DNA of 64,000 bases from Cymbomonas tetramitiformis (lineage: Eukaryota; Chlorophyta; Pyramimonadophyceae; Pyramimonadales; Pyramimonadaceae): contig LGRX02003698.1 in assembly GCA_001247695.2 (NCBI GenBank), positions 1 to 64,000 on the forward strand. Reading direction: 5' to 3'. Positions 1-64,000 of this stretch are shown one piece after another. The notes below the pieces were generated by a model that ran no database searches, was not told the origin of the DNA, and saw only the letters and a program-made list of their open reading frames with translations. The first letter of the stretch is position 1, and every line of letters starts with the position of its first letter. The position numbers and the translations under genes are program-made.

Positions 1-562
1 CCGGAACCGACGGCAACCGTACGGGGTGACATCGCCGTCGGTTCCGTAGGCAACATACGTAGAGATGCCCGAGTGAAGCACTGAGTAAATAAATAAATAA
101 GCACCTGCATAACGTGTATATTTAGTGTTGCGCTCCCTCTGCGTGTGAGGGAGGCGCTTGCGAGTGCACATTCATGTCATGTAGCATCCGTTGCACCCTG
201 CTTGCTGTTCACTGTAAGGCTTAATAACGGTCGGATAACCGATCCCAAGATGCAGCAGGTTGCCTTGTGTTTAAAAGGCTTCAAAGGATAGAAATAGTAT
301 GTGATATATGCACTTGTTGTAGAAGTAGGCTTGAATAGGTTAATTTTCGGTATAATAACAAGATTTACGCGTTTAACGAATAACATAACCTGTGATCCAA
401 TGTGAGGTTTTAACACCCCTAGGACTTTTTGTTGTACCTAAAGCTTTTGTACATACATATATAATAACGTTAGCACTCACATATTACCAATAAGCACGCT
501 TCACACACGTTTTGGGTGCCAATACTACGCTCAAACCCTAAGTCATAAGTCAGTCACCCCCC
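1..562. other. Non-coding edge with a 12-bp hairpin
   Basis: I see no gene in this stretch. Positions 3-14 and 34-45 are perfect inverted repeats of 12 bp around a 19-nt loop, at the very left edge. The rest is AT-rich. A short phrase near 590-680 (ATCGAATTAGGT-like) recurs near 15.9 and 16.3 kb, so this flank belongs to a dispersed repeat, perhaps the 3' part of the retroelement to its right. Confidence 0.5.
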
Positions 563-1588
563 TTAGTTGTCCATGTGCTGCACACCAAATGCATTTGATT
601 GAGCCAAAATGGACTTCGCCATCGTTTCTATCAACATCGAATTAGGTAAAATATATATTAACACCACTACAATACATTGGAGATTTTTGCGGGCAATACC
701 CAAACTCCCAACTTGGTCATTTCGACCCCCTTGGGGTGCCATGTGACAGTACTTGGTGAACTCCGCGGGGCTGCCGTCGCACCTGGCCACCCTGGCTCCT
801 GTCTCCGCATCGAAGATGGTCAGACCGAGCCGGTTGACCGTTCTGATGGGGATGATGTTACAGTTGGCCCCGGTGTCTAGGAGCAGGGCCTTGTATAGCA
901 TGAGTAGTCCACCAGAGGCGACGAGGACCATCCCTTGCGCCAGCGTCTCGTTCAGGAGCTTGCACACGGGCTGGACCTGTGCCATGGCAGTGAGCTGTTC
1001 TTCCGTGAGGCCACTGAGCATCTTCCTCTTCAGTAGCTCGTAGGCTTTGGCCTCCATGGTTCCTGCATGCAGCTCGCCCTTCCCACTGAAGTCCGTCACC
1101 CCGAACCCCTCCTGGATTGTGGCTGCTGCAGCGGTGACGCGCACAGTAGCTCTCCTCTTCCTGGGTTGGTCCACCATGTCCTCCGGCATCTCGTCCAGGG
1201 GAATCTCTTCTTTATCGCTGCCATCACCAGACTCCATTCCTGGGCAGTCGTCATCTTCGTCGTCATCACCATCACCTCCGCCACTGCTCTGACAGTCCGC
1301 TGCTAAGGCTGCTGGCATGGGGAGCTGACCGGTCTCAGCTAGCTCCACCAAAGTCTCCAAACCCCTGGGGGCTGTTATCCTGCCCTCCGCTACGAGCCCA
1401 GCAGCCAGCTTACGGAAAGCCGCGCCCAGACTCTTGATCACAGAGGCCATGAGCTGCACCTTCCTCTGCATCTCGTCCGCTGCCGGCGCCATGGGCACCT
1501 GCGCATCTGCCTCGTACTCCTCGGGTGTCTTCACTGGGAACCCCCGCATGTGTTGAGTGCTACCCAGCGCTACCGCTGGTGCTGCCAC
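563..1588 (-). CDS. Retropepsin-like aspartic protease block of the same element
   Basis: This 341-residue frame has the retropepsin active-site signature LLLDTGANCNII at residues 235-246, with the catalytic Asp in DTG at 238-240. A second conserved patch follows (VNRLGL, ARCDGSPAEF). Upstream are a low-complexity acidic run (GGGDGDDDEDDD, about 103-114) and a basic patch (QPRKRR). The protease would process gag and pol. The listed first codon is a GTG, so the block is probably expressed by frameshift from gag, or not at all. The final ~35 residues look unrelated to protease and coincide with the point where homology to the element stops. Confidence 0.6.
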   Translation of the reverse strand: MAAPAVALGSTQHMRGFPVKTPEEYEADAQVPMAPAADEMQRKVQLMASVIKSLGAAFRKLAAGLVAEGRITAPRGLETLVELAETGQLPMPAALAADCQSSGGGDGDDDEDDDCPGMESGDGSDKEEIPLDEMPEDMVDQPRKRRATVRVTAAAATIQEGFGVTDFSGKGELHAGTMEAKAYELLKRKMLSGLTEEQLTAMAQVQPVCKLLNETLAQGMVLVASGGLLMLYKALLLDTGANCNIIPIRTVNRLGLTIFDAETGARVARCDGSPAEFTKYCHMAPQGGRNDQVGSLGIARKNLQCIVVVLIYILPNSMLIETMAKSILAQSNAFGVQHMDN

Positions 1589-1632
1589 GACCTCGGGCTC
1601 ACCGCCCTTGCTCAGTGCTTCGGGGAGTTCCC

Positions 1633-2877
1633 CTACGAGCCTAAGGCGTTGAGCGCATCTGAGAGCACCTCCTCACCCATCTCTTCAGCCAGTGCTGAGA
1701 GCAAGCTGGCTGGAGAGCCGGATGACACTCCTGGTCCAGTGATCTCGCGGTGGTTCACCTCGTGCGCGTCAGAGATGTACACCTCCCTTTCCGCGACGCT
1801 CGCAGTGACCGGCTCCTCGTCGGAACCCTCGTCCTCGGAGAGGACCTGTGACTCCACGCTGCCAGCACGACTAGCAGTCTTTCGGGCAGCCACCATGCCT
1901 TGATACTCAGCCTTCAGTGCGTCTGAGTTACCAGTTGGACTCTTCTGTTTGTCTGCTGGTGGCGGCTTAGCACGGCACTTGTCCTTCTCATCATTGGACA
2001 GCTGCTGCCAGTCGGTCACCAGAATGCCCCAGTCGGAGCTCTTGAAGCGATTCTTCAAGTTGTACATCCTCAAGGCGGCGTTCTTGGCATCCCACCACTT
2101 GCTGGACCCAAGCCTACTCTCGTGGTACCCCGCTGGCATCTTGGCATGTTTGTAGCCACTTCTGCACTGCTCGGGATCAGACTCATGCCAGCCTCCTCCA
2201 AAGCAGCGGAGACACTTGGGCTTGTCGTTGGTACGACTGCCCTCTGCCGGTGGAGGTGTCTTGTTGTACGCAGGCTTCTTGGCTCTCTCGGCGACGTTCA
2301 CTTCCTTCTTCATCTTTTTCGCAGGCGATGTATCCGCCTTCTTGCTGTTCTCGAGTTCTCCTGACTGTCCTTCCCCGGCTGACTCTATCTTCTTGATCGA
2401 GTTCTTGATGGCCTTGAGGTCGAGGCCACCATGCTGTCGGGCTTCCCAGGTGGAGTACTGGCAGCCACATCGCCTAGTGATCTCCTGCAGGAAGGTGAGG
2501 ATCCAGGACTCCGCATCGCTCTTGAGCTTGTCCTGCACCTCGATGATGGCCTCCAGGTCCTTCCAGGTCACCCGGTTGGGTGGCGGGAACTGAGCCCTCA
2601 GCTGTTCTTTCACACGCGTCTGGAAGATCTTGATGCGGAGGTTCTCGACGCAGTCCTCAATGAAGGTACGCAGAGCCTCGTCGCTCAGCACCTTCCCGGT
2701 GTTGAGCTGCATTTCCCTGCGTTGACACATCTTCATATACGTTAGACCATTTTGCCCCAGTTCTTGGGGCTTCTGGGTCAACAGATCAACTTTTCCCTGT
2801 GTTCCCTTCATCATGAATTTCCTGTCAAGCGCAGCAATGAAGCCCCTGAGGGCGTATAAATACTGCGTGTTGCCCAT
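1633..2877 (-). CDS. Retrotransposon gag body with zinc-knuckle-like motif
   Basis: This 414-residue open frame holds the capsid-like part of a Ty3-type gag. Residues 1-130 are helical and rich in charged and aromatic residues (RREMQLNTGKVLSDEA, NRVTWKDLEAIIEVQDKL). A lysine-rich linker follows at about 175-220, then a cysteine/histidine cluster with C222, C225, H231 and C238, which resembles but does not match the CCHC knuckle. The C-terminus is acidic. Gag would assemble particles and bind the element RNA. It lies between frame-shifted gag N-terminal sequence on its right and the protease block on its left, so it is probably no longer made as one protein. Confidence 0.6.
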   Translation of the reverse strand: MGNTQYLYALRGFIAALDRKFMMKGTQGKVDLLTQKPQELGQNGLTYMKMCQRREMQLNTGKVLSDEALRTFIEDCVENLRIKIFQTRVKEQLRAQFPPPNRVTWKDLEAIIEVQDKLKSDAESWILTFLQEITRRCGCQYSTWEARQHGGLDLKAIKNSIKKIESAGEGQSGELENSKKADTSPAKKMKKEVNVAERAKKPAYNKTPPPAEGSRTNDKPKCLRCFGGGWHESDPEQCRSGYKHAKMPAGYHESRLGSSKWWDAKNAALRMYNLKNRFKSSDWGILVTDWQQLSNDEKDKCRAKPPPADKQKSPTGNSDALKAEYQGMVAARKTASRAGSVESQVLSEDEGSDEEPVTASVAEREVYISDAHEVNHREITGPGVSSGSPASLLSALAEEMGEEVLSDALNALGS

Positions 2878-3659
2878 AGGTGCCGTCTTGACCCGTCAAC
2901 CCTTTTAGCGAAGTTCCGTTAGTCAGATACTCATCGGAAACCTCTCCTTGGGCGTCTTGGGCCGTTGCTGGTCTCGCTATCACCCACGTAGCACCAGCAT
3001 TCATTTCATTAAAGGGGGGCCTAGCGCATGGGATAGAACCCTCGAGTGAGCCATGTGAGCTGGTGTCCTTGAGGACTCTATCCATGTTTCGAAGCCACTA
3101 TACCCCCGCTTTCATAGTTCTCACGCCACCAGCTGAGGCTTTGTGAGTTTTCGCCAGCTAGACATGCGGGGATGATGTCCCACAATGTCTCAAAGTCAGG
3201 TGGTGTCTCTCTCAGGGCTTTCTTTTGCGCCTCAGTGAGATTAGCGTTCGCCACAGACCTGAGTTTCTTCCTGATGCTGGCGTTGTGCTGGCGGACGAAG
3301 TTCTCGCACATGAGGGCGAATTCCCTCAGGAACTTAGGCCGGTCTTCCTCCTTGGTGCCCGTGTATATGGGCAGAGTTCCAAGGGCAAGGCGAGTGGAGT
3401 CACTGTACTCCATCTCCTCCTCAAATATCACTAAAGGCTCCGGGGCTCGGACCTCAGGCTGAACTGGGGCTTGGCCCTCAGGCTGACCTCCGGTTGTTGC
3501 TTCCTCTTCTTCCAGCTCTGTAAAGTGCTGGCTCACCCGCACCGCTCTCTGGGTACGTCTTTCCGCTCTTTGCTGCTTCTGGCGATCAGTATTCGACTCC
3601 GTTGCTATTTTCCCGGCAGTGAGAAGGTCCCAATGTGAAAGCCCCTTTCACTCTACACT

Positions 3660-4310
3660 TCCAAGCTTACCAGTACGGATATCCGTCCCTGGTATCACCT
3701 TTCAGTGCTTCGCTCTAAGGGACAAACACTGCAAGGAGGTACTCGCTCATAAATTAAGTGTTGAGTCTTGCGGGTAATTCGCTCCCTGTTCTTCTCCACT
3801 CCTTCCAGATAGCCAGCACAGTTGCTTTCACTTTCAGTGTCCCTGGTCAGTGCTGTGCTTCAGCAGGATGCCATCTCCCAGAATAAGCCAGAATGCCGCA
3901 ATGACCGCTGCTGTGATAATAACCACTGACAATCCCGTTTCGCTCTACGCCTTCAGGCGTACCAGTACGGATAAATCCGTCCCTGGCTTTACCGTCCGGT
4001 GCTTCGCTCCAGCAGGCTGCCATATCCCAGAATACTCCAGAATGACATTCTCAACGCTGTCACCATATCGAATAATGAGCCTCCGGTTCCGTTCTACGCC
4101 TTCAGGCGTACCAGTACGGATAAATCCGTCCCTGGCTTTACCATCCAGTGCTTCGCATCACCGGGATAGCCCAGGATACGCTCATAATCGCTGTTGCTGT
4201 GTCTTGCCAGGCTGCTGAACCTCGAGTGTCACAACAGTCTGCTTCCCTCAACCTCTTCCAAGCTTACCAGTACGGATAAATCCGTCCCTGGCTTCACCCT
4301 TTGGAAGCCT
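3660..4310. repeat. Four copies of a 25-bp hairpin in the retroelement leader
   Basis: The imperfect palindrome CCAGTACGGATAAATCCGT followed by CCCTGG occurs at about 3669, 3961, 4110 and 4266. In two copies (3938-4020 and 4090-4165) the surrounding ~70 bp, including TACGCCTTCAGGCG before it and CAGTGCTTCGC after it, is also repeated. The first and last copies share a different left flank, CCAAGCTTACCAG. The array sits just upstream of the reverse-strand gag, where an LTR or RNA leader would be. Confidence 0.7.
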
Positions 4311-4399
4311 CGTTCTTCAGGACTGCAGTTTCGCTCTCAGAATTACAGACGACATGTCTGTAATAAGGCACATTTTTGTTTTGAAAAAGACTGAAGATT

Positions 4400-7300
4400 A
4401 CAGTTCTGACACTATCACGCAATCGCAAGTACAACAAATGTACAACTTCACAAGGAAAAGAATGTCATATATCATGAATCTTTATATCATAACACTGCTG
4501 TTTTCGCGGTCTGAGCGAGCACTTCCTATTTTCGGACCCACTGTTGCGAAGGCAAAACAAAAATGAGCGTCTGCCTCACCCTGCTACGCCGCCCTACTTA
4601 TTCTCGCTATCTCCAAACAAGTGTAACACCCAGCCGTATTTCCGTATCTCGTCACTGTCATAACTACTCGCGCGTATCGTACTGCGCGTGTCATACGTTC
4701 GTCACAGAGACTGCTGTCGCAAGTGTCACAACCCGGCTAAGGTACACGATAAGCCGTGGTTTGTGACAGGTTGGCATACACATGCGTATACCAACAGTGC
4801 AACATAGATTGATTTGCAGAGGATTAAAAAGTAAGAGCTTATCTGTAAACCATCGTGTAGTTCTGTTGATCGATTCGATGGCGATCTGTCCGCGCCTAAC
4901 CGACCATGGGCTTGTACCCCATGGAACCGGGGGTTTATCCAGCAATACACCTATATCACACTGCAACATGCATATCACATATACATGCTAGATCTTGCAA
5001 GTATAGGCTATATTGAAATCCAAATGGTATAAGGTGCCAGTCTTGGTCATTAAGACAGGGATTAGCTCAGTTATCCCTGACGGAGGATTTGGGATGGAAT
5101 AATTGTTCTCCTGTTTATCAAGATGGAATACACACCGGAGCCACTTGTGAAAATATACCATTCAACTCATCATCCATCATGATGAGAAGTGCAGGATTAC
5201 AACAGTATACTAACTATATTGATATGCATCATACTTGCTATATGCTGTCCAGTGGTATACAGACTAACTTGTATGATTAATCACTATCAATTTGCTTAAG
5301 TGTACTAAATCAGTAAGTACCTGCACAATACACAAGTCACTGACATTACTATTCATGCTGACATTACACTGAGTCAGTAAGTGTATATGATCAAGTATAA
5401 ATCAACATCACATGTATGATGCATAGATACCATCCAACAAACACATGTGCGTGTTGGATGTCAGTGATGGCGATAGATAAGGGAACAGGATCAATCCACA
5501 TGCTGAAGGGCTGGATGGAGAATATCTCCAGGCCCGAAGGCAGTATACAGTGTTCACAAAACAGTTGGTCACTGCTGAACACTGTCCATGCCCCTTTCAC
5601 TCTATCGCTGGAGCAGCACCATCATCTACTATGCATTTGACAGTTGATTCAAAACCTGATCACTTCAAAGCATATTTCAATAAATCACACAGATCAGAAC
5701 TCATCTTGACAGTGATGTAGCTGATATAGGTATTTAAACATACACTGCTCTAATTGTTCAAGCATTGTTCTGGTTTACTTAGAAACTGAAGATATCATTT
5801 TGATACTCTTCCCGTGCACCGCCACATGCCTAAGTAGATGATAATTATATGATTACTATGAGCATTTGCTCAAGTTACTTAGTATCTGGATGACACTACC
5901 ATCCAGAGTATTGTCATGGATCCGAAGAGATAAAGAAGACCTCCAGCATACCCATTCGTGGGTAGGCAACGTGATCAACAGCCAAGGACAGGCGACCGAA
6001 CCGAGGAGTGATCTCGCCGGAAGCTATTAGCTAAGGTTATCTAAGGAATTGACAACCCTGAGTAAGTAATAAATCAACTGACAAGTTATCACTTAAGTGA
6101 CTGCAAGTCACTATTGATAAATCTACATATAAGTACCGTATTAGGGTTTGGTCTGTTTATCATGGGTTTCAATCGGCAAAACCCCAAATGATGGCCATGC
6201 ACATATCTTCACAGAACACCATAAAAAAATATCAATTTCAATTTCATGGGTGCGAGTGAGATATATTACAGAGTTGTGACAGATGTATACATTATGGTAT
6301 ACACTGGGGCTTACATATATATATATGCCGCGATAAGCCAAAAGTGACAGAAATAGGTGAAAATCTCACACGTTAGATTTCAAAATGAAAATTTGAGTCC
6401 AATTTTTTTCGCGGATCCAAATTTTCACCTATTAAGGTATATGGGGGAAATACCTGAGCACTTCACATCTCGTGTAACTCCCTAAAAATCGTGTGCAAAA
6501 ACTTAGGGTGTAACATACACCTCAGGGATCACATGATTAACAGTGACATGCTGAATGCAGTTTTGCTTCTTTCCTTCAGAAAAACATGCATACTGCTCAA
6601 TTTATATATAATAGGTGTTACTGATATCATGAAACACCCTAATATCACTGTAGATGATTAGGGTCATGGTAACGCGTAACACCCTGAAATGCCACGAAAT
6701 ACTAGTGAACAACACTGTATTTGGCATAATGGTCATGCTGAAATCAGCACATGCATGACTGATATTTCGGGCAACAACCCAAGAACTGCGTATAACTGCT
6801 TCCTATAAGGATTGCATGCTACCTAATGAAGTATTTAGGCACTTAACAACTGCCTGGTAATTCACTCTTCCTCGAAGGGGGAAGTAAAGTGAAATGTTGA
6901 TGAGATATACGCACATATCCGAGAAGTTATTTATAACTTATATAGATTCAGGATTAATATGTGATGATACCGATATGGTGATTTCTGATGGATTGCTTTT
7001 GATAAGACCACTGCATCCACAAGTAACGTTGAAATCTGTACAACGTTAAACCCACCGTCACTAATAAAGTGTAAAATCGGATGGGAAACTACATCCCAAT
7101 GACTATAAGCTGACTTGCTCAGCATTTACATTTTCGAGTAAGGGCGGAATGCTTAACTATATATATAACACATAACTTGATACCATGCTTAATTGCACAT
7201 CATTGGATCAGAAGATGATAGTTATATAATATATATATATCCCGCCTGATTCAGTTTGGCACTATAGCCATACATAAGAGTGGGAAGGACAGGTGCATCG

Positions 7301-9130
7301 CTGCAGGACTGGTTGATATAATCCCAGTACGGAAGGCAGGATGTGGCACCCGAATAACAGCTGATAACTGTTGGGTGACCACCATGCAAAACCTTCCAGG
7401 CGTAACTCCTTCGTCCTCGGATGTAGGTGACCTGTTCATACGATATGTTGACATCACATAAAAGCATTCTGAGGAATCCCCTGTATATTCATATGCGTTG
7501 TCATCACTGTAAATGACATGGGGTTCGAATCGTCGCAACAGCTGCTGAGATTATTCCTCCGGCTGGATTGCAATCATTCACAATCCCTGTACATTCCGGT
7601 GACAAATGTTTGCACTGGACTGATCACCAAATTTGGTATAATCTGTGATATATAAATAATCAGAAAAAGCGTTGCAATCAGTACAACGCTGTCTAAACTC
7701 ACAATACGAGTAATAAATTTCCTCAGATGTAATGGTATAAGGGCAATATGACCCGTGCCGATGACGTGGACACATTCCATACAACCCCCGGTACGAGCGG
7801 ACAAGGTTGGTTGCCACGACACCACATCGTCATCTGAAATCAGTAAATCATTCAGAGAGAAGGTGTTGACATCAGTACAACACCATTATACATATAGTCA
7901 TGAAGAGTTTAAAGAAGACACAGTTCCTCCGGTATTGACAACATGGTACACATATTACCATGCTCTCCGATTATATATTTGATATCCCACAGCATACGAT
8001 GATAATAATAGCAAACCACTTCGCCGCTGGGGGGTAGTGTTGTATTTTGTACAGCACATACATGGGCACTATGTGACCCACGCAGATGACGTGAATTCGG
8101 GCTGCATCCCAAGAACTGCGATGCACCTTAGGTGCAATGGGCTGCATCCCGAGAACTGCTATCCAGCTTCTTCCTAAGCTACCACGTCATCACATCTGAG
8201 GTCGGACCTCTGTTGTATTTAAACGGCGCCTGACAACCGCCTAGCAATTTTCACTTCCTTGAGGGGGGAAGGTGACACGCTAAAAAAATACAACTAAAAA
8301 CCAAATAACTAATAAAGACAAATAATAAAACAAGTAAGTTGCATCATCGTTGATTGTTTTGGTAATCGTGACTATATATAGTCAAACCATGCAGAGCTCC
8401 ATGAAGTTGACACACATATGTATCGAAAATTTCCAAGGTCATCAGCCATGACGTACATATGAGCTTGATTTTGAAGACCTAGACATTTGTATACATCTGG
8501 TCTAGCATGTATCCAGACTAGAATTGTATATTGATTCGGTGCAAGCACTATAGCCTCTGCCACCGATGATCACGGAAAAAGGGCAACCATTCTTGATATT
8601 TCATACATATCATCTGATTGGATCATTAAAGGTGTCAAGAGTACTCAATGCAATATGCAGGCTACGGCCTGAGTACAACACCTAGATAGGTCAAAGCCAC
8701 CGAGCTGACCAATGCAGCATAAATGCTAGCTGCCTTTGAAGGCTACATAACAAGTCTATTGTCCTTATGTCTTGAAATGTATCCGTGTAGTGGCATCTCT
8801 TTGAGGTAGTCATGCATGTTGAATAAGCCACACCGGTCATCTTATCTTCATTGGTCATTACATATCTGATCATACCGCCATTGAACAATGCCTATTCTGT
8901 GAAATTATTATATCACGAGGCATTTCGGTAGTGCACATAAAAAAAATATACAGTGCATATTTGTTTCTACTCTTTATAGAGACACTCTGCTCTCATTCGC
9001 CAGTTCTTTCAGCTTAGCAGAGATCATCTGATCAGCTCTTCATCCGACCTTCTAAGGTTGAGTTGTTTGTCAGATGTATTGATTTATCGGACACCACATC
9101 TCAGAGGTCTATCCATCATGAAAGACAGAG
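4400..9130. other. AT-rich non-coding region with retroelement debris
   Basis: I find no supportable gene here; the open frames are short and lack recognisable domains. Three diverged copies of a non-coding block can be made out: a 22-bp motif of the type GGGCTGCATCCCAAGAACTG (6769, 8099, 8139) followed 70-130 bp later by ATTTAG..CTGACAAC-like text and a purine-rich run (AAGGGGGAAG at ~6876, GAGGGGGGAAGG at ~8261). Purine tracts in this position resemble polypurine tracts next to a 3' LTR. Confidence 0.45.
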
Positions 9131-9133
9131 TCC

Positions 9134-9418
9134 GTGCAGTCATGGCTATTCAGCCTCCGATATAGCTATCATAGCTATCCAGCCTATGGCCCAACTGTTG
9201 GCAAGCAGCCTCTACGCCGCATGGCTAAAGATGGCAAGTCTAACCTTCGATCATTCTTGGGCATAGTCGGCCAATTCAGGAGATTTATCCCGAAATTCTC
9301 AAAAATCGCCGAGCCACTCATGCATTCCATGTGTTATATGAAAACAGCCAACATATCGCCCTATGACCCTAAAAAGGGAGTCATCTCCTTCAGCAAGGGG
9401 ACGTGGGTTATGCTGTAA
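9134..9418 (+). pseudogene. Fragment of Ty3-type reverse transcriptase
   Basis: The open frame contains LRSFLGIVGQFRRFIPKF followed by SKIAEPL, which is the conserved hallmark at the end of the reverse transcriptase domain of Ty3-like elements (family pattern LRSFLGL..YYRRFI..FS.IA.PL). Only about 70 residues around this hallmark are recognisable. The YxDD catalytic region that should precede it by ~100 residues is not visible, and no RNase H follows. It is therefore an isolated, decayed piece. It is on the plus strand, opposite to the gag fragment at 0.5-3.5 kb, so it comes from a different insertion. Confidence 0.75.
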
Positions 9419-9419
9419 A

Positions 9420-11840
9420 ATTGACCAGTCTGATCATCATAAAGGTGACAGATTTGAGAAAATCGATTGAAACTTGTATTGAAAATTACTATTCCTTAAG
9501 ATAAGGTATTGCACCTAAGGGAATAAAGGTTTCATCATCTGAAATAGGAATGGCGTTTTTCATTGACTCTAGTTCCTGAATCCAGAATCACATAGAAAAT
9601 ATATTCTATCCTGTGCATATAGAAAGTACATTAGATTCAGATTCTGAGCATACAAGTGGACTTGAATGCACTCGGGTTTGTACTGAGTTGCAATTGTCCA
9701 AAGTTTTATTCTGAAATCACTACTTATTTGTGGAATAGCATACAATGGTATAAACCATCCACATATAGATTGACATCATACTTGTGGTTTCATATCATTT
9801 TGGCACATAAGACACGCATGCTTCATTGAGGAATTATGACTCTTTGAAAGCTCATTCTGGAATGTTTAGAAATTTGTCGCCTCGTCCATTAGGCCACGAA
9901 GTCTTGGGAAAAGCCATGGCGGGACTCGAACCCGCAATCTGCAGATGGTTTCCAAGCGCAGTTCATTCTCATTCTGGAAAGTTACAGAAACTTTAAATTA
10001 GTGGCAAATAGTCATCAACAAGTCACAATTCTGTCGGCATTGAAATGACACATTCATCATTCATACTTCTTTACCATGACAAGTCTCTGAATAGTGTATG
10101 CCCAAAAATAAAATGGGCACCATTGAGATAAGTGATCATGTACTGAAGAAGATTCATATATACACATATCACTAGGCGATGCCATGCATGTTCTAGTCAC
10201 AATGAAATGACATACCAGCCATTCATCAAGGACGGAAATACAGCTCGTAGTAAGTTGTTGTCATTACATACATTAAATCTGTGAGCCTTTTACGACAGTA
10301 GAGAAATGATATTCATATTCTTTATTGACTCTCCATTAGCTTCGATACTAAAGTTAGCTTCGGCACCATCACTCGTTTCGTTGTTCATTATGACAATCAT
10401 TGTCCAGAAACATTGTCTAAGTTGGGCATACTATTGTGACCCTAAAACAGCAATGTATGTGGGCTGCAACCCAAAAACTGCATATTGAATCATAGTGAAA
10501 TGACATTGGCATTTCACAACATCTGGCATTCACCACATTCAAAAGCGTCAGGCATGTTGCCGGAACGACGTTGAGAGAATCGGTGTTCATATTGACATTG
10601 TTACCTCGAAAGCACTTGATTCGATGAGTAATCTCAGTCTGATTTTCTATCACATGACATAATAATTGAATGGCATTCTCCATCACCATCTGATTGGTTT
10701 GATGCACCTCTTTTTAAAAGGGGGAGGAAGGAGTATAGATTCATTCATTCTTCATACAGCTGCCAAAAATTGATTTACATCATTATGATTTTACTTGGAA
10801 GATTGAATAGAGAAATCAGATTATGAAAAGTTCCAGCATCTGTGTATGACAGTCATAAAGTTTGATGACACGGTACATCATTCCGATTGAAGCATCAAAT
10901 GAAGTCTTTATTTGACTTACTGACACATGAAATTTATTATGAAGAAATCATATATGCATATTTCTCCAGCTCTACTCATATTATATAAAGGGCACTGGCA
11001 TTGGAGAACGATGGTTTTTTGAAATGTGAATAAGCTATATTGTAAGCTTAAGACCATTCCTTTGACGTCAACAGCCTGAGATGCTGATTGTTGGATTTCA
11101 AGAGCTGAAAGATTCGTTGAATCAGCCTTGGTAACATGTGTTTTGATTGATGAATTGTTAATCCATGGTTTCCCCCCAAATCTAGAGAAGCTGGCGTACA
11201 AGTTGTTGCCAGTGTCTGAAGGGAAGCATCTAAGCCAAAGGATTGCCAGTTGTGCCAATCAGGCATCAAATTCTATAACAGCAGAGCCGAGTGAGTAAGA
11301 TCCGCCGCTCTAGCTATTTGCCGTCATTTCTTCCAGGTTCATGACAAGAGACAATTCACCAAAGTCATACACCAATGCATAAGTCACATGTATGCTTGCA
11401 CAGTTTGTATCCGAATGCAACCCCATCGAGGTTAAGCATCTAGACAGCAACTCTGGCCAACAAAAAGCCTTCCTGTCTTCGGATATCTTAAACATTCTCA
11501 TTTCCAGCTCCATTGTGGTCAAGGAAGCAGCATGCCTGTGCCTCGCCGGGACGCTGCTCCTCAAAGCCGCACACTTGAGGCGAGCCTTACGAGACAGTGA
11601 CTTTTGGCCTGTGGGCGTCAACCCCTGATCAAATCCTGAACACTTGTTAAGACATGGATAAATTTATCATGGTGCGACTTAAGTGGGATTATAAGTTCCA
11701 CATAATCATATTCTCTACGTATGCCGAAGGCATAACTGCCGCATATGGTCACGATAGGTCGTAGCTTCTATAACATTGTGGCTTCTGAGTCAATAAGCTG
11801 ATAGCCGATGACTTTGGCCAATGATTGCCGACCAAATGAT
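9420..11840. other. AT-rich non-coding region
   Basis: Apart from the tRNA-derived insertion, no gene is supported. One more copy of the 22-bp motif lies at 10461-10482 and a purine run (AAAAGGGGGAGGAAGG) at about 10717-10732. Open frames between 10.9 and 11.6 kb have no domain I recognise. Confidence 0.4.
9851..9994 (-). mobile_element. tRNA-derived insertion between direct repeats
   Basis: Positions 9851-9875 and 9968-9994 are near-identical direct repeats (CTCATTCTGGAA, then a gapped match GTT.AGAAA). They bracket about 92 bp that on the minus strand read as tRNA parts. A perfect T-arm lies at 9919-9935 (stem GCGGG/CCCGC, loop TTCGAGT), then GCCATGGC and a TTTT tract, then the start of a second tRNA with an A-box-like D-arm (GTGGCCTAATGG) and a loop TTTCTAA that would hold an arginine UCU anticodon. 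The order is 3' half, then 5' half. The acceptor strands do not pair with each other, so it is not a functional permuted tRNA. A tRNA-derived retroposon with target duplication is the best reading. Confidence 0.55.
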
Positions 11841-11845
11841 AACCA

Positions 11846-11926
11846 GGGCTACATCCCAAGAACTGCAGGGCTGCATCCCAAAAACTGCAGGGCTGCATCC
11901 CAAGAACTGCAGGGTTACATCCCTAA
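11846..11926 (+). repeat. 22-bp tandem repeat, ~3.5 copies
   Basis: The unit GGGCTGCATCCCAAGAACTG plus CA is repeated at 11846, 11868 and 11890, then decays at 11912. Single or paired dispersed copies of the same unit are at 6769, 8099, 8139, 10461 and 12558. The spread of one 22-bp unit over 6 kb marks a low-copy family tied to the retroelement debris here. Confidence 0.75.
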
Positions 11927-12287
11927 CATTTTTACCCTGCATCAAATTGATATGACAGGAGCGGGAATTGATCCTTCCTTGCTGAGGTGTAGTGAGCCTT
12001 GTACCAAATCATACCCTTGCACAGATACGCATACATGCGGGTACCATATATGTGGATAAATAAAAACTGCTATGCTGCCTTTGCCAGACCGTGGTTTGTC
12101 ATTCGGATCTTATGGCCAGATTCCGCAGCTACCGGAATACTGAGGTAGACGGAGTTGTGATCCTGAGTTATGATTGACATACATAACTAAACGAATTCAC
12201 ATTAGTACGTTGTCGAATCCACCCTATGAAATGTTCGTCAGTGCGCGCGTACCGGACCGAAAAAGGAGTTTGGCAGTCGAGTGAGGA

Positions 12288-12660
12288 TTTAAAGTGGACT
12301 TATAAAGACCCTCCGATATCTCGTAAGCAGGGCCTCCTCCGTTTGCATTAAAAACAAGCCTTATTCAAAAAAGGGGCTCTCCATAGTATTCCTGTGAACT
12401 TCCATAGTAGCTCTTGGAAGGGGGAAGCACTATGGATGCCGTGGCCGAGGACCCGTGGTCGATCATGTGTCGATCGGCAAGCGCAATATCTATCCGTAAC
12501 GTAAACCTCGGAAGATACCCTGAGCGTCACTCTGAAATACGAAACGCAAATCAAGGGGGGCTACATCCTAAGAACTGTAGGGCTAAATGCCTAAGGTGAG
12601 GGTTTAAAGTGGACTCAGTTCCCCCCGATATCCTAAAAACACCTTGAGGGACGCCTCATC
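12288..12660 (+). repeat. Diverged direct repeat pair upstream of the putative LTR
   Basis: The block starting GTGAGGATTTAAAGTGGACT at about 12283 recurs as GTGAGGGTTTAAAGTGGACT at about 12596. Both continue with a CCxCCGATATC phrase and an AGGGxCxCCTC phrase about 30 bp later. The copies are about 310 bp apart and the second ends about 100 bp before the likely LTR start. Confidence 0.5.
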
Positions 12661-12764
12661 GGTGTAAGAAGACTGGCCAGCTCAACAACAAAGACATCAA
12701 AGACATATATACAAAGGTATGCACCCTATATTGTGAGGTCACAACACTTCTAAGAGGGGAGATC

Positions 12765-13270
12765 TGTCAAGGATATGACCGATGACACATGTGTCATACA
12801 TGTCATACCGGTCATACCTGTCATACATATCATACTATGTCATGCGTCATGTCATGCGCATATATCATAATGACATACAGTCGTCGAGTATTGTCAGTAC
12901 GGTCGACTATGACATGTACAGTCATAATGTCTGTCATCCACTTAAGGTGAGTGACATCTGTCATCGAGAGGCCAGGTATTGGCATCGAGATGGCGAAGCA
13001 AGACAAGTCTTAAAGAACCGAAGTGTTCTGAGAAGACGCGTCTTCGCTTCAAGCATGAAATGAACAGCATGCGAGCATCAATGGCTATATCGACCAGCCG
13101 ATGCGGGTAGTTCACCCAGTGCCCTCGGGTTCACAACCCGATGGTGGTAACGCGTGTGGCGCGTGAGGGCACTGAGAGGTATATGAGGAGCATTGGGCTC
13201 AAGCAAGCACTTCTGGTCTACCAGTTTGCTGCACTCATACCCCACCATATACTTGCGCGAGCTTGCTACA
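12765..13270 (+). mobile_element. Probable LTR (solo or 3') of a Ty3-like element
   Basis: The segment starts TGTCAAGGATATGACC and can be closed at GAGCTTGCTACA, giving TG...CA ends of a 506-bp LTR. A purine tract (AAGAGGGGA, ending ~12760) lies just before the start, as a polypurine tract would. The first 200 bp are crowded with TGTCAT motifs. The last 100 bp (GGGCTCAAGCAAGCAC onwards) look like the R-U5 part. No matching second LTR lies in the window and no clear 5-bp target duplication is seen, so the borders are inferred. Confidence 0.4.
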
Positions 13271-13317
13271 GTTCAATAGCAACCGCGCCACATATCAAGT
13301 CCGTATAGGACCGTGAC

Positions 13318-13436
13318 ACACATCGAACTCGTGGTCACTTGTCCATTTAGTCACCTTGAATATGTACGCAAAGTTTGAGGAGCAACGACTTAGGATAAGG
13401 CATCGGCTGTTTTATTTCTATGGGTTCGATAACTCT
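13318..13436 (+). repeat. Fragment of a dispersed repeat shared with the 44-kb foldback element
   Basis: The segment ACTCGTGGTCACTTGTCC through AAGGCATCGGCTGTTTTATT matches part of the left arm of the foldback element at about 44055-44126, and on the opposite strand 44545-44655. It keeps the phrase TACGCAAAGTTTGAGGAGCA. This is a truncated copy of that element about 30 kb away. Confidence 0.7.
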
Positions 13437-13712
13437 CCACGAGGACGACTGCTCCCGTTCAAGGATGGGTATCGAAAGTTTTAGGCCATATCGATAGTTT
13501 TCGATAGGTAACGTCCGAGTATCGATCAACACATCACCGCGGGCGCGCTACGCGCTCCGGACGATAAATCGTTTACCGAGACAGTTAGTTTGTCGTTCCG
13601 AGAAGTGATTGTTACGCTGTTTTCAGTGATCCCACCACAGACGGCCAAATCGCTTATTTCTCGCGATAGAAAATAAAACAGAGCATTTCCAACTGCAATT
13701 ATATTTTTAAAC

Positions 13713-15191
13713 ATGCCTGTTAGTACTCCCCGTGCTGCTCAAGGTAAGAGGTTTCTTATCTGCAACGATATATCCGTTTCCGTCGTTCCGACTTTCAGTT
13801 TTCGTGTCGGATACGCACTTTGCACCCTAACCCGTCCTTGCGGGAAAACACACCATTATTGATTTAGGGCCTTAGAACGGTTCGACTTTCTTTTAAACGA
13901 TTTTTTTTAGTGTTATCTAGAAACGTATGTAAGGGATTTTTCAACGGTACTCTTGCGAAAAAGGAATTCACGTTATTTCACGAGGGGGCGTCAGTTCCTA
14001 TTTACCGAGTAAAACCTCTGTGAATCTTGGTTTGGGTTTCACCCCGCATCCGAGCGTTTGCGACCCATCGGACCTCTGAGTGCTCACAACACTTTGTTAT
14101 TATACATATTTCATGAAAAACCTACTCTGAAGGCGCTCTGGAAACGTTATGCAGGTCCCGTTTTCGAGTTTTCGCCGAGCTGGCGAGAACGTCCAGGGGG
14201 GCAGCGGTTTTGCCCTTCCTGTGGTATACGCTTACCCTCTCGAAGCAAACTGCTTGAAAATCACGGCATTTGCCCTGGGAACGTATTGTCTCGAAATATT
14301 TTGTCGGTTTGCCCAACGGATATGATGCTATTTATCAATGACCTCCGCAGAAGTATGTTTAAGAGAATTCGCAATGCTAGAGGTGTCGCGGTGTGGGGTC
14401 TAACCTACGTCAACAAGACGTGGCCGCGCTCCGTTTTCAACTACATGTTTAGTGAGTGGCTCGAGTCGAGAAGGATAAATAGCACCACTAAAGGTGGAAA
14501 AAATCCTCGCGTTCAAACCGTTCGCACGGTCTGGGAGCTACGGACCAATGAAGTTTTACTGGATCTGGCGGTTTTAGATAATGGCCTCGCAGTTTCTAAC
14601 GCCATCACAAACAAAAATGGCTCTATTTCGGTCATAGTTCCACCTTTAATAATTTCTCACACAAGCACAGGTGCCAGCGTGACAGTGAAAGAAACCTTGA
14701 CGGTTGAGTACGGCACTGCGGTTCTCACTCTAGGCGGCAATGTCCAATTTTGTGAGACTCGAGGGAAGTTCCTAGGAACCAAGATCTCCGGCCATCCCTT
14801 TGGTAGCATGAACTACGGTCTGGCTGAACCTGAGTCTCTGAACGCGGTCACAGCCCGGAAACTTCTGTCGGCGAGGTGTATGGCGATCCCAAGATATATG
14901 TGGGCTCTGGGATATAATGTGAAAGAGCGGGTGCGCGCTGCCTTGGGCATCACAGTAGGGCACGATGTCGAAGACTATAAGACAGCTTGGGCTCAAACCC
15001 AATCACGCCTAGCTTTCTCGAGTCCATCGCCATGTGTGGTGAGGGGATCGAGAAAGCTACCCGACAGAACTGCACTGACCGTACGGTTGAGGTGTGATCA
15101 ACACATTTGGTGTGGTAGTCTGGAGGTTTGGCAAATGCCACCCCAGCTTGGGCTTGACCCCAATCACGCCCGGCTTGCTCGAGTCCTTTGA
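13713..15191 (+). CDS. Unknown protein with a CxxC...HxxC zinc-finger-like motif
   Basis: I do not recognise this family. The body is a long open frame to a stop at 15191. It lacks an early in-frame ATG, so I looked upstream. A short exon 13713-13743 (ATGCCTGTTAGTACTCCC..., donor CAAG/GTAAGA) joins in phase to an acceptor at 14154 (TTATGCAG/GTCCCG), giving join(13713..13743,14155..15191), 355 residues. Near the N-terminus is FCPSCGIRLPSRSKLLENHG followed by ICPG, a CxxC-x13-HxxC pattern that could bind zinc. The middle is a hydrophobic/beta-rich region (ISVIVPPLIISHT). The last ~60 codons fall in a duplicated inverted-repeat sequence, so the original C-terminus may have been replaced. The two-exon start is inference. 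Confidence 0.45.
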
Positions 15192-15225
15192 CTCAAAGGA
15201 TTCGAGCAAGCTGCCCGAAGGAGCT
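14987..15225 (+). repeat. Two diverged copies of an inverted-repeat unit over the gene's 3' end
   Basis: Copy one (about 14987-15070) and copy two (about 15147-15225) share GCTTGGGCT.....CCCAATCACGCC and then an inverted repeat. In copy two the arms TTGCTCGAGTCCTTTGA and TCAAAGGATTCGAGCAA abut almost directly, with one mismatch. In copy one the arms (AGCTTTCTCGA and TCGAGAAAGCT) are spread by about 25 bp. The stop codon of the upstream gene lies inside the copy-two hairpin. Confidence 0.7.
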
Positions 15226-17514
15226 GTGGTATCGTGCAGCCCCTTCGGTTTCCGACCCTCCGCATTTTCGTAACCCTAAAACCCTGAGCACTACTCAAGC
15301 ACTCTTGTAAAGGCATCTGCATCCCTTCAACTTTAAGGCAGTGTCGCGCCTGTATTTCCTATGCTACACATAGCACTTTGTCCCACAGTTATGTGTTTAG
15401 AATACACGGGTATGTTTTGAGATTGTAAAGGACACACACGGCATGCACTCTTATAACACAGCACAGCTTGATCGAAGCGCGCGACGAAGCATTGTAGCAC
15501 GGCCGCAATCGAACGAATAGAATAGTGAGTAGGTATGTATGATAGTATTAAAAGTGAATAGAACCTCTTCTATATGACTAAACGTGCTTTTTGTAAAAAC
15601 AAGTGAGATAGCTATTTCGTCCAATACAGCGCGCTCTGAGCCATGATAACATGGCAAGTTTATGACCCATCCCAATATCACAGATGGTTTCGTTAGCAAT
15701 ACAAAGCACCATAGTTCCTCAAAGAACGTTTAAATGAGTTTAACTATCACATATGGGCAGCTCTGAATATATATACAACATGTTTGTATGTACCACACAC
15801 AGGCATACACATATACGTAGACCCTATATACGATTGGGCTTCATGGGCGAAGTGTGTTGTGATGCGACGCCCTAAATATCGAGAATCACGCAAACCTGAC
15901 ATTACCATTGCATTTCTCAGCATCGAATTAGGTTGGGAACATCGAAGAACATGCATGTAAATGTAATGATTGCATCGGAATTCGAAACTCCGAAATCCCT
16001 ATTATGGGCCATTTATTCGTAAACCCTAACTGCATAGTTGAAATATGTCATGCTGACACCATATAGCATGCTTGCTAGTGAGATAAGGCATCAAGTTTGG
16101 TCAGACGATATCCAAACTGAAGTTATATTGTACCAACATCACACTTGAACGTTATTTGCGTCATAAATACCATGTGCGCACAAACCCTATGAATTCGGGC
16201 TTTATAGGGGGATTTCAGGCTTATGTAACACCCTAAATACTGCGAACCACTAAATTTCGAGGTCACCATCGTTTTCCTCAACATCGAAATAGGTTAGAAA
16301 CAATGTACTTTGAATCTAAATGCAATACTAACATCGAAATTGAAAACCCAAACCCTTATCGTCCGGATTTTTGGCGTTTCGTGGTGATGTGAATAACAAT
16401 AAGTCCTCGGGGATATCAATAAATAACGATATGTGAGCTAATTTATCGATAAATCGCAATAGTTTGTTGTCACTTATCGATCAATATGAATAACTTTGCT
16501 AAGCTAATCAATAAATAAGTTCCCTCAAGTGACTATCGATATATCGATGTATCGATAAGTCCTCACGTGAGCTGAATTACTACAAGAACTACACAATATG
16601 CAGGCTTGCAGGGTACAAATAACCAATATCGATCCAATGTGCGATCGGAGTCCTAGTTTTGAACACTACTCCCGATCGGCTATCGCTAATCGTCCAATAG
16701 GGTATCAATATCGTTTCCCATCATAACAAGTTAATAGCGAATGCCAAGCTAAGATTAGGGACTTTCAGGATCGATTAATCGATATTTCGATAATAGCCGA
16801 TCATTGCACCTACAATTTGAATAATCGATCAATTTCGATAGGTACACGCCAGATATCGATCAATTTCGATAGTTCGCAAAAGATATCGATCAATAGTGAA
16901 TAAACAACCCTACGTATCGACCAATTTCGATAGGCACAAATTTCGTATCGATAAATGAAAATATATCGATTAATCGATACTATCGCAACTATCGAATATC
17001 GATACCTATCCTTGCTCCCGTTTACCACGTGACCAACATTTCAGCTGAACGAACCGCATATGGTATTGCGGCACCGGCTGCACTTGGTGTGTTCCACGCC
17101 GGCCCTCCAACAGGTCCTCAATATATCTCGACAGCAATGCGCGGAAGCAAACATATCGTTTAAAACGCCATCTCTAAACCCTTAGGATGGGTCATAGACT
17201 TGCTGCCATATTATCACAGGTTCATCCGAGTGATGCGCGGAATCGAACGCGGACACTCTGACACAGTCGCTAGCTTACTTATTTTCATAAGAAGCACGTT
17301 TGATCACACAAAATAGTTAATATTCACTTTTGATATGAACATAATAATACATACTATCAAACTAACTTACAAATCCGAGGACGGATAGGCAATTTCTTAT
17401 TGGATGTGAGACACTGAAATAATAAGAGGGAGAAGTTGAATACTCCGAAGAGTCGTGTGAGCCTTAGTCTTCCGCACCCACGGAAGGTCGATTCTCTGTT
17501 TTCTCTTTGGGCGA
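15226..17514. other. AT-rich intergenic region with two repeat classes
   Basis: No gene is supported. About 15835-15985 and 16195-16350 are diverged copies of one sequence (GGGCTT.AT.GG..., CACCCTAAATA, CTCA.CATCGAA.TAGGTT). From about 16430 to 17010 the sequence is saturated with ATCGAT/TCGATA words, including repeats of the type ATCGATCAATTTCGATAG at ~16825, 16855 and 16917. Confidence 0.5.
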
Positions 17515-19006
17515 TCACTTCGATTCAATCGGCGTATTTATTGGCTTTGAGACTCCCACCCGTGAAGTCGCACAAGCCCTAAACTGACCAAGACTGTATT
17601 GACGGTGATGTGCCCTCTCGGCAACTAAATCCAACCACTTATTCCAATATGGTAAGTAAGGGCTATCCGATAAAACAAAAACCACATCTTGGCTACCCCA
17701 CAACCTTGCAGAATCACTTTTGGAGTAATTGGTGAAAGTAGCCCAAACGTCACCCATAGGATCGAACTTGCATAGACCAGGAAACCTTGTAACAGGAATG
17801 TATCCTTCTGATTGCAATATGTCGATTATAATCTGAGTTTCTTTTGAGGTTTTGGCTTGGTCCGTGGTCAAGTAGCTTGTAACTTCGAGAAGTATGACTT
17901 CGATTCTTACTTTAGTAAAGTCGATTCCTTGCAGTACCACTGCCTCCGAGCCTTCAACGTCCAAACTCAAGAACTCCACCTGTGTTACACTTGCTCGATG
18001 AAAAACTTTAGCTAGTGTGGTACAGTTGAGCTGAACAGAATGTGCACTTGGGCCAGAGACAATCCCGTTCCTGCATTGGCACCAGCCCAAGCGCAAGCAC
18101 CCAAGAGCTCTCAGCAGCTAGCTATCTGGCGGTTTTCTATGACTCAAAGACTACAGGTGTGCCTTTTGTGCCGAATCGTGCTATGAAACGATGATATTAG
18201 TGAGTTTCACGCAAATTTCGACAGCGAATTGTGCGAACTCACCTTCCAGAATCCCTTGAAGACGCAAAATCAACTGGAAAGCCGTCTTCGGAGTGAATAC
18301 AGGTGTCGATAAGTTGACAGCCGCGTTCTCGAACTAAGTCAGGCACTTTGGCTGGGTCTGCCTCGATGCATATTCCAGACCACCCCAAACATGCGTCGAA
18401 AACGAAGGTGTTGGATATCTTTGTGGGCCAGGCGGCTGCGAGGTCGACATATACTGGACGAGCTGTTGTGTCGGATCCTCGGATTGACCAGTAGTGTCTG
18501 AAAGCGGCGAAGTATAGCGCCCAGTCCTGCTGATATTGCCCAAGGAACAGTCGGTTGGGAGGCAGTGTTCGGTCAAATGCAGTTGTCTTCTTCATGCCGT
18601 GTGGGTCGTCGCGAAAGTGAGTGCTTAACGAAGTGCAGTAGTCAACGACACTTAAGTCTTGCTTGAAATGGGGATGGAAGAACGTGCTTGCTTGTATTGT
18701 TTTTGACATCTTTTCACGCCGAGCCGAGATATCCAGTTTCGCATGGTGGCGTCCTCGACCATCTGATAACCACTTGAGGTGGGTCAAAGAGTCGTCCGTG
18801 AGCCGCGCGGATGGATGGACATTCTCATCATATGTATCTCGTGGGAGGACGTTACGCGGAGCAATAATATGCTTTGCGTCTGTCAGTGTGAGTCCACATA
18901 GAGATACTTCCGAGTAAAGCAGAAACTGAAATAACAATATCCTTACGTATCTAGTAAAATTCACACCGCATTGTGTCATGGGCAAAGGCTGCATGCACAC
19001 GACCAT
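17515..19006 (-). CDS. FkbM-family SAM-dependent methyltransferase, two exons
   Basis: The model is complement(join(17515..18070,18243..19006)), 439 residues. The intron (18071-18242) has a consensus donor (GGAAG/GTGAGT) and acceptor (AATGCAG/GAACGG), and joining restores one frame (phase 2). The ATG at 19006 is followed by a hydrophobic stretch (VRILLFQFLLYSEVSL, about 21-36), so the protein probably enters the secretory pathway with a signal peptide or membrane anchor. Residues 186-217 (YVDLAAAWPTKISNT, then GICIEADP) form the SAM-binding motif I and the acidic residue after strand 2. Residues 286-306 (VEFLSLDVEGSEAVVLQG) are the defining FkbM motif. Family members methylate sugar or polyketide hydroxyls; the substrate here is unknown. 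Motif I has AAAWP in place of a classical glycine loop, which might weaken cofactor binding. Confidence 0.85.
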
Positions 19007-19781
19007 TTGAGATCAGAATGCCAGTCGGGTGCCTCCGAATACTTATTACGATAGGTGTTAGCTGTTAGGAGTCACCACCATATATTATAAATGAGATGTT
19101 CTGCTTCTGCCAATATTTTACCTGTAAGGTCGACCAAACCCCACTGTCCAGTCTGGCGCAGGTTTTTTCATGAAAATCAGCTATGTTGAACGGCTATTGG
19201 TGACCGTAGAAGATGGTGCACCTATGTCTGGGCCAGGTCCGGCCATACGCCTCACTATGTATCTATACAAACCCGAATTTCATGCAATATAGGTTGTAGG
19301 GGAGAGGCTATAGTTGGAAGAGTTTTATAGATAATCAAGTTCTGTAAAGCCAAGGATTTAAAAGTCAGTTAGACCTATAGGTATCTTTACAAGTAATGCC
19401 AACACGTCAATCTGCCATTTGGATGCCTATGCCGTACCAGAGGTTTATTCCAATGCTCCAGCGCGCGGTTGCGCCCGTTCCCAAAGATCACTGCGCTAGC
19501 TTAGCCACTCGTGCGCTTGGTTAGCGCACGGTCGGGTGTGCGCAAAGGGCGCTGATGAAGTCTGAAGGTGCAAGGTAGCGAAAATATGCGAGGATTACAG
19601 CAGCAGACAGTGGAGTTGTGAAATATAAATACCTTTGTTTGTCGCGTTAAACTGTCCGTCGACCTTCCTGTGTCTGACTGACTCGGCGATGTTCATGTTG
19701 ATGTTCTTGTTGCAAGCTGTTCAGAAGCTTAATTCCACGAACGTCACCTGTGGCGCAGTGCGCGAATCCCGCGACCGAGCC

Positions 19782-19834
19782 CCGCGACCCAAGGGGTATA
19801 AACTAGTTATAGTTTATACCCCTTGCCGCGACCC
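19782..19834. repeat. 34-bp palindrome flanked by a 9-bp direct repeat
   Basis: Arms AAGGGGTATAAACT and AGTTTATACCCCTT are perfectly complementary around a 6-nt centre (AGTTAT) at 19791-19824. On both sides lies CCGCGACCC (19782-19790 and, after one extra G, 19826-19834). Local GC content drops sharply inside the palindrome compared with its flanks. This looks like a tiny insertion with a 9-bp target duplication. Confidence 0.7.
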
Positions 19835-20620
19835 ACCCAGTGAGTGTTATTATGCGAATGCTATCTCAATCTCTCGACTGAGTGAATCTGAAAGTGAATG
19901 TAATAAGAGTTGAAGACGAACCGGACGACTACAATACAAGTTGACATAGCCTGCGAACACTTCTCAACTAGAGCCGTAGTATTCTGACTGCAGCGAGATA
20001 TCACTGCTGGGGTATACGCCGTTGCTTTTAAATGCGATTGTGTCGTAGTATCCGAAGGCCCGAGTTGTTTCCCCACTGATATGCAGTGTCGTTCGCGAAC
20101 CTGGTATTTCCCTCTCAGAGCCCCTGATTTTGGGAAAATAGATTTTATGGGAACACCGAATGTTATGTTTTACGGGTATTTCAAGGAGTGCGCCCCAACT
20201 CAACTTGTGCACTGACATATGATGTTTGTTTGCTGTACAGTGTAAAAGTTTTGTAAATCGACGAGGCGTCGTTCGGAAATGTTCGGAGCAGGTATTTCCC
20301 AGCTGGACAAAGTGAGCGAGCGCCCCCCTGTACCTCACTTCATTTCTAGAACTTTTCCCGACAACTTTGAATACATCTTAGGAACATCTGTGTTAAACAA
20401 TTTAGGGCGCTTTATACTCGTAACTCTTTTTCGTCACGGTAGAACCCGGGAAAACAAACCGGATGCCTTTCGATAGGTTTGAAACGAAAAACATATCAGA
20501 ATGTCAGATTTTTCTTTGAAAATTATTCAAGTGTTAACGAACCTTGATTTGTGCAAATGAGCCATGCTTCCAAAGTCGGACCGACCTCATATTAGCAAGT
20601 TTGCTTTACACGTCTCGAAG

Positions 20621-20646
20621 TGCGACGCTCTCATCAGAGCGTCGCA
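20621..20646. repeat. Perfect 11-bp-arm hairpin
   Basis: TGCGACGCTCT and AGAGCGTCGCA flank a CATC loop. It lies in the intergenic region without a clear partner gene. Confidence 0.7.
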
Positions 20647-21608
20647 TGCCACGTGACGTAGAAGGATTCTTTCAAGTTCTACGACTTCAACGGCGTAGAC
20701 TAGCCGGTATCTATTTGGGGCTGTCTTGCTTGCGCGGATCCTACGAAACATAGCGCAAACGCGTGTTGTAAAGCTCCTCTCTCAGCGTTCACGAGATATG
20801 CCATGCAGGACAAGATGAACAAAAGGCTCGCCTGAGAGCTGAAAGGCAGGTGAGTGAAATTGGCGGAAATCACTTATCCACGGTTATAGGGTCTCTTCGG
20901 CCGTTCAAACGTCAGTACGCCTCGTGGTAAGACTCGTGCGAAGTGTAGATTCAAAATTTTCGTTATTTTTCGACAACCCCCAGAATCTCGAAATACATCA
21001 GTAAGAGAGAATTCGACAGCCGACATACAAGATTCGTGTAGGAAATTCGTGCCTTTTGTTTGAAGAAGTTTTCGTAAGAATCCGCATCCTTCCCCGAAGT
21101 CTTCACTCCTGCCCCAAGGTCGCGATGTCGAATTAATGTCAAGCGCCTACCGTTGAATGCTGGCCTGGCCAAACTTGCTAGCTCCCAGAATCTGACCGCG
21201 AGCTTCTTGGGGTCAACTTTCCTGCGTCATGATGGACTTGCAAGCGCACTTTGCGCACGTTCATATTCCAAAGTGTTTCGGTACGCGCAGCTTGCGATGC
21301 ACAAACGGGCTATGTACGGTTTACAACTCGGTTCTGATCCGCGTCAACTCGCTGAGAGGACCATTTACCGTTGTTCATGGTGCACAAGTCTGCCGCCTCA
21401 TCTCCTGCAATAGGTGTGGCGAGTGAGGTCTTCTGGACTAGCTTCTCGACTGGATAGGAGGTCGCTGAAACCACTGGGTTGGGATTTCTTGGGTATTCCA
21501 TCCACTCCGCCCAGTACACCGTCCGCATTTCAATTTGTTTCCCTGTAGGCACAACCCGCCTGCCGGTCTTGATGCGCGGGTCACGCGCCGGTCGTTCCGC
21601 GTTTGCAG

Positions 21609-22514
21609 GCAGAGTACAACCGGTTCCTGGCGGAGCAGCAGCAGCGGCGCGGCGGGCGAGGCGGCGGTGAGCCCCAGAAGGGGGATGAGGTATACTTTCA
21701 TGAGCACCAGGTACAAGCAGATGATTCCAACCCCACGCCACGTTCCCATACCCTTAAATCGAGCGCTTGCGTGATCAAGTTTCGGCGCCACTCATACGGA
21801 ACATATGAATAATCTTTTGAGGCTTAGGGTGAATTTAGCGCACACCGCCTCTAGAAAACTAGTCAAGCCGCTTGTGGCTTCCGCCGACCCTGAGCGACTG
21901 ACTCAAGCTGACGAGCGGCGGGGGCGGCGCAGGAGGTTGCTCCGCGTCCCTTCGGAAAGCCGGTGGGGCAAGGCGACAACCTGCGGCATATGTACGACGG
22001 CCACGACCCTCGCGGAGCTTCAAAGGTGAGGCGCACCGCCGGCTTTCAATCAGTACGCATGCTCTGGTCGGAGTTCGCGAGGGCCCCGGAAAGAATCCTG
22101 TTTGCGAAGTGATTGGAGAAATAAGGGGTCCTTCGCGTCGCGCCCTGATCACGGTTGCTGTGAAGTTCTTCCTGTGCCTACTCATCCCGAGAGAAATTTC
22201 TGGGAAGCAGGCCGAGCTGGAAGCCGATCGGAAGAGGCAGTACGGTATGGAGCTCGAACGTCAAATCCGCGAGAAAAAGGTAGCTTTGCAATTTTCAACC
22301 GGCGTGTTGCCGACCATACTGCGAGTTCTTTGGCACACACCTGGGAATGCCTTGTGGCATTGCTCAGGTTGAGCCGGCGATATCCTTGGAATGTGGGCCC
22401 TAGTTCAAGAGCTGACGTGCAAGAACCTCACTGAGCCAATCCGTGGTGTCCGCCACTCCTTAGGAGCGCGAGCGATCGGAGAAGGAGGAGGCCCGTGTCA
22501 AGTCTCGAGAGCTG
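21609..22514 (+). CDS. CSPP1-like gene, N-proximal exons
   Basis: Exons 21609-21689 ([14 protein letters not shown]...), 21933-22025 ([11 protein letters not shown]...), 22211-22279 ([12 protein letters not shown]...QIREKK) and 22464-22514 ([13 protein letters not shown]) are all in phase 0. The EYNxFL and xQIxEKK patterns recur in animal CSPP1. The donor at 21690 (GAG/GTATAC) was chosen over GTGAGC at 21667 because only the former keeps the next exon in frame. Confidence 0.75.
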
Positions 22515-25500
22515 GTGCGGCTACCTCCTCACACATATGCAGAAAGCATCGGGCCTCAAGGGGGATCGTGTTGTGCCGCTCACTGTTCGCGTGCTATTGG
22601 GCTTGCCGAGCGGCCTCAGACGAACACGTGCACCTTCAGTGTGCTATGGGGCTTGCCGAGCGGCCTCAGACGAACACGTGCACCTACAGTGTGCTATGGG
22701 GCTTGCCGAGCGGCCTCAGACGAACACGTGCACCTTCAGTGTGCTGTGGGGCTTGCCAGCGGCCTCAGACGAACACGTGCACCTTCAGTGTGCTATGGGG
22801 CTTGCCGAGCGGCCTCAGACGAACACGTGCACCTTCCAGTGTGCTATGGGGCTTGCCGAGCGGCCTCCGACGAACGTGTGCACCTTCAGTGTGCTATGGG
22901 GCTTGCCGAGCGGCCTCAGACGAACACGTGCACCTTCAGTGTGCTATGGGGCTTGCCGAGCGGCCTCAGACGAACGCGTGCACCTTCAGTGTGCTATGGG
23001 GCTTGCCGAGCGGCCTCAGACGAACGCGTGCACCTTCAGTGTGCTATGGGGCTTGCCGAGCGGCCTCAGACGAACGCGTGCACCTGTGAGGTGTTTGAAG
23101 CGAGAAGATACCCGGGATTTTGCCTGTATCATCTTTGTGGTTTATGCATTTTGAAAGCTCTAACTTTGCTCTTCAGTTTTTCGAGCGTGGCCAGCCAATG
23201 TGGAGTGAATGGCGGAGTTGCGCCCTCATGCCTGAAACGTGCTTTCGGGGCTGATGCTGTTGTTTGACGGAGTGGTGATGGTTGAAACTCGGCTGCAGCT
23301 GCAGCAACAGCAGCAGGGCGGAGACTTCCCACTGCCATTACAGCATGGTATGTACGATTTCAAACCAGGCAATGTGCACTTGACACTAGCGTGTGGAACG
23401 ATCACCCTGCACTCTTTGGCCGCCTGCAGTGAAGTAGCCCATCTGCGATCAATAGCATTCCCGCTTATGCCTGTCACAGCGGCCTCGGGAGGTGCAGGCG
23501 CCTGAGTTCCGGGGCCCACTTTGCCGGCTTCAAGACGAACGCCCCATGGGGTGCGAGGTGCAGGCCCAGGCCCAGGCGCCGCGAATTGGCAGCAAGGCCA
23601 GTTCCAAGAGGTCTCTCCGAAAGGAGGAGGCTACGGCGGACCTTCCCAGCAGCCTCCTCTCCATCAACCTCCGCAGCAGTACCCATATCAGCAAGGGCCT
23701 GGCGGCTTCCAAGCACCTCTCGTGAGCCCCGCGCCCCGCTGTGGCGCCCCTTTAGGGAGTGAAGCGCCTATCGTGAGCCCCACGCTCCGCTGTGGTGCCT
23801 CTCCAGTGACCAACATGTGCAGCGCCTCACTAGGTTGGGATGGGACGCGGGTGTGGCGTTGGAGCAGCCACGGCAAGACATGCAGGGGGGTTACATGGGA
23901 GGGTACCCGCCTCAAGGTGACCCATACGGTGGGGGTCATGGAGGCTACGGCCCTCTTCCTGGGGGGCTTCAATCCCCACCGCCTCAAGGACTACAAGGCG
24001 GTGGCTATGGCCAACAGTACGGAGGGAATCCCATTTCGCCCCACGGTCAAGACCACTACTACCCCCAGCAGCCGCAGGTGCGCGCACGGGTCAAGACCAC
24101 TACTACCCCCAGCAGCTGCAGGTGCGCTCACGGGTCAAGACCACTATTACCCCCACCAGCCGTAGGTGCGCGCAGGGGGCTCGGAACTTCCTCCAATCAA
24201 GCAGAATTCACTGTGGATTCCAGCACCTGAGAAACGTTGCCAGGTTGTCTGCCGCCCCCTTCTTGGTGGACGCATTCCTGCCCAGCATAGTGTCACCCTG
24301 CCCAGTACAGGTGAGGATCGCAAGCTGCGGCAGACAGTGGGATGCCGCAACACAACTTGTTAGAGTATTTAGAGGCCGCGGAGAAGCAAGCGACATGAGG
24401 CTCGGGAGTCCAAGCCGCGTCAAATCATGGGATATGTGTTATGAACTGGCAGCAGGTGCATCAGCAGCAGCAGCCGCCATATGTTGCTGAGCCGGGTGGG
24501 AATCACAACCGAGGCCAGCTCCAGGTGGGACAGCGCTCGACGGCGCCGCGCACCACTCGGGTTGGAACGGCGCTCCACCGTTTTTTTGCCCTTCTCTGTC
24601 CACTATGTCGAGGCCCTCAGAGTGGCCACCATCTCGAGTGAAGATGGCGTTGTTGAACCGTTGATCAACTCGGATGTCGTGAGTGGATGGTGAGGTTGTT
24701 ATTAGACTCTTACACTGGTCACCATCTCGGATGGTGGCTTGGTTACTAAACCTTCAAACGGTTCCTCAACTCGTGATTGGGTGGTGGCAATTCTTGCATT
24801 TTTATTTTTCGCTTTTGTGTCATCATGAATTCCTGGGGTCCGCGAAATGTATCCCCAGGTATAGGATACCACGGTCCAGGTTTTTCGATCGCGCGAGAAA
24901 ATCGCGATAACGATTTCTTCCTTTCACAAACTGTTTCCTGCGTTAGTGGGAAATATTTCAGAACAGTTTTTTAAGCCTTCCGCTCGCTTTTTAACACTGT
25001 GGCAGCGGCAGGGATATATCATAAAAGTGCATATGCATGTTAGGTACCGCATATATAAGGCTAGGATGAACTCATATTGGCGAGAGGAACAATTTGATAT
25101 GCGGGGTTTCGCATTCTGCCCAGTAGAATGGAAGATGCCTCATCTTCGCGGACCTTTTCAATTTTTTCCAACTTCTTGGATCAGCGTGGATCAGTTAAAA
25201 GGACAGCGGAATCTTGTTCAGCAGGTTCAAAATTGCCTAAAACCGTCGAGCTTGTTCGGGGGCGAGATGGGGATTTAAGCGCTAGAATGCGATAATTCGC
25301 ATTCACTATCCCGCACCGGTGAGGAAGCGTGAGTGCATGGCCGAAACCGCATGAAAGTGTGCTTGTGATTCCCCACGGGTATCACAAACACCTGAATAAC
25401 TATGTAGGCTGTGTTTCCGTGCGTAGCAAAACGAAACACAGCAAATTTGCACTCACAAAGTAACGTTGCAAACGGTCACAAACTTCTAGCGAGCTCTACC

Positions 25501-28500
25501 CTATTGAAGACGCTCGCGGATTGAGCCTTTTTCGCCTTGAGTGCACCAACACAAAGTTGGATATGCTTCACTTACCCAAGTGAAGCATATATATGTGCTC
25601 AAGAGCTCAATTGGCCTTGAATAGATCGCAAAAGCAACAAGCATGTAACAATTTAACCTGACTGGCCAGTGAGACACCTTCCGTTGACCAACACTGGGCA
25701 ACTTTGACCGTGATTTCCGGAGCCGTCCGATGTCCAAATTCACTTTTGAGACCGGATTTCAGCATGGCGCACCCCAGTTTATATCCATAGCCGCGAGGAA
25801 ATTTTCATCCGAGAAAATTTTGTCTGACCGTATTATCCCATACCAGGTCTGGGGACCGCGTTCGATGTATTACGTAATATTTCTACGCAAATTTTAACGA
25901 GTGAAGAATAAAAATGCAAAGTTTGCGCGCGGACAAAATCCCTCGTCCAGAATCAGATTCTGGACGAGGAAAATAAAGATGCAAGAACTGTAATGCTGTT
26001 AGATCCTCATAGGGTTCGTTGTCCTGCATGGTACGAATTAGGTTTTATTCCTTTGCAGCCCAATGCTCACTCGTTCACGTTTTCTGAGCGCTGTGGTGGC
26101 GCTGTGGGGGGGGCTGCAGGGCATGTACGGCGGAGGGATCAGCCCAGGCCAGATGCAGCATGTGAGCACCGCGCTTGCCCCATTTCCTCTCTCGCCTCTG
26201 TCGCCGCACTCCGCGGGTGTGTGCCCTGGGAAGGACGCCTGCACCCGAGCTCCATCAGCAGCAAGCTGCTGCGCCTCTGCGAGGAACTGAATGGTCGAAC
26301 AATGGGATTTTGTTGGGACCGGATGCCACGTGGCCCACACCTCTCACGGGCGTGTCCCAGAGAATCTGTGTGGTTGGGACTGGATGCCACGTGGCGCACC
26401 CTTCTCACGGGCGTGTCCCAGAGAATCTGTTTGGTTGGGACCGGATGCCACGTGGCGAACCCTTCTCACGGGCGTGTCCCAGAGAATCTGTTTGGTTGGG
26501 ACCGGATGCCACGTGGCGCGCCCTTCTCATGGGCGTGTCCCAGAGAATCTGTGTCTATCGACCCCGCTCCAGGAGTTGACCACTGGCGATCCTTGAACAC
26601 ACGTAATCCTTCCCTTGGGCGAGTCACCAAGGCCAAGTCGGCAGGGCCGCAAGGGTGCTGAATTCCTACCCCCCCTCTCTCTCTCGGAACCCAGCTGCCT
26701 CGGCGTGGAGTGAGCTGGCAGCGTTTGGGCCGTACAGAACCACCACCAGAAGCAGAACTACGCTCACGCTCTCGAGCAGCAGATCCGTGAAAAGCAGGAG
26801 CGCAAGGTGCTGCTCTTGTCGACCGCATCCCTTCACCCTTTCCCCTCGCGGCTCGTGCCTCTGCCTGTCCAGTCCCCACCGCGAGGCCGGCCTTGACTCT
26901 AGCAAAGGGCAGGCTGCATCGAGCGCTGCCCTTCGAGTTCACCCGGGACCGAGGCTCGTGAGACCCGGCAAGCATTGCATTGTCTGGAACCCCGGTCGAA
27001 GCAGAGAGAAGTGAGGTGCTGCGGCGGGGTGCCACGCGGGGCGATGCTCGCAGGAGCGGGAGTTGCAGCAGCGCAAGAAGCAGGACATGCTGGATGATGA
27101 GGCAATGGCCGCATACAACCCGTGGGGCAAGGGGGGAGCTGGCGCCCCTCTCAGGGACCAGAAGGGGGCCGTGGTGACAGACCTGAGCGCCATGCACCAC
27201 CACAATGCGGCGATGCAGGACGGCCTCCAGCAGGGTGGCCAAATGCAGCTCCAGGTGACCGGGGCACCCTCAGCACGGCCCTCAAATGTGGCTCCAAGCA
27301 GCCAATGGCAGCCTCAGCAAGATGCCTCACTGTGGCTCCAGGTGACAGGGGAACCACTAGCAGGGCGTCCAAGTATGGCTGCAGGTGTGGGGGATGCTCC
27401 AGGCGTTCGAGGCACCTTCAGTAGGGTGCCTAGATGTGGCTCCAGGCGACAGGTGGCAGGGATGCCATGATGTGTGCCTGCAGATGACACGGACACTGGG
27501 GGAGGGCGCTGCAGGGCAACGTGCACCATGGCATGCCCGCCCCCAACCAGCAGGCGCCCCAAATGCCGCCCCAAGATCCGGTGCGCCCGGGCTCTCCCCT
27601 CACGCCACACTGGCTGAGGCAACTTGTTGAGGCACGCCTGAGTAGCAAAATGGCGGTGTGGCGGTGTACGGGGCCGGAGGGGGTGTTGGAGTGATATGGT
27701 GCGAAGCGGGGGCATGGCCGCAGGCGGGAGGAGGGAATCTGGTCGGGCGGTTCAGGTCGGACAACGGCATGATGACGCACCACGAGGTCCAGCAGCGGCA
27801 GAATGCGCAGCGCGAGATGCAGGAGGCGCTGCAGCAGCAGATCGACGAGCGTAAGCGAATAAAGGATGCTGAGAAGGTGCGTTGTGTCGCATGTCCATAG
27901 CGTGAATGCTCACCCCTTAACTATCCCTGAGATAAAGGGCACCGTATGTAAGCGCACGCCCTCACAAGCTGGCATGCCCGGTTTGTATGGAGATGAGAGC
28001 AACGTGTGGAGGGGGTGGAGGGGTTTGACGGCACGAATCGGGGAGGCTGGAGGAGTTTGGGCGATATGCAGGCGGCGCAGAAGGCAGAGGAGGCTCGTGA
28101 AAACGAGAGGCTGCAGCGCGAACAGCAGCAGCTGGAGCAGGCGTTCCTCCAGGAAAGAAACGACAAGCAGCAGAAGCACAAGCAGATGATGCAGGATGCG
28201 GAGCAGGTGCGGCCGCATTACTCGGGCCCTCTCAACCTTCTTCCAGGTGGTCACCGGGACCAGGGGCGTCGCATTTGCAGCGGCCCGAGCCACCAGCCAA
28301 GCAAACCGCCTTCGTTGCCGCGCATGGCAAGGGATGCAACAGCACAACGCATCACGGACCCCCCGAGGGGGTCATCCCGAGGCCCACGGTGGGCCAAGGC
28401 ACGCTTCGTGGCCTAACGCTTATCCTAAGAATATGGTGGGGGCTGGACACTAATTAAGCCATTGGTCAAAATAAGCCATGTATGTAAAATTAATTTCTTT

Positions 28501-31500
28501 ACCTAATGACCCTACGATATTGGGGGAGGTCATATTAGATGAGAAATTGGCCGCCGATCTCGAATCTGCAGTCAGATTTTGCGAATTCTAAATATAAATA
28601 TGGTATGAATGCGATGCAAGGGGGTGTAGAAGTGGAAATTCATATCAAATCCCATATCTTACATGGTCCTCCATCGTTCTGTGATACAGGATTCATTTCA
28701 TTGGCCAGATCGTGAATGTGACGTGTATTCGATTGGCCAAAACCAGTTCGGATTCAATTCGACATGCATCCAAATTTTGAAAGATCAGAGAACGCATTCT
28801 CCCGAGCACTCTGATTGGCCGATGGAAAGCATCGAAACAAATCTTGGATAAATGCTTTCGTTTTCTTTACGTTTTGACCTAGTTTTGACCCTTGAAAAAT
28901 GCTGAACTGCCTGCTGACTGCCGGTGATATGCGTGATAACCAGCGCTCAACAAAGCTATATATCACGGATATAGTCAGAGCCATGTTCACAGATAGTACA
29001 TATGCTTGCTGGGAGAAAAGCATGCGCACCATCACGTTTGGTTTTCCTGAGATTCGAATGCAACTAGGGTTCTCACCACATCCAACAAGCGGGAATGGAC
29101 AGTTTACGTTTGTTCTCAGCAGAGCATAGGTCAACTGTCCATCTGAACCTTGTTGACACTCCTTAAAAGTGTGAACATGGCTTACCACTTGGGAGATGTG
29201 CGGAGTTCACGGAAGCAAACCGCTCACGAGCGATGCCGGCGTACTTTGATGCATTTCAACGAGCATGCAAGCGTGAAGTATGCACATATGAGTGAAGTAT
29301 TTGCATATGCGTGTGCAAGCGTGAAGTATGCACATATGAGTGAAGTATTTGCATATGCGTGTGCAAGCGTGAAGTGTGCACATATGACTGAAGTATTGCA
29401 TATGCGTGTGCAAGCGTGAAGTATGCACATATGAGTGAAGTATTTGCATATGCGTGAGGGTCATTTTCAGCTGTTTTCAACAATCTAGCACGTGCTTTGT
29501 GTTTTTCCCCCATTCCCCCATTCTCAGAGATATTCAAATTTCACTTTCTCACGCTGTAGAGGCTTGCTGCGTGCGTACGACATAACAGAAGTTTTGGCAG
29601 CAGTCAGCGGACACGTTTTTCGTTGCGGAATTTTGTTTGGATCAAATGTGTCTCGATTGCCAGGCACGGCCGGAGTGAGCTAAAATCTTCAGCCATCTTT
29701 AAAACAGCAACGTAAATATTAGGAGTTGACGCCAATCTTGTGCAAATATACTCTTCACTGAGACAAAAACAAATACCACCTGAATAATTTTTTGCCAGAG
29801 CTTAACACTGCATTTGCCAGTGTTAAGGGCGAAATATTGTTTTCACAGCAGTCGAGTGATCCGCTTCGCCCCATCTGCATCTCGGAAATGACACCACTCT
29901 GACTCAGGTTCAAGGTTTTCGAGATCGGCGCGAAATTTACAGTGTTAACGTGGGCTCGGTCAGCGCTCGGCTGTGACAGTGTCCAGCCCCCACCATATAA
30001 GAAGCCTGGCCTCACGGTCGGTAAGCATGTCCCGGGGAACCTCGGCCTTTCACTCAGGACTTCGTTTGCGATGACCTCGTTTCTTGTCGGCGAGTGGCGG
30101 GGGTTCGGGGGCGCAGGCGGCAGCGTTGGCGCAGGCGGAGAAGGATCGTCAACGGGCAGAGAAGGAGCGGCTGGATCAGCTGGATGCGGAGCCAGCGCGT
30201 GGGGGTGGGCCGCCGGGGGTGCCACACGCGCACCAGCCGGGCAGTCGGGAGCGCACCCCGCCGTCACTGCGGGAGCGGCAGGAGGCGGGTGGGCGTGCAG
30301 AGCGCGTCGGGTGGGACGACGCCCAAAACGCCGCAGGGGTGGCACCTCGCCGCCCTCCCTCCGGCGACCGCGACAACCCCCCTCCGAGGGAGGGGCACTC
30401 TCGCCGGCAAGTCCCAGCTACCCCTGCCAGTTCCGACCCTCGGATCTTCATGGGTCTCCCTCTCTCCCGATGGCCCCCGTGGTGTGGCACTCGGGGTCCT
30501 GCGCTCCGCGGTCACGGCGCTCCAGCCCCTGCAGGGGTGCACTGATGGGGAGAGGCCGGGGCTAGGTGCAGGGATCGGCCCGGTAGTGGAGACGGCTATC
30601 GACAATCCGACGTCACCAAGCTGCGCGAAGAGCTGCACCGCGAGCAGATCGGGTTGCGGGAGCAGATGGTGCGCCTTCCCACCAGTGCGCATGACCATGA
30701 CCAGTGCCCACGACCATGACCAGTGCGCATGACCATGACCAGTGCCCACGACCATGACCAGTGCGCATGACCATGACCAGTGCCCACGACCATGACAAGT
30801 GCCCGCGAGCATGACCAGTGCCCACGACCATGACCAGTGCCCATGACCATGACCAGTGCCCATGACCATGTCCAGTGCCCACGACCATGACCAGTGCCCA
30901 TGACCATGACCAGTGCGCATGACCATGACCAGTGCCCACGAATTACGACCATGCCCACGACCATGACCAGTGCCCGCGACCATGTCCAGTGCCCATGAGA
31001 CCATGACCAGTGCCCATGACCATGACCAGTGCCCACGATTCATGACCAGTGCCCACGACCATGACCAGTGCCCACGACCATGACCAGTGCCCACGACTCA
31101 TGACCTCGCGCCCATGACCGCACCAGTGCGCATGACCATGTAACCAGTGCCCACGACCATGACCAGTGCCCATGATCAGTGACCAGTGCGCATGACCATG
31201 ACCAGTGCGCATGACCATGACCAGTGCCCACCTACCATGACCAGTGCCCACACCACGACCAGTGCCTATGATCATGACCTGTGCGCACGATCATGACCAG
31301 TGCCCACGACCATGTCCAGCCCATGACCCCATGACCAGTGCCCACCCACTGCACTGAGCTCTGGCGATCATGACTAATGCGCATGACCATGAATTAATGC
31401 CCACGAATTATGACCAGTGCCCACGACCATGACCAGTGCCCACCATGACCAGTGCCCACGACCATGACCAGTGCCCACGACCATGACCAGTGCCCATGAG

Positions 31501-34500
31501 TATGACCATTGCCCGAAACCATGACCACTGCTCAGCGGTAAAGCTGCTGCACAGGAGGAAGGCTTTGGGCATCTGCACGCGACGCCACCAATTTCGATGT
31601 GGTCCGTTTACCCCCTGCTGGATCTGGGGACGCCGAGGTGTTGCAGGTGAAGCAGGGTGAGGACTTGCTATCGCTGAGGGAGCGCGCGCGGCAGGCTGAG
31701 CTTGAGACAGAGCAGGCGCGCGCGGAGCTGCGGTGAGTTCCGGCGTTCCCCCGCTGCCGCGCTTCCCACCCCCTCGGCAGGCCGCGCCAGTGGTTACGTT
31801 GGGCTCAGTGGCCGCAGGGGCGTGGTGCTGCGCAGGGGGCTGCGGGAAGAAGTGGCACGGCGGCCTCCGCCCATGCCGGCAGTGGACGAGTATTCGGCGC
31901 CAGACATCCTGGAGATTCCGCCCGTGGTGGACTTCTCCCCACCCAGATCAAGAGGGCGCGAGCAGCCACATAAGAGGTGCGCGTCGCGCCTCGTCGAAGG
32001 TGTGCTGCGGGGCGCTTCGGTGGCGCCACGGCGTTCCGAGGGGAACTGATATCGCCCCCAGAGCGGGGACGCTTGGGCGCCCCGCTCAGTGGTCAGGGAT
32101 GTCTGCTGATGGCACTGACACCGAGGATGGCATTGTAGGATGCCCCTGGATATCCGAGAGAGTTTAGACCTGGCCGAGCCGTCATCTCCCCAGAGACCCA
32201 TGTACCAGATTAAGCCACCTCAGACGGCCATGACAAACTACTCCGTGGACATGGGGGCCTCGATGGCCGGTGATAGGTGCGCCCCGTCCATCAGCAACCT
32301 CTGCCCGTTGCGCCTCCAGCGAATGCGCTCGCTGGGGGCGTGTGCTGAGTTTGAGTTCTGCCGGCGATGGATTGGGCAAAGTCGAGGGTCACTAGGCACC
32401 TCTGGATTTACCGCACTAGCCGCGCCATGATGGTGGAAGGACACATGCGCTGACCTCGCAAGGGCCGGGGCCGGGGCGTCCGATTGTGAGATTGAGAAGA
32501 GGGCCTGAGGGAGGCTGGTTTGCTGTCCCTGTTGGGGATTGGAGCTGATGGGAGCTCGGGGCACTGCTGCTACAGCACTTTCATTCCAATAGCCAACGGC
32601 CCCGCCCATCATCTAGGTAAATCCCATGGCCATATGCACACCTCTCACATGGCACATCCGCCCCGGGCGAGCTGCGCACGGCTTGAACATGTGGTAGCAG
32701 CCGCCATGGGGAGTGGTGGAATGCCGTGGTCTGCTAGCACAGGAAAATGCTGTGGAGGTTTCTGCCCGGATGCTCTTTCTCGCAACGTAGGCCAATGCTC
32801 CGGTGGTCCCTGCGTTTGCCATCGACAACTTCCCACTCCGCCAGTTTAATGCTCAAAAGCGCAGCGCTCCTGAGCCGTGCACTGTGACGCGGGCTGAGCC
32901 TCGGTTGTGCTGATTTGCGAGCAGGATCGCTACCTCCCGAGCCAAGGGCCAAGCCCCCTATGCGCGGCCTTGATGCGGCCAGGCGGGCGGAAGGCTCGCG
33001 GCCGAGTTCGCGGCCGGGCTCTGGCCGCCCGCCGCCTGCTCCTTCAGGCCCTCGGCCGGGCTCCAGTGGAAGCAACCAGGGCCTCGACTCGAGGGCAATG
33101 ACTCCAAGCACGATGAATTTAGACGCCCTCCTGCTACGAAATGAAAACAAGGTGATACCGGCGTGCGCTGAGCCTGCTGTTTCCCTCTTGTGGCATCCCC
33201 TTCCCCCAGGGTCCAGGCACACAGATTGTCTTTTCGGATTTCTGCCACTTTTTCACAGCGGCAGTAACGTGGGTTTATACTGAAGGTTTGGCCCTGTTCA
33301 CTTGTTGACGGGCTTGGGCTGGGAGGAGGATGAAGAGGGGTTTGATGTCCCTTGACGCGCTCCCTCTTTCGCCATTCCGTACCCTGCCCCTCCACCCTCT
33401 CCCCCGTGTCGGTTCCACCCCGGCATTTGGCCTAGGAGAAATGCCACATTCCTGTTAAAGCCGTGTAGCTCTCCCCCTCGGTGTCGGTTCCACCCCGGCA
33501 TTTGGCCTAGGAGAAATGCCACATTCCTGTTGTGCCGTATGCCCTCCCCCCGTGTCGGTTCCACCTGGCATTTGGCCTAGGAGAAATGCCACATTCCTGT
33601 TAAGCCGTGTAGCCCCCCCCCGTCGGTTCCACCCGCCCTAGGAGAAATACATTCCTGTTAAGCCGTGTAGCCCTCCCCGTGTCGGTTCCACCCCGGCATT
33701 TGGCCTAGAGAAATGCCACATTCCTGTTAAAGCCGTAGCCCTCCCCCCGTGTCGGTTCCACCCCGGCATTTGGCCTAGGAGAAATGCCATTCACCTTTAA
33801 AGCCGTAGCCCTCCCCCGTTAAGTTCCACTCGGCATTTGGCCTAGGAGAAATGCCACATTCTGTTAGCCCTCCCCCCGTGTCGGTTCCACCCCGGCATTT
33901 GGCCTAGGCCACATTCCTGGTAATTGGGGGCGTGCCGTAGCCCTCCACCCCCGTGTCGGTTCCACCCCGGGCATTTGGCCTAGGAGAAATGCCACATTCC
34001 TGTTAAAGCCGCGTAGCTCTCCCCCCCCGTGTCGGTTCCACCCCGGCATTTGGCCTAGGAGAAATGCCACATTCCTTTTAAGCCGCGTTGGTGCTGAGAT
34101 CATCGTTTCTCGTTTGCTCGAATCCTCATTTGCCAAAGGCAGGCACTGCAATACATTTCATTAAAATGATTTTGTAAAGTGTTTAAAATGCATTTTGTGC
34201 GTTTTACATGCTTTCTAAATTCATGTTTTTGATGAGATGTCCAGACTGTCTGTGCACGTCACCAAAAGGAAAGAGTCCTCTGGGTCGGGAGCGGTGGGAA
34301 GAGCAAAAGGAACAGAGCTGAACAGGCGTGTCGCTTCGTGGCTACTTGTACATCCTGTTTGTTTCACGGAGCTACATGTGTCATTCGGCTCTACTGCAGC
34401 AGGAGTCACGGATTCTGAAAGTCTGAAACCACAAAAATTCTGTTGCACTCCAATTTGAACATTTCTCTTTTGCTCGAATCCTCATTTGCCATGAAACCAA

Positions 34501-37500
34501 AGATGAAACTGTGAGGCACACAAAAGAAATCTGATCTCTGTCACTGTGACCATGTTAACCAAGCGAAGTAGTAGTCCATGTCTGCGTCCCTCAGAGCTGT
34601 CGGGTCGATGTAGTGTTGCACTGCCGAAGAGAACTGTGACCAGCCTCCCAGGAAGCACACTTTCTCCATTGTAACACCCACAGCTCGAGCACACGTCGTG
34701 GCACCCTTCCGGGTGCTGTGTGCAGAAAAGTGACCTCCTTCAGGAGGTCTGCAGTCCAGCTCGCCGAGAGCTAGACCAATCCAGTCATTTGCCACGGAAG
34801 CCTTGAAGTTCTTCGGGTCCTCGGGTAGCAGCCAGTAGGCGTCAGGTTGAGTCTTCTCAGAAATGCTCCAAGCAGTGTCACGGTAGAACTCCCAGTGCTC
34901 GATCAGCTCCTTCAACAGAGCTACCCCCTTCCAGGGGATTGTAAGGCGTCGCTTCACTCGATGGTGTCGCCGTCCCTTCTCCTTCAGTAGCACCACTGAG
35001 AACTCATCGTCGCCACAATGAACGTGCTGCCGTGACAACGAGGTCCCCGTGTCCGGTCTGCCGAAGGTCACGAAGGCCACAACCACGTAGGTAAAGGCTC
35101 GCAGTAGCTGCAGCTCCTCAGGCGATCTCGGATTTAACTTCAGCGCTGCTTCGTGCACCCGTCGTACGTGTGCCGCTGGCAGCCACGTCCGCTGGGTCTC
35201 GATGTTCTCCTCCTGCACCGCCAGCTCCGCCTGGATGGTCGCCATCCCCTTCACAGCTCGGGTCACAGAGCGCCCCTTCGCTGGTCCAGAGAAACCAAGG
35301 TCCTCGTGGTAGTTGTTGATGGCGGACAGGTACGGCTGTAATGATGCCGACTGGATGTTCCCGTCCTCCAACAGAGAGGCGATGTACAGCAACACAGTCG
35401 CCTCCGACGCTGGCAGCCACGGCCGTTGGTGCAGCTCACAAAATAAAATGAATCGCCGCGCCTTCGGTCCGTCGTTGTCCTTCGTCGTGTCCAGCAGTGC
35501 CTTTTTCTGCATCGACACCGCCAGTTCGGTGAGCCGGGAAGGTCCCAACTCACCCCTCCACCGCTCACAAAGTGAGCGCGTGAGGAAATTTTGTACAGCA
35601 CCACCGCGCTTGTACTCTTCGTAGTTGCCTCCGCTGCTCCGCTCGGTGTTCTCGCCGTCCGCGTCTGTTGCCTCGTCCGTGCTGTGGATGATTTTGAAGT
35701 TCTCTTCGGACAAGTCTAGCGTCTCCTCGTCGCCGTCGTCGTACAGCACGTGCGCCTTCCCGTCCTCGTTGAACTCCTTCACCACACCCGGGTAGAAGCA
35801 GTCATCGTCCGTCCAGAACACCTCGATTCTTGTACCCACGGTCACCTTGCTTGCTGTCGTACTTCAGCAGCGTAGTAACTCACGGGCGCGCCTCGATGAA
35901 GAACATCACAGCGTCCCATTTCGAGGGCCCGAGCAGCTCGGACCCTCCCAGCCTGCTCGGAGTGAACAGGTCCCTGCGCCGTGGCATGATCACCACCTCG
36001 GTGGCCAGGGCTTCCAGCTCTCTGAACCAGGACTGTCCCGGCCAGTACGGAGCCACCACCGTAGCAGCGGCCCCCTCCTCCCGCAGCTTGTGCGCCACCT
36101 CGTCCAGCAGCGCCCACGGGGGGTTCACCCAATTGTTCTCCCCCCGCCAGTCGTACGTCAGAGAGTCCACACCTTCGCACTTCGGGTCCTTCCACGCAGC
36201 GTAGTACCGAGGAAGCTGCGCGGAGATCTCGGAAGCGAACCGGTCGACTGTGTAGGGCCCCCACTGCTTGTTGGCCCACACGAACCAGTCCCGATTCAGC
36301 CGCCAGTCGTCCAAATCCTCGCAACGCGAAAGGTTGTCGGCCCACACGTTGGCCTCGCTGCGGATGTACCGAGCCTGCAACTCGATGTCGTGCAGATCGA
36401 GTAGCAGCCAGAGTCTCCTCATTCTCCTCATCAGGTCCGGGTTCCTGGAGGTGAAGTGTGACAGCATCGCCACCACCGCCTGGTTGTCGCAGTAGAGCCG
36501 TACGACCTTGCCCTCCAGCTCCTGCAGGAACGCCTGTACGGTCTTGTACACGGCCTCCAGCTCCAGGTGTGTAATGTGCCAGCAGCGCATCTCGTCTGGC
36601 CAGAAACCTCGCGCGGGGAACTTCAGGTTCAGCACTCCTCCCCACGCTGTCATCGAAGAGTCCGTGTGCACCTTCGCTCTCGTCGGGGATCTCCAGATCT
36701 TGCGCCCGTTCCACCTGCTCATCACAGGCAGCCTGGACCACCATTCTAAGTCCCCCCGAGCTGAACGCGAGATTTTTACCTTCGCTCCCCAGCTGCGTTT
36801 CTCCGCCAGCACGAAGTAGAGCTCCCGTAGGTAGAGCCGCGCCGCTGGTACTGCCAAGTACACGGATTGGCAGAGTCCCGTGAAGGACGCCAGTCTCCTG
36901 GCAGGAATCCACCTCCGATTTCTCGCTGCGTCGCACAGGATCTCCTTCGCCTTGGTGTGGATTTTGTGCACCCGTCGTTCTGTCACACGGAATTGTCCCA
37001 GCTTCAGGTCCACCTCCAGCCCGAGGTGCTCCACCACCTGCGTAGGCTCCCAGTGGCCCTTCTTCTCGTTCCGCCGTAGGCCAAGTCGATGAAGCACCAG
37101 TTGAACTTTTTCTCGACGCAGAAAGCCTTCTCGCTGAGAGTCGACCAGCACCAGAAAATCGTCCATGTACGGTAGTACTCGCATTCCGCTGTGACGGTTC
37201 GCGTCCCCGCCAGCACCACCGGTCCTGCGACGGACTGACCATCGCTGTCGTACTGCGGAACCGTCCCGCAGTCTCTTGATTTCTCTGCGATCCTCCGCTG
37301 CCTGTGGAGAACGCAAAGCCTCCACCATCACGCGTACAAACTTGCAGAAAACTCTCGGAGCGTCGCTCCATCCGAACGGCATCGCTGAACATTGAAGCAG
37401 GTCCCCTTGCAGGTCGAACTGCATGAACTTCTGGAAGTCCGGGTGGATCCCCAGCGCGTGAAAACCGTCCTGGAGGTCGAAGCTGAAGCACCAGTCGCCC

Positions 37501-39966
37501 GGTTTCGCCAGTCTCCTTAGTTTCTTCAGCGTCTCCATCTTCACACGATTTTTTACACACCACTGGTTCAGCCATCGGAAGTCCACCACCAGTCTCCACT
37601 TGTTCGTACCCGGTTTTGGCACTAAAAAAGCGCGAGAAACGTGAGATCTTCTCGTCGCTCTCGTCCAGGCACCGTTCTCCAGCAGCCTCTCCTTCTCCGC
37701 GTCCAGCCACACCTGCTGCTGCCGCGTAGCATCCCTCAGTGACACCCCGTGGTCGAACGGAGGCGGAGGCTTGCGCTTCCACCTCAACTTCACCCCGTGA
37801 GTAATCCATTGCATCACCTCGGAACTGGCGCCCGCCGCGCGCCATGCTCCCCTCCGCTGTCTCACCTGCTGTTGCACGGTGAGTTTCCCCCGTCCAGCGC
37901 CCGGAGAGGGCTGTTGCGCTGGACGGGGTGGCGGCACGCACATCACGCATCGGCCGCGGGCTTTCCGCCCCGGCCCTTGCCGCCGCCTTTGTCGGTAGGC
38001 TGCTTGTTACCGTCCTTCTCTTTGTTCTTACGCTCCTTCCAGCGGTCGCGGTCCCGTGGATCTTTCACAACCCGCGTTTCCGCGCTCGCTGCGTTCTTCG
38101 ACGTAAGGTTCAGCATCGCCCTGCCGCGGTTCTTGTCGAAGTCGTTCAGCCACTGCTGCAACACCTCGTCCGCCACCACGCCGTCTGCTGCCTGGTAGAC
38201 CCTGTTCTCCACGAACTGCAGCTTTGCGCGTAGAGCGTCTGATCCTCCACGCTGCGAAGAACCAGGCTCCTGCTCCAGCTGCCCGCGCAGTTCCAGCATC
38301 GTCCAACGGTTGCAAAGCAACGCGTACACGCCGTGGACCGAGTTGGTAACCTCGTGGCAGTGTTTCTGCCATTCTCTCAGCGTCAATCCGGAGTCTTCGT
38401 TCACGTCCAACGCCTGGTTGCACGCGTTCACCACGTCGTGCAAGTAAGACAGCGCTGGAGCCAGAACCATGCACTCGTACTTCATCGAAGAGTTGGACTT
38501 CTTGGAGAGCGCGTCGTACGTCTTGCTGCCGTGCAGGTCGTACAACTGCGGCATCCTCGTTGTCAGTGTCGCCGGCCGCGGTGGGAACGGGTTGACGGAG
38601 GCTGCCGGCACGTAGTCCAGCTTCTTCCTTCTCTCCAGAAGTTGCTCGGCGGTCTTGGCTGCGGATTCCGGGTCAGAAGTCCCAGGCTTCGCTGCCACCT
38701 TCGCCTCCAGCTCAACGTTGATTTGAGCCTGACGTTGAAGCTCAGCACGCAGCAGTCGATGATCCTCTGCCTGCTGCCTCTGCATCTCAAGCAGCTCCCC
38801 TTGCTGCTTTTGCATCGTCAGAATTTGTTGTAACAGCACGTCCTGAGTGGACGGTGCTGCCGGGGAAGGGGAAGCCTGCCCGATGTCCGGCTTCCCCGGG
38901 AGGGGAGGGAATTCCTCTGTAGACTTGCCCTTCGAAGAACCAGCCATTTTCTCTCCCTCAGAGGAGTAACAGTGAAGTCAATCGTACTGTCGTAGCCGCT
39001 GTGAAGCCGTCGTTTGAAGTCGTAACGCCGTCTCCGCGACTTCTCTGTCAGATCTCCTGTCGTCGTTCGATCGCCGTCGTACAACCAAGTGGTCTAGTCA
39101 CTACCTACTCTACTGTTTTACCGGTGAAACAGGTGAAGAAAATTACAAAATCGGATTTGCAGTGTGCCTCACAGAGTACCGTAGGTACCCGTGAAGTTCC
39201 TGTTTGCAAGAGCAAAAGGAACAGAGCTGAACAGGCGTGTCGCTTCGTGGCTACTTGTACATCCTGTTTGTGTCACGGAGCTACATGTGTCATTCGGCTC
39301 TACTGCAGCAGGAGTCACGGATTCTGAAAGTCTGAAACCACAAAAATTCTGTTGCACTCCAATTTGAACAAAACGGTCCATTGCCAGCATCTCTTCACCT
39401 TATCCAACAGCAGTGGGGTCATTACGGTCGCCTGAGGTCCATCAGAGCCACCACAGGTTCTGAATTTCGCAGCCATTGAAGCCTGAGGCTTGGTATTCTT
39501 TTTAGTAGTGAGCGCTGGAGATCTAGAAGCTGTAAACCCCTGGAGAAGTTCAAAAGGTTTAGCTTATGCTGGAAGAAGGTGTGCACAGCTGTGACCCGTG
39601 AAGGTTCGGCACGGAGTGGCGTGAGATGCACAGTTGAAAAAGCTCGACGAGCTTGACATGAAGATGGACTCCAAAGCCAAGACAGACGAACTGGACACCC
39701 TTTTGATGGAATTTCTGGACAAAACCAAGGAACCTCCTCCGAACTTGCTAGAGACCGGAAACAGTATGGCCCCCTCGGAAGTCTTTCCGCTAAGCCCTGA
39801 ACCCCTTGCCAAGGTGCCTCCGCTTTCACTTCCCAGATTCCTTCTGCTCCGGCCCGCACGCGTCCACACACTCCTGACCACCGCATGCGAGAATCCCCAT
39901 GCGAGGCGTTCTTCACGCATCGCCCTCGTGTGTGCGATTGTGGTGAAGAGGTCGCTTTGCCAATGA
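21609..39966 (+). CDS. CSPP1-like: CSPP1-like centrosome/cilium protein, multi-exon
   Basis: I can place 21 exons whose phases all fit, totalling 868 residues: 21609-21689, 21933-22025, 22211-22279, 22464-22514, 23299-23347, 23564-23721, 23886-24077, 24453-24524, 26120-26161, 26756-26806, 27054-27254, 27515-27580, 27724-27876, 28072-28206, 30117-30310, 30587-30668, 31647-31732, 31836-31976, 32139-32269, 32925-33151, 39634-39966. The first listed exon begins at an acceptor, so the start codon lies upstream and was not found. CSPP1 binds microtubules at centrosomes, spindle poles and ciliary axonemes. Hallmarks here are [36 protein letters not shown] and [15 protein letters not shown] followed by VVTDL, a signature of the family. 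Basic coiled-coil segments dominate. Donors are mostly GTGCG or GTGAG. Small extra exons in the larger introns are possible. Confidence 0.82.
22592..23095 (+). repeat. 50-bp intronic minisatellite, ~10 copies
   Basis: The unit starts GTGCTATGGGGCTTGCCGAG and ends CGTGCACCTTCAGT. One unit is 1 bp short and another 1 bp long, so all three frames stay open over 600 bp and mimic proteins of 219-250 residues. It lies inside intron 22515-23298 of the CSPP1-like gene. Confidence 0.9.
23299..24524 (+). CDS. CSPP1-like gene, Gln/Gly/Pro/Tyr-rich low-complexity exons
   Basis: Exons 23299-23347, 23564-23721, 23886-24077 and 24453-24524 encode a linker of [23 protein letters not shown] and [10 protein letters not shown] text. 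Phases 1, 0 and 0 connect without stops. It is likely disordered. The corresponding region of animal CSPP1 is also proline/tyrosine-rich, just before the conserved NPWG block. The donors at 23722 and 24078 lie in tandemly duplicated sequence (see the findings). Confidence 0.65.
24045..24176 (+). repeat. 44-bp tandem repeat over an exon end and its donor
   Basis: Three copies of GGTCAAGACCACTACTACCC...CCGCAGGTGCGC begin at 24045, 24089 and 24133. The first copy contains the real exon end (CCGCAG) and donor (GTGCGC). The second keeps CTGCAG/GTGCGC; the third has CGTAG/GTGCGC. Confidence 0.85.
24700..26119. other. Intron section with a series of hairpins
   Basis: This AT-richer part of the intron between exons at 24524 and 26120 holds hairpins at 25359-25395 (GTGCTTGTGAT.../ATCACAAACAC), 25409-25442 (GCTGTGTTTC/GAAACACAGC), 25561-25590 (ATATGCTTCACTT/AAGTGAAGCATAT, loop ACCC) and 25941-25969 (CCTCGTCCAGAATC/GATTCTGGACGAGG, 1-nt centre). 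No exon is recognised here; a 110-codon open frame at 24946-25278 has no family features. Confidence 0.6.
26120..28206 (+). CDS. CSPP1-like gene, conserved core and coiled-coil exons
   Basis: Exon 26756-26806 reads [17 protein letters not shown]. Exon 27054-27254 carries the family signature [17 protein letters not shown] and then [11 protein letters not shown]. Exon 27515-27580 is proline-rich. Exon 27724-27876 ends [18 protein letters not shown]. Exon 28072-28206 is a Glu/Gln/Lys coiled coil ([17 protein letters not shown]). All joins are phase 0. This is the most diagnostic part of the gene. A further small exon between 26162 and 26755 is possible but not resolved. Confidence 0.82.
26300..26562 (+). 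repeat. 61-bp intronic minisatellite, ~4.5 copies
   Basis: The unit is GGTTGGGACCGGATGCCACG...CGTGTCCCAGAGAATCTGT. It lies in the intron between the exons ending at 26161 and starting at 26756 and differs from all other arrays of the gene. Confidence 0.85.
28440..29700. other. Long AT-rich intron section
   Basis: No exon is supported between 28207 and 30116. The base composition falls sharply relative to the GC-rich exon-bearing flanks, which suggests an inserted, decayed element. It contains the 48-bp minisatellite. Confidence 0.5.
29268..29458 (+). repeat. 48-bp intronic minisatellite, 4 copies
   Basis: The unit is GCAAGCGTGAAGTATGCACA...GTATTTGCATATGCGTGT. Because 48 is a multiple of three the repeat stays open in several frames and mimics a 16-residue repeat protein on both strands. 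No splice signals or flanking coding sequence support expression. Confidence 0.9.
30117..33151 (+). CDS. CSPP1-like gene, C-proximal exons
   Basis: Exons 30117-30310 (coiled coil [14 protein letters not shown] then Pro/Gly-rich), 30587-30668 ([19 protein letters not shown]), 31647-31732 ([17 protein letters not shown]), 31836-31976 ([20 protein letters not shown]), 32139-32269 ([15 protein letters not shown]) and 32925-33151 (Pro/Arg-rich, ending [11 protein letters not shown]). Phases 2, 0, 2, 2 and 1 agree at every join. The 30310 donor is my least certain choice; it was picked because GTGGGA there gives the phase required by the next exon. Confidence 0.68.
30680..31520 (+). repeat. 19-bp intronic minisatellite, >40 copies
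   Basis: The unit is CCATGACCAGTGCCCACGA, alternating with CCATGACCAGTGCGCATGA. It fills most of the intron between the exons ending at 30668 and starting at 31647. A 276-residue reverse-strand frame of [14 protein letters not shown] type repeats is only this array translated. Confidence 0.95.
33400..34085 (+). repeat. ~70-bp minisatellite with a CCTAGG-centred hairpin, ~10 copies
   Basis: The unit is TCCCCCCGTGTCGGTTCCAC, then CCCGGCATTTGGCCTAGG, then AGAAATGCCACATTCCTG, then TTAAAGCCGTGTAGCCC. Within it GGCATTT and AAATGCC pair around CCTAGG. Copies vary in length by small deletions. The array ends about 20 bp before the retrotransposon end. Confidence 0.9.
34303..34461 (-). repeat. Split direct repeat A2 of the retrotransposon
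   Basis: This is nearly identical to 39209-39369 over about 160 bp; the copies differ at only one or two positions (for example TTTGTTTCACGG against TTTGTGTCACGG). It carries the internal repeat expected next to the tyrosine recombinase gene. Confidence 0.85.
34541..35845 (-). CDS. Tyrosine recombinase with N-terminal Tudor-like domain
   Basis: The 434-residue frame ends with the catalytic part of a lambda-integrase-type recombinase. It has an arginine candidate near TFGRPDTGT, a basic strand [14 protein letters not shown], then [16 protein letters not shown] (the HxxR box), FLGGWS, and the candidate nucleophile Tyr in VQHYIDPT. It would join the circular cDNA into the genome. Residues ~4-52 ([31 protein letters not shown]) look like a Tudor/chromo-barrel fold that could read modified histones. 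There is no in-frame ATG near the start: the frame is open from 35863 and its first ATG is at about residue 108. Expression may need frameshift, splicing or reinitiation after the stop of the RT frame 35 nt upstream. Confidence 0.88.
   Translation of the reverse strand: MTVGTRIEVFWTDDDCFYPGVVKEFNEDGKAHVLYDDGDEETLDLSEENFKIIHSTDEATDADGENTERSSGGNYEEYKRGGAVQNFLTRSLCERWRGELGPSRLTELAVSMQKKALLDTTKDNDGPKARRFILFCELHQRPWLPASEATVLLYIASLLEDGNIQSASLQPYLSAINNYHEDLGFSGPAKGRSVTRAVKGMATIQAELAVQEENIETQRTWLPAAHVRRVHEAALKLNPRSPEELQLLRAFTYVVVAFVTFGRPDTGTSLSRQHVHCGDDEFSVVLLKEKGRRHHRVKRRLTIPWKGVALLKELIEHWEFYRDTAWSISEKTQPDAYWLLPEDPKNFKASVANDWIGLALGELDCRPPEGGHFSAHSTRKGATTCARAVGVTMEKVCFLGGWSQFSSAVQHYIDPTALRDADMDYYFAWLTWSQ
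35880..37946 (-). CDS. Reverse transcriptase-RNase H with DIRS-type C-terminal domain
   Basis: About 687 residues from ATG 37943. The RT domain shows [40 protein letters not shown] and the catalytic YMDDFLVL. RNase H has [20 protein letters not shown] and [11 protein letters not shown]. The C-terminal domain, [17 protein letters not shown] then [14 protein letters not shown] and [10 protein letters not shown], is the methyltransferase-like domain found in DIRS-order elements, with NPPW in the catalytic place. It copies the element RNA into DNA. The stop of gag and this ATG overlap as TGATG on the minus strand, a layout used for termination-reinitiation. A 702-codon overlapping frame in the same region is a GC-driven shadow. 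Confidence 0.92.
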   Translation of the reverse strand: MMCVPPPRPAQQPSPGAGRGKLTVQQQVRQRRGAWRAAGASSEVMQWITHGVKLRWKRKPPPPFDHGVSLRDATRQQQVWLDAEKERLLENGAWTRATRRSHVSRAFLVPKPGTNKWRLVVDFRWLNQWCVKNRVKMETLKKLRRLAKPGDWCFSFDLQDGFHALGIHPDFQKFMQFDLQGDLLQCSAMPFGWSDAPRVFCKFVRVMVEALRSPQAAEDRREIKRLRDGSAVRQRWSVRRRTGGAGGDANRHSGMRVLPYMDDFLVLVDSQREGFLRREKVQLVLHRLGLRRNEKKGHWEPTQVVEHLGLEVDLKLGQFRVTERRVHKIHTKAKEILCDAARNRRWIPARRLASFTGLCQSVYLAVPAARLYLRELYFVLAEKRSWGAKVKISRSARGDLEWWSRLPVMSRWNGRKIWRSPTRAKVHTDSSMTAWGGVLNLKFPARGFWPDEMRCWHITHLELEAVYKTVQAFLQELEGKVVRLYCDNQAVVAMLSHFTSRNPDLMRRMRRLWLLLDLHDIELQARYIRSEANVWADNLSRCEDLDDWRLNRDWFVWANKQWGPYTVDRFASEISAQLPRYYAAWKDPKCEGVDSLTYDWRGENNWVNPPWALLDEVAHKLREEGAAATVVAPYWPGQSWFRELEALATEVVIMPRRRDLFTPSRLGGSELLGPSKWDAVMFFIEARP
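37943..38947 (-). CDS. Gag-like protein of the retrotransposon
   Basis: This 334-residue protein begins at a genuine ATG about 260 bp inside the 5' repeat. Residues 30-95 form a Gln/Glu/Leu coiled coil ([20 protein letters not shown]). A helical core follows ([17 protein letters not shown]...). The C-terminus is a Lys/Gly-rich basic tail ([17 protein letters not shown]... [10 protein letters not shown]) suitable for RNA binding. No zinc knuckle is seen, as is usual in DIRS-order elements. It is the first frame of the element and would form the particle. Confidence 0.75.
   Translation of the reverse strand: MAGSSKGKSTEEFPPLPGKPDIGQASPSPAAPSTQDVLLQQILTMQKQQGELLEMQRQQAEDHRLLRAELQRQAQINVELEAKVAAKPGTSDPESAAKTAEQLLERRKKLDYVPAASVNPFPPRPATLTTRMPQLYDLHGSKTYDALSKKSNSSMKYECMVLAPALSYLHDVVNACNQALDVNEDSGLTLREWQKHCHEVTNSVHGVYALLCNRWTMLELRGQLEQEPGSSQRGGSDALRAKLQFVENRVYQAADGVVADEVLQQWLNDFDKNRGRAMLNLTSKNAASAETRVVKDPRDRDRWKERKNKEKDGNKQPTDKGGGKGRGGKPAADA
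39209..39369 (-). repeat. Split direct repeat A1 of the retrotransposon
   Basis: This is the 5' terminal repeat in element orientation, followed by about 260 bp of leader before the gag ATG at 38947. The CSPP1-like intron resumes to its right. Confidence 0.85.
39634..39966 (+). CDS. CSPP1-like gene, last exon beyond the retrotransposon
   Basis: An acceptor (GAGATGCACAG/TTGAAA) opens a phase-0 frame reading [18 protein letters not shown] and then [12 protein letters not shown] to a stop at 39966. It follows naturally on [11 protein letters not shown] at the end of the exon at 33151, on the far side of a 6.5-kb intron filled by a minisatellite and an Ngaro/PAT-like element. The last ~50 residues (after [11 protein letters not shown]) look like read-out rather than conserved protein, so an additional intron or earlier termination is possible. 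Confidence 0.6.
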   Translation: MKKLDELDMKMDSKAKTDELDTLLMEFLDKTKEPPPNLLETGNSMAPSEVFPLSPEPLAKVPPLSLPRFLLLRPARVHTLLTTACENPHARRSSRIALVCAIVVKRSLCQ

Positions 39967-39969
39967 TTG

Positions 39970-42780
39970 ACACAGCGTGCAGTTACATGCAGCACAGGTG
40001 TCCGAGGATCACGGATACATAGGTGCTATGATAACTGTTGTATGCCCCTTTCTCAAGAGACATAACGGCACCTTCGTTGTTTGCGGCGGGATATTACTGC
40101 TTACTCATGTACACTAAAAGGAGAAAGCAGCATTTAATGAAATGATTTTGAAGCGTCCGTAATCCAAAAGTCAGCTGATTTTGCTGGCACATGAATGCAC
40201 AACGGTAGTTGACATGGCATACGCTGTACCCCCCATTTAAGACAGGAAACCTCTGCCCGTTTCACGAGACTGCCCATTTTGTCCGTCGATCAGAATGCAG
40301 AAGCGAAATGAGAAGAGGTTTCTGGAGGCATCCATGGAACACGGTCCAATGCGCTACGGCAGAAATCTCATTTTGTCACCCAAAATGAGCAATGAAAACA
40401 ATAGACCGCAAACTTGCAATGCGATTATAGTCAATGCTGTTGAGCTCGAGGATAGTAGCTTACATGGAAAGTGCAGCATGAGTATTATCTGATGCAAGTA
40501 TTGATATGGTCATGATTCTGGGTATGTTGGTAATGTGTGCAGGTGAAACCCCGCATCAACAGAAGGAGTAGCAGGGAGCCAGATAGCAGGGCAGAGGAAA
40601 GTCTGGGTGGGGATACACAATGGGTCCCGTGCAAATAATGTCGACTAACCGTGGCCTCATCGGATGCTGTAATCTGTGATATGGAGATGTATAGTGCAGT
40701 TGTATTTTGTGTCTGATTGTTATTTTCTGATGTACTCGCTTGGATATTCACAATAGCACCATGGAAGGTATCCACATTCCAGCGACGCTTCATCGCTATA
40801 CAAGCCGTCTAGACATATCCATGAGACAAACCTTGTCATGAACGGTAGATCATGTACAGTGGTATGAAATGAATCGACAGCGATTCCAAATGGCGCATGT
40901 TATGTCCATGGGTATCTTTTCATGCTAGGTGAACAAGAACGCTCAAACTTATTTGTGCGAGCTCGTCGTAGTCGATATGGACGATTCATGTTCCCTTCTA
41001 CAGGCATTTATGGGACACGCGTAACGGGCAAATCGGTAACCTGGAGCCCCACTGACGAGATGCCTGTTTTAATTGGCATGGCACATTCCTGCGACGAAAA
41101 GAAATGCCCCGCATTTCTCTTCCCCACGGCATGGCAGATCATGCTACGTTCAGGGTGACCGGACAAGTATAATGGGCTCTGCCAACATGGGCCTGAGGTT
41201 TCACCTCGCGTATACATGTGACACTGTCACTGTCACTTGCGGTCATATCAACTTATCATATCAAGGGTGCACATTGAGCTGGAATGGCCGTTGCTACCAA
41301 ATACGATATCCGGCTTCGTTAAGCACTTATTCGGAAGTAGCCAGTCGGTTTATTGTCTCACAGATTTTGCGAGTCGCGCAACTGTAAACCTGACACCCAT
41401 AGCTTGAAACATAGCTGCACGCAGCATTCACAGTAGTAGACCACGACGGCCCGTAACAAGCTGGGATGTTCACATAGCTAGGGCGCGTGATGATGGAGGC
41501 GCCGACGAGCCGGCCACGAGACAGGTTAAAGTGGATATGCGTGATAGAGGTGCCAAGCCGTTTTGAGAAGTTGTGTGAGATTGCGAGGGGTGTCGTCGAT
41601 GTCCGCGTACTGCGCGTACCGCCTCGGCGACTGCGGGTAGCTAATCTGGTCCGTCGTTCTTCCTCAGGGATTGATTTCTGAACGACGCGACGCCTCTCTC
41701 ACTCACCCGGATGACTCCCGTAATGTGCGACTACGGCAACCTCTTCAGCGCGTTCCGCCCATCTCCTCGCCCCGCTTTGAGCGTTTAGCCAGCAACGTCT
41801 GGCAGTATAAATAAACCACCTTAGTCAGTGGTGGGCGCAGCAAAACATGCAAGATAATTCATAGTGGTGAAAGCACTATGCAAAATGGGCACTGTATGCA
41901 ACACTCACGTCAACCATCAACTGTGAAGCTATACACTCTGGTGTTATAGCTGCAGCTCGGGAAATGTCTGCGTTAGCTAATATCGAGCGTGCATGAGGCG
42001 GTAATCTAACAATCTGACAATCTGATAACCGAAGTCGAAGGTATGTGGGAGCTGACGGCGATGACTACTGTGAAGCCGTCACAATAGTCGAACCATATTG
42101 GCGATGATCGTACGCTGCTTCTCGGTGATGGTGCACTATATCCCGCAGCAAGCATCAATACCATCACCAGGATGCGGGTCTTCGAAAATTGAGCACAAAA
42201 AGCCTTGGCAATACGATTTCTTGCGACGGCCAATGCATCTGCGGCACGCGATTCTTCTCAACGTATATGCCTCCGAAACTCTTGCAATTGATAACAGCCG
42301 CAGCGTGCGCACTAACTGACTGAGATAGCAACCCGTGTGTACCGTCCCTTAAAATGCACCCAACTCGAAAATGAGACTGCCATAGGGCAGAATTACGTAA
42401 CAAACCGTCACCCAGCAAGGCCTCCTACTTAGTGCCTAAGTTGGAACCACAAAGAGCGTAGTAGCTTCGCAGCCCCCTATCCGAAGGATAACTATTGCCA
42501 ATTCCCACTACAACGGTCGGCACTGAACAAGTGCAAGCCATAGCCTCCTCCACCTAGGATCACTATTGAGCCGACTGCCCCTCTGCGGGCTCAGCAAGCT
42601 GCACCACTCCCATCTCGGATCCCAGCTGCTCCAGATCCTGTTGCTGCTGCACAAAAAGCGGCCGTCTCCTCAACTGTACCTGAATAAACATAAGGGAGGG
42701 CGGGAAAGTCCACACAATCACAGAACACGGAAATTGCCTTCTCAGCAACGAAGCTGGCCTCTTAGGCATCCGACTGATCA
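39970..42780. other. Region without convincing genes
   Basis: After the CSPP1-like gene I see only short frames. A TATAAATA box at about 41807-41814 sits beside a CCACC/GGTGG hairpin but no coding start follows. Frames at 41487-41681 and, on the minus strand, 42563-42769 (RRPLFVQQQQDLEQLGSEMG) have no recognisable features. Confidence 0.35.
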
Positions 42781-42819
42781 GAAAATTTCGGGGTTATAGG
42801 GTATTGAATTTCAAAAGAA

Positions 42820-43560
42820 TTGGGTTTGACCCAAAGCCCAACCCCCTCCCCGCCTTCGCGGGAGCCAAAGGCCTAAAGCCCCCACCCCGCCTTCGCGGGA
42901 GCCAAAGGCCCAAAGCTTCCCCCCCAAACGTTTTCCAACTTTTTTTTGGGAAATTCAACACCCTGTTAGGGACCGGGGACCGGTTTTTAGGGACCGCAGG
43001 TCCCTGAAAATTTTGGGACCTTCCAAGGGTTGGGGACTGAAAGTGTCGAGTGACGAATAACGTCACCGTTTTAAACGACGGAAGGTGTTTTGTGGGTGAA
43101 CTGCTATTATGGAGCTAAGTACCGCGCACGCAACAATTAAAGAATGCCAACCGTATAGCATGCCCGTCGCCATATGCCGTGGCCTAGACCGAGACTCGGT
43201 ATCAATAACTATGATAACTCGATATATCAATATATCACGGATATCGTTGTATCTCGAAATTGATGTGACCCGCACTCTTAATTGTAGAGCCGAAGGTGGC
43301 TTGGCGTGACCACTACTCAGAATTGCAGAGCCGCGGGTGGCGGCTTGGCGTGACCCCTCGGACTTATAGAGCCGCAGGTAGTGGCTTGGCGTGACATTAA
43401 AGGGACGCATGGCCCAAACGATTTGGGCTTGGGGACCAATTCGCAGGGGACACTCGGTTCCTGGACTCTAGGGAGGCCGACGGTCCCTAAACTTTAGGGG
43501 GACTTTCAGTCCCCAACTCTTGGGGGGTCACTAAAGTACGAGTGCTCGTACCTTAGTTTT
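42820..43560. repeat. Cluster of small inverted and direct repeats
   Basis: CCCGCCTTCGCGGGAGCCAA is present twice (~42855-42880 and 42887-42912), each itself a CCCGC/GCGGG hairpin. GGTTGGGGACTGAAAGT at ~43028 is inverted as ACTTTCAGTCCCCAACTC at ~43504. Between them, 43267-43395 carries three ~50-bp direct units ending GGCTTGGCGTGAC. This looks like a decayed non-autonomous DNA transposon with TIR-like ends. Confidence 0.5.
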
Positions 43561-43779
43561 CAGATCGACTCGGGGGAACGGTTATCCTGACCGTTCCCAT
43601 CCACTGATCGGGAAAGGGTACTACTACAGACGCTGGAATTCAGAATAGGAATTAATTACAGCGTCTGTCATCCCATGACATCTCGCGATATCGAACTGAA
43701 GGGTGATGATGTCCAGCAGTCACTCACCGTGACACAAGCGACACTGTATCGCATGCGTTGACTTTCTAAGGAAGCAACT

Positions 43780-44933
43780 AAGTGCTGCGCACCAACAATC
43801 AGTGCTCATAAATTTCTCAACGTTCCTTCGCCTTGTGGTGCGGTCGGTGCTGTGATTGTTGTAAAATAATATGCGCAGGGATTGTTTGAATGTTCGACTG
43901 CTTTTTATTTTTCAGTTTGTGCATGTTGATACTTAAGCTCACGATATTGGGTGTGCGCAGTGTGTGTCGCAGGTATTCCGATGGATGCCGAGGAGGGACG
44001 CGTTCTTTTGAGGTGTGGAAGTCTAGGGCAGCCTAGCTTGGGATGAAACCCAACCACATCGGACTCGTGGTCACGTGTTCATTATTTAGTCACCTTGCAT
44101 ATGTACGCAAAGTTTGAGGAGCATCAAGCTTCAGTAGTTATGCAAAGTTGCGTCTTATGATGTTAGGATTGTAGTCTTAGATTGAATTCGTTTTTGGGTT
44201 CATGGAAAGTTCATACACTCCAATCATCTTTGCTTACTTACATACCTTAATCTTTACGCAACCTGCGGCTTCGTCGTTGTGTGTATCAATAGAAGTATGT
44301 CCAAGCAATACCAAGTTTGAGGTGTATTGCGTGGCTTCAAGGCAATGGCTGAATTTCTTTTTGGGTTCGAAGATAACTTCAAACCCAAAAAAAGAAATCA
44401 GCCTAAGACCCAACAAAACACACGATGCATGGCAGTGAAGTTATAAAAGGAAAGTGTGAATGATATGAGTCCGATGTGGTTGGGTTTGAGCCCAAGCAAG
44501 GTTGGCATACACCAACCTCGACTTCCACACCTCAAGAGGTCGCGAATTAGCCACAAACCCATACAAATAAAACAGCCGATGCCTTATCCTAGTCGATGCT
44601 CCTCAAACTTTGCGTACACATGCAAGGTGACTAAATGAACAAGTGACCACGAGTCCGATGTGGTTGGGTTTCATCCCAAGCTAGGTTGCCCTAGACTTCC
44701 ACACCTCAAAAGAACGCGTCCCTCCTCGGCATCCATCGGAATACCTGCGACACACACTGCGCACACCCAATATCGTGAGCTTAAGTATCAACATACACAA
44801 ACTGAAAAAGAAAAAGCAATCGAACATCCAAACAATCCCTGCGCATATTTACAACAGTCGCAGCACCGGCCGCACCACAAGGCGAAGGAACGTTGAGAAA
44901 ATTGTGAGTACTTGTGGTTGGTGCGCAACACTT
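43780..44933. mobile_element. Foldback element with ~345-bp inverted arms
   Basis: The arm 43780-44126 (starting AAGTGCTGCGCACCAAC) is repeated in reverse complement at 44594-44933 (ending GTTGGTGCGCAACACTT). The 467-bp centre has no coding capacity and contains its own hairpin (44347-44403, GGCTGAATTTCTTTTTGGGTT against AACCCAAAAAAAGAAATCAGCC with gaps). No clear target duplication is visible. A partial copy lies at 13318-13436. It is a non-autonomous foldback/MITE-type DNA element. Confidence 0.8.
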
Positions 44934-44962
44934 ATGAGAGGTTCATGGTTTTTGGGTCAAAA

Positions 44963-45175
44963 CGTAAATGCATTTATGATCATAAATGCATTTACGAATT
45001 CGTAAATGCATCTATGATTTATTCCCTGGAATATTCCGTCGCGTGGCAGATCAACTGCTTAGGATATGCTCGTCGCGTGGCGGACGAAATCGTAAATGCA
45101 TTTATGATCACAAATGCATTTACGAAATCAATTGCATTTATCATTTCGTAAATGCATTTATGATTTCGTAAACAC
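44963..45175. repeat. Array of TAAATGCATTTA palindromes
   Basis: Positions 44963-44996 are a perfect 34-bp palindrome (CGTAAATGCATTTATGA and its complement). A near-perfect copy is at 45091-45124. Further single CGTAAATGCATTTA words are at ~45001, 45131 and 45148. Two short direct repeats (CGTCGCGTGGC) lie between them. Confidence 0.85.
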
Positions 45176-45483
45176 GTTTTCGGGTGGGGGTGTCATCACC
45201 CTGTCAGCAAATGCCGAATCCAGAATTCAGTTTTGGGAAATCGGTCATCGCCTCGCGTCCCCACGGAAAAAGGTAGAATTTCTTTTGTCGTGTCGCTAGC
45301 TAGCGTTCTACAGCGTGTTCTACTGTAAGCGCAACGTTACAACCCTTTCGTTCGAGGGCACTGGTTTTTTTTACAGCGTGTCGTTATGGATAATAATCGT
45401 GCTATGCTTTTGGTGTTATATATTATTTTGCGTTCGTGTAACGCTTTTACTTCATATGCGCCGCCGATAACGGACTACTCCCC

Positions 45484-46565
45484 CTACAAATTTAGGACGC
45501 CTGTACCCGACATGTACCCGGCATGTACTTGGACAAGGTACATATGTACCTACCCACTCCCAACTTGGGGCCCAAAACTCAGTGAAAATCCGAGTTGTAA
45601 AAAAGTGCAATATTTTCACATATATGTCAAGGCCATGAGTGACTAAGACATCCTTGACAAGTTTCGATGTAAACAAATGAGTTATTCCTTCAGAAATGGA
45701 CATCCGGAAAACAGGACTGGCGTGTACCTACGTGTACCTACATGTACCCCGTCGACGGGTACACACTTCCAGAACGGTGCATGCGGGATGCATGTGTACG
45801 CAATCGAGTGCGTACACATGCACCCAGCATGCACCGGGCGGGTACATGTAGGTACATGCCGGGTACATGGTTCCTCGCACACATGCACCCAACGTGTACC
45901 ATGCAGTACATGCTGAGTACATGGTGTCTCGTACACATGTACCAGCCATGTACCAAATGGCAGACTAGTGCATGTTGGGTACATGTGAACGCACCCCCTT
46001 AGTACGACGTGGGTACATAGTTACCCCACGCGTGTTATATATGGCGTGCACGTGTACCGACAATGTACCATGTGTGAATTTAACAATTCACCATAACAAA
46101 AACGATCATTATATACAATTACATTTACCTATGTTTGTCTATCATGCCTCATCGTCACTGGGATTCTCATCTCGGACAATCTGCTCAAAGAAGTCGGCTA
46201 GCGGATCCAAGACCACCGAGGATTCCATGCAAGGATGCTTTCGAATCACCACTTGAGAAGCAATCTCCTCGGCAAGCACAAACGGTGCTTTTCGATCGAA
46301 TTCAGTGGCCGGATTCTCTGGGTCCAAGACGTAGAAACACTTTGAAACACTATCCGCTCCTATGATGGAATGCCTCGCACGCAAAGCGGCCGTTATAAAG
46401 CTTTAGTTGGCTTCTTGAGCCACGAAACCTTGACAAACACGTGCGGTCTTCCTCCAAGCTCCACTCGATAGATGTCATCCACCCGGCCAAACCTGGAATA
46501 CAAGCATCACCCCCTCCCGACATCAAGCGTATGCACCATCACATCGATATCAAATCAGTCTCGCA
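45484..46565 (-). mobile_element. CACTA-like transposon fragment, copy 1
   Basis: This 1.08-kb block recurs in direct orientation at 53146-54248 with few differences. It begins CTACAAATTTAGGAC, passes through GTAC-palindrome-rich DNA, then a transposase C-terminal exon on the minus strand, and ends at TATCAAATCAGTCTCGCACC where the copies diverge abruptly. The palindrome-rich part resembles the subterminal repeats of CACTA elements. A CACTA terminus itself is not evident, so the family call rests on the exon. Confidence 0.6.
46142..46492 (-). pseudogene. CACTA-like transposase C-terminal exon, frameshifted (copy 1)
   Basis: From the acceptor (GTATTCCAG/GTTTGG, minus) it reads FGRVDDIYRVELGGRP..VFVKVSWLKK. 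A 2-bp insertion (TTATAAAG against TTAAAG in copy 2) breaks the frame, and an 80-residue open stretch follows (ARHSIIGADSVSKCFYVLD to ENPSDDEA). The pattern 'GRVxDIYxVELGG...VxVxWL...FYVxDP' corresponds to the domain at the C-terminus of TNP2-type CACTA transposases (DUF4216 type). The preceding exon, present in copy 2, is absent here. Confidence 0.6.
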
Positions 46566-46599
46566 CCCAGTGCCGACAACGGAGCCGGACCGTCCCCGT

Positions 46600-46747
46600 C
46601 GGAGCCTGGCGACTTGTGGCTCCAACGGAGCCGGAGCCTGGCTTCGCCAGGCTCCCTCGGAGACGGTACCCTTCGGAGCCTGGCGACTTGTGGCTCCAAC
46701 GGAGCCGGAGCCTGGCTTCGCCAGGCTCCCTCGGAGACGGATACAAA
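46600..46747 (+). repeat. 74-bp GC-rich tandem repeat, 2 copies
   Basis: The units begin CGGAGCCTGGCGACTTGTGG at 46600 and 46674 and contain GGCTCCAACGGAGCC and GCCTGGCTTCGCCAGGC palindromes. A related 74-bp array lies at 52445-52660, on the other side of the BED-finger gene and its insertion. Confidence 0.85.
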
Positions 46748-46785
46748 ACCCGTTTTTTCGGAGCCAGCTCGCATATGTAGGCTGA

Positions 46786-47372
46786 AACTCGGTTCATACG
46801 TAGGCTGAAATTCAGTTCATACGTAAGCCAAAAATTCGGCTCATGTGTAGGCTGAAATCCACCTCATACGTAGCCTGAAATTCAGCTCATACGTAGTCCG
46901 AAATTCAGCTCGTGTGCAAGCCCAAACTCAGCTCATATGTTAGTAGGCTGAAATTCAGCTCATACGTAGGCTGAAATTCAGTTCATACGTAGACTGAAAT
47001 TCACCTCATGTGTAGGCTGAAATTCGGCGTCATATGTAGGCTGAAATTCAGCTCATATATGTCGCTTGACATTTAGCTCATATGTAGGCTGAAATTCAAC
47101 TCATATATATGCAGTCTGAAACTTGGCTCATATGTAGGCTGAAATTCAGCTCATGTGTAGGCTGAAATTCAGTTCATACGTAGGCTGAAATTCAGCTTCG
47201 TAGGCTGAAATTCTGTTAATATATGTCGCTTGATATTTAGCTCATAATATGTAGGCTGAAATTCAGTTCATACGTAGGCTGAAATTCACCTCATGTGTAG
47301 GCTAAAATCGGCGTCGTATGTAGCTTGAAATTCAGCTCATATATGTCGGTTGACATTCAGCTCATATATGGA
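46786..47372 (+). repeat. 23-bp satellite-like array, ~25 copies
   Basis: The consensus is GTAGGCTGAAATTCAGCTCATAC. Its core GCTGAAATTCAGC is an almost perfect palindrome. Some units are replaced by ATATGTCGCTTGACATTTAGCTC variants at regular places, which suggests a higher-order unit of 6-8 repeats. Confidence 0.9.
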
Positions 47373-47678
47373 ACGTATCGTTCGCCCAAAACGCTGCAGA
47401 AGGCACGAAAGTGAGGGCTACGACTGAGCGCGAAGTGTTTGAGGTCCAATATGACGAAAAGCACATACTCCACGTGCTTTTCCATAGCCTGCGCGCAACT
47501 CCAGGTCGATATCATTATCCACAAATAAAATGATAAGGTGAGGAAATATGCGTGGGAGATCGACAGGTGTAACTACCTGGGTGAAGGAGTACAGTTCAGT
47601 GATGGTGTCATCAGCATCCACACGCAGTCGACTGTGAGAGGAAGCCAAGCGGGCCTTCGCGTGCTCAGCGGCGTGGTA

Positions 47679-47774
47679 GGTAGGCTATTTAATTTAGATT
47701 ATTTCTTTATGATTTTAGATTAACCCATTTTCATGTTGATTTTAGATTAAATTTTTTTGATGTCATCCGGGTAT
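47679..47774 (+). repeat. Left terminal inverted repeat
   Basis: It aligns with the complement of 51333-51434 over its whole length, sharing TAGATTATTTCTTT, GATTTTAGATTAAC, CATTTTC.TGTTGATTTTAG and TTGATGTCATCCGG. The right copy has about 10 extra bases (GTGGCATGTA) in the inner third. Confidence 0.9.
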
Positions 47775-47849
47775 TACCGGTGCATGCATCCATGACATCG
47801 AAATATTACACAAAAGAGTTGTCGCGTAGCCAAACGAGAGGAAAGTAAC

Positions 47850-48722
47850 ATGGCTGAGCCCGACGGCTGTGAGTTCACAAGCCCGGGTAAAAGTGTGGAG
47901 GATATATATCATTCAGATGAAGAGGAAGAAGAGGACTTCCTCGTTACACCAATGGGAAAGTCGAAACGTACCCGTGTCCCCTTAGTGTGGAGTACGGTCC
48001 TCAATGGTGTATCGTATGTAGAGTGCACAGAGAAGATGGAAACCTTGAGCCTCGAGGGTGTGACCAAGTCTGGCAAGGATTATAGGTCGAAAAAAAACGG
48101 TTCCGTGACTCAAAACTTCAGGTGTGCTTTACAGCATACACACGGTTGTCAAGTTTACTATAAAATTGTCAAGGGAACGACCTTATGCCCTACTATTACA
48201 TGCAACTTGTACACCCGTGGGACACACGACCATACTAATTTCACAGGAAAGGGTATGTCGAAAGATTTAAAGGACAAGTGTAAGGAGGCGATCAAGGAAA
48301 AGCTTCCGCCTAAAGCCATTTTTAAGAAGCTTAGTACCGCAGTCACCACAGCCATGGAAGCCGATGACGACGTTGATTACAAGGTCATAAAGAACTTTGT
48401 GTACAACAATCGCAAACAAATCTTGGGGCTTAAAACCATAAAGACTTGCGGTCAGTTCATGGAGGTTTGCCAGACCTCCAACTTGTTGGCCATCCCCGTG
48501 ACCGATCGCAAAACGGCGGGGACGCTTTGCATGTTTGAAGGACAAGTACTCGAACCGAGCGGCTTCGAAACCGTGGAACATTACGTCGAGAATTCCGCGA
48601 ACACCCTGCCTCATATTCCTTATATATACAGGCGTTCCTTAGATATACGACGGGCAACACCCCATACCTACGACTCCAGTTATTACACACGCTATTTGGC
48701 GGGAGGCGCTACGCGGGGGTGA
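47850..48722 (+). CDS. Zinc-finger protein with GCM/WRKY/FLYWCH-like C2H2 motif
   Basis: The ATG at 47850 follows the left TIR by about 75 bp. After an acidic N-terminus (HSDEEEEEDF) comes KDYRSKKNGSVTQNFRC, then C100 and later GTHDHTN: C92-x7-C100-x25-H126-x-H128. This is the zinc-binding pattern of the WRKY-GCM1/FLYWCH fold that many Mutator transposases carry at their N-terminus. A lysine-rich helical segment follows (MSKDLKDKCKEAIKEKLPPK). The frame stops at 48722, but a different frame continues with IWREALRGGEQAIKEGQLAL and then ASIRPTDSGLEV to a stop at 48912, so the protein is probably frameshifted or spliced near 48640. I cannot identify a catalytic domain; DNA-binding is the inferred role. 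Confidence 0.65.
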   Translation: MAEPDGCEFTSPGKSVEDIYHSDEEEEEDFLVTPMGKSKRTRVPLVWSTVLNGVSYVECTEKMETLSLEGVTKSGKDYRSKKNGSVTQNFRCALQHTHGCQVYYKIVKGTTLCPTITCNLYTRGTHDHTNFTGKGMSKDLKDKCKEAIKEKLPPKAIFKKLSTAVTTAMEADDDVDYKVIKNFVYNNRKQILGLKTIKTCGQFMEVCQTSNLLAIPVTDRKTAGTLCMFEGQVLEPSGFETVEHYVENSANTLPHIPYIYRRSLDIRRATPHTYDSSYYTRYLAGGATRG

Positions 48723-48912
48723 GCAAGCAATTAAAGAAGGTCAACTGGCTTTAGTTTTTTCCGCGTTAGCTTCAATCCGACCTACAGACAGCGGGCTCGA
48801 AGTATGCTGTGATAGGCATAATACAATTGTAGCTTACGACGCATGGGTAGACGAAATGTTTTATTCAATACAGTCGCCAACACTCTCCGATAGATATATG
48901 CCAACCTACTGA
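48640..48912 (+). pseudogene. Continuation of the zinc-finger protein in another frame
   Basis: Frame +1 relative to the upstream gene is open from just after a TAG at ~48639 and reads IYDGQHPIPTTPVITHAIWR, then EALRGGEQAIKEGQ, LEVCCDRHNTIVAYDAWVD, and a stop at 48910-48912. It overlaps the end of the upstream frame by about 80 nt. A one-base frameshift or a very short intron would join the two; no convincing splice pair was found. Confidence 0.5.
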
Positions 48913-48931
48913 ACCCATAGGGCAAAACAAT

Positions 48932-49823
48932 GTGAACGCGGAGGTTGCGAGATGCGACGAGATTGAACCGTATGAAACAACGGAGCGCGTTGTGGACGAC
49001 AATGCGAACGACAATGCAAACGACGACAACGCGAGCAAGTTGTTTCCGAAACGAAAACGGAGTGCGTTGTCAACGAGGTGTGCTCCTCTGAAAAATTTAC
49101 CATTTAAAATAACGATACCAAGGGTATGATTGTGATAAAGGCACTAGTTTTTATCCCACAATCGCACAACAATACACGCCTCTATTAGCAGTTATTGGCA
49201 ATTTGTTTCACGGAAAAGAAATTGGCGATTTTTGCTGCGGTAAGGGACCTCGCTACGTTTACAACAACCTAGTTCGGTTCAAACCGAAGACGATCTTTCT
49301 GAGCGATAAGCATCCTGCGAAAGGCATAAGACGCCTAGACTTAGAGAAAATCAAGTGGGAAGAATTCAACCCGCAAGTAGACATCATAATATCGTCCTTG
49401 CCATATGCAAGAGGGAAGTGCGAACCTTTGTTAGCTGCGTGTCTTCAATCCAACGCCACGATCGTGTGTTTGAAGCTATTGCATTCGTTCGAACGTCCTG
49501 TGGTGGGGGATAGTAGAGCTAGTGCGTTCCAAAGGCTTGGCTTAAAGATTTTGCTACCGCCTGCAAAGTATCCGGGGTTCGGCCGTAGTTTAGGAGAAGT
49601 TGAAGCCTGGTATATTTTTTTCAACTTAGCGACAACAAAAGATTTACTAAAGAAAAGTGTCAGTGAGTTTCACAACTTGTTGTACGAAGACAGAGGATAC
49701 CCGGAAAGTGCTGGGAGCGTACCTTTTATTTATTCTGGCGTAGAGCACAACGTTGCATCTTTCAAGGATCGAGGACTTATTTTGTGGGATTCGCGGAAAC
49801 AGGCGGCCGGTGCTAATAATTGA
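48932..49823 (+). CDS. DNA methyltransferase-like protein with SLPY catalytic motif
   Basis: The conserved part (frame of 49203-49823, open from 49113) reads YPTIAQQYTPLLAVIGNLF and then EIGDFCCGKGPRYV (SAM motif I), TIFLSDKH (acidic strand 2), RLDLEKI, VDIIISSLPYARG (motif IV) and LLPPAKYPGFGRSLGEVEAW followed by YIFF. The order and the late aromatic patch match phage-type N6-adenine methyltransferases (family pattern 'D.VVTNPPY...llR...YAWFVW'). Motif IV is SLPY instead of NPPY/DPPY. The N-terminal part (48932-49129, acidic, KRKRSALSTRCAPLKN) is one base out of frame at ~49121 (PFKITIP then GYDCDKGTS), so this copy is frameshifted or edited. No ATG opens the catalytic frame. It lies between the zinc-finger and dioxygenase genes, same strand. 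Confidence 0.6.
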
Positions 49824-50071
49824 TAACCAAAGGTTGAAGGTACTACTCACGGAATTTGAAGCAACTTTGCATGCACAAACGTGCAAGATAATAGAGCGTG
49901 GCTGCGCAAACGAGGCAAAAGGCAAGAAATGAGGGAAGGAGGGTTGGAATGTTGGGTGGTGGTTTAACATGGGGAGAACAGTGCAGCAAGAGGGGTTTTG
50001 TCCTAAGCTAGATGGAACATGCATGTGCTTTCGGGACGCCCCACCCTTGGCACAAGAAAAAAGGTGTTTAC
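49824..50071 (+). promoter_or_regulatory. Spacer between methyltransferase-like and dioxygenase-like genes
   Basis: About 250 bp without conserved coding potential, so the two genes probably have separate transcripts or form one spliced transcript. No clear TATA box is seen. Confidence 0.25.
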
Positions 50072-50509
50072 ATGGACGATCCGCTAACAAGTGCAAGCAA
50101 GCCGTATTGGAAGAAAGAACTTTACATCCTTGCAGGTCAAATCTTAGAAATAATAGACGCGGATTACAAGAGAGACGGCGATTGGTGCTTGTATGTGTCG
50201 TGCATGCTAGCCGGTAAGTGCGAGGTGAAGCGACACGAGGACAGAAAAGATGTGTCACATCAATACATCATCTTTCTTGGAAACTACAAGAACGCGGTTT
50301 TGGAGATGGAGTCGCCTAGAGAGGATAGCAAGGACACCCTTCTCCAATTCTCTGAAAGCCATAAGGTTTTAAAGTGCGATGCGCGGTGCAAACATAGAGT
50401 AGCATCTGAAGGTTTTGAGGGAGTGCGCTATTGCGTTACTTTATACAAAATGTATGACAGGCGTCTAACCAAACCAGCCCCGGTGTATTGGCCACCACAT
50501 TATATTTAA
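50012..50509 (+). CDS. 2-oxoglutarate/Fe(II) dioxygenase-like protein
   Basis: The best start is ATG 50072 (MDDPLTSASKPYWKK), residue 21 of the longer frame. The core has the double-stranded beta-helix signature: H75-E-D77 in CEVKRHEDRKD (HxD), the strand YIIFLGNYKNAVLEM, the distal H128 in CDARCKHRVASEG and the 2-oxoglutarate-binding R139 in GVRYCVTLYK. This is the HxD...H...R set in the family's usual order and spacing. The protein is short (about 145 residues), close to a bare catalytic core. TET/JBP oxygenases, which oxidise methylated bases, travel with some fungal and algal DNA transposons (KDZ elements), so a base-modifying role is plausible, but no TET-specific insert is visible. It overlaps the convergent minus-strand gene by 4 nt. 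Confidence 0.6.
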   Translation: MEHACAFGTPHPWHKKKGVYMDDPLTSASKPYWKKELYILAGQILEIIDADYKRDGDWCLYVSCMLAGKCEVKRHEDRKDVSHQYIIFLGNYKNAVLEMESPREDSKDTLLQFSESHKVLKCDARCKHRVASEGFEGVRYCVTLYKMYDRRLTKPAPVYWPPHYI

Positions 50510-51330
50510 TGTACAACAGTGGCAGGTGAGTACGCCTTTGCGAGATCACTAGAGTCAACCATAACGTGTTTGCATAGACTCACCCCCGTAATAACGTCTG
50601 AAGCACACCAATCCTGCCTTAAAACATACCCCCTATTGTGCACAGTTAGTAGTTCTGAAGCACAACTTGCACATAGTTTGCCAATAGTGTTTCCACATCG
50701 CCTAATTGTAAGCATAGCGCCCGCTGAGCAATGGTGGACGCTACGGTGCTCCCTAGTAGCTAATAGTGATAACCAATACAAGAATCGAGCCATGTATGAC
50801 ATGTTTTTTGCCCGGTTGTATAACACCGATAAGAAAGGTTGCATAATATCGTCGAGTTGCCACCCTGCAACATGGTTAGTGTAGTGAAACAAGGGAAACG
50901 ACCCAGAGAACAAGTGTCGCTGGCACGGTGAATATCCCCAGTTCCCACGTGAAGGTATAACCCCTCCCCAAGGCATACCCTCCGTGTATTCGAGATACAC
51001 GTAGCGGTTATGAAAGTCCCATATAGGGTTACCGTCACTATCGTCACTCTCCCATAGGTTCACAGTGTCTGTATACTTTAGCCGGAAGCCAGTTTCGACA
51101 TACTCGTTGAATACAGTGCCTTTGAAAGCGGCGGGTTGATAGTGGGGGGCCTTATTTTCAAGCAGAACACGCCGTGAGTGTCTATTACAACGGCGCCCAC
51201 CATTATCACACGCGAGACAAACCTTCTTAAAGCTTTTTGGAGGCTTCCTCATGATGGCAAGCGGGAAATAGAGCGTTTGACCTGTGTGCACATTATTTGA
51301 ACACGAGTCATGAAAAGGACCACCGGTCAT
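50506..51330 (-). CDS. Unknown 274-residue cysteine/histidine-rich transposon protein
   Basis: I do not recognise the family. It begins immediately inside the right TIR and converges with the dioxygenase gene, giving the element a two-sided layout like MuDR (genes reading inward from both TIRs). Near the N-terminus is FKKVCLACDNGGRRCNRHSRR, a CxxC-x6-C-x2-H cluster likely to bind metal. The middle is aromatic-rich (WDFHNRYVYLEYTEGMPWGG). Later cysteines (HHCSAGAML, CASCASELL, LCKHVMV) could form a second site. It is intact over its full length. By analogy with mudrB-type companions it could aid insertion, but nothing in the sequence proves that. Confidence 0.55.
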   Translation of the reverse strand: MTGGPFHDSCSNNVHTGQTLYFPLAIMRKPPKSFKKVCLACDNGGRRCNRHSRRVLLENKAPHYQPAAFKGTVFNEYVETGFRLKYTDTVNLWESDDSDGNPIWDFHNRYVYLEYTEGMPWGGVIPSRGNWGYSPCQRHLFSGSFPLFHYTNHVAGWQLDDIMQPFLSVLYNRAKNMSYMARFLYWLSLLATREHRSVHHCSAGAMLTIRRCGNTIGKLCASCASELLTVHNRGYVLRQDWCASDVITGVSLCKHVMVDSSDLAKAYSPATVVH

Positions 51331-51332
51331 AG

Positions 51333-51434
51333 CCGGATGACATCAAGAAAACTTAATCTACATGCCACTAAAATCAACAAGAAAATGAGTTAATCTAAAA
51401 TCACAAAGAAATAATCTAGATTAAATATTTTCCC
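51333..51434 (-). repeat. Right terminal inverted repeat
   Basis: This is the complementary partner of the left TIR. The start codon of the minus-strand gene (51330) lies only about 3 bp inside it, so the gene's promoter is probably in the TIR, as in Mutator elements. Confidence 0.9.
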
Positions 51435-52429
51435 GGCGTGGTATCGCTTGAGATGTTTAGATAAACCACCAGTTGAGCCCTCAAAGACCTTGAAGGACTT
51501 GGCCTTGCGTTCCCCACATAACTTGCACTGCCACAACTGGCACTTGCTCGACTTGTATGTTCTTATTCTTTCCACGCAATAATGGGATGTGGGTCCCTTC
51601 ACCTACATGGTCGAAATACAGGTATGTAAATCCTTTTGTGGTCCTAGGGGCAGGCACACAAGGGCCCTCAGATACTACGACTGCTGCGTCTGCGGTAGTG
51701 GCACGAATGTATCGAATTTCAGCGTCGCGGTTGTCCTTGAAGGTGTCGTGTCGAAAACGATTCCACTGGTCCAACCTAATCCAATAGCCTTCATGGTTGG
51801 GAGTTTCTGCTACATCCTCCTCAACCTGCACATGAGAGTTTTTTTTTATTTTAATACCAACGTCGCCTCTGCTCAAGGAACAAGCAAGAATCGCAAGATG
51901 TGAATTGAAAAGGTCTATGGGACGAATATTCATACCTGAAACCGGATAGCTTCGGTTTTCGCGGAATTGCCAAATTGTCGACATTTTTGGTACTCAGCAG
52001 CCGTGGATGCGAATAATTTGGCCTTATCGACGGCATCCATGGCATTGAACCAATGCCCTGGAATGTTGATCCGCACATTAAGATCAACTTGTTCTTGACC
52101 AGGATACTTTTTCACAATCCCACATTGTAATGAGGCTTGTTTGGTCGTCTCGTCCCATCGCTGATTCTCATTGCCTTGAGATTGTTGTGCATGGAAATGA
52201 ATCAATGAATGAGGCTCTCCAGCTTCACAATGTTTATACCCGTCCCCCGCCGCCCGAAATCGACACGATGGGTGACGACGTGACGTGGTCCCAAAGCCGT
52301 AACCATCCACGCACCGTGCCAAGGAGAAGGTGTGCCACGTCGAGGCCCACGAGAGTTGTGGCGATCTTCGATTCTGGCTGCAAACCCGACGGGTTGGGGA
52401 GACGGAGCCAGGCAACCCTAGGATCTGTC

Positions 52430-52690
52430 GGAGACGGGAAGCGTCGGAGCCTGGTCATGCGTGGCTCCATCGGAGACGGAGCCTGACTACCCAAGGCTCC
52501 GGTGGAGACGGGAAGCGTCGAAGCCTGGTCATGCGTGGCTCCATCGGAGACGGAGCCCGACTCCCTAAGGCTCCGATGGAGACGGGAAGCGTCGGAGCCT
52601 GGCCATGCGTGGCTCCATCGGAGACGGAGCCTGAGTGAAAACGTATGTAACCCGGCACCCGGAGACGGGTTGGACCCAGCTCCGTTGTCG
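52430..52690 (+). repeat. 74-bp tandem repeat, 3+ copies, related to 46.6 kb
   Basis: Units begin CGGAGCCTGGTCATGCGTGG at 52445, 52519 and 52593 and contain GGCTCCATCGGAGACGGAGCC-type palindromes. Period and motifs match the array at 46600-46747. The two arrays therefore bracket the BED-finger gene and its nested insertion. Confidence 0.85.
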
Positions 52691-53145
52691 GCACTGCCTG
52701 TGGTAAAGGATGACCAACAAGCCAGTGGATGAGGATTGTCCACCCACTTTGTGTGGTGGACCCCCACCATTTTATACATTGTTGGCCCATCAAGCCTGTT
52801 TTTGGATAGGGCTTAAGCACCTGTCCAGAGGCCCACCAGCGTTCTGTGGATGAGGAGGCCCACACGGCTTCCTGTGGTAAAGGATGACCAACAAGCCAGG
52901 CTTGGGGATAAAGATGGCCCACTAACTATCCTGTGGATGAGGATAAGCCACTGTGTGGATGAGGATTGTCCACCCACTTTGTGTGGTGGACCCCCACCAT
53001 TTTATACATTGTTGGCCCATCAAGCCTGTTTTTGGATAGGGCTTAAGCACCTGTCCAAAGGCCCACCAGCTTTCTGTGGATGAGGAGGCCCACACGTCTT
53101 CCTGTGGTAAAGGATGACCAACAAGCCAGTCTTGGAGATAAACCC
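52689..53145 (+). repeat. ~230-bp direct repeats rich in GTGGATGAGGA
   Basis: Two tandem units (about 52689-52915 and 52916-53145) share CACTTTGTGTGGTGGACCCC, ATTGTTGGCCCATCAAGCC and CTGTGGTAAAGGATGACC. A third copy lies at 59175-59404. Within each unit TGTGGATGAGGA recurs several times. Confidence 0.85.
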
Positions 53146-54248
53146 TACAAATTTAGGACACCTGTACCCGACATGTACCCGGCATGTACCCGGCATGTAC
53201 TTGGACAACGTACATATGTACCTGTCCACTCCCCGCTTGGGGCCCAAAACTCAGTGAAAATCCGAGTTGTAAAAAAGTGCAATATTTTCACATATATGTC
53301 AAGGCCATAAGTGACTAAGACATCCTTGACAAGTTTCGATGTAAACAAATGAGTTATTCCTTCAGAAATGGACATCCGGAAAACAGGACTGGCGTGTACC
53401 TACGTGTACCTACGTGTACCCCGTCGACGGGCACACACTTCCAGAACGGTGCATGCGGGGTGCATGTGTACGCAATCGAGTGCGTACACATGCACCCGGC
53501 ATGCACCGGGCGGGTACATGTAGATACATGCCGGGTACATGGTCCGCGTACACATGCACTCAACGTGTACCATGCAGTACATGCTGAGTACATGCTGGGT
53601 ACATGGTGTCTCGTACACATGTACCGGTCATGTACCAAATGGCAGACTAGTGCATGTTGGGTACATGTGAACGCACCCCCTTAGTACGACGTGGGTGCAT
53701 AGTAACCCCACGCGCGTTATATATGGCGTGCACGTGTACCGACAATGTACCATGTGTGAATTTAACAATTCACCATAACAAAAACGATCATTATATACAA
53801 TTACATTTACCTATGTTTATCTATCATGCCTCATCGTCACTGGGATTCTCATCTCGGACAATCTGCTCAAAGAAGTCGGCTAGCGGATCCAAGACCATCG
53901 AGGTTTCCATGCAAGGATGCTTTCGAATCACCACTTGAGAAGCAATCTCCTCGGCAAGCACAAACGGTTCTTTTCGATCGAATTCAGTGGCCAGATTCTC
54001 TGGGTCCAAGACGTAGAAACACTTTGAAACACTTTCCGCTCCTATGATGGAATGCCTCGCACGCAAAGCGGCCGTTAAAGCTTTAGCTGGCTTCTTGAGC
54101 TACGAAACCTTGACAAACACGTACGGTCTTCCTCCAAGCTCCACTCGATAGATGTCATCCACCCGGCCAAACCTGGAATACAAGCATCACCCCCTCCCGA
54201 CATCAAGCACGTATGCACCATCACATCGATATCAAATCAGTCTCGCAC
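53146..54248 (-). mobile_element. CACTA-like transposon fragment, copy 2
   Basis: This is the direct repeat of 45484-46565 with small indels (for example an extra GTACCCGGCAT unit near the start). Its transposase exons continue to the right (54420-54715), so this copy preserves more of the gene than copy 1. The two copies bracket the BED-finger block and the Mutator-like element, so they could be one large element duplicated or two insertions of the same family. Confidence 0.6.
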
Positions 54249-54715
54249 CGCTTGGCTCGTGCATGTTCGGCCCGCACACTACTGCACACGGGTACATGTG
54301 CACCCAAGACGTACCCGGTATGAAGACATGACGGGTACACATGCACCCACGCGTTCCCATGTTAGGTGTGTATGTACCGAGGGTGCACGGGTACTGGTGG
54401 TACATGATTGTGCACTCACCGGTCTGTTTTTGCCTTTTCCTTTGTTCGCTCGCGACCTTTCGTCCTCATCCTCTCGACGTAAAAAGATCGGAAGTAACAT
54501 TGCACTGTCTTGAACTTTTTGTCCATGGATGCGGTCCGGAACTTCATCGTACCCACTTGCACTCGATTGAACTTGCGGCATCGAGGAGGGCAACCTTCGA
54601 GTAGAGCGCGCTCATACTCTGTGTATTGTCTTCCCAACCATGGGGTGGGGTCCAGGTCGATGTGCATCTTGTACTTGGCGGTACCCGGTGCGCCTTTGAC
54701 CTGAAGGTGCGCCGT
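53824..54715 (-). pseudogene. CACTA-like transposase, last two exons (copy 2)
   Basis: Exon 54715-54420 starts at an acceptor (TTTGCAG/ACGGCG) and reads DPTPWLGRQYTEYERALLEG, GCPPRCRKFNRVQVGTMKFR, TASMDKKFKTVQCYF. Its donor ACCG/GTGAGT joins to the acceptor CCAG/GTTTGG of exon 54172-53824 in matching phase 2 (TDR-FGRVDDIYRVELGG). The combined text 'V.VG.MKFRTA..DKK.KT......FGRV.DIYRVELGG..VFVKV' fits the C-terminal half of TNP2-type CACTA transposases. A TAG replaces the tryptophan codon that copy 1 has in VFVKVSWLKK, so this copy is also dead. The 247-bp intron is made of GTAC palindromes. More N-terminal exons should lie to the right. Confidence 0.62.
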
Positions 54716-54890
54716 CTGCAAACAACACATGGCGCCTAAGCACTACGGAAATGCCGGGGACGTATGTACCGCGCGTGCACTGCATTACGGGTGCAGGCTA
54801 AATACACGTGTACCGGGCCAACACTGGAAACGGTTGCGACCGGGTGCACACGTACTGACCTATGGTACATGGTGGGTACACGTGCACCCG
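54285..54890. repeat. GTAC-palindrome clusters flanking the transposase exons
   Basis: Words of the type GGGTACATGTGTACC, GTACACATGCACCC and GTACGTATGTACCG occur every 15-40 bp at 54285-54410 and 54755-54890 and are absent from the exons between. Equivalent clusters occur at 45505-46070 and 53155-53760. Confidence 0.8.
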
Positions 54891-54902
54891 CAATTTCCGA
54901 TT

Positions 54903-55570
54903 TTTTATTTTTACGTAGAGCATTTTTAGGAATTCGCTTGTGGTCGAATGTTGGTAGTTTGCTCCAGTATTTTGTGTGTCCCTTTCTCCTTGCTCTCCAG
55001 AGCCATTCCCTGAAGTTTCCTAACGTCTTTCCCGTCATGTTGTGCCGTGCGCGTGCATTTGCGTCCCTCGTTGTTAGGGTTATTTTAGGGTTCGCCTTTG
55101 TACTACAGTAGTTCCGTTTTAAGTGGGTGGGTGGTAGTGCGTCATTTGGTTGGTTGGGGTGCTTATTTTGGGCCTGTCTTGTCCATCTCGGGTGTCGCTG
55201 TAGTGTTTTCGCTGTTGTCGAGTTTATGGTTACAACGTTACATTGCCCTAAATCCATATATGTAACGCCCTAATATCATTTCCTTGGCGGGCCTCATTTT
55301 TTGTATGTCGTCCCCTAGTTGTGCAAAACATTTGGGGTGTTTCGGTGTGTTTTCCAAAATTTTTTACTTTTACGTAGAGCATTTTTGGGAATTCGCTTGT
55401 GGTCGAGTGTCGGCAGTTCGCCCTCATACTTTGTGTAGCGTGTCTCCCTACCCTCCTGAGCCATTCCCTAAAGTTTTTTCATGTCCCTCTCTGTATATGG
55501 GGCTGTGTGAAGTCATTTGTGTCTTTAATTGGTAGGGTTTCGGTAGGGTTCGCCTGCATATCGTGGTAAT
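54903..55570 (+). repeat. Diverged direct repeat pair of ~205 bp
   Basis: 54903-55105 and 55362-55570 share TTTTACGTAGAGCATTTTT, GAATTCGCTTGTGGTCGA.TGT, GAGCCATTCCCT.AAGTTT and AGGGTTCGCCT.... They are about 75% alike by eye. No gene is recognised in either. Confidence 0.7.
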
Positions 55571-55889
55571 GTCGTGCAAACTTGCCGAGTCGGAATGTAA
55601 TCCTAATATTGCTATCAGTGTACCATGTATTCTTTTGTTTAAGTATATATATGCAGCGGTTCATTGCTGCCGTCCTCTTCTGTCGTTCGTACATGCCATG
55701 GGAATTCAGTTTATGTTCATTAGTTTCGTGGTTGATTATAATCGGCTATATGGTTGATTGTAATAAAGCCGCGTCCACGTGAAGGCGGCGGCCACGTGCA
55801 CGTGGTCCCCCCCGCCACGACCCAGTGGTTTAGGTCGGATAGTTGAGGTACACGACGCTCGCCACGCACGTTCCTGCGAAGCACAGTCA

Positions 55890-56900
55890 GTCGGTACATT
55901 ACCGGTACACATGCACCCGGGAATAATCACAATGGTACGACGTGGGTACATGTGTACCGCGCGTGTACGGTGAATGCGGACACATTCTCCCACTAAGGCA
56001 TTCCCACACGACGCGCCCACGCAAAATAAAATTTTGGCAGGGCCTCCGGCGCACATTGTGACCATAAGCAAGAATTTCCGGCATATTTCGTTTCACCTTC
56101 ATGCGTAAGTGTCCGGTACGTATGTACCGACGTCACACCGGCCATGTACCAACCGAAGAACGGTAAGGTGCACGCGTACCCGGGGTGCACGCATTACTTT
56201 ATGAAGGGAAGAACGCACCTTGCATCGACATCGTCGGTGTCGTGAACGGGTCGTTGTCGACCGTGTTGTCGCCATGCATGCGCCGGGGCCGGGCGAAGAT
56301 ACCGAGGGCGTCCCCGACGCTCCTGCCCATGTCGCATGGATCTGCATACGGGAAGACATTGCGGGTACATACGTACCGAACATGTATTAGGCGGCATAAG
56401 GTACATACACGGACGCATGTACCCGGCATGTACCCGGCGGCGAGTACATGCCGGGTACGCATGCCGCGCCGCGAGCAAGTACACGTTGGGTACAAGGTAA
56501 AGGTACACGTGTATCCGGCATGTACGCATAGACGGTTACATGTGTACCGCATATGTACTATCACCGTACGTTTCCTGTACATAGGGACTTTATCAGTACG
56601 CAAATGATGTACTCTGCATGTACCCGAACGTAAATTTTGGGTACATATGTTATTTCTGCACCCCACTTAAACTTCATTCTTGTACTATTGTGTACTTGCT
56701 CGCGGCGGATGTTGGGTACAATTAGGGTATACATGAACCATCCCGTTACTAAAATCCGCCGCGAGCAAGTACAAGAATGAAGCCAAAGTGGGGTGCAGAA
56801 ATAACATATGTACTCAGGTTTGGTATATGCAAGTGCAAGCGAGTACAATTTACACTTTTCCCGACAGCTTCAGGTACAACCCAGGCGCACGTGTACCCAA
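55890..56900. repeat. GTAC-palindrome region with a possible transposase exon
   Basis: This is dense in GTACATATGTAC-type words. On the minus strand 56341-56219 forms a 123-bp open segment bounded by TATGCAG/ATCC and GCAAG/GTGCGT (DMGRSVGDALGIFARPRRM), which could be an upstream exon of the CACTA-like gene. It is unproven. An inverted repeat (CGCGGCGGATGTTGGG-type and CCGCCGCGAGCAAGTAC) lies around 56695-56770. Confidence 0.5.
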
Positions 56901-57099
56901 GCGAACATCACCAAAACGCAAAAAAAAAAAGTCACCAAACCCCCCAAAAACAAGTTGGCCTCATTTTAAAGCGCACGACGAGCGCAAAAAATAATCGAGT
57001 GCACGACGAGCCCGAAAAACATTTTAGTTGCACGAAAAATGGGCAAACGTGTTGCACAAAAAAAAAGGAACAGAGAAAGAAAATCGTACCTCAATTAGG

Positions 57100-58310
57100 A
57101 TGACCGCCCGAGTAGAGCGGTCGGGTGGAATAATCGATGACGATCGCGATCGATACGTACGTGACCTGCGTGCCTGCGATCCCCAACCCGCGAGCGCGAG
57201 CGTCATGCGGTGGATTATTCCATCTCCAATCGTCCGATGGCATCGCATGGCATGGCACACGTTTCGCAGAATTCGTCATCGTCATCGTTATCGTCGATCG
57301 TGCTCGCGTGACGAGGACGTGCTGTGACTTCTCACGCCCCCCAACGCGCAACGGGAAGTCAAGGTGTCCACTCGACTGTACCGTAGGCATTTTTGCAGAA
57401 TACTGTAAAAGTTCAAACTCACCGGTACAGCCGTCAACGCTTCACATTTCACCGTCCAGCAGTGTGCAGCAGCGTGTGGTGGCCTCGCCAGCGGGTTGCA
57501 TGTTATGATATTTCTCATTCTTGCTCGCTGCAATATGTCACAGGTTTGTAGTGCATGTTTTTTATATGTATATGTATTATTTTGTGTGTGCTTAGCGCGC
57601 TCATCCTTGGCATGCGCGGAACTTTGACTTGGAGTGAACGGGAAGATTCCCGCGAGTCCTTTGCACTCGAAATAGTTGGTTCAAATCCAACTCACTCCAC
57701 CTCTCCTTTTCAGTTTCCCTCGTTAATTTCGTTTTTCACTTATATCATCTTTCATCTTTACTAAACGTTACTCGGTTGTTTTTGTTTTTCAGATCGCTGA
57801 AAATATTCGAGTGGTGAAATCAATTTTTCCACCATCATCTCGCGTTTACATTCGCGCTTCTTTGAGGTTCCTAGGTTGCTAGTTATGTTTTGCACAAGGG
57901 AATCTTTGATGCGTTTTCCGCTTTTTACTAAGTGTTGGTTCTTTGCTTTACTTTTCAGATCGGCTGTTTTGGAGAAACCCTAAATGGAGAAAATCGACCG
58001 CCTCGAGTACTTCATGAGCTTCAAGCTTCCCTTCGAGCGTGCTAGGTTGATAGATTGTTTACAATCGTAGTGTTGGAACTAGAAATCGTACGAATAGAAC
58101 GTTATTTTGCGTATTGGTAGGATAGAGATGAGTAGTCCCAATTGTATCCCATCGTGCCTAGCTAGCTACACTATCGTATTAATATGATTGTATTAAACAT
58201 GCTCGAGTGTTCCATGCGTATGCGTGATGTGCTAGCCTTCGCATAGCATATGCATTGTGAACACACTTAGTGTAAGTAGCACACATTTTCGCAATCCTCT
58301 TGTGATATTG
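57100..58310. other. Region without recognised protein genes around the tRNA-like gene
   Basis: Two acceptor-like strings (CTTTACTAAACG...TTTTTCAG/ATCGCTG at ~57791 and TTTTTACTAAGT...ACTTTTCAG/ATCGGCTG at ~57960) with TACTAA branch-point-like words are diverged copies of each other, each followed ~85 bp on by CTAGGTTG. They may be exons of an unrecognised gene, but no frame of useful length connects them. Confidence 0.35.
57631..57699 (+). tRNA. tRNA-like gene, compact, unusual D-arm
   Basis: The 69-nt segment folds as a cloverleaf: acceptor GGAGTGA/TCACTCC (7 bp, perfect), D-arm GGGA-AGAT-TCCC, anticodon stem CGAGT/ACTCG around CCTTTGC, variable AAATA, T-arm GTTGG-TTCAAAT-CCAAC, discriminator A. 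A TTTT tract follows 8 nt downstream, as a Pol III terminator would. The B-box (GGTTCAAATCC) is good. The D-loop of 4 nt is far too short and there is no A-box. The residue before the TTT anticodon is C rather than the near-universal U33. It may be an organelle- or virus-derived tRNA, a tRNA mimic, or a lysine tRNA that has decayed. Confidence 0.55.
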
Positions 58311-58319
58311 TGCATATAG

Positions 58320-59160
58320 ATAGGCCTCGTACACACCATTGCGTGCATGTGTACCCTTTTCGAGTACACATGCACCTATAGCGTACTAATGCATACGCAC
58401 GTACATGTTGGGTACATATGTATGGGAGGCTCGTACACGCTTGGTACATGTGTACTAATAATGCACCGATATACACGTGCATATGGGGTACGTATGCACC
58501 AGTCATGTTAATATCAATAAGTACATATGTACCTGGTCTGCGTACATGCGTACCCGGCATGTACCTCACTCAAATGTACATGCGGGGTGCATATGCACCA
58601 GTCATGTTAATATCAATAAGTACATATGCACCTGGCTTACGTACATATGTACCTGACCTGCGTACACGCATACCCGGCATGTACCTGATGCGTGGGTACA
58701 TGTTGGGTACGTGCGCACCAGGCATGTTTATATCAATAAGTACATATGTACCTGGCCTAAGTACATATGTACCCACCATGTACCCCGGGTGTCCCAACGG
58801 TAACATCCAACGGTAACATCCAACGGTAACCTGAGTACATATGCGGTACACATGTACCCGTACATGCGTACACGCCGGGTACATGCGCAGGCGGCAAAAG
58901 GTACATACACGGACGCATGCACCCAGCATGTACCCTGTCGCGGGTACATGCCGGGTACATATGCCGCGCCGCGAGCAAGTACACGTAGGTACAAGGTAGA
59001 GTACACGTGTACCCAACATGTACCAGACCCCGTTTTTTACTGTTTTCGTACACGTTGGGTACACGTTGGGTACACGTTGGGTACACGCTGGGTACACGCT
59101 GGGTACACGTTGGGTACACGTCCCCGGTACATGCCGGGTACATATGCACTGGGGTTTCCA
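58320..59160. repeat. GTAC-palindrome array with a 12-bp tandem tract
   Basis: Near-continuous GTACATATGTACC words with a recurring AGTCATGTTAATATCAATAA spacer (about 58500, 58602; variant at 58712). At 59049-59126 the 12-bp unit TACACGTTGGG(G/C) repeats six times. At 58796-58830 CCAACGGTAACAT repeats three times. No gene is seen. Confidence 0.85.
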
Positions 59161-59174
59161 AAATTTGTAGGGAA

Positions 59175-59404
59175 AGATGGCCCACTAACTATCCTGTGGA
59201 TGAGGATAAGCCACTATGTGGATGAGGAGTGTCCACCCACTTTGTGTGGTGGACCCCCACCATTTTATACATTGTTGGCCCATCAAGCCTGTTTTTGGAT
59301 GAGGAGCTTAAGCACCTGTCCAGAGGCCCACCAGCGTTCCTGTGGATGAGGAAAGCCCACATGGTTTCCTGTGGTAAAGGATGGACAACAAGCTTGTCTT
59401 GTGA
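59175..59404 (+). repeat. Third copy of the GTGGATGAGGA repeat
   Basis: This is the same ~230-bp unit as at 52.7-53.1 kb. It ends just before a possible start exon (ATGTCCTCGCTTATCGGG at 59437 with donor GCCG/GTAAAT at 59485) of the gene that follows. Confidence 0.8.
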
Positions 59405-59669
59405 TCAGTAGGGCTCACCAAGCCCTACTAGATAACATGTCCTCGCTTATCGGGATCAACGATGGCGGAGATGATGACTTGCCGGTAAATTGCCGCAATT
59501 CATTCAATAATTTGAAGCCCATTATCTTATAGGTGAGTGAATTCAACTAAATTACCATTAATATTATTACCGATATGTTCACTTGAATTTTATCATTTAT
59601 TTACAACATTCTAATTTTGTCATTGTGCTTTATGGTGTGCAGTATGTGCAGTATCCTTGTCAACGTTGA

Positions 59670-62564
59670 GTGCTGATACTGCCTGAGGAAACAGAGATAC
59701 AAGCCCAAGCTTTAAATGTCTTAGACCCACTTTTGGTGACCAAGGCCAACGTACGTATCCAGGACTTCCACGCCCTTGGCGATCGAGCGACAATATCCAC
59801 CAAAGTAAAGATAAAGAAGGGAGGTCCTTGTCTCGTCACCGAGTTCAGTCTCCTCAACGAATGGGTGAATGCATATCCTGTGTACATGTCCTCTACTCAA
59901 ATTCTTGGGAAGAAACACAAACTTGGTCTTTTAATAGCGCACAACGATACACCACCACGTCGAGGGTGGTCCAATATTACTCTTGATTCAAGGGTACTGC
60001 TACTTGGACTTGGCACATCTGGCCATTTAACCTACCAGCCAAATGTCGAGTACGCCATGAATAATGTATATCCATTTTACAACGCACAAGGTAATCCTTC
60101 AATCAGGTCCTTGATTTCAGTTTCAAGTTTGTCACTATCATCATCGCAATAAACTAATGTTTTGTATTGTTGTGTACAGATCCTGAAACCACCAGAGCTC
60201 TTTACAGTATCAATTTCGTAGACGGCAGTGGGATTATTTGCTTCGCAAGCACCCGCGCCTCTGACACTCTTAATGTACGAATAAATGTACGAAAATTTGA
60301 TGAAACATTAATTGTGCCATACGAAAGTTGGCAGGAGCGCCCTCTCAAGGTGAGTTGTAGTTTAATAACTCAACACTCACCTCCTAACACAACCCACTGA
60401 GTCAGGTTGGTAGTCGTTTTGCACTCAAGCATGCCAGTCGATGTGCCCACCAATCATTCCACGTGTCTACACTAACCGTGTTCATTGTCATGCATTGACT
60501 GTTTTCATTCAGCTAGACCAAGCTGTGATATGCTCTAAGAGTATTAATATCGTAGGACCAAGATGTGTCATACTGTGTTCATTCCAGTTGTTGACCATGT
60601 TCCAATCAGCTTCCATATCCTACTCGGCTTAATATAATCAAATAACAACTAATTTGCCACTCATTCAACAAGTTGACTTCACAGGTACATCTATGTGATA
60701 ATGAGGCTAACCTGAGAATATGGGACACCAAGGACAACCAGGAAGAGTGCACAGTAAAAAACCTCTGACCAGTTCGATTGGATCCACTCACAAGTCCAGT
60801 GGACCACGTGTGTATGCTAATCGGACTTACTCAAACCGAGGACTCAACCATCTCATACGATGATACCTTTGCTGACATGACCTTGCTGGAACTACTTGGG
60901 CATGAGAAAACACTCAACAGAGCATTCCCTGGTAAGTTGTTTCAAGCTTGGCTTCAAATGCACTCCTGATTCATGTTCCTGCAATGTGAATAATTTCTCA
61001 AATCTCGTGATTGTTACATTGAACATCTATATTGACTAATACTCCATCCATACGGCCTGTTGTTTAATTTTGGTTGGGAGGGGTCGACAGGGGCTGGACC
61101 AAGGCATGCTATTGAGTGCTTAAACACGACATCTCGCGCTTGCAGAGCTGGTAACAACAGCACTCGGATGGCCAATGAAGTGTCTTCAGTAGATGTCCGT
61201 CTCCTTGCACTTGCTGCACATCGACAACTCATTGCAACAGAACTGGCTATTGTCAGCGCGTCTATTGCTGATGGCAATCCGTTTGCACCTGAGGGTTTTA
61301 ACAAGCCCTTTGCACGAAGCTCTGCAAGGACTAATACTTCGTATCGAGCTTTCGGGACTTTGGTGTTGGTAGATGGCTTAAAGGAGTAAAAAACGTGCAC
61401 CTCATTCAACATCAATATCCATCCTGACTTGCTGGGGGTGAAGCCACCAACCATTGCGGGCGAGGTATGCTCACTAACATATTATTCCAGATTGCCTTGT
61501 CTTTCATTTTCACATTGTTCATCAAACTCAATCTTGACCATTTTTTGCTTTCAGGTGCTACCTCTTCCATATCATGAAAAACACGGCAGCGATCAACACC
61601 AGTTTGCTCTTCCGCTGCAAAAAATTGCAAATTCAGCAAAGAATAAGGAGAATCGAAGACTCGGCAAACCATCTATTCCTATGAGATTGGCCAAAAAACC
61701 TAGACCGATGTCATTATTCCTCAAGAAGGACATCGGCGTTGGACCCTTAAAGTAAATTTCTCTTAGCTATTATCATTCGCCTAGTTTTGTATTTATTAAT
61801 ATGCAATCACTTATCTCATTCATCCATCAACAGGTACCATGCATCAAAAGAGATTGAAACTCTGCTTGCTCAACATCCTCACACTTCGCAAAACCCAGCC
61901 GGGCACCCAATTCCAGTCGGATATGAAGGGCAAACGATTCGCATGTTTTTCTCTGAAGGTGAGTTTGGTATTTTCGATTTTGTGATTTGTTTCCATCTAA
62001 TAATTCCCATCCTTGACATCACATTAACCATGTTACCTTGATATCCTTCTATTTTGCTCCTTTGGCTTACAGGTGGCGCCAGAGACATTCCGGCTTTTGG
62101 TGTGGTCATACCGTTCTCTAAGCTTTCAACAATTCAGATCGCCAGAGCCCTGAGAGATAGTCTTGACCTCAAGCGTGTCGTCAACGAGCAATTGTATGCT
62201 GTAATATGGAGGGATGGCAACCTCACTCACATCCTACAAGATCAGATTTTATCATACCGCTTGGCAGGTTCAAACATGTCAGCCACACCTAGCAGTGCAC
62301 TGCCTTTTTTCAAATCGTTTTCAAATCGACAAACACAACAATCCTCTCTTTGGGCCTCACTTCGGAGGACATGCAATCGATCAAGACAACTTCCTGAAAT
62401 CACTTCGTGTTGAAGAGCTGAGGGTCAGAAGACTTGCTATCACATCATTGGATGCAAAGATCCAGGAGTTCCCACATCTCCAAACAAACATTCCTCCCGC
62501 TCTCCAGAAGTTGCGAGAAAAGGGCGTTGTCAACAGAGGAATCGTCCTGCATTCGATATCTTAA
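59670..62564 (+). pseudogene. Unknown multi-exon gene with intact splice phases but internal stops
   Basis: I do not recognise the family. Exons by sense and phase: ~59671-60090 (EETEIQAQALNVLDPLLVTK... LLLGLGTSGHLTYQPN), 60180-60349 (RALYSINFVDGSGIICFAS), 60685-60931 (LRIWDTKDNQEE...), about 61146-61464 (RLLALAAHRQLIATELAI), 61555-61751, 61834-61958 (PAGHPIPVGYEGQTIRMFF), 62073-62267 (RALRDSLDLKRVVNEQLY) and 62293-62564 (ALQKLREKGVVNRGIVLHS, stop). Most joins keep phase with GT-AG borders. Defects are TGA at 60766, a phase mismatch into the fourth exon, and TAA at ~61387. A decayed copy of a cellular or transposon gene is likely. The possible first exon is 59437-59484 but its phase does not match. 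Confidence 0.5.
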
Positions 62565-63150
62565 TGACCTGTAGTAAATAGAGAACATTTTAGTTTTACT
62601 AGCTACATTGCCAACATCTCAAATCTCACCTGAGTATTTTCTTAATAAGGTAACCTTAATTTCCAAATCCTAGCCTTGACATTAAATATGCCAATTGGTG
62701 ATTGCTTCAAATGTCTTCAAATGTCCCAACTATTTATCTCGCTTGCTTGTTATTGTTAACGTGCCCTTAAATTTGAGATTACAACTATACTATTCCTTTA
62801 TTCAGTACTTTGATTTAATTAATAACATTACATTCCAATTATGCTTCCAAATTATATATAGAGACAGGCCCCCCCACTTTATAGTGGGGGGGTAAATCCG
62901 GGGTCTACCCGTGATCAACCTGACCTTTATATTAACAGTGTCAATATCGGTTGGACAACATAGCAATATCTTGATTATGTAAGTATCCCAATTAATATCC
63001 TTGTGTTCATTACATTTTAATTGCCAATGCCACTTGCTTTTCTAAACTTTTGTTATTCAATACTTCACAACATTCCTTATTGCACCTCCGCGTTCACTCA
63101 CAATTTGGTAACAATGCAAAATTTAGAATTGAGGAATTTGGATTTTTCCC
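62565..63150. other. AT-rich intergenic DNA with a C/G-tract hairpin
   Basis: At about 62868-62892 CCCCCCCACT and AGTGGGGGGG face each other around TTAT, a perfect and very stable hairpin in otherwise AT-rich sequence. No gene is seen. Confidence 0.6.
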
Positions 63151-63159
63151 CACCTGTAC

Positions 63160-63618
63160 GTTCACGTACCCCCTATATATAAAATCAGTTCGTTCACGAG
63201 TTCATGACTGACAGATGACGCTGACACAGTGTCGTCACAGTGTCATCATCCCGCTCTGCTATTCGCGGTTTGCTTGTTTAAGGTAATTTGCTTCGGTCCT
63301 CGAAAACATAAAAGAGCAGAGGTTTACCCATCGGAAAACTGATGGTTTTCTGATCAGTGTAGGATGACAGGCAGTATGACTGTCATCCGGAGCAGATCTG
63401 AAAACTGAGGTTTTCTGATCAGTCGGAGGCATAAGAGGCCAGCTACGGACTGAGAGGGCCTCTTGCCGTGTTACTGTGGACTTGTGTGGAGTTTCATCGA
63501 CTGTTTAACTTTTTGCAGTTTACTGTCCGTTTTTGCAGTTTGTGTCCGTTTTTGCAGTTCTGTAACACCGTAAGCTTTTCAGTGCGCACATACTTTCAGT
63601 AGTATTCGTATATTGATT
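63160..63618 (+). promoter_or_regulatory. Probable promoter and leader of a retroelement
   Basis: A strong TATA box (TATATATAAAA, 63174-63184) is followed by a leader with repeated hairpin modules. GAAAACTGA..GGTTTTCTGATCAGT occurs twice (about 63334 and 63397), GGATGACAGgcagtatgACTGTCATCC once (63361-63387), and TTTTTGCAGTT three times (63509-63560). Structured leaders like this precede gag in LTR elements, and an open frame begins 60 bp later. Confidence 0.45.
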
Positions 63619-64000
63619 ATGGAGTGGTTCACCGACCCAATTTTGTGTCAAAGACGAATTGATGATTTGCAAGCGCAGCCAGCGTACGCGACCGCTTTTG
63701 CCGCTTTCCAAGATGGGGAGGACCTCTCGCAACCGCAAATGAAGTTGATTCGACAAATGGAGAGAGCGACTGCCCGACTTGCTGAGCTTAAAGGACTGTC
63801 ACAAGTAGCCTCAGGAGACCGTAAGCGTCCGTGGGAGGCAGCAGTAGATCTCACTCAGCTTCCAGGGTCCGATCGCCTTGAGTTGACTCGCAACGATGAT
63901 GGCAAGGACAAGGGACTCCGCAAACAGTTTTTGGAGACCCAGCACCACTTCGTGGCACACTCAGCGTCACAGTTGGCGCTTAATGACGCCAAGAAGGAAT
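63619..64000 (+). CDS. 5' part of an unknown, gag-like protein, cut by the window edge
   Basis: From ATG 63619 the frame is open for 127 codons to the edge: MEWFTDPILCQRRIDDLQAQ, then helical text FQDGEDLSQPQMKLIRQMER, ATARLAELKGL, and KGLRKQFLETQHHFVAHS. It is charged, helical and without membrane segments. Position behind a TATA box and structured leader suggests gag of a retroelement, but no diagnostic motif is inside the window. Confidence 0.4.
   Translation, partial: MEWFTDPILCQRRIDDLQAQPAYATAFAAFQDGEDLSQPQMKLIRQMERATARLAELKGLSQVASGDRKRPWEAAVDLTQLPGSDRLELTRNDDGKDKGLRKQFLETQHHFVAHSASQLALNDAKKE

Follow-up and report, generated by a model that had tools for sequence, protein, structure and literature searches.

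A Mutator-like element of 3,756 bp (positions 47679-51434) lies in the window, the whole 64,000-nucleotide stretch of Cymbomonas tetramitiformis DNA analysed here. Judged by alignment with longer copies in the genome, it is a non-autonomous, internally deleted derivative of a Mutator-like parent of ~8.9 kb and has lost most of its transposase. On balance we favour, by a small degree, a parent in which a methyltransferase (MTase)-like and two 2OG-Fe(II)-oxygenase (2OG)-like proteins are integral, with these enzymes acting on element DNA to escape silencing.

Structure of the window element

The element is bounded by an exact 9-bp target site duplication (TSD) and by terminal inverted repeats (TIRs) of ~104-114 bp. 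An earlier sequence-only reading had recognised the duplication and a Mutator-type element with TIRs, putting their length at ~95 bp. Arms 47686-47745 and 51368-51427 are 93% complementary, and arms 47743-47782 and 51321-51360 are 90% complementary. The features are, from left to right:

47670..47678, no strand: left TSD copy, GGCGTGGTA, 9 bp, matching the right copy exactly
47679..47782, + strand: left TIR, arm complementarity 93% and 90%, recurring in the genome
47850..48621, + strand: 5' part of the transposase gene, aligning with P0009-P0012; element positions 1-943 match C17125 at 98.6% and C5418 at 94.8%
48622..48641, no strand: first internal deletion junction, ~1.0 kb of the transposase gene gone
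48642..48712, + strand: short fragment from inside the transposase gene; element positions 964-1034 match sequence lying ~1 kb onward in full-length copies
48713..48718, no strand: second internal deletion junction, ~4.0-4.4 kb gone relative to L042, L043 and L036
48719..49823, + strand: MTase-like gene, 5'-truncated and frame-broken; core ORF 49113-49823 with DFCCG, FLSD and SLPY
49916..50509, + strand: 2OG-Fe(II)-oxygenase-like gene with HxD..H-x10-R; open part 50012-50509
50506..51330, - strand: protein E gene, conserved between element families
51321..51434, - strand: right TIR, complementary to the arms of the left TIR
51435..51443, no strand: right TSD copy, an exact repeat of GGCGTGGTA

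When the two flanks are fused, keeping a single copy of the TSD, one continuous reading frame runs across the insertion site; it contains a CKLC..H..H motif that we take to be BED-finger-like. The element thus inserted into a former open frame. The second deletion removed the transposase 3' end, X, gene B and the 5' end of the MTase gene; measured against C17125, which carries extra DNA there, it amounts to 6.6 kb.

Against the four inward-facing genes of the sequence-only reading, three of the window genes point rightward and one leftward, and not all are intact. The supposed third gene, an ORF at 47850-48722 (+ strand), does hold the C-x7-C..H-x-H finger but is only the N-terminus of a transposase, and the MTase gene is broken. 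The gene with GDFCCGKG and SLPY and the gene with HED..H..R are both present, as ORFs 49113-49823 and 50012-50509 (both + strand). The longer match of the 2OG-like gene (49916-50506) includes one in-frame TAG. The assembly is long-read-based and may carry added indel errors, so some frame breaks are perhaps not biological. The gene E ORF (50506-51330) reaches the right TIR, and in L042 the open frame stops 55 bp before the TIR.

Copies in the genome

A genome search found the left end at 96-100% identity at 40 scored places, including the window, of 1499 first-look candidates; scoring covered the best candidates and all genome-search counts are lower bounds. We fetched 20 of the other 39 left-end places, of which 13 included a right end in the retrieved sequence. 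Reading their flanks revealed an exact 9-bp duplication in 11 of the 13 copies, at 9 distinct sites. The L038 duplication agrees at 8 of 9 positions, and L023 has no duplication at its ends, its next right end being ~8 kb off. The family is very abundant and, because its copies are near-identical, looks young. CpG observed/expected ratios were 1.02-1.11 in the element vs 0.89 across the whole window, which would fit either escape from C methylation or a young age.

Twelve of the 13 measured copies were ~2 kb long, with the same TIRs but without the MTase and 2OG genes. We rejected the idea that these are plain deletion derivatives because in 11 of the 12 the match to the parent covers just 22-33% of the copy (62% in L029). 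Most short copies thus have other interiors, indicating that the TIR ends do mobilise other DNA. The same genome holds gene-bearing copies and same-end copies without genes; in an abundant, young-looking family, this makes chemical self-marking by transposons directly testable.

The parent element and its gene set

The parent contains ORFs for a PHD-finger transposase of MULE-like type (~916 aa), protein X, the 2OG-like gene B, a 441-aa MTase-like protein, a further 2OG-like protein (2OG-1) whose frame overlaps the MTase-like frame, and protein E. The 2OG-like proteins are 253 and 417 aa long. The MTase-like and 2OG-like pair first noticed in the window is therefore conserved family cargo, but as a description of the element it was incomplete, the parent adding a second 2OG-like gene, X and E. 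All six ORFs are open in L042 (C5418), and L043 (C19314) has both TIRs and the TSD CGGTAAATT; among the copies read, none has both of its ends resolved and also all six frames at full length. The predicted gene models P0003, P0006 and P0007 fuse the N-terminal part of the MTase with the 2OG domain, with GT dinucleotides at two joints. Co-expression of the overlapping MTase and 2OG frames is conceivable, possibly through alternative splicing.

A scored 2OG place was found on the same contig for 60 of the 110 scored MTase places, and unlinked MTase places may have unscored partners. In all 60 linked pairs the 2OG gene lies directly downstream on the same strand, 40 of them at identical offset. 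Likewise, for 35 of the 54 transposase places a scored gene B occurs on the same contig, in 34 cases within 12 kb, and in all 34 gene B is downstream on the opposite strand. The match was free of internal stops at 51 of 54 scored places for the transposase and at 136 of 142 for gene B.

Two element families whose transposase, MTase, 2OG and E proteins are only 51-61% identical have the same gene set. Between them dN/dS for these four genes is 0.09-0.22, values to be read with dS near saturation; for L042 vs L045 the ratios are 0.15 (transposase), 0.20 (MTase), 0.13 (2OG), 0.22 (E) and 0.24 (B). By this measure the genes are under purifying selection, and the gene set common to both families argues that the MTase-2OG pair is integral to the element, not a chance capture.

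Gene B and X may have a separate history. It is a reasonable prospect, though short of even chance, that they make up a module of their own, or a mobile element nested in the larger one, that hops or recombines between MULE families, with only the transposase, MTase, 2OG and E genes belonging to the ancestral element. L042 and L045 carry the ~2.1-kb B-X segment in opposite orientations and at 78.6% identity, against 64-70% in the longer aligned pieces of the rest, and dS between these copies is 0.17 for X and 0.76 for B but at least 1.7 for the other genes. The segment is also flanked by palindromic repeats that are found again in short copies, and L043 is an L042-like element with an L045-like B. 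A mobile module sits less easily with the constant placement of gene B relative to the transposase in the 34 close pairs, and neither termini nor a TSD were identified for such a unit. Protein X and X2 of L045 are relatives (hhalign 98.7%); E was rejected as a relative of X (hhalign probability 1.4%).

The MTase-like and 2OG-like proteins

Five aligned MTase-like sequences share invariant DFCCG, FLSD and SLPY, and contain motif I and motif IV of class-I SAM MTases. By MTase motif rules, SLPY is a variant of the usual motif IV, presumably of N6-adenine or N4-cytosine type; it also resembles the N(L/I)PY of KsgA/Erm enzymes. There was no Pfam or NCBIfam hit above cut-off and no credible PHROG or PDB profile hit. 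With a structure model of pLDDT 41, methyltransferases made up 39 of the best 50 of 719 Foldseek matches (best E 7e-3); no match of this protein or of 2OG-1 reached the threshold of E<=0.001. Among these weak matches are KsgA, RlmJ, HEN1 and Dnmt2, all RNA methyltransferases, and also Dot1L. Invariant motifs and the weak structure matches together suggest an MTase-like protein of class I, amino-MTase type. No relative turned up in viral contigs, scanned with a pair of peptide patterns for each of MTase, 2OG-1 and gene B, or in phages, searched by tblastn with the MTase; these scans thus lend no support to a viral origin of the cargo.

The HxD..H-x10-R signature is present in all six 2OG-1 sequences checked and in both gene B sequences. 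Neither protein had a Pfam or NCBIfam hit above cut-off or a credible PDB profile hit, 2OG-1 had no credible PHROG hit, and the Pfam searches reported no TET/JBP family for either. Using a 2OG-1 model of pLDDT 40, 16 of 49 Foldseek matches were 2OG-superfamily oxygenases, all at E>=0.9; the matches range from AlkB to prolyl hydroxylase and small-molecule oxygenases. Both proteins are candidate 2OG-Fe(II) oxygenases, 2OG-1 on its invariant motifs and weak structure matches. Conserved motifs and low-scoring structure matches make the MTase and 2OG folds of the sequence-only reading plausible; the profile searches gave no significant hit.

Proposed function

In our favoured reading the substrate of the enzymes would be DNA of the element or its vicinity. 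The MTase would add a methyl group to a base, of N6-adenine or N4-cytosine type, and the oxygenases would remove or further modify either host silencing marks or the MTase's own methyl group, which would let element DNA escape silencing. The transposase's PHD finger may read chromatin or steer the element to it. Phages put modified bases on their own DNA. A comparable pathway here, in which the amino-MTase, both oxygenases and the PHD-finger transposase jointly equip the element's DNA with a modified base, thereby concealing it from host silencing or erasing that silencing, is a tentative extension that we consider rather unlikely.

Somewhat less likely still, the enzymes are real and conserved but work on RNA or protein (element transcripts, silencing small RNAs or chromatin proteins) instead of DNA bases. 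The MTase fold matches to RNA enzymes and Dot1L point this way, as do the presumed likeness of SLPY to the KsgA/Erm motif and the breadth of the 2OG matches beyond AlkB. The transposon-borne enzymes described in the abstract of PMC12730594 (TET/JBP) and those presented in PMC5890265 (Dam-like/DNMT) are, however, assigned to DNA.

Mutator membership

The transposase is laid out as a finger, a D..D..CxxH..E core, a SWIM-like CxC..CxC and a PHD finger (PF00628, E 7.7e-12 in Pfam), and by motif it would be DDE-type. This PHD match is the single credible relative that the profile-library and PDB searches yielded for the element's proteins. Core residues, in what we take to be the MULE motif order, are conserved in the alignment of P0009-P0012 and L036, and P0010 is named a SWIM-type domain protein in UniProt. 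The Cys/His pattern of the finger is conserved in the transposases and is FLYWCH/WRKY-GCM1-like by motif, without a Pfam hit; it resembles a chain of RRS1 weakly (E 0.22), presumably through a WRKY domain.

Profile searches gave no hit to PF10551, the Pfam MULE family. The transposase places are absent from the genome's 150 scored PF10551 places, and we therefore rejected the genome's PF10551 MULEs as the same family. Comparison by hhalign with two Pfam-MULE proteins was marginal (top probability 0.7-1.5%, P 0.034-0.083; shuffled controls P 0.058-0.68), and in this marginal alignment DDTYKTN of the transposase falls on DATYKTN. The missing PF10551 hit would suit an element of another cut-and-paste superfamily with 9-bp TSDs, outside Mutator, but we consider this improbable. 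The 9-bp TSDs, exact in the window and in 11 of 13 copies and present in L043, lie within the 8-11 bp of MULEs and accompany TIRs of ~110 bp, and the core motif order, the DDTYKTN/DATYKTN alignment and the finger with a SWIM-like motif also speak for Mutator.

Least likely, and largely refuted, is that chance captured host genes in the Pack-MULE manner as passengers without function for the element: gene-less same-TIR copies, which the sequence-only reading had named as a sign of capture, do exist, the window MTase gene is broken, and the low parent match of the short copies led us to raise this very small probability slightly, yet the 60 linked pairs and the adjacent gene set kept under low dN/dS in two families stand against it.

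Comparison with known systems

Transposons carrying one epigenetic enzyme are known. A search of the literature listed no Mutator-type element with an MTase-like and two oxygenase-like genes. PMC6446971 describes Mutator-like elements with extra genes, including SET in Phytophthora MuDR, OTU, PMD and VANDAL, that share with ours long TIRs, 9-bp TSDs and additional ORFs; their transposase is of zinc-finger and SWIM type, which ours resembles by motif. Unlike the present element, none of the groups tabulated there is listed with a DNA-type methyltransferase or 2OG oxygenase, and neither "methyltransferase" nor "dioxygenase" occurs in its main text. Rehavkus (PMC6446971) shares the transposase PHD finger and the 9-bp TSD, but its minisatellite before the right TIR is absent here, where gene E adjoins the TIR and leaves no room.

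TET/JBP genes ride in fungal DNA transposons (PMC12730594), which likewise combine a DNA transposon with a 2OG-type oxygenase and show gene transfer between transposon lineages. Mutator is absent from the list in that abstract, and our element differs in having no TET/JBP Pfam hit and in adding an MTase-like and a second 2OG-like gene. Retrotransposon DNA methyltransferases, Dam-like in DIRS and Dnmt3 in Symbiodinium and Klebsormidium (PMC5890265), offer a further parallel in being element-encoded and, in the K. nitens case, under purifying selection; "TET" and "dioxygenase" do not occur in the main text of that paper. The carriers it describes are retroelements, whereas the present element is a cut-and-paste transposon whose conserved MTase-like and two oxygenase-like genes suggest that it may mark or unmark DNA against host silencing.

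Insertion site and origin of the window copy

An exact 9-bp duplication, GGCGTGGTA, lies at both ends of the window element. When the flanks were joined with one duplication copy they formed a single open frame, and the element is thus a real insertion within another gene. The four ORFs reported by the sequence-only reading were confirmed when its frames were read.

47679-51434, window element; TIRs ~104-114 bp, arms 93% and 90% complementary
51390-51602 and 47418-47648, minus strand, target frame interrupted by the element, continuous on its removal

The target frame contains a CKLC..H..H motif, which we take to be BED-finger-like, presumably marking a hAT-type gene; the gene hit is probably a transposon gene. 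Repeated units of ~23 bp (GTAGGCTGAAATTCAGCTCATAT-like) occupy 47000-47366, just left of the element.

The window copy derives from the parent element by deletion. Its pieces 1-943, 964-1034 and ~1040-3756 lie ~1.0 kb and 4.0-6.6 kb apart in the copies on contigs C17125, C8142 (which stops inside the third piece), C5418 and C19314. Absent from the window copy are the greater part of the transposase, ORF X, gene B and the 5' end of the MTase gene.

The genome searched was 852 Mb in 25,745 contigs; the excerpted account of the published long-read genome of Cymbomonas tetramitiformis gives 914.3 Mb in 35,945 scaffolds (PMC10675990). Named homologues of the element proteins were hypothetical proteins of this green alga, the probable host. 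We examined 20 of the 39 further copies listed, chosen by best left-TIR match. The right end fell within the fetched stretch in 13, 12 of them 1.75-2.53 kb long. The 9-bp duplications were exact in 11 of these 13, at nine distinct sites; L038 matched at 8/9 positions. L023 had no 9-bp duplication at its ends, and its next right end, ~8 kb off, may be another element's. Among the seven copies without a right end in reach, two (L025, L036) were the full-length C17125 and C8142 copies, and end repeats were the sole match in the other five.

Copies sharing the TIRs and lacking cargo genes, which the sequence-only reading would have taken as a sign of chance capture, do exist (the 12 short copies), mostly with other interiors. 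All 12 keep the ends; the parent match covers 22-33% of length in 11 and 62% in L029, and plain deletion was rejected as their origin. They are non-autonomous partners of the element.

Parent element and second family

The parent on C5418 (L042), whose right end passes into N, carries six genes, from left to right:

plus strand, transposase, 916 aa
plus strand, X, 173 aa
minus strand, B, 417 aa
plus strand, MTase-like, 441 aa
plus strand, 2OG-like (2OG-1), 253 aa
minus strand, E, 251 aa

In the L043 copy both ends are present, with the duplication CGGTAAATT, and MTase and B are N-terminally shorter. At 51-61% identity in transposase, MTase, 2OG and E, L045 (C15429) is by sequence a second element family. 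Its gene set is the same, but with the B-X segment inverted and one extra X-like ORF. The left end of L045 lies outside the fetched stretch, and the element is known without an established TIR pair. Stop-free MTase and 2OG frames overlap by 77 nt in L042 (reverse, 7824-7900) and 41 nt in L045 (7200-7240), and in neither does an ATG precede the conserved NMGRT of the 2OG frame. In gene models P0003, P0006 and P0007 the 2OG domain is fused to sequence from the N-terminus of the MTase.

L044:492-3206 holds a third lineage of transposase (P0010, 55% identical), with a C-terminus PHD-like by eye. Over the 8.6 kb read there, L042 and L043 matched in the transposase only by nucleotide search.

Superfamily placement

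TIR length, 9-bp duplications, D..D..CxxH..E order, a finger, and SWIM-like and PHD motifs suggest that the element belongs to Mutator or to a close sister. The PHD finger was recognised (PF00628, E 7.7e-12); the transposase did not match the Pfam MULE profile (PF10551). Against two Pfam-MULE proteins from the same genome, DDTYKTN paired with DATYKTN and the second Asp regions aligned for one, at hhalign probabilities of 0.7-1.5% (shuffled controls up to 0.9%). Because the profile fails and the alignment barely exceeds shuffled controls, we use the label MULE-like. The genome also holds MULEs of other types: 150 PF10551 places were scored, 145 of them over cut-off, and in some the open frame exceeds 1,000 aa.

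Linkage and selection

Scored places numbered 142 of 495 candidates for B, 110 of 935 for MTase, 54 of 839 for transposase and 150 of 777 for 2OG. On contigs with scored places for both MTase and 2OG, the two lay side by side on the same strand in 60/60 cases (offsets -22 to +198 nt), with 50/110 MTase and 90/150 2OG places lacking a scored partner. For 70/110 MTase places a gene B place was scored nearby: 33 upstream on the opposite strand, 36 upstream on the same strand and one downstream.

Between families, dN/dS was 0.15-0.18 for transposase, 0.19-0.20 for MTase, 0.09-0.13 for 2OG and 0.21-0.22 for E, at near-saturated dS (1.7-3.5); dS was saturated in three transposase comparisons involving L044. 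Pairs of near-identical copies carry no usable signal: L042 vs L043 gave values of 0 to 3.3 from few changes.

Identity of the cargo proteins and a possible role

DFCCG, FLSD and SLPY were invariant in 5/5 aligned MTase sequences, and HxD..H-x10-R was present in 2OG-1 (6/6 sequences checked) and gene B (2/2). Profile libraries and PDB sequence search recognised neither the MTase-like nor the 2OG-like proteins. AlphaFold models were poor (MTase pLDDT 41.3 from 4 sequences; 2OG-1 pLDDT 40.4 from 7), and Foldseek matches are accordingly weak evidence. Among the best 50 of 719 for MTase, 39 were methyltransferases (by title or enzyme named in it; some, such as KsgA and Dot1L, we assume to be so), one title gave no function and 10 were other proteins (best E 7e-3). 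For 2OG-1, 16/49 were 2OG-superfamily Fe(II) oxygenases, all at E>=0.9, with AlkB and prolyl hydroxylase among them and with isopenicillin N synthase and ACC oxidase counted as members; rank 1 was an unrelated protein.

The transposase would presumably mobilise autonomous and non-autonomous copies alike by cut and paste. PHD fingers are of a chromatin reader type. On the simplest reading, the MTase and oxygenases may form an anti-silencing or self-marking kit. The elements are not CpG-depleted (o/e 1.02-1.11, vs 0.89 for the window and 0.72-1.01 over its 8-kb blocks), which fits evasion of cytosine methylation and also plain youth.

Proposed exchange of the B-X module

B and X are far less diverged between families than transposase, MTase, 2OG and E: B had dS 0.76 and dN/dS 0.24 (L043 vs L045, 0.13 and 0.48), and X dS 0.17 and dN/dS 0.34-0.37. 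This indicates that the B-X module passed between element families at a later time. Palindromic repeats flank the module (L045:2524-5893; L042 reverse, 6087-6482), and the palindrome region also matches the interiors of 11/12 short copies (exception L029). The module with its palindromes is possibly a recombination or hopping cassette.

Among the papers listed by the literature searches, and in excerpts of PMC6446971, PMC5890265, PMC10675990 and PMC12730594, no Mutator element with such cargo was found. In fungi, as described in the excerpt of PMC12730594, TET/JBP genes moved between transposons, a gene transfer like that of the B-X module between the MULE-like families here.
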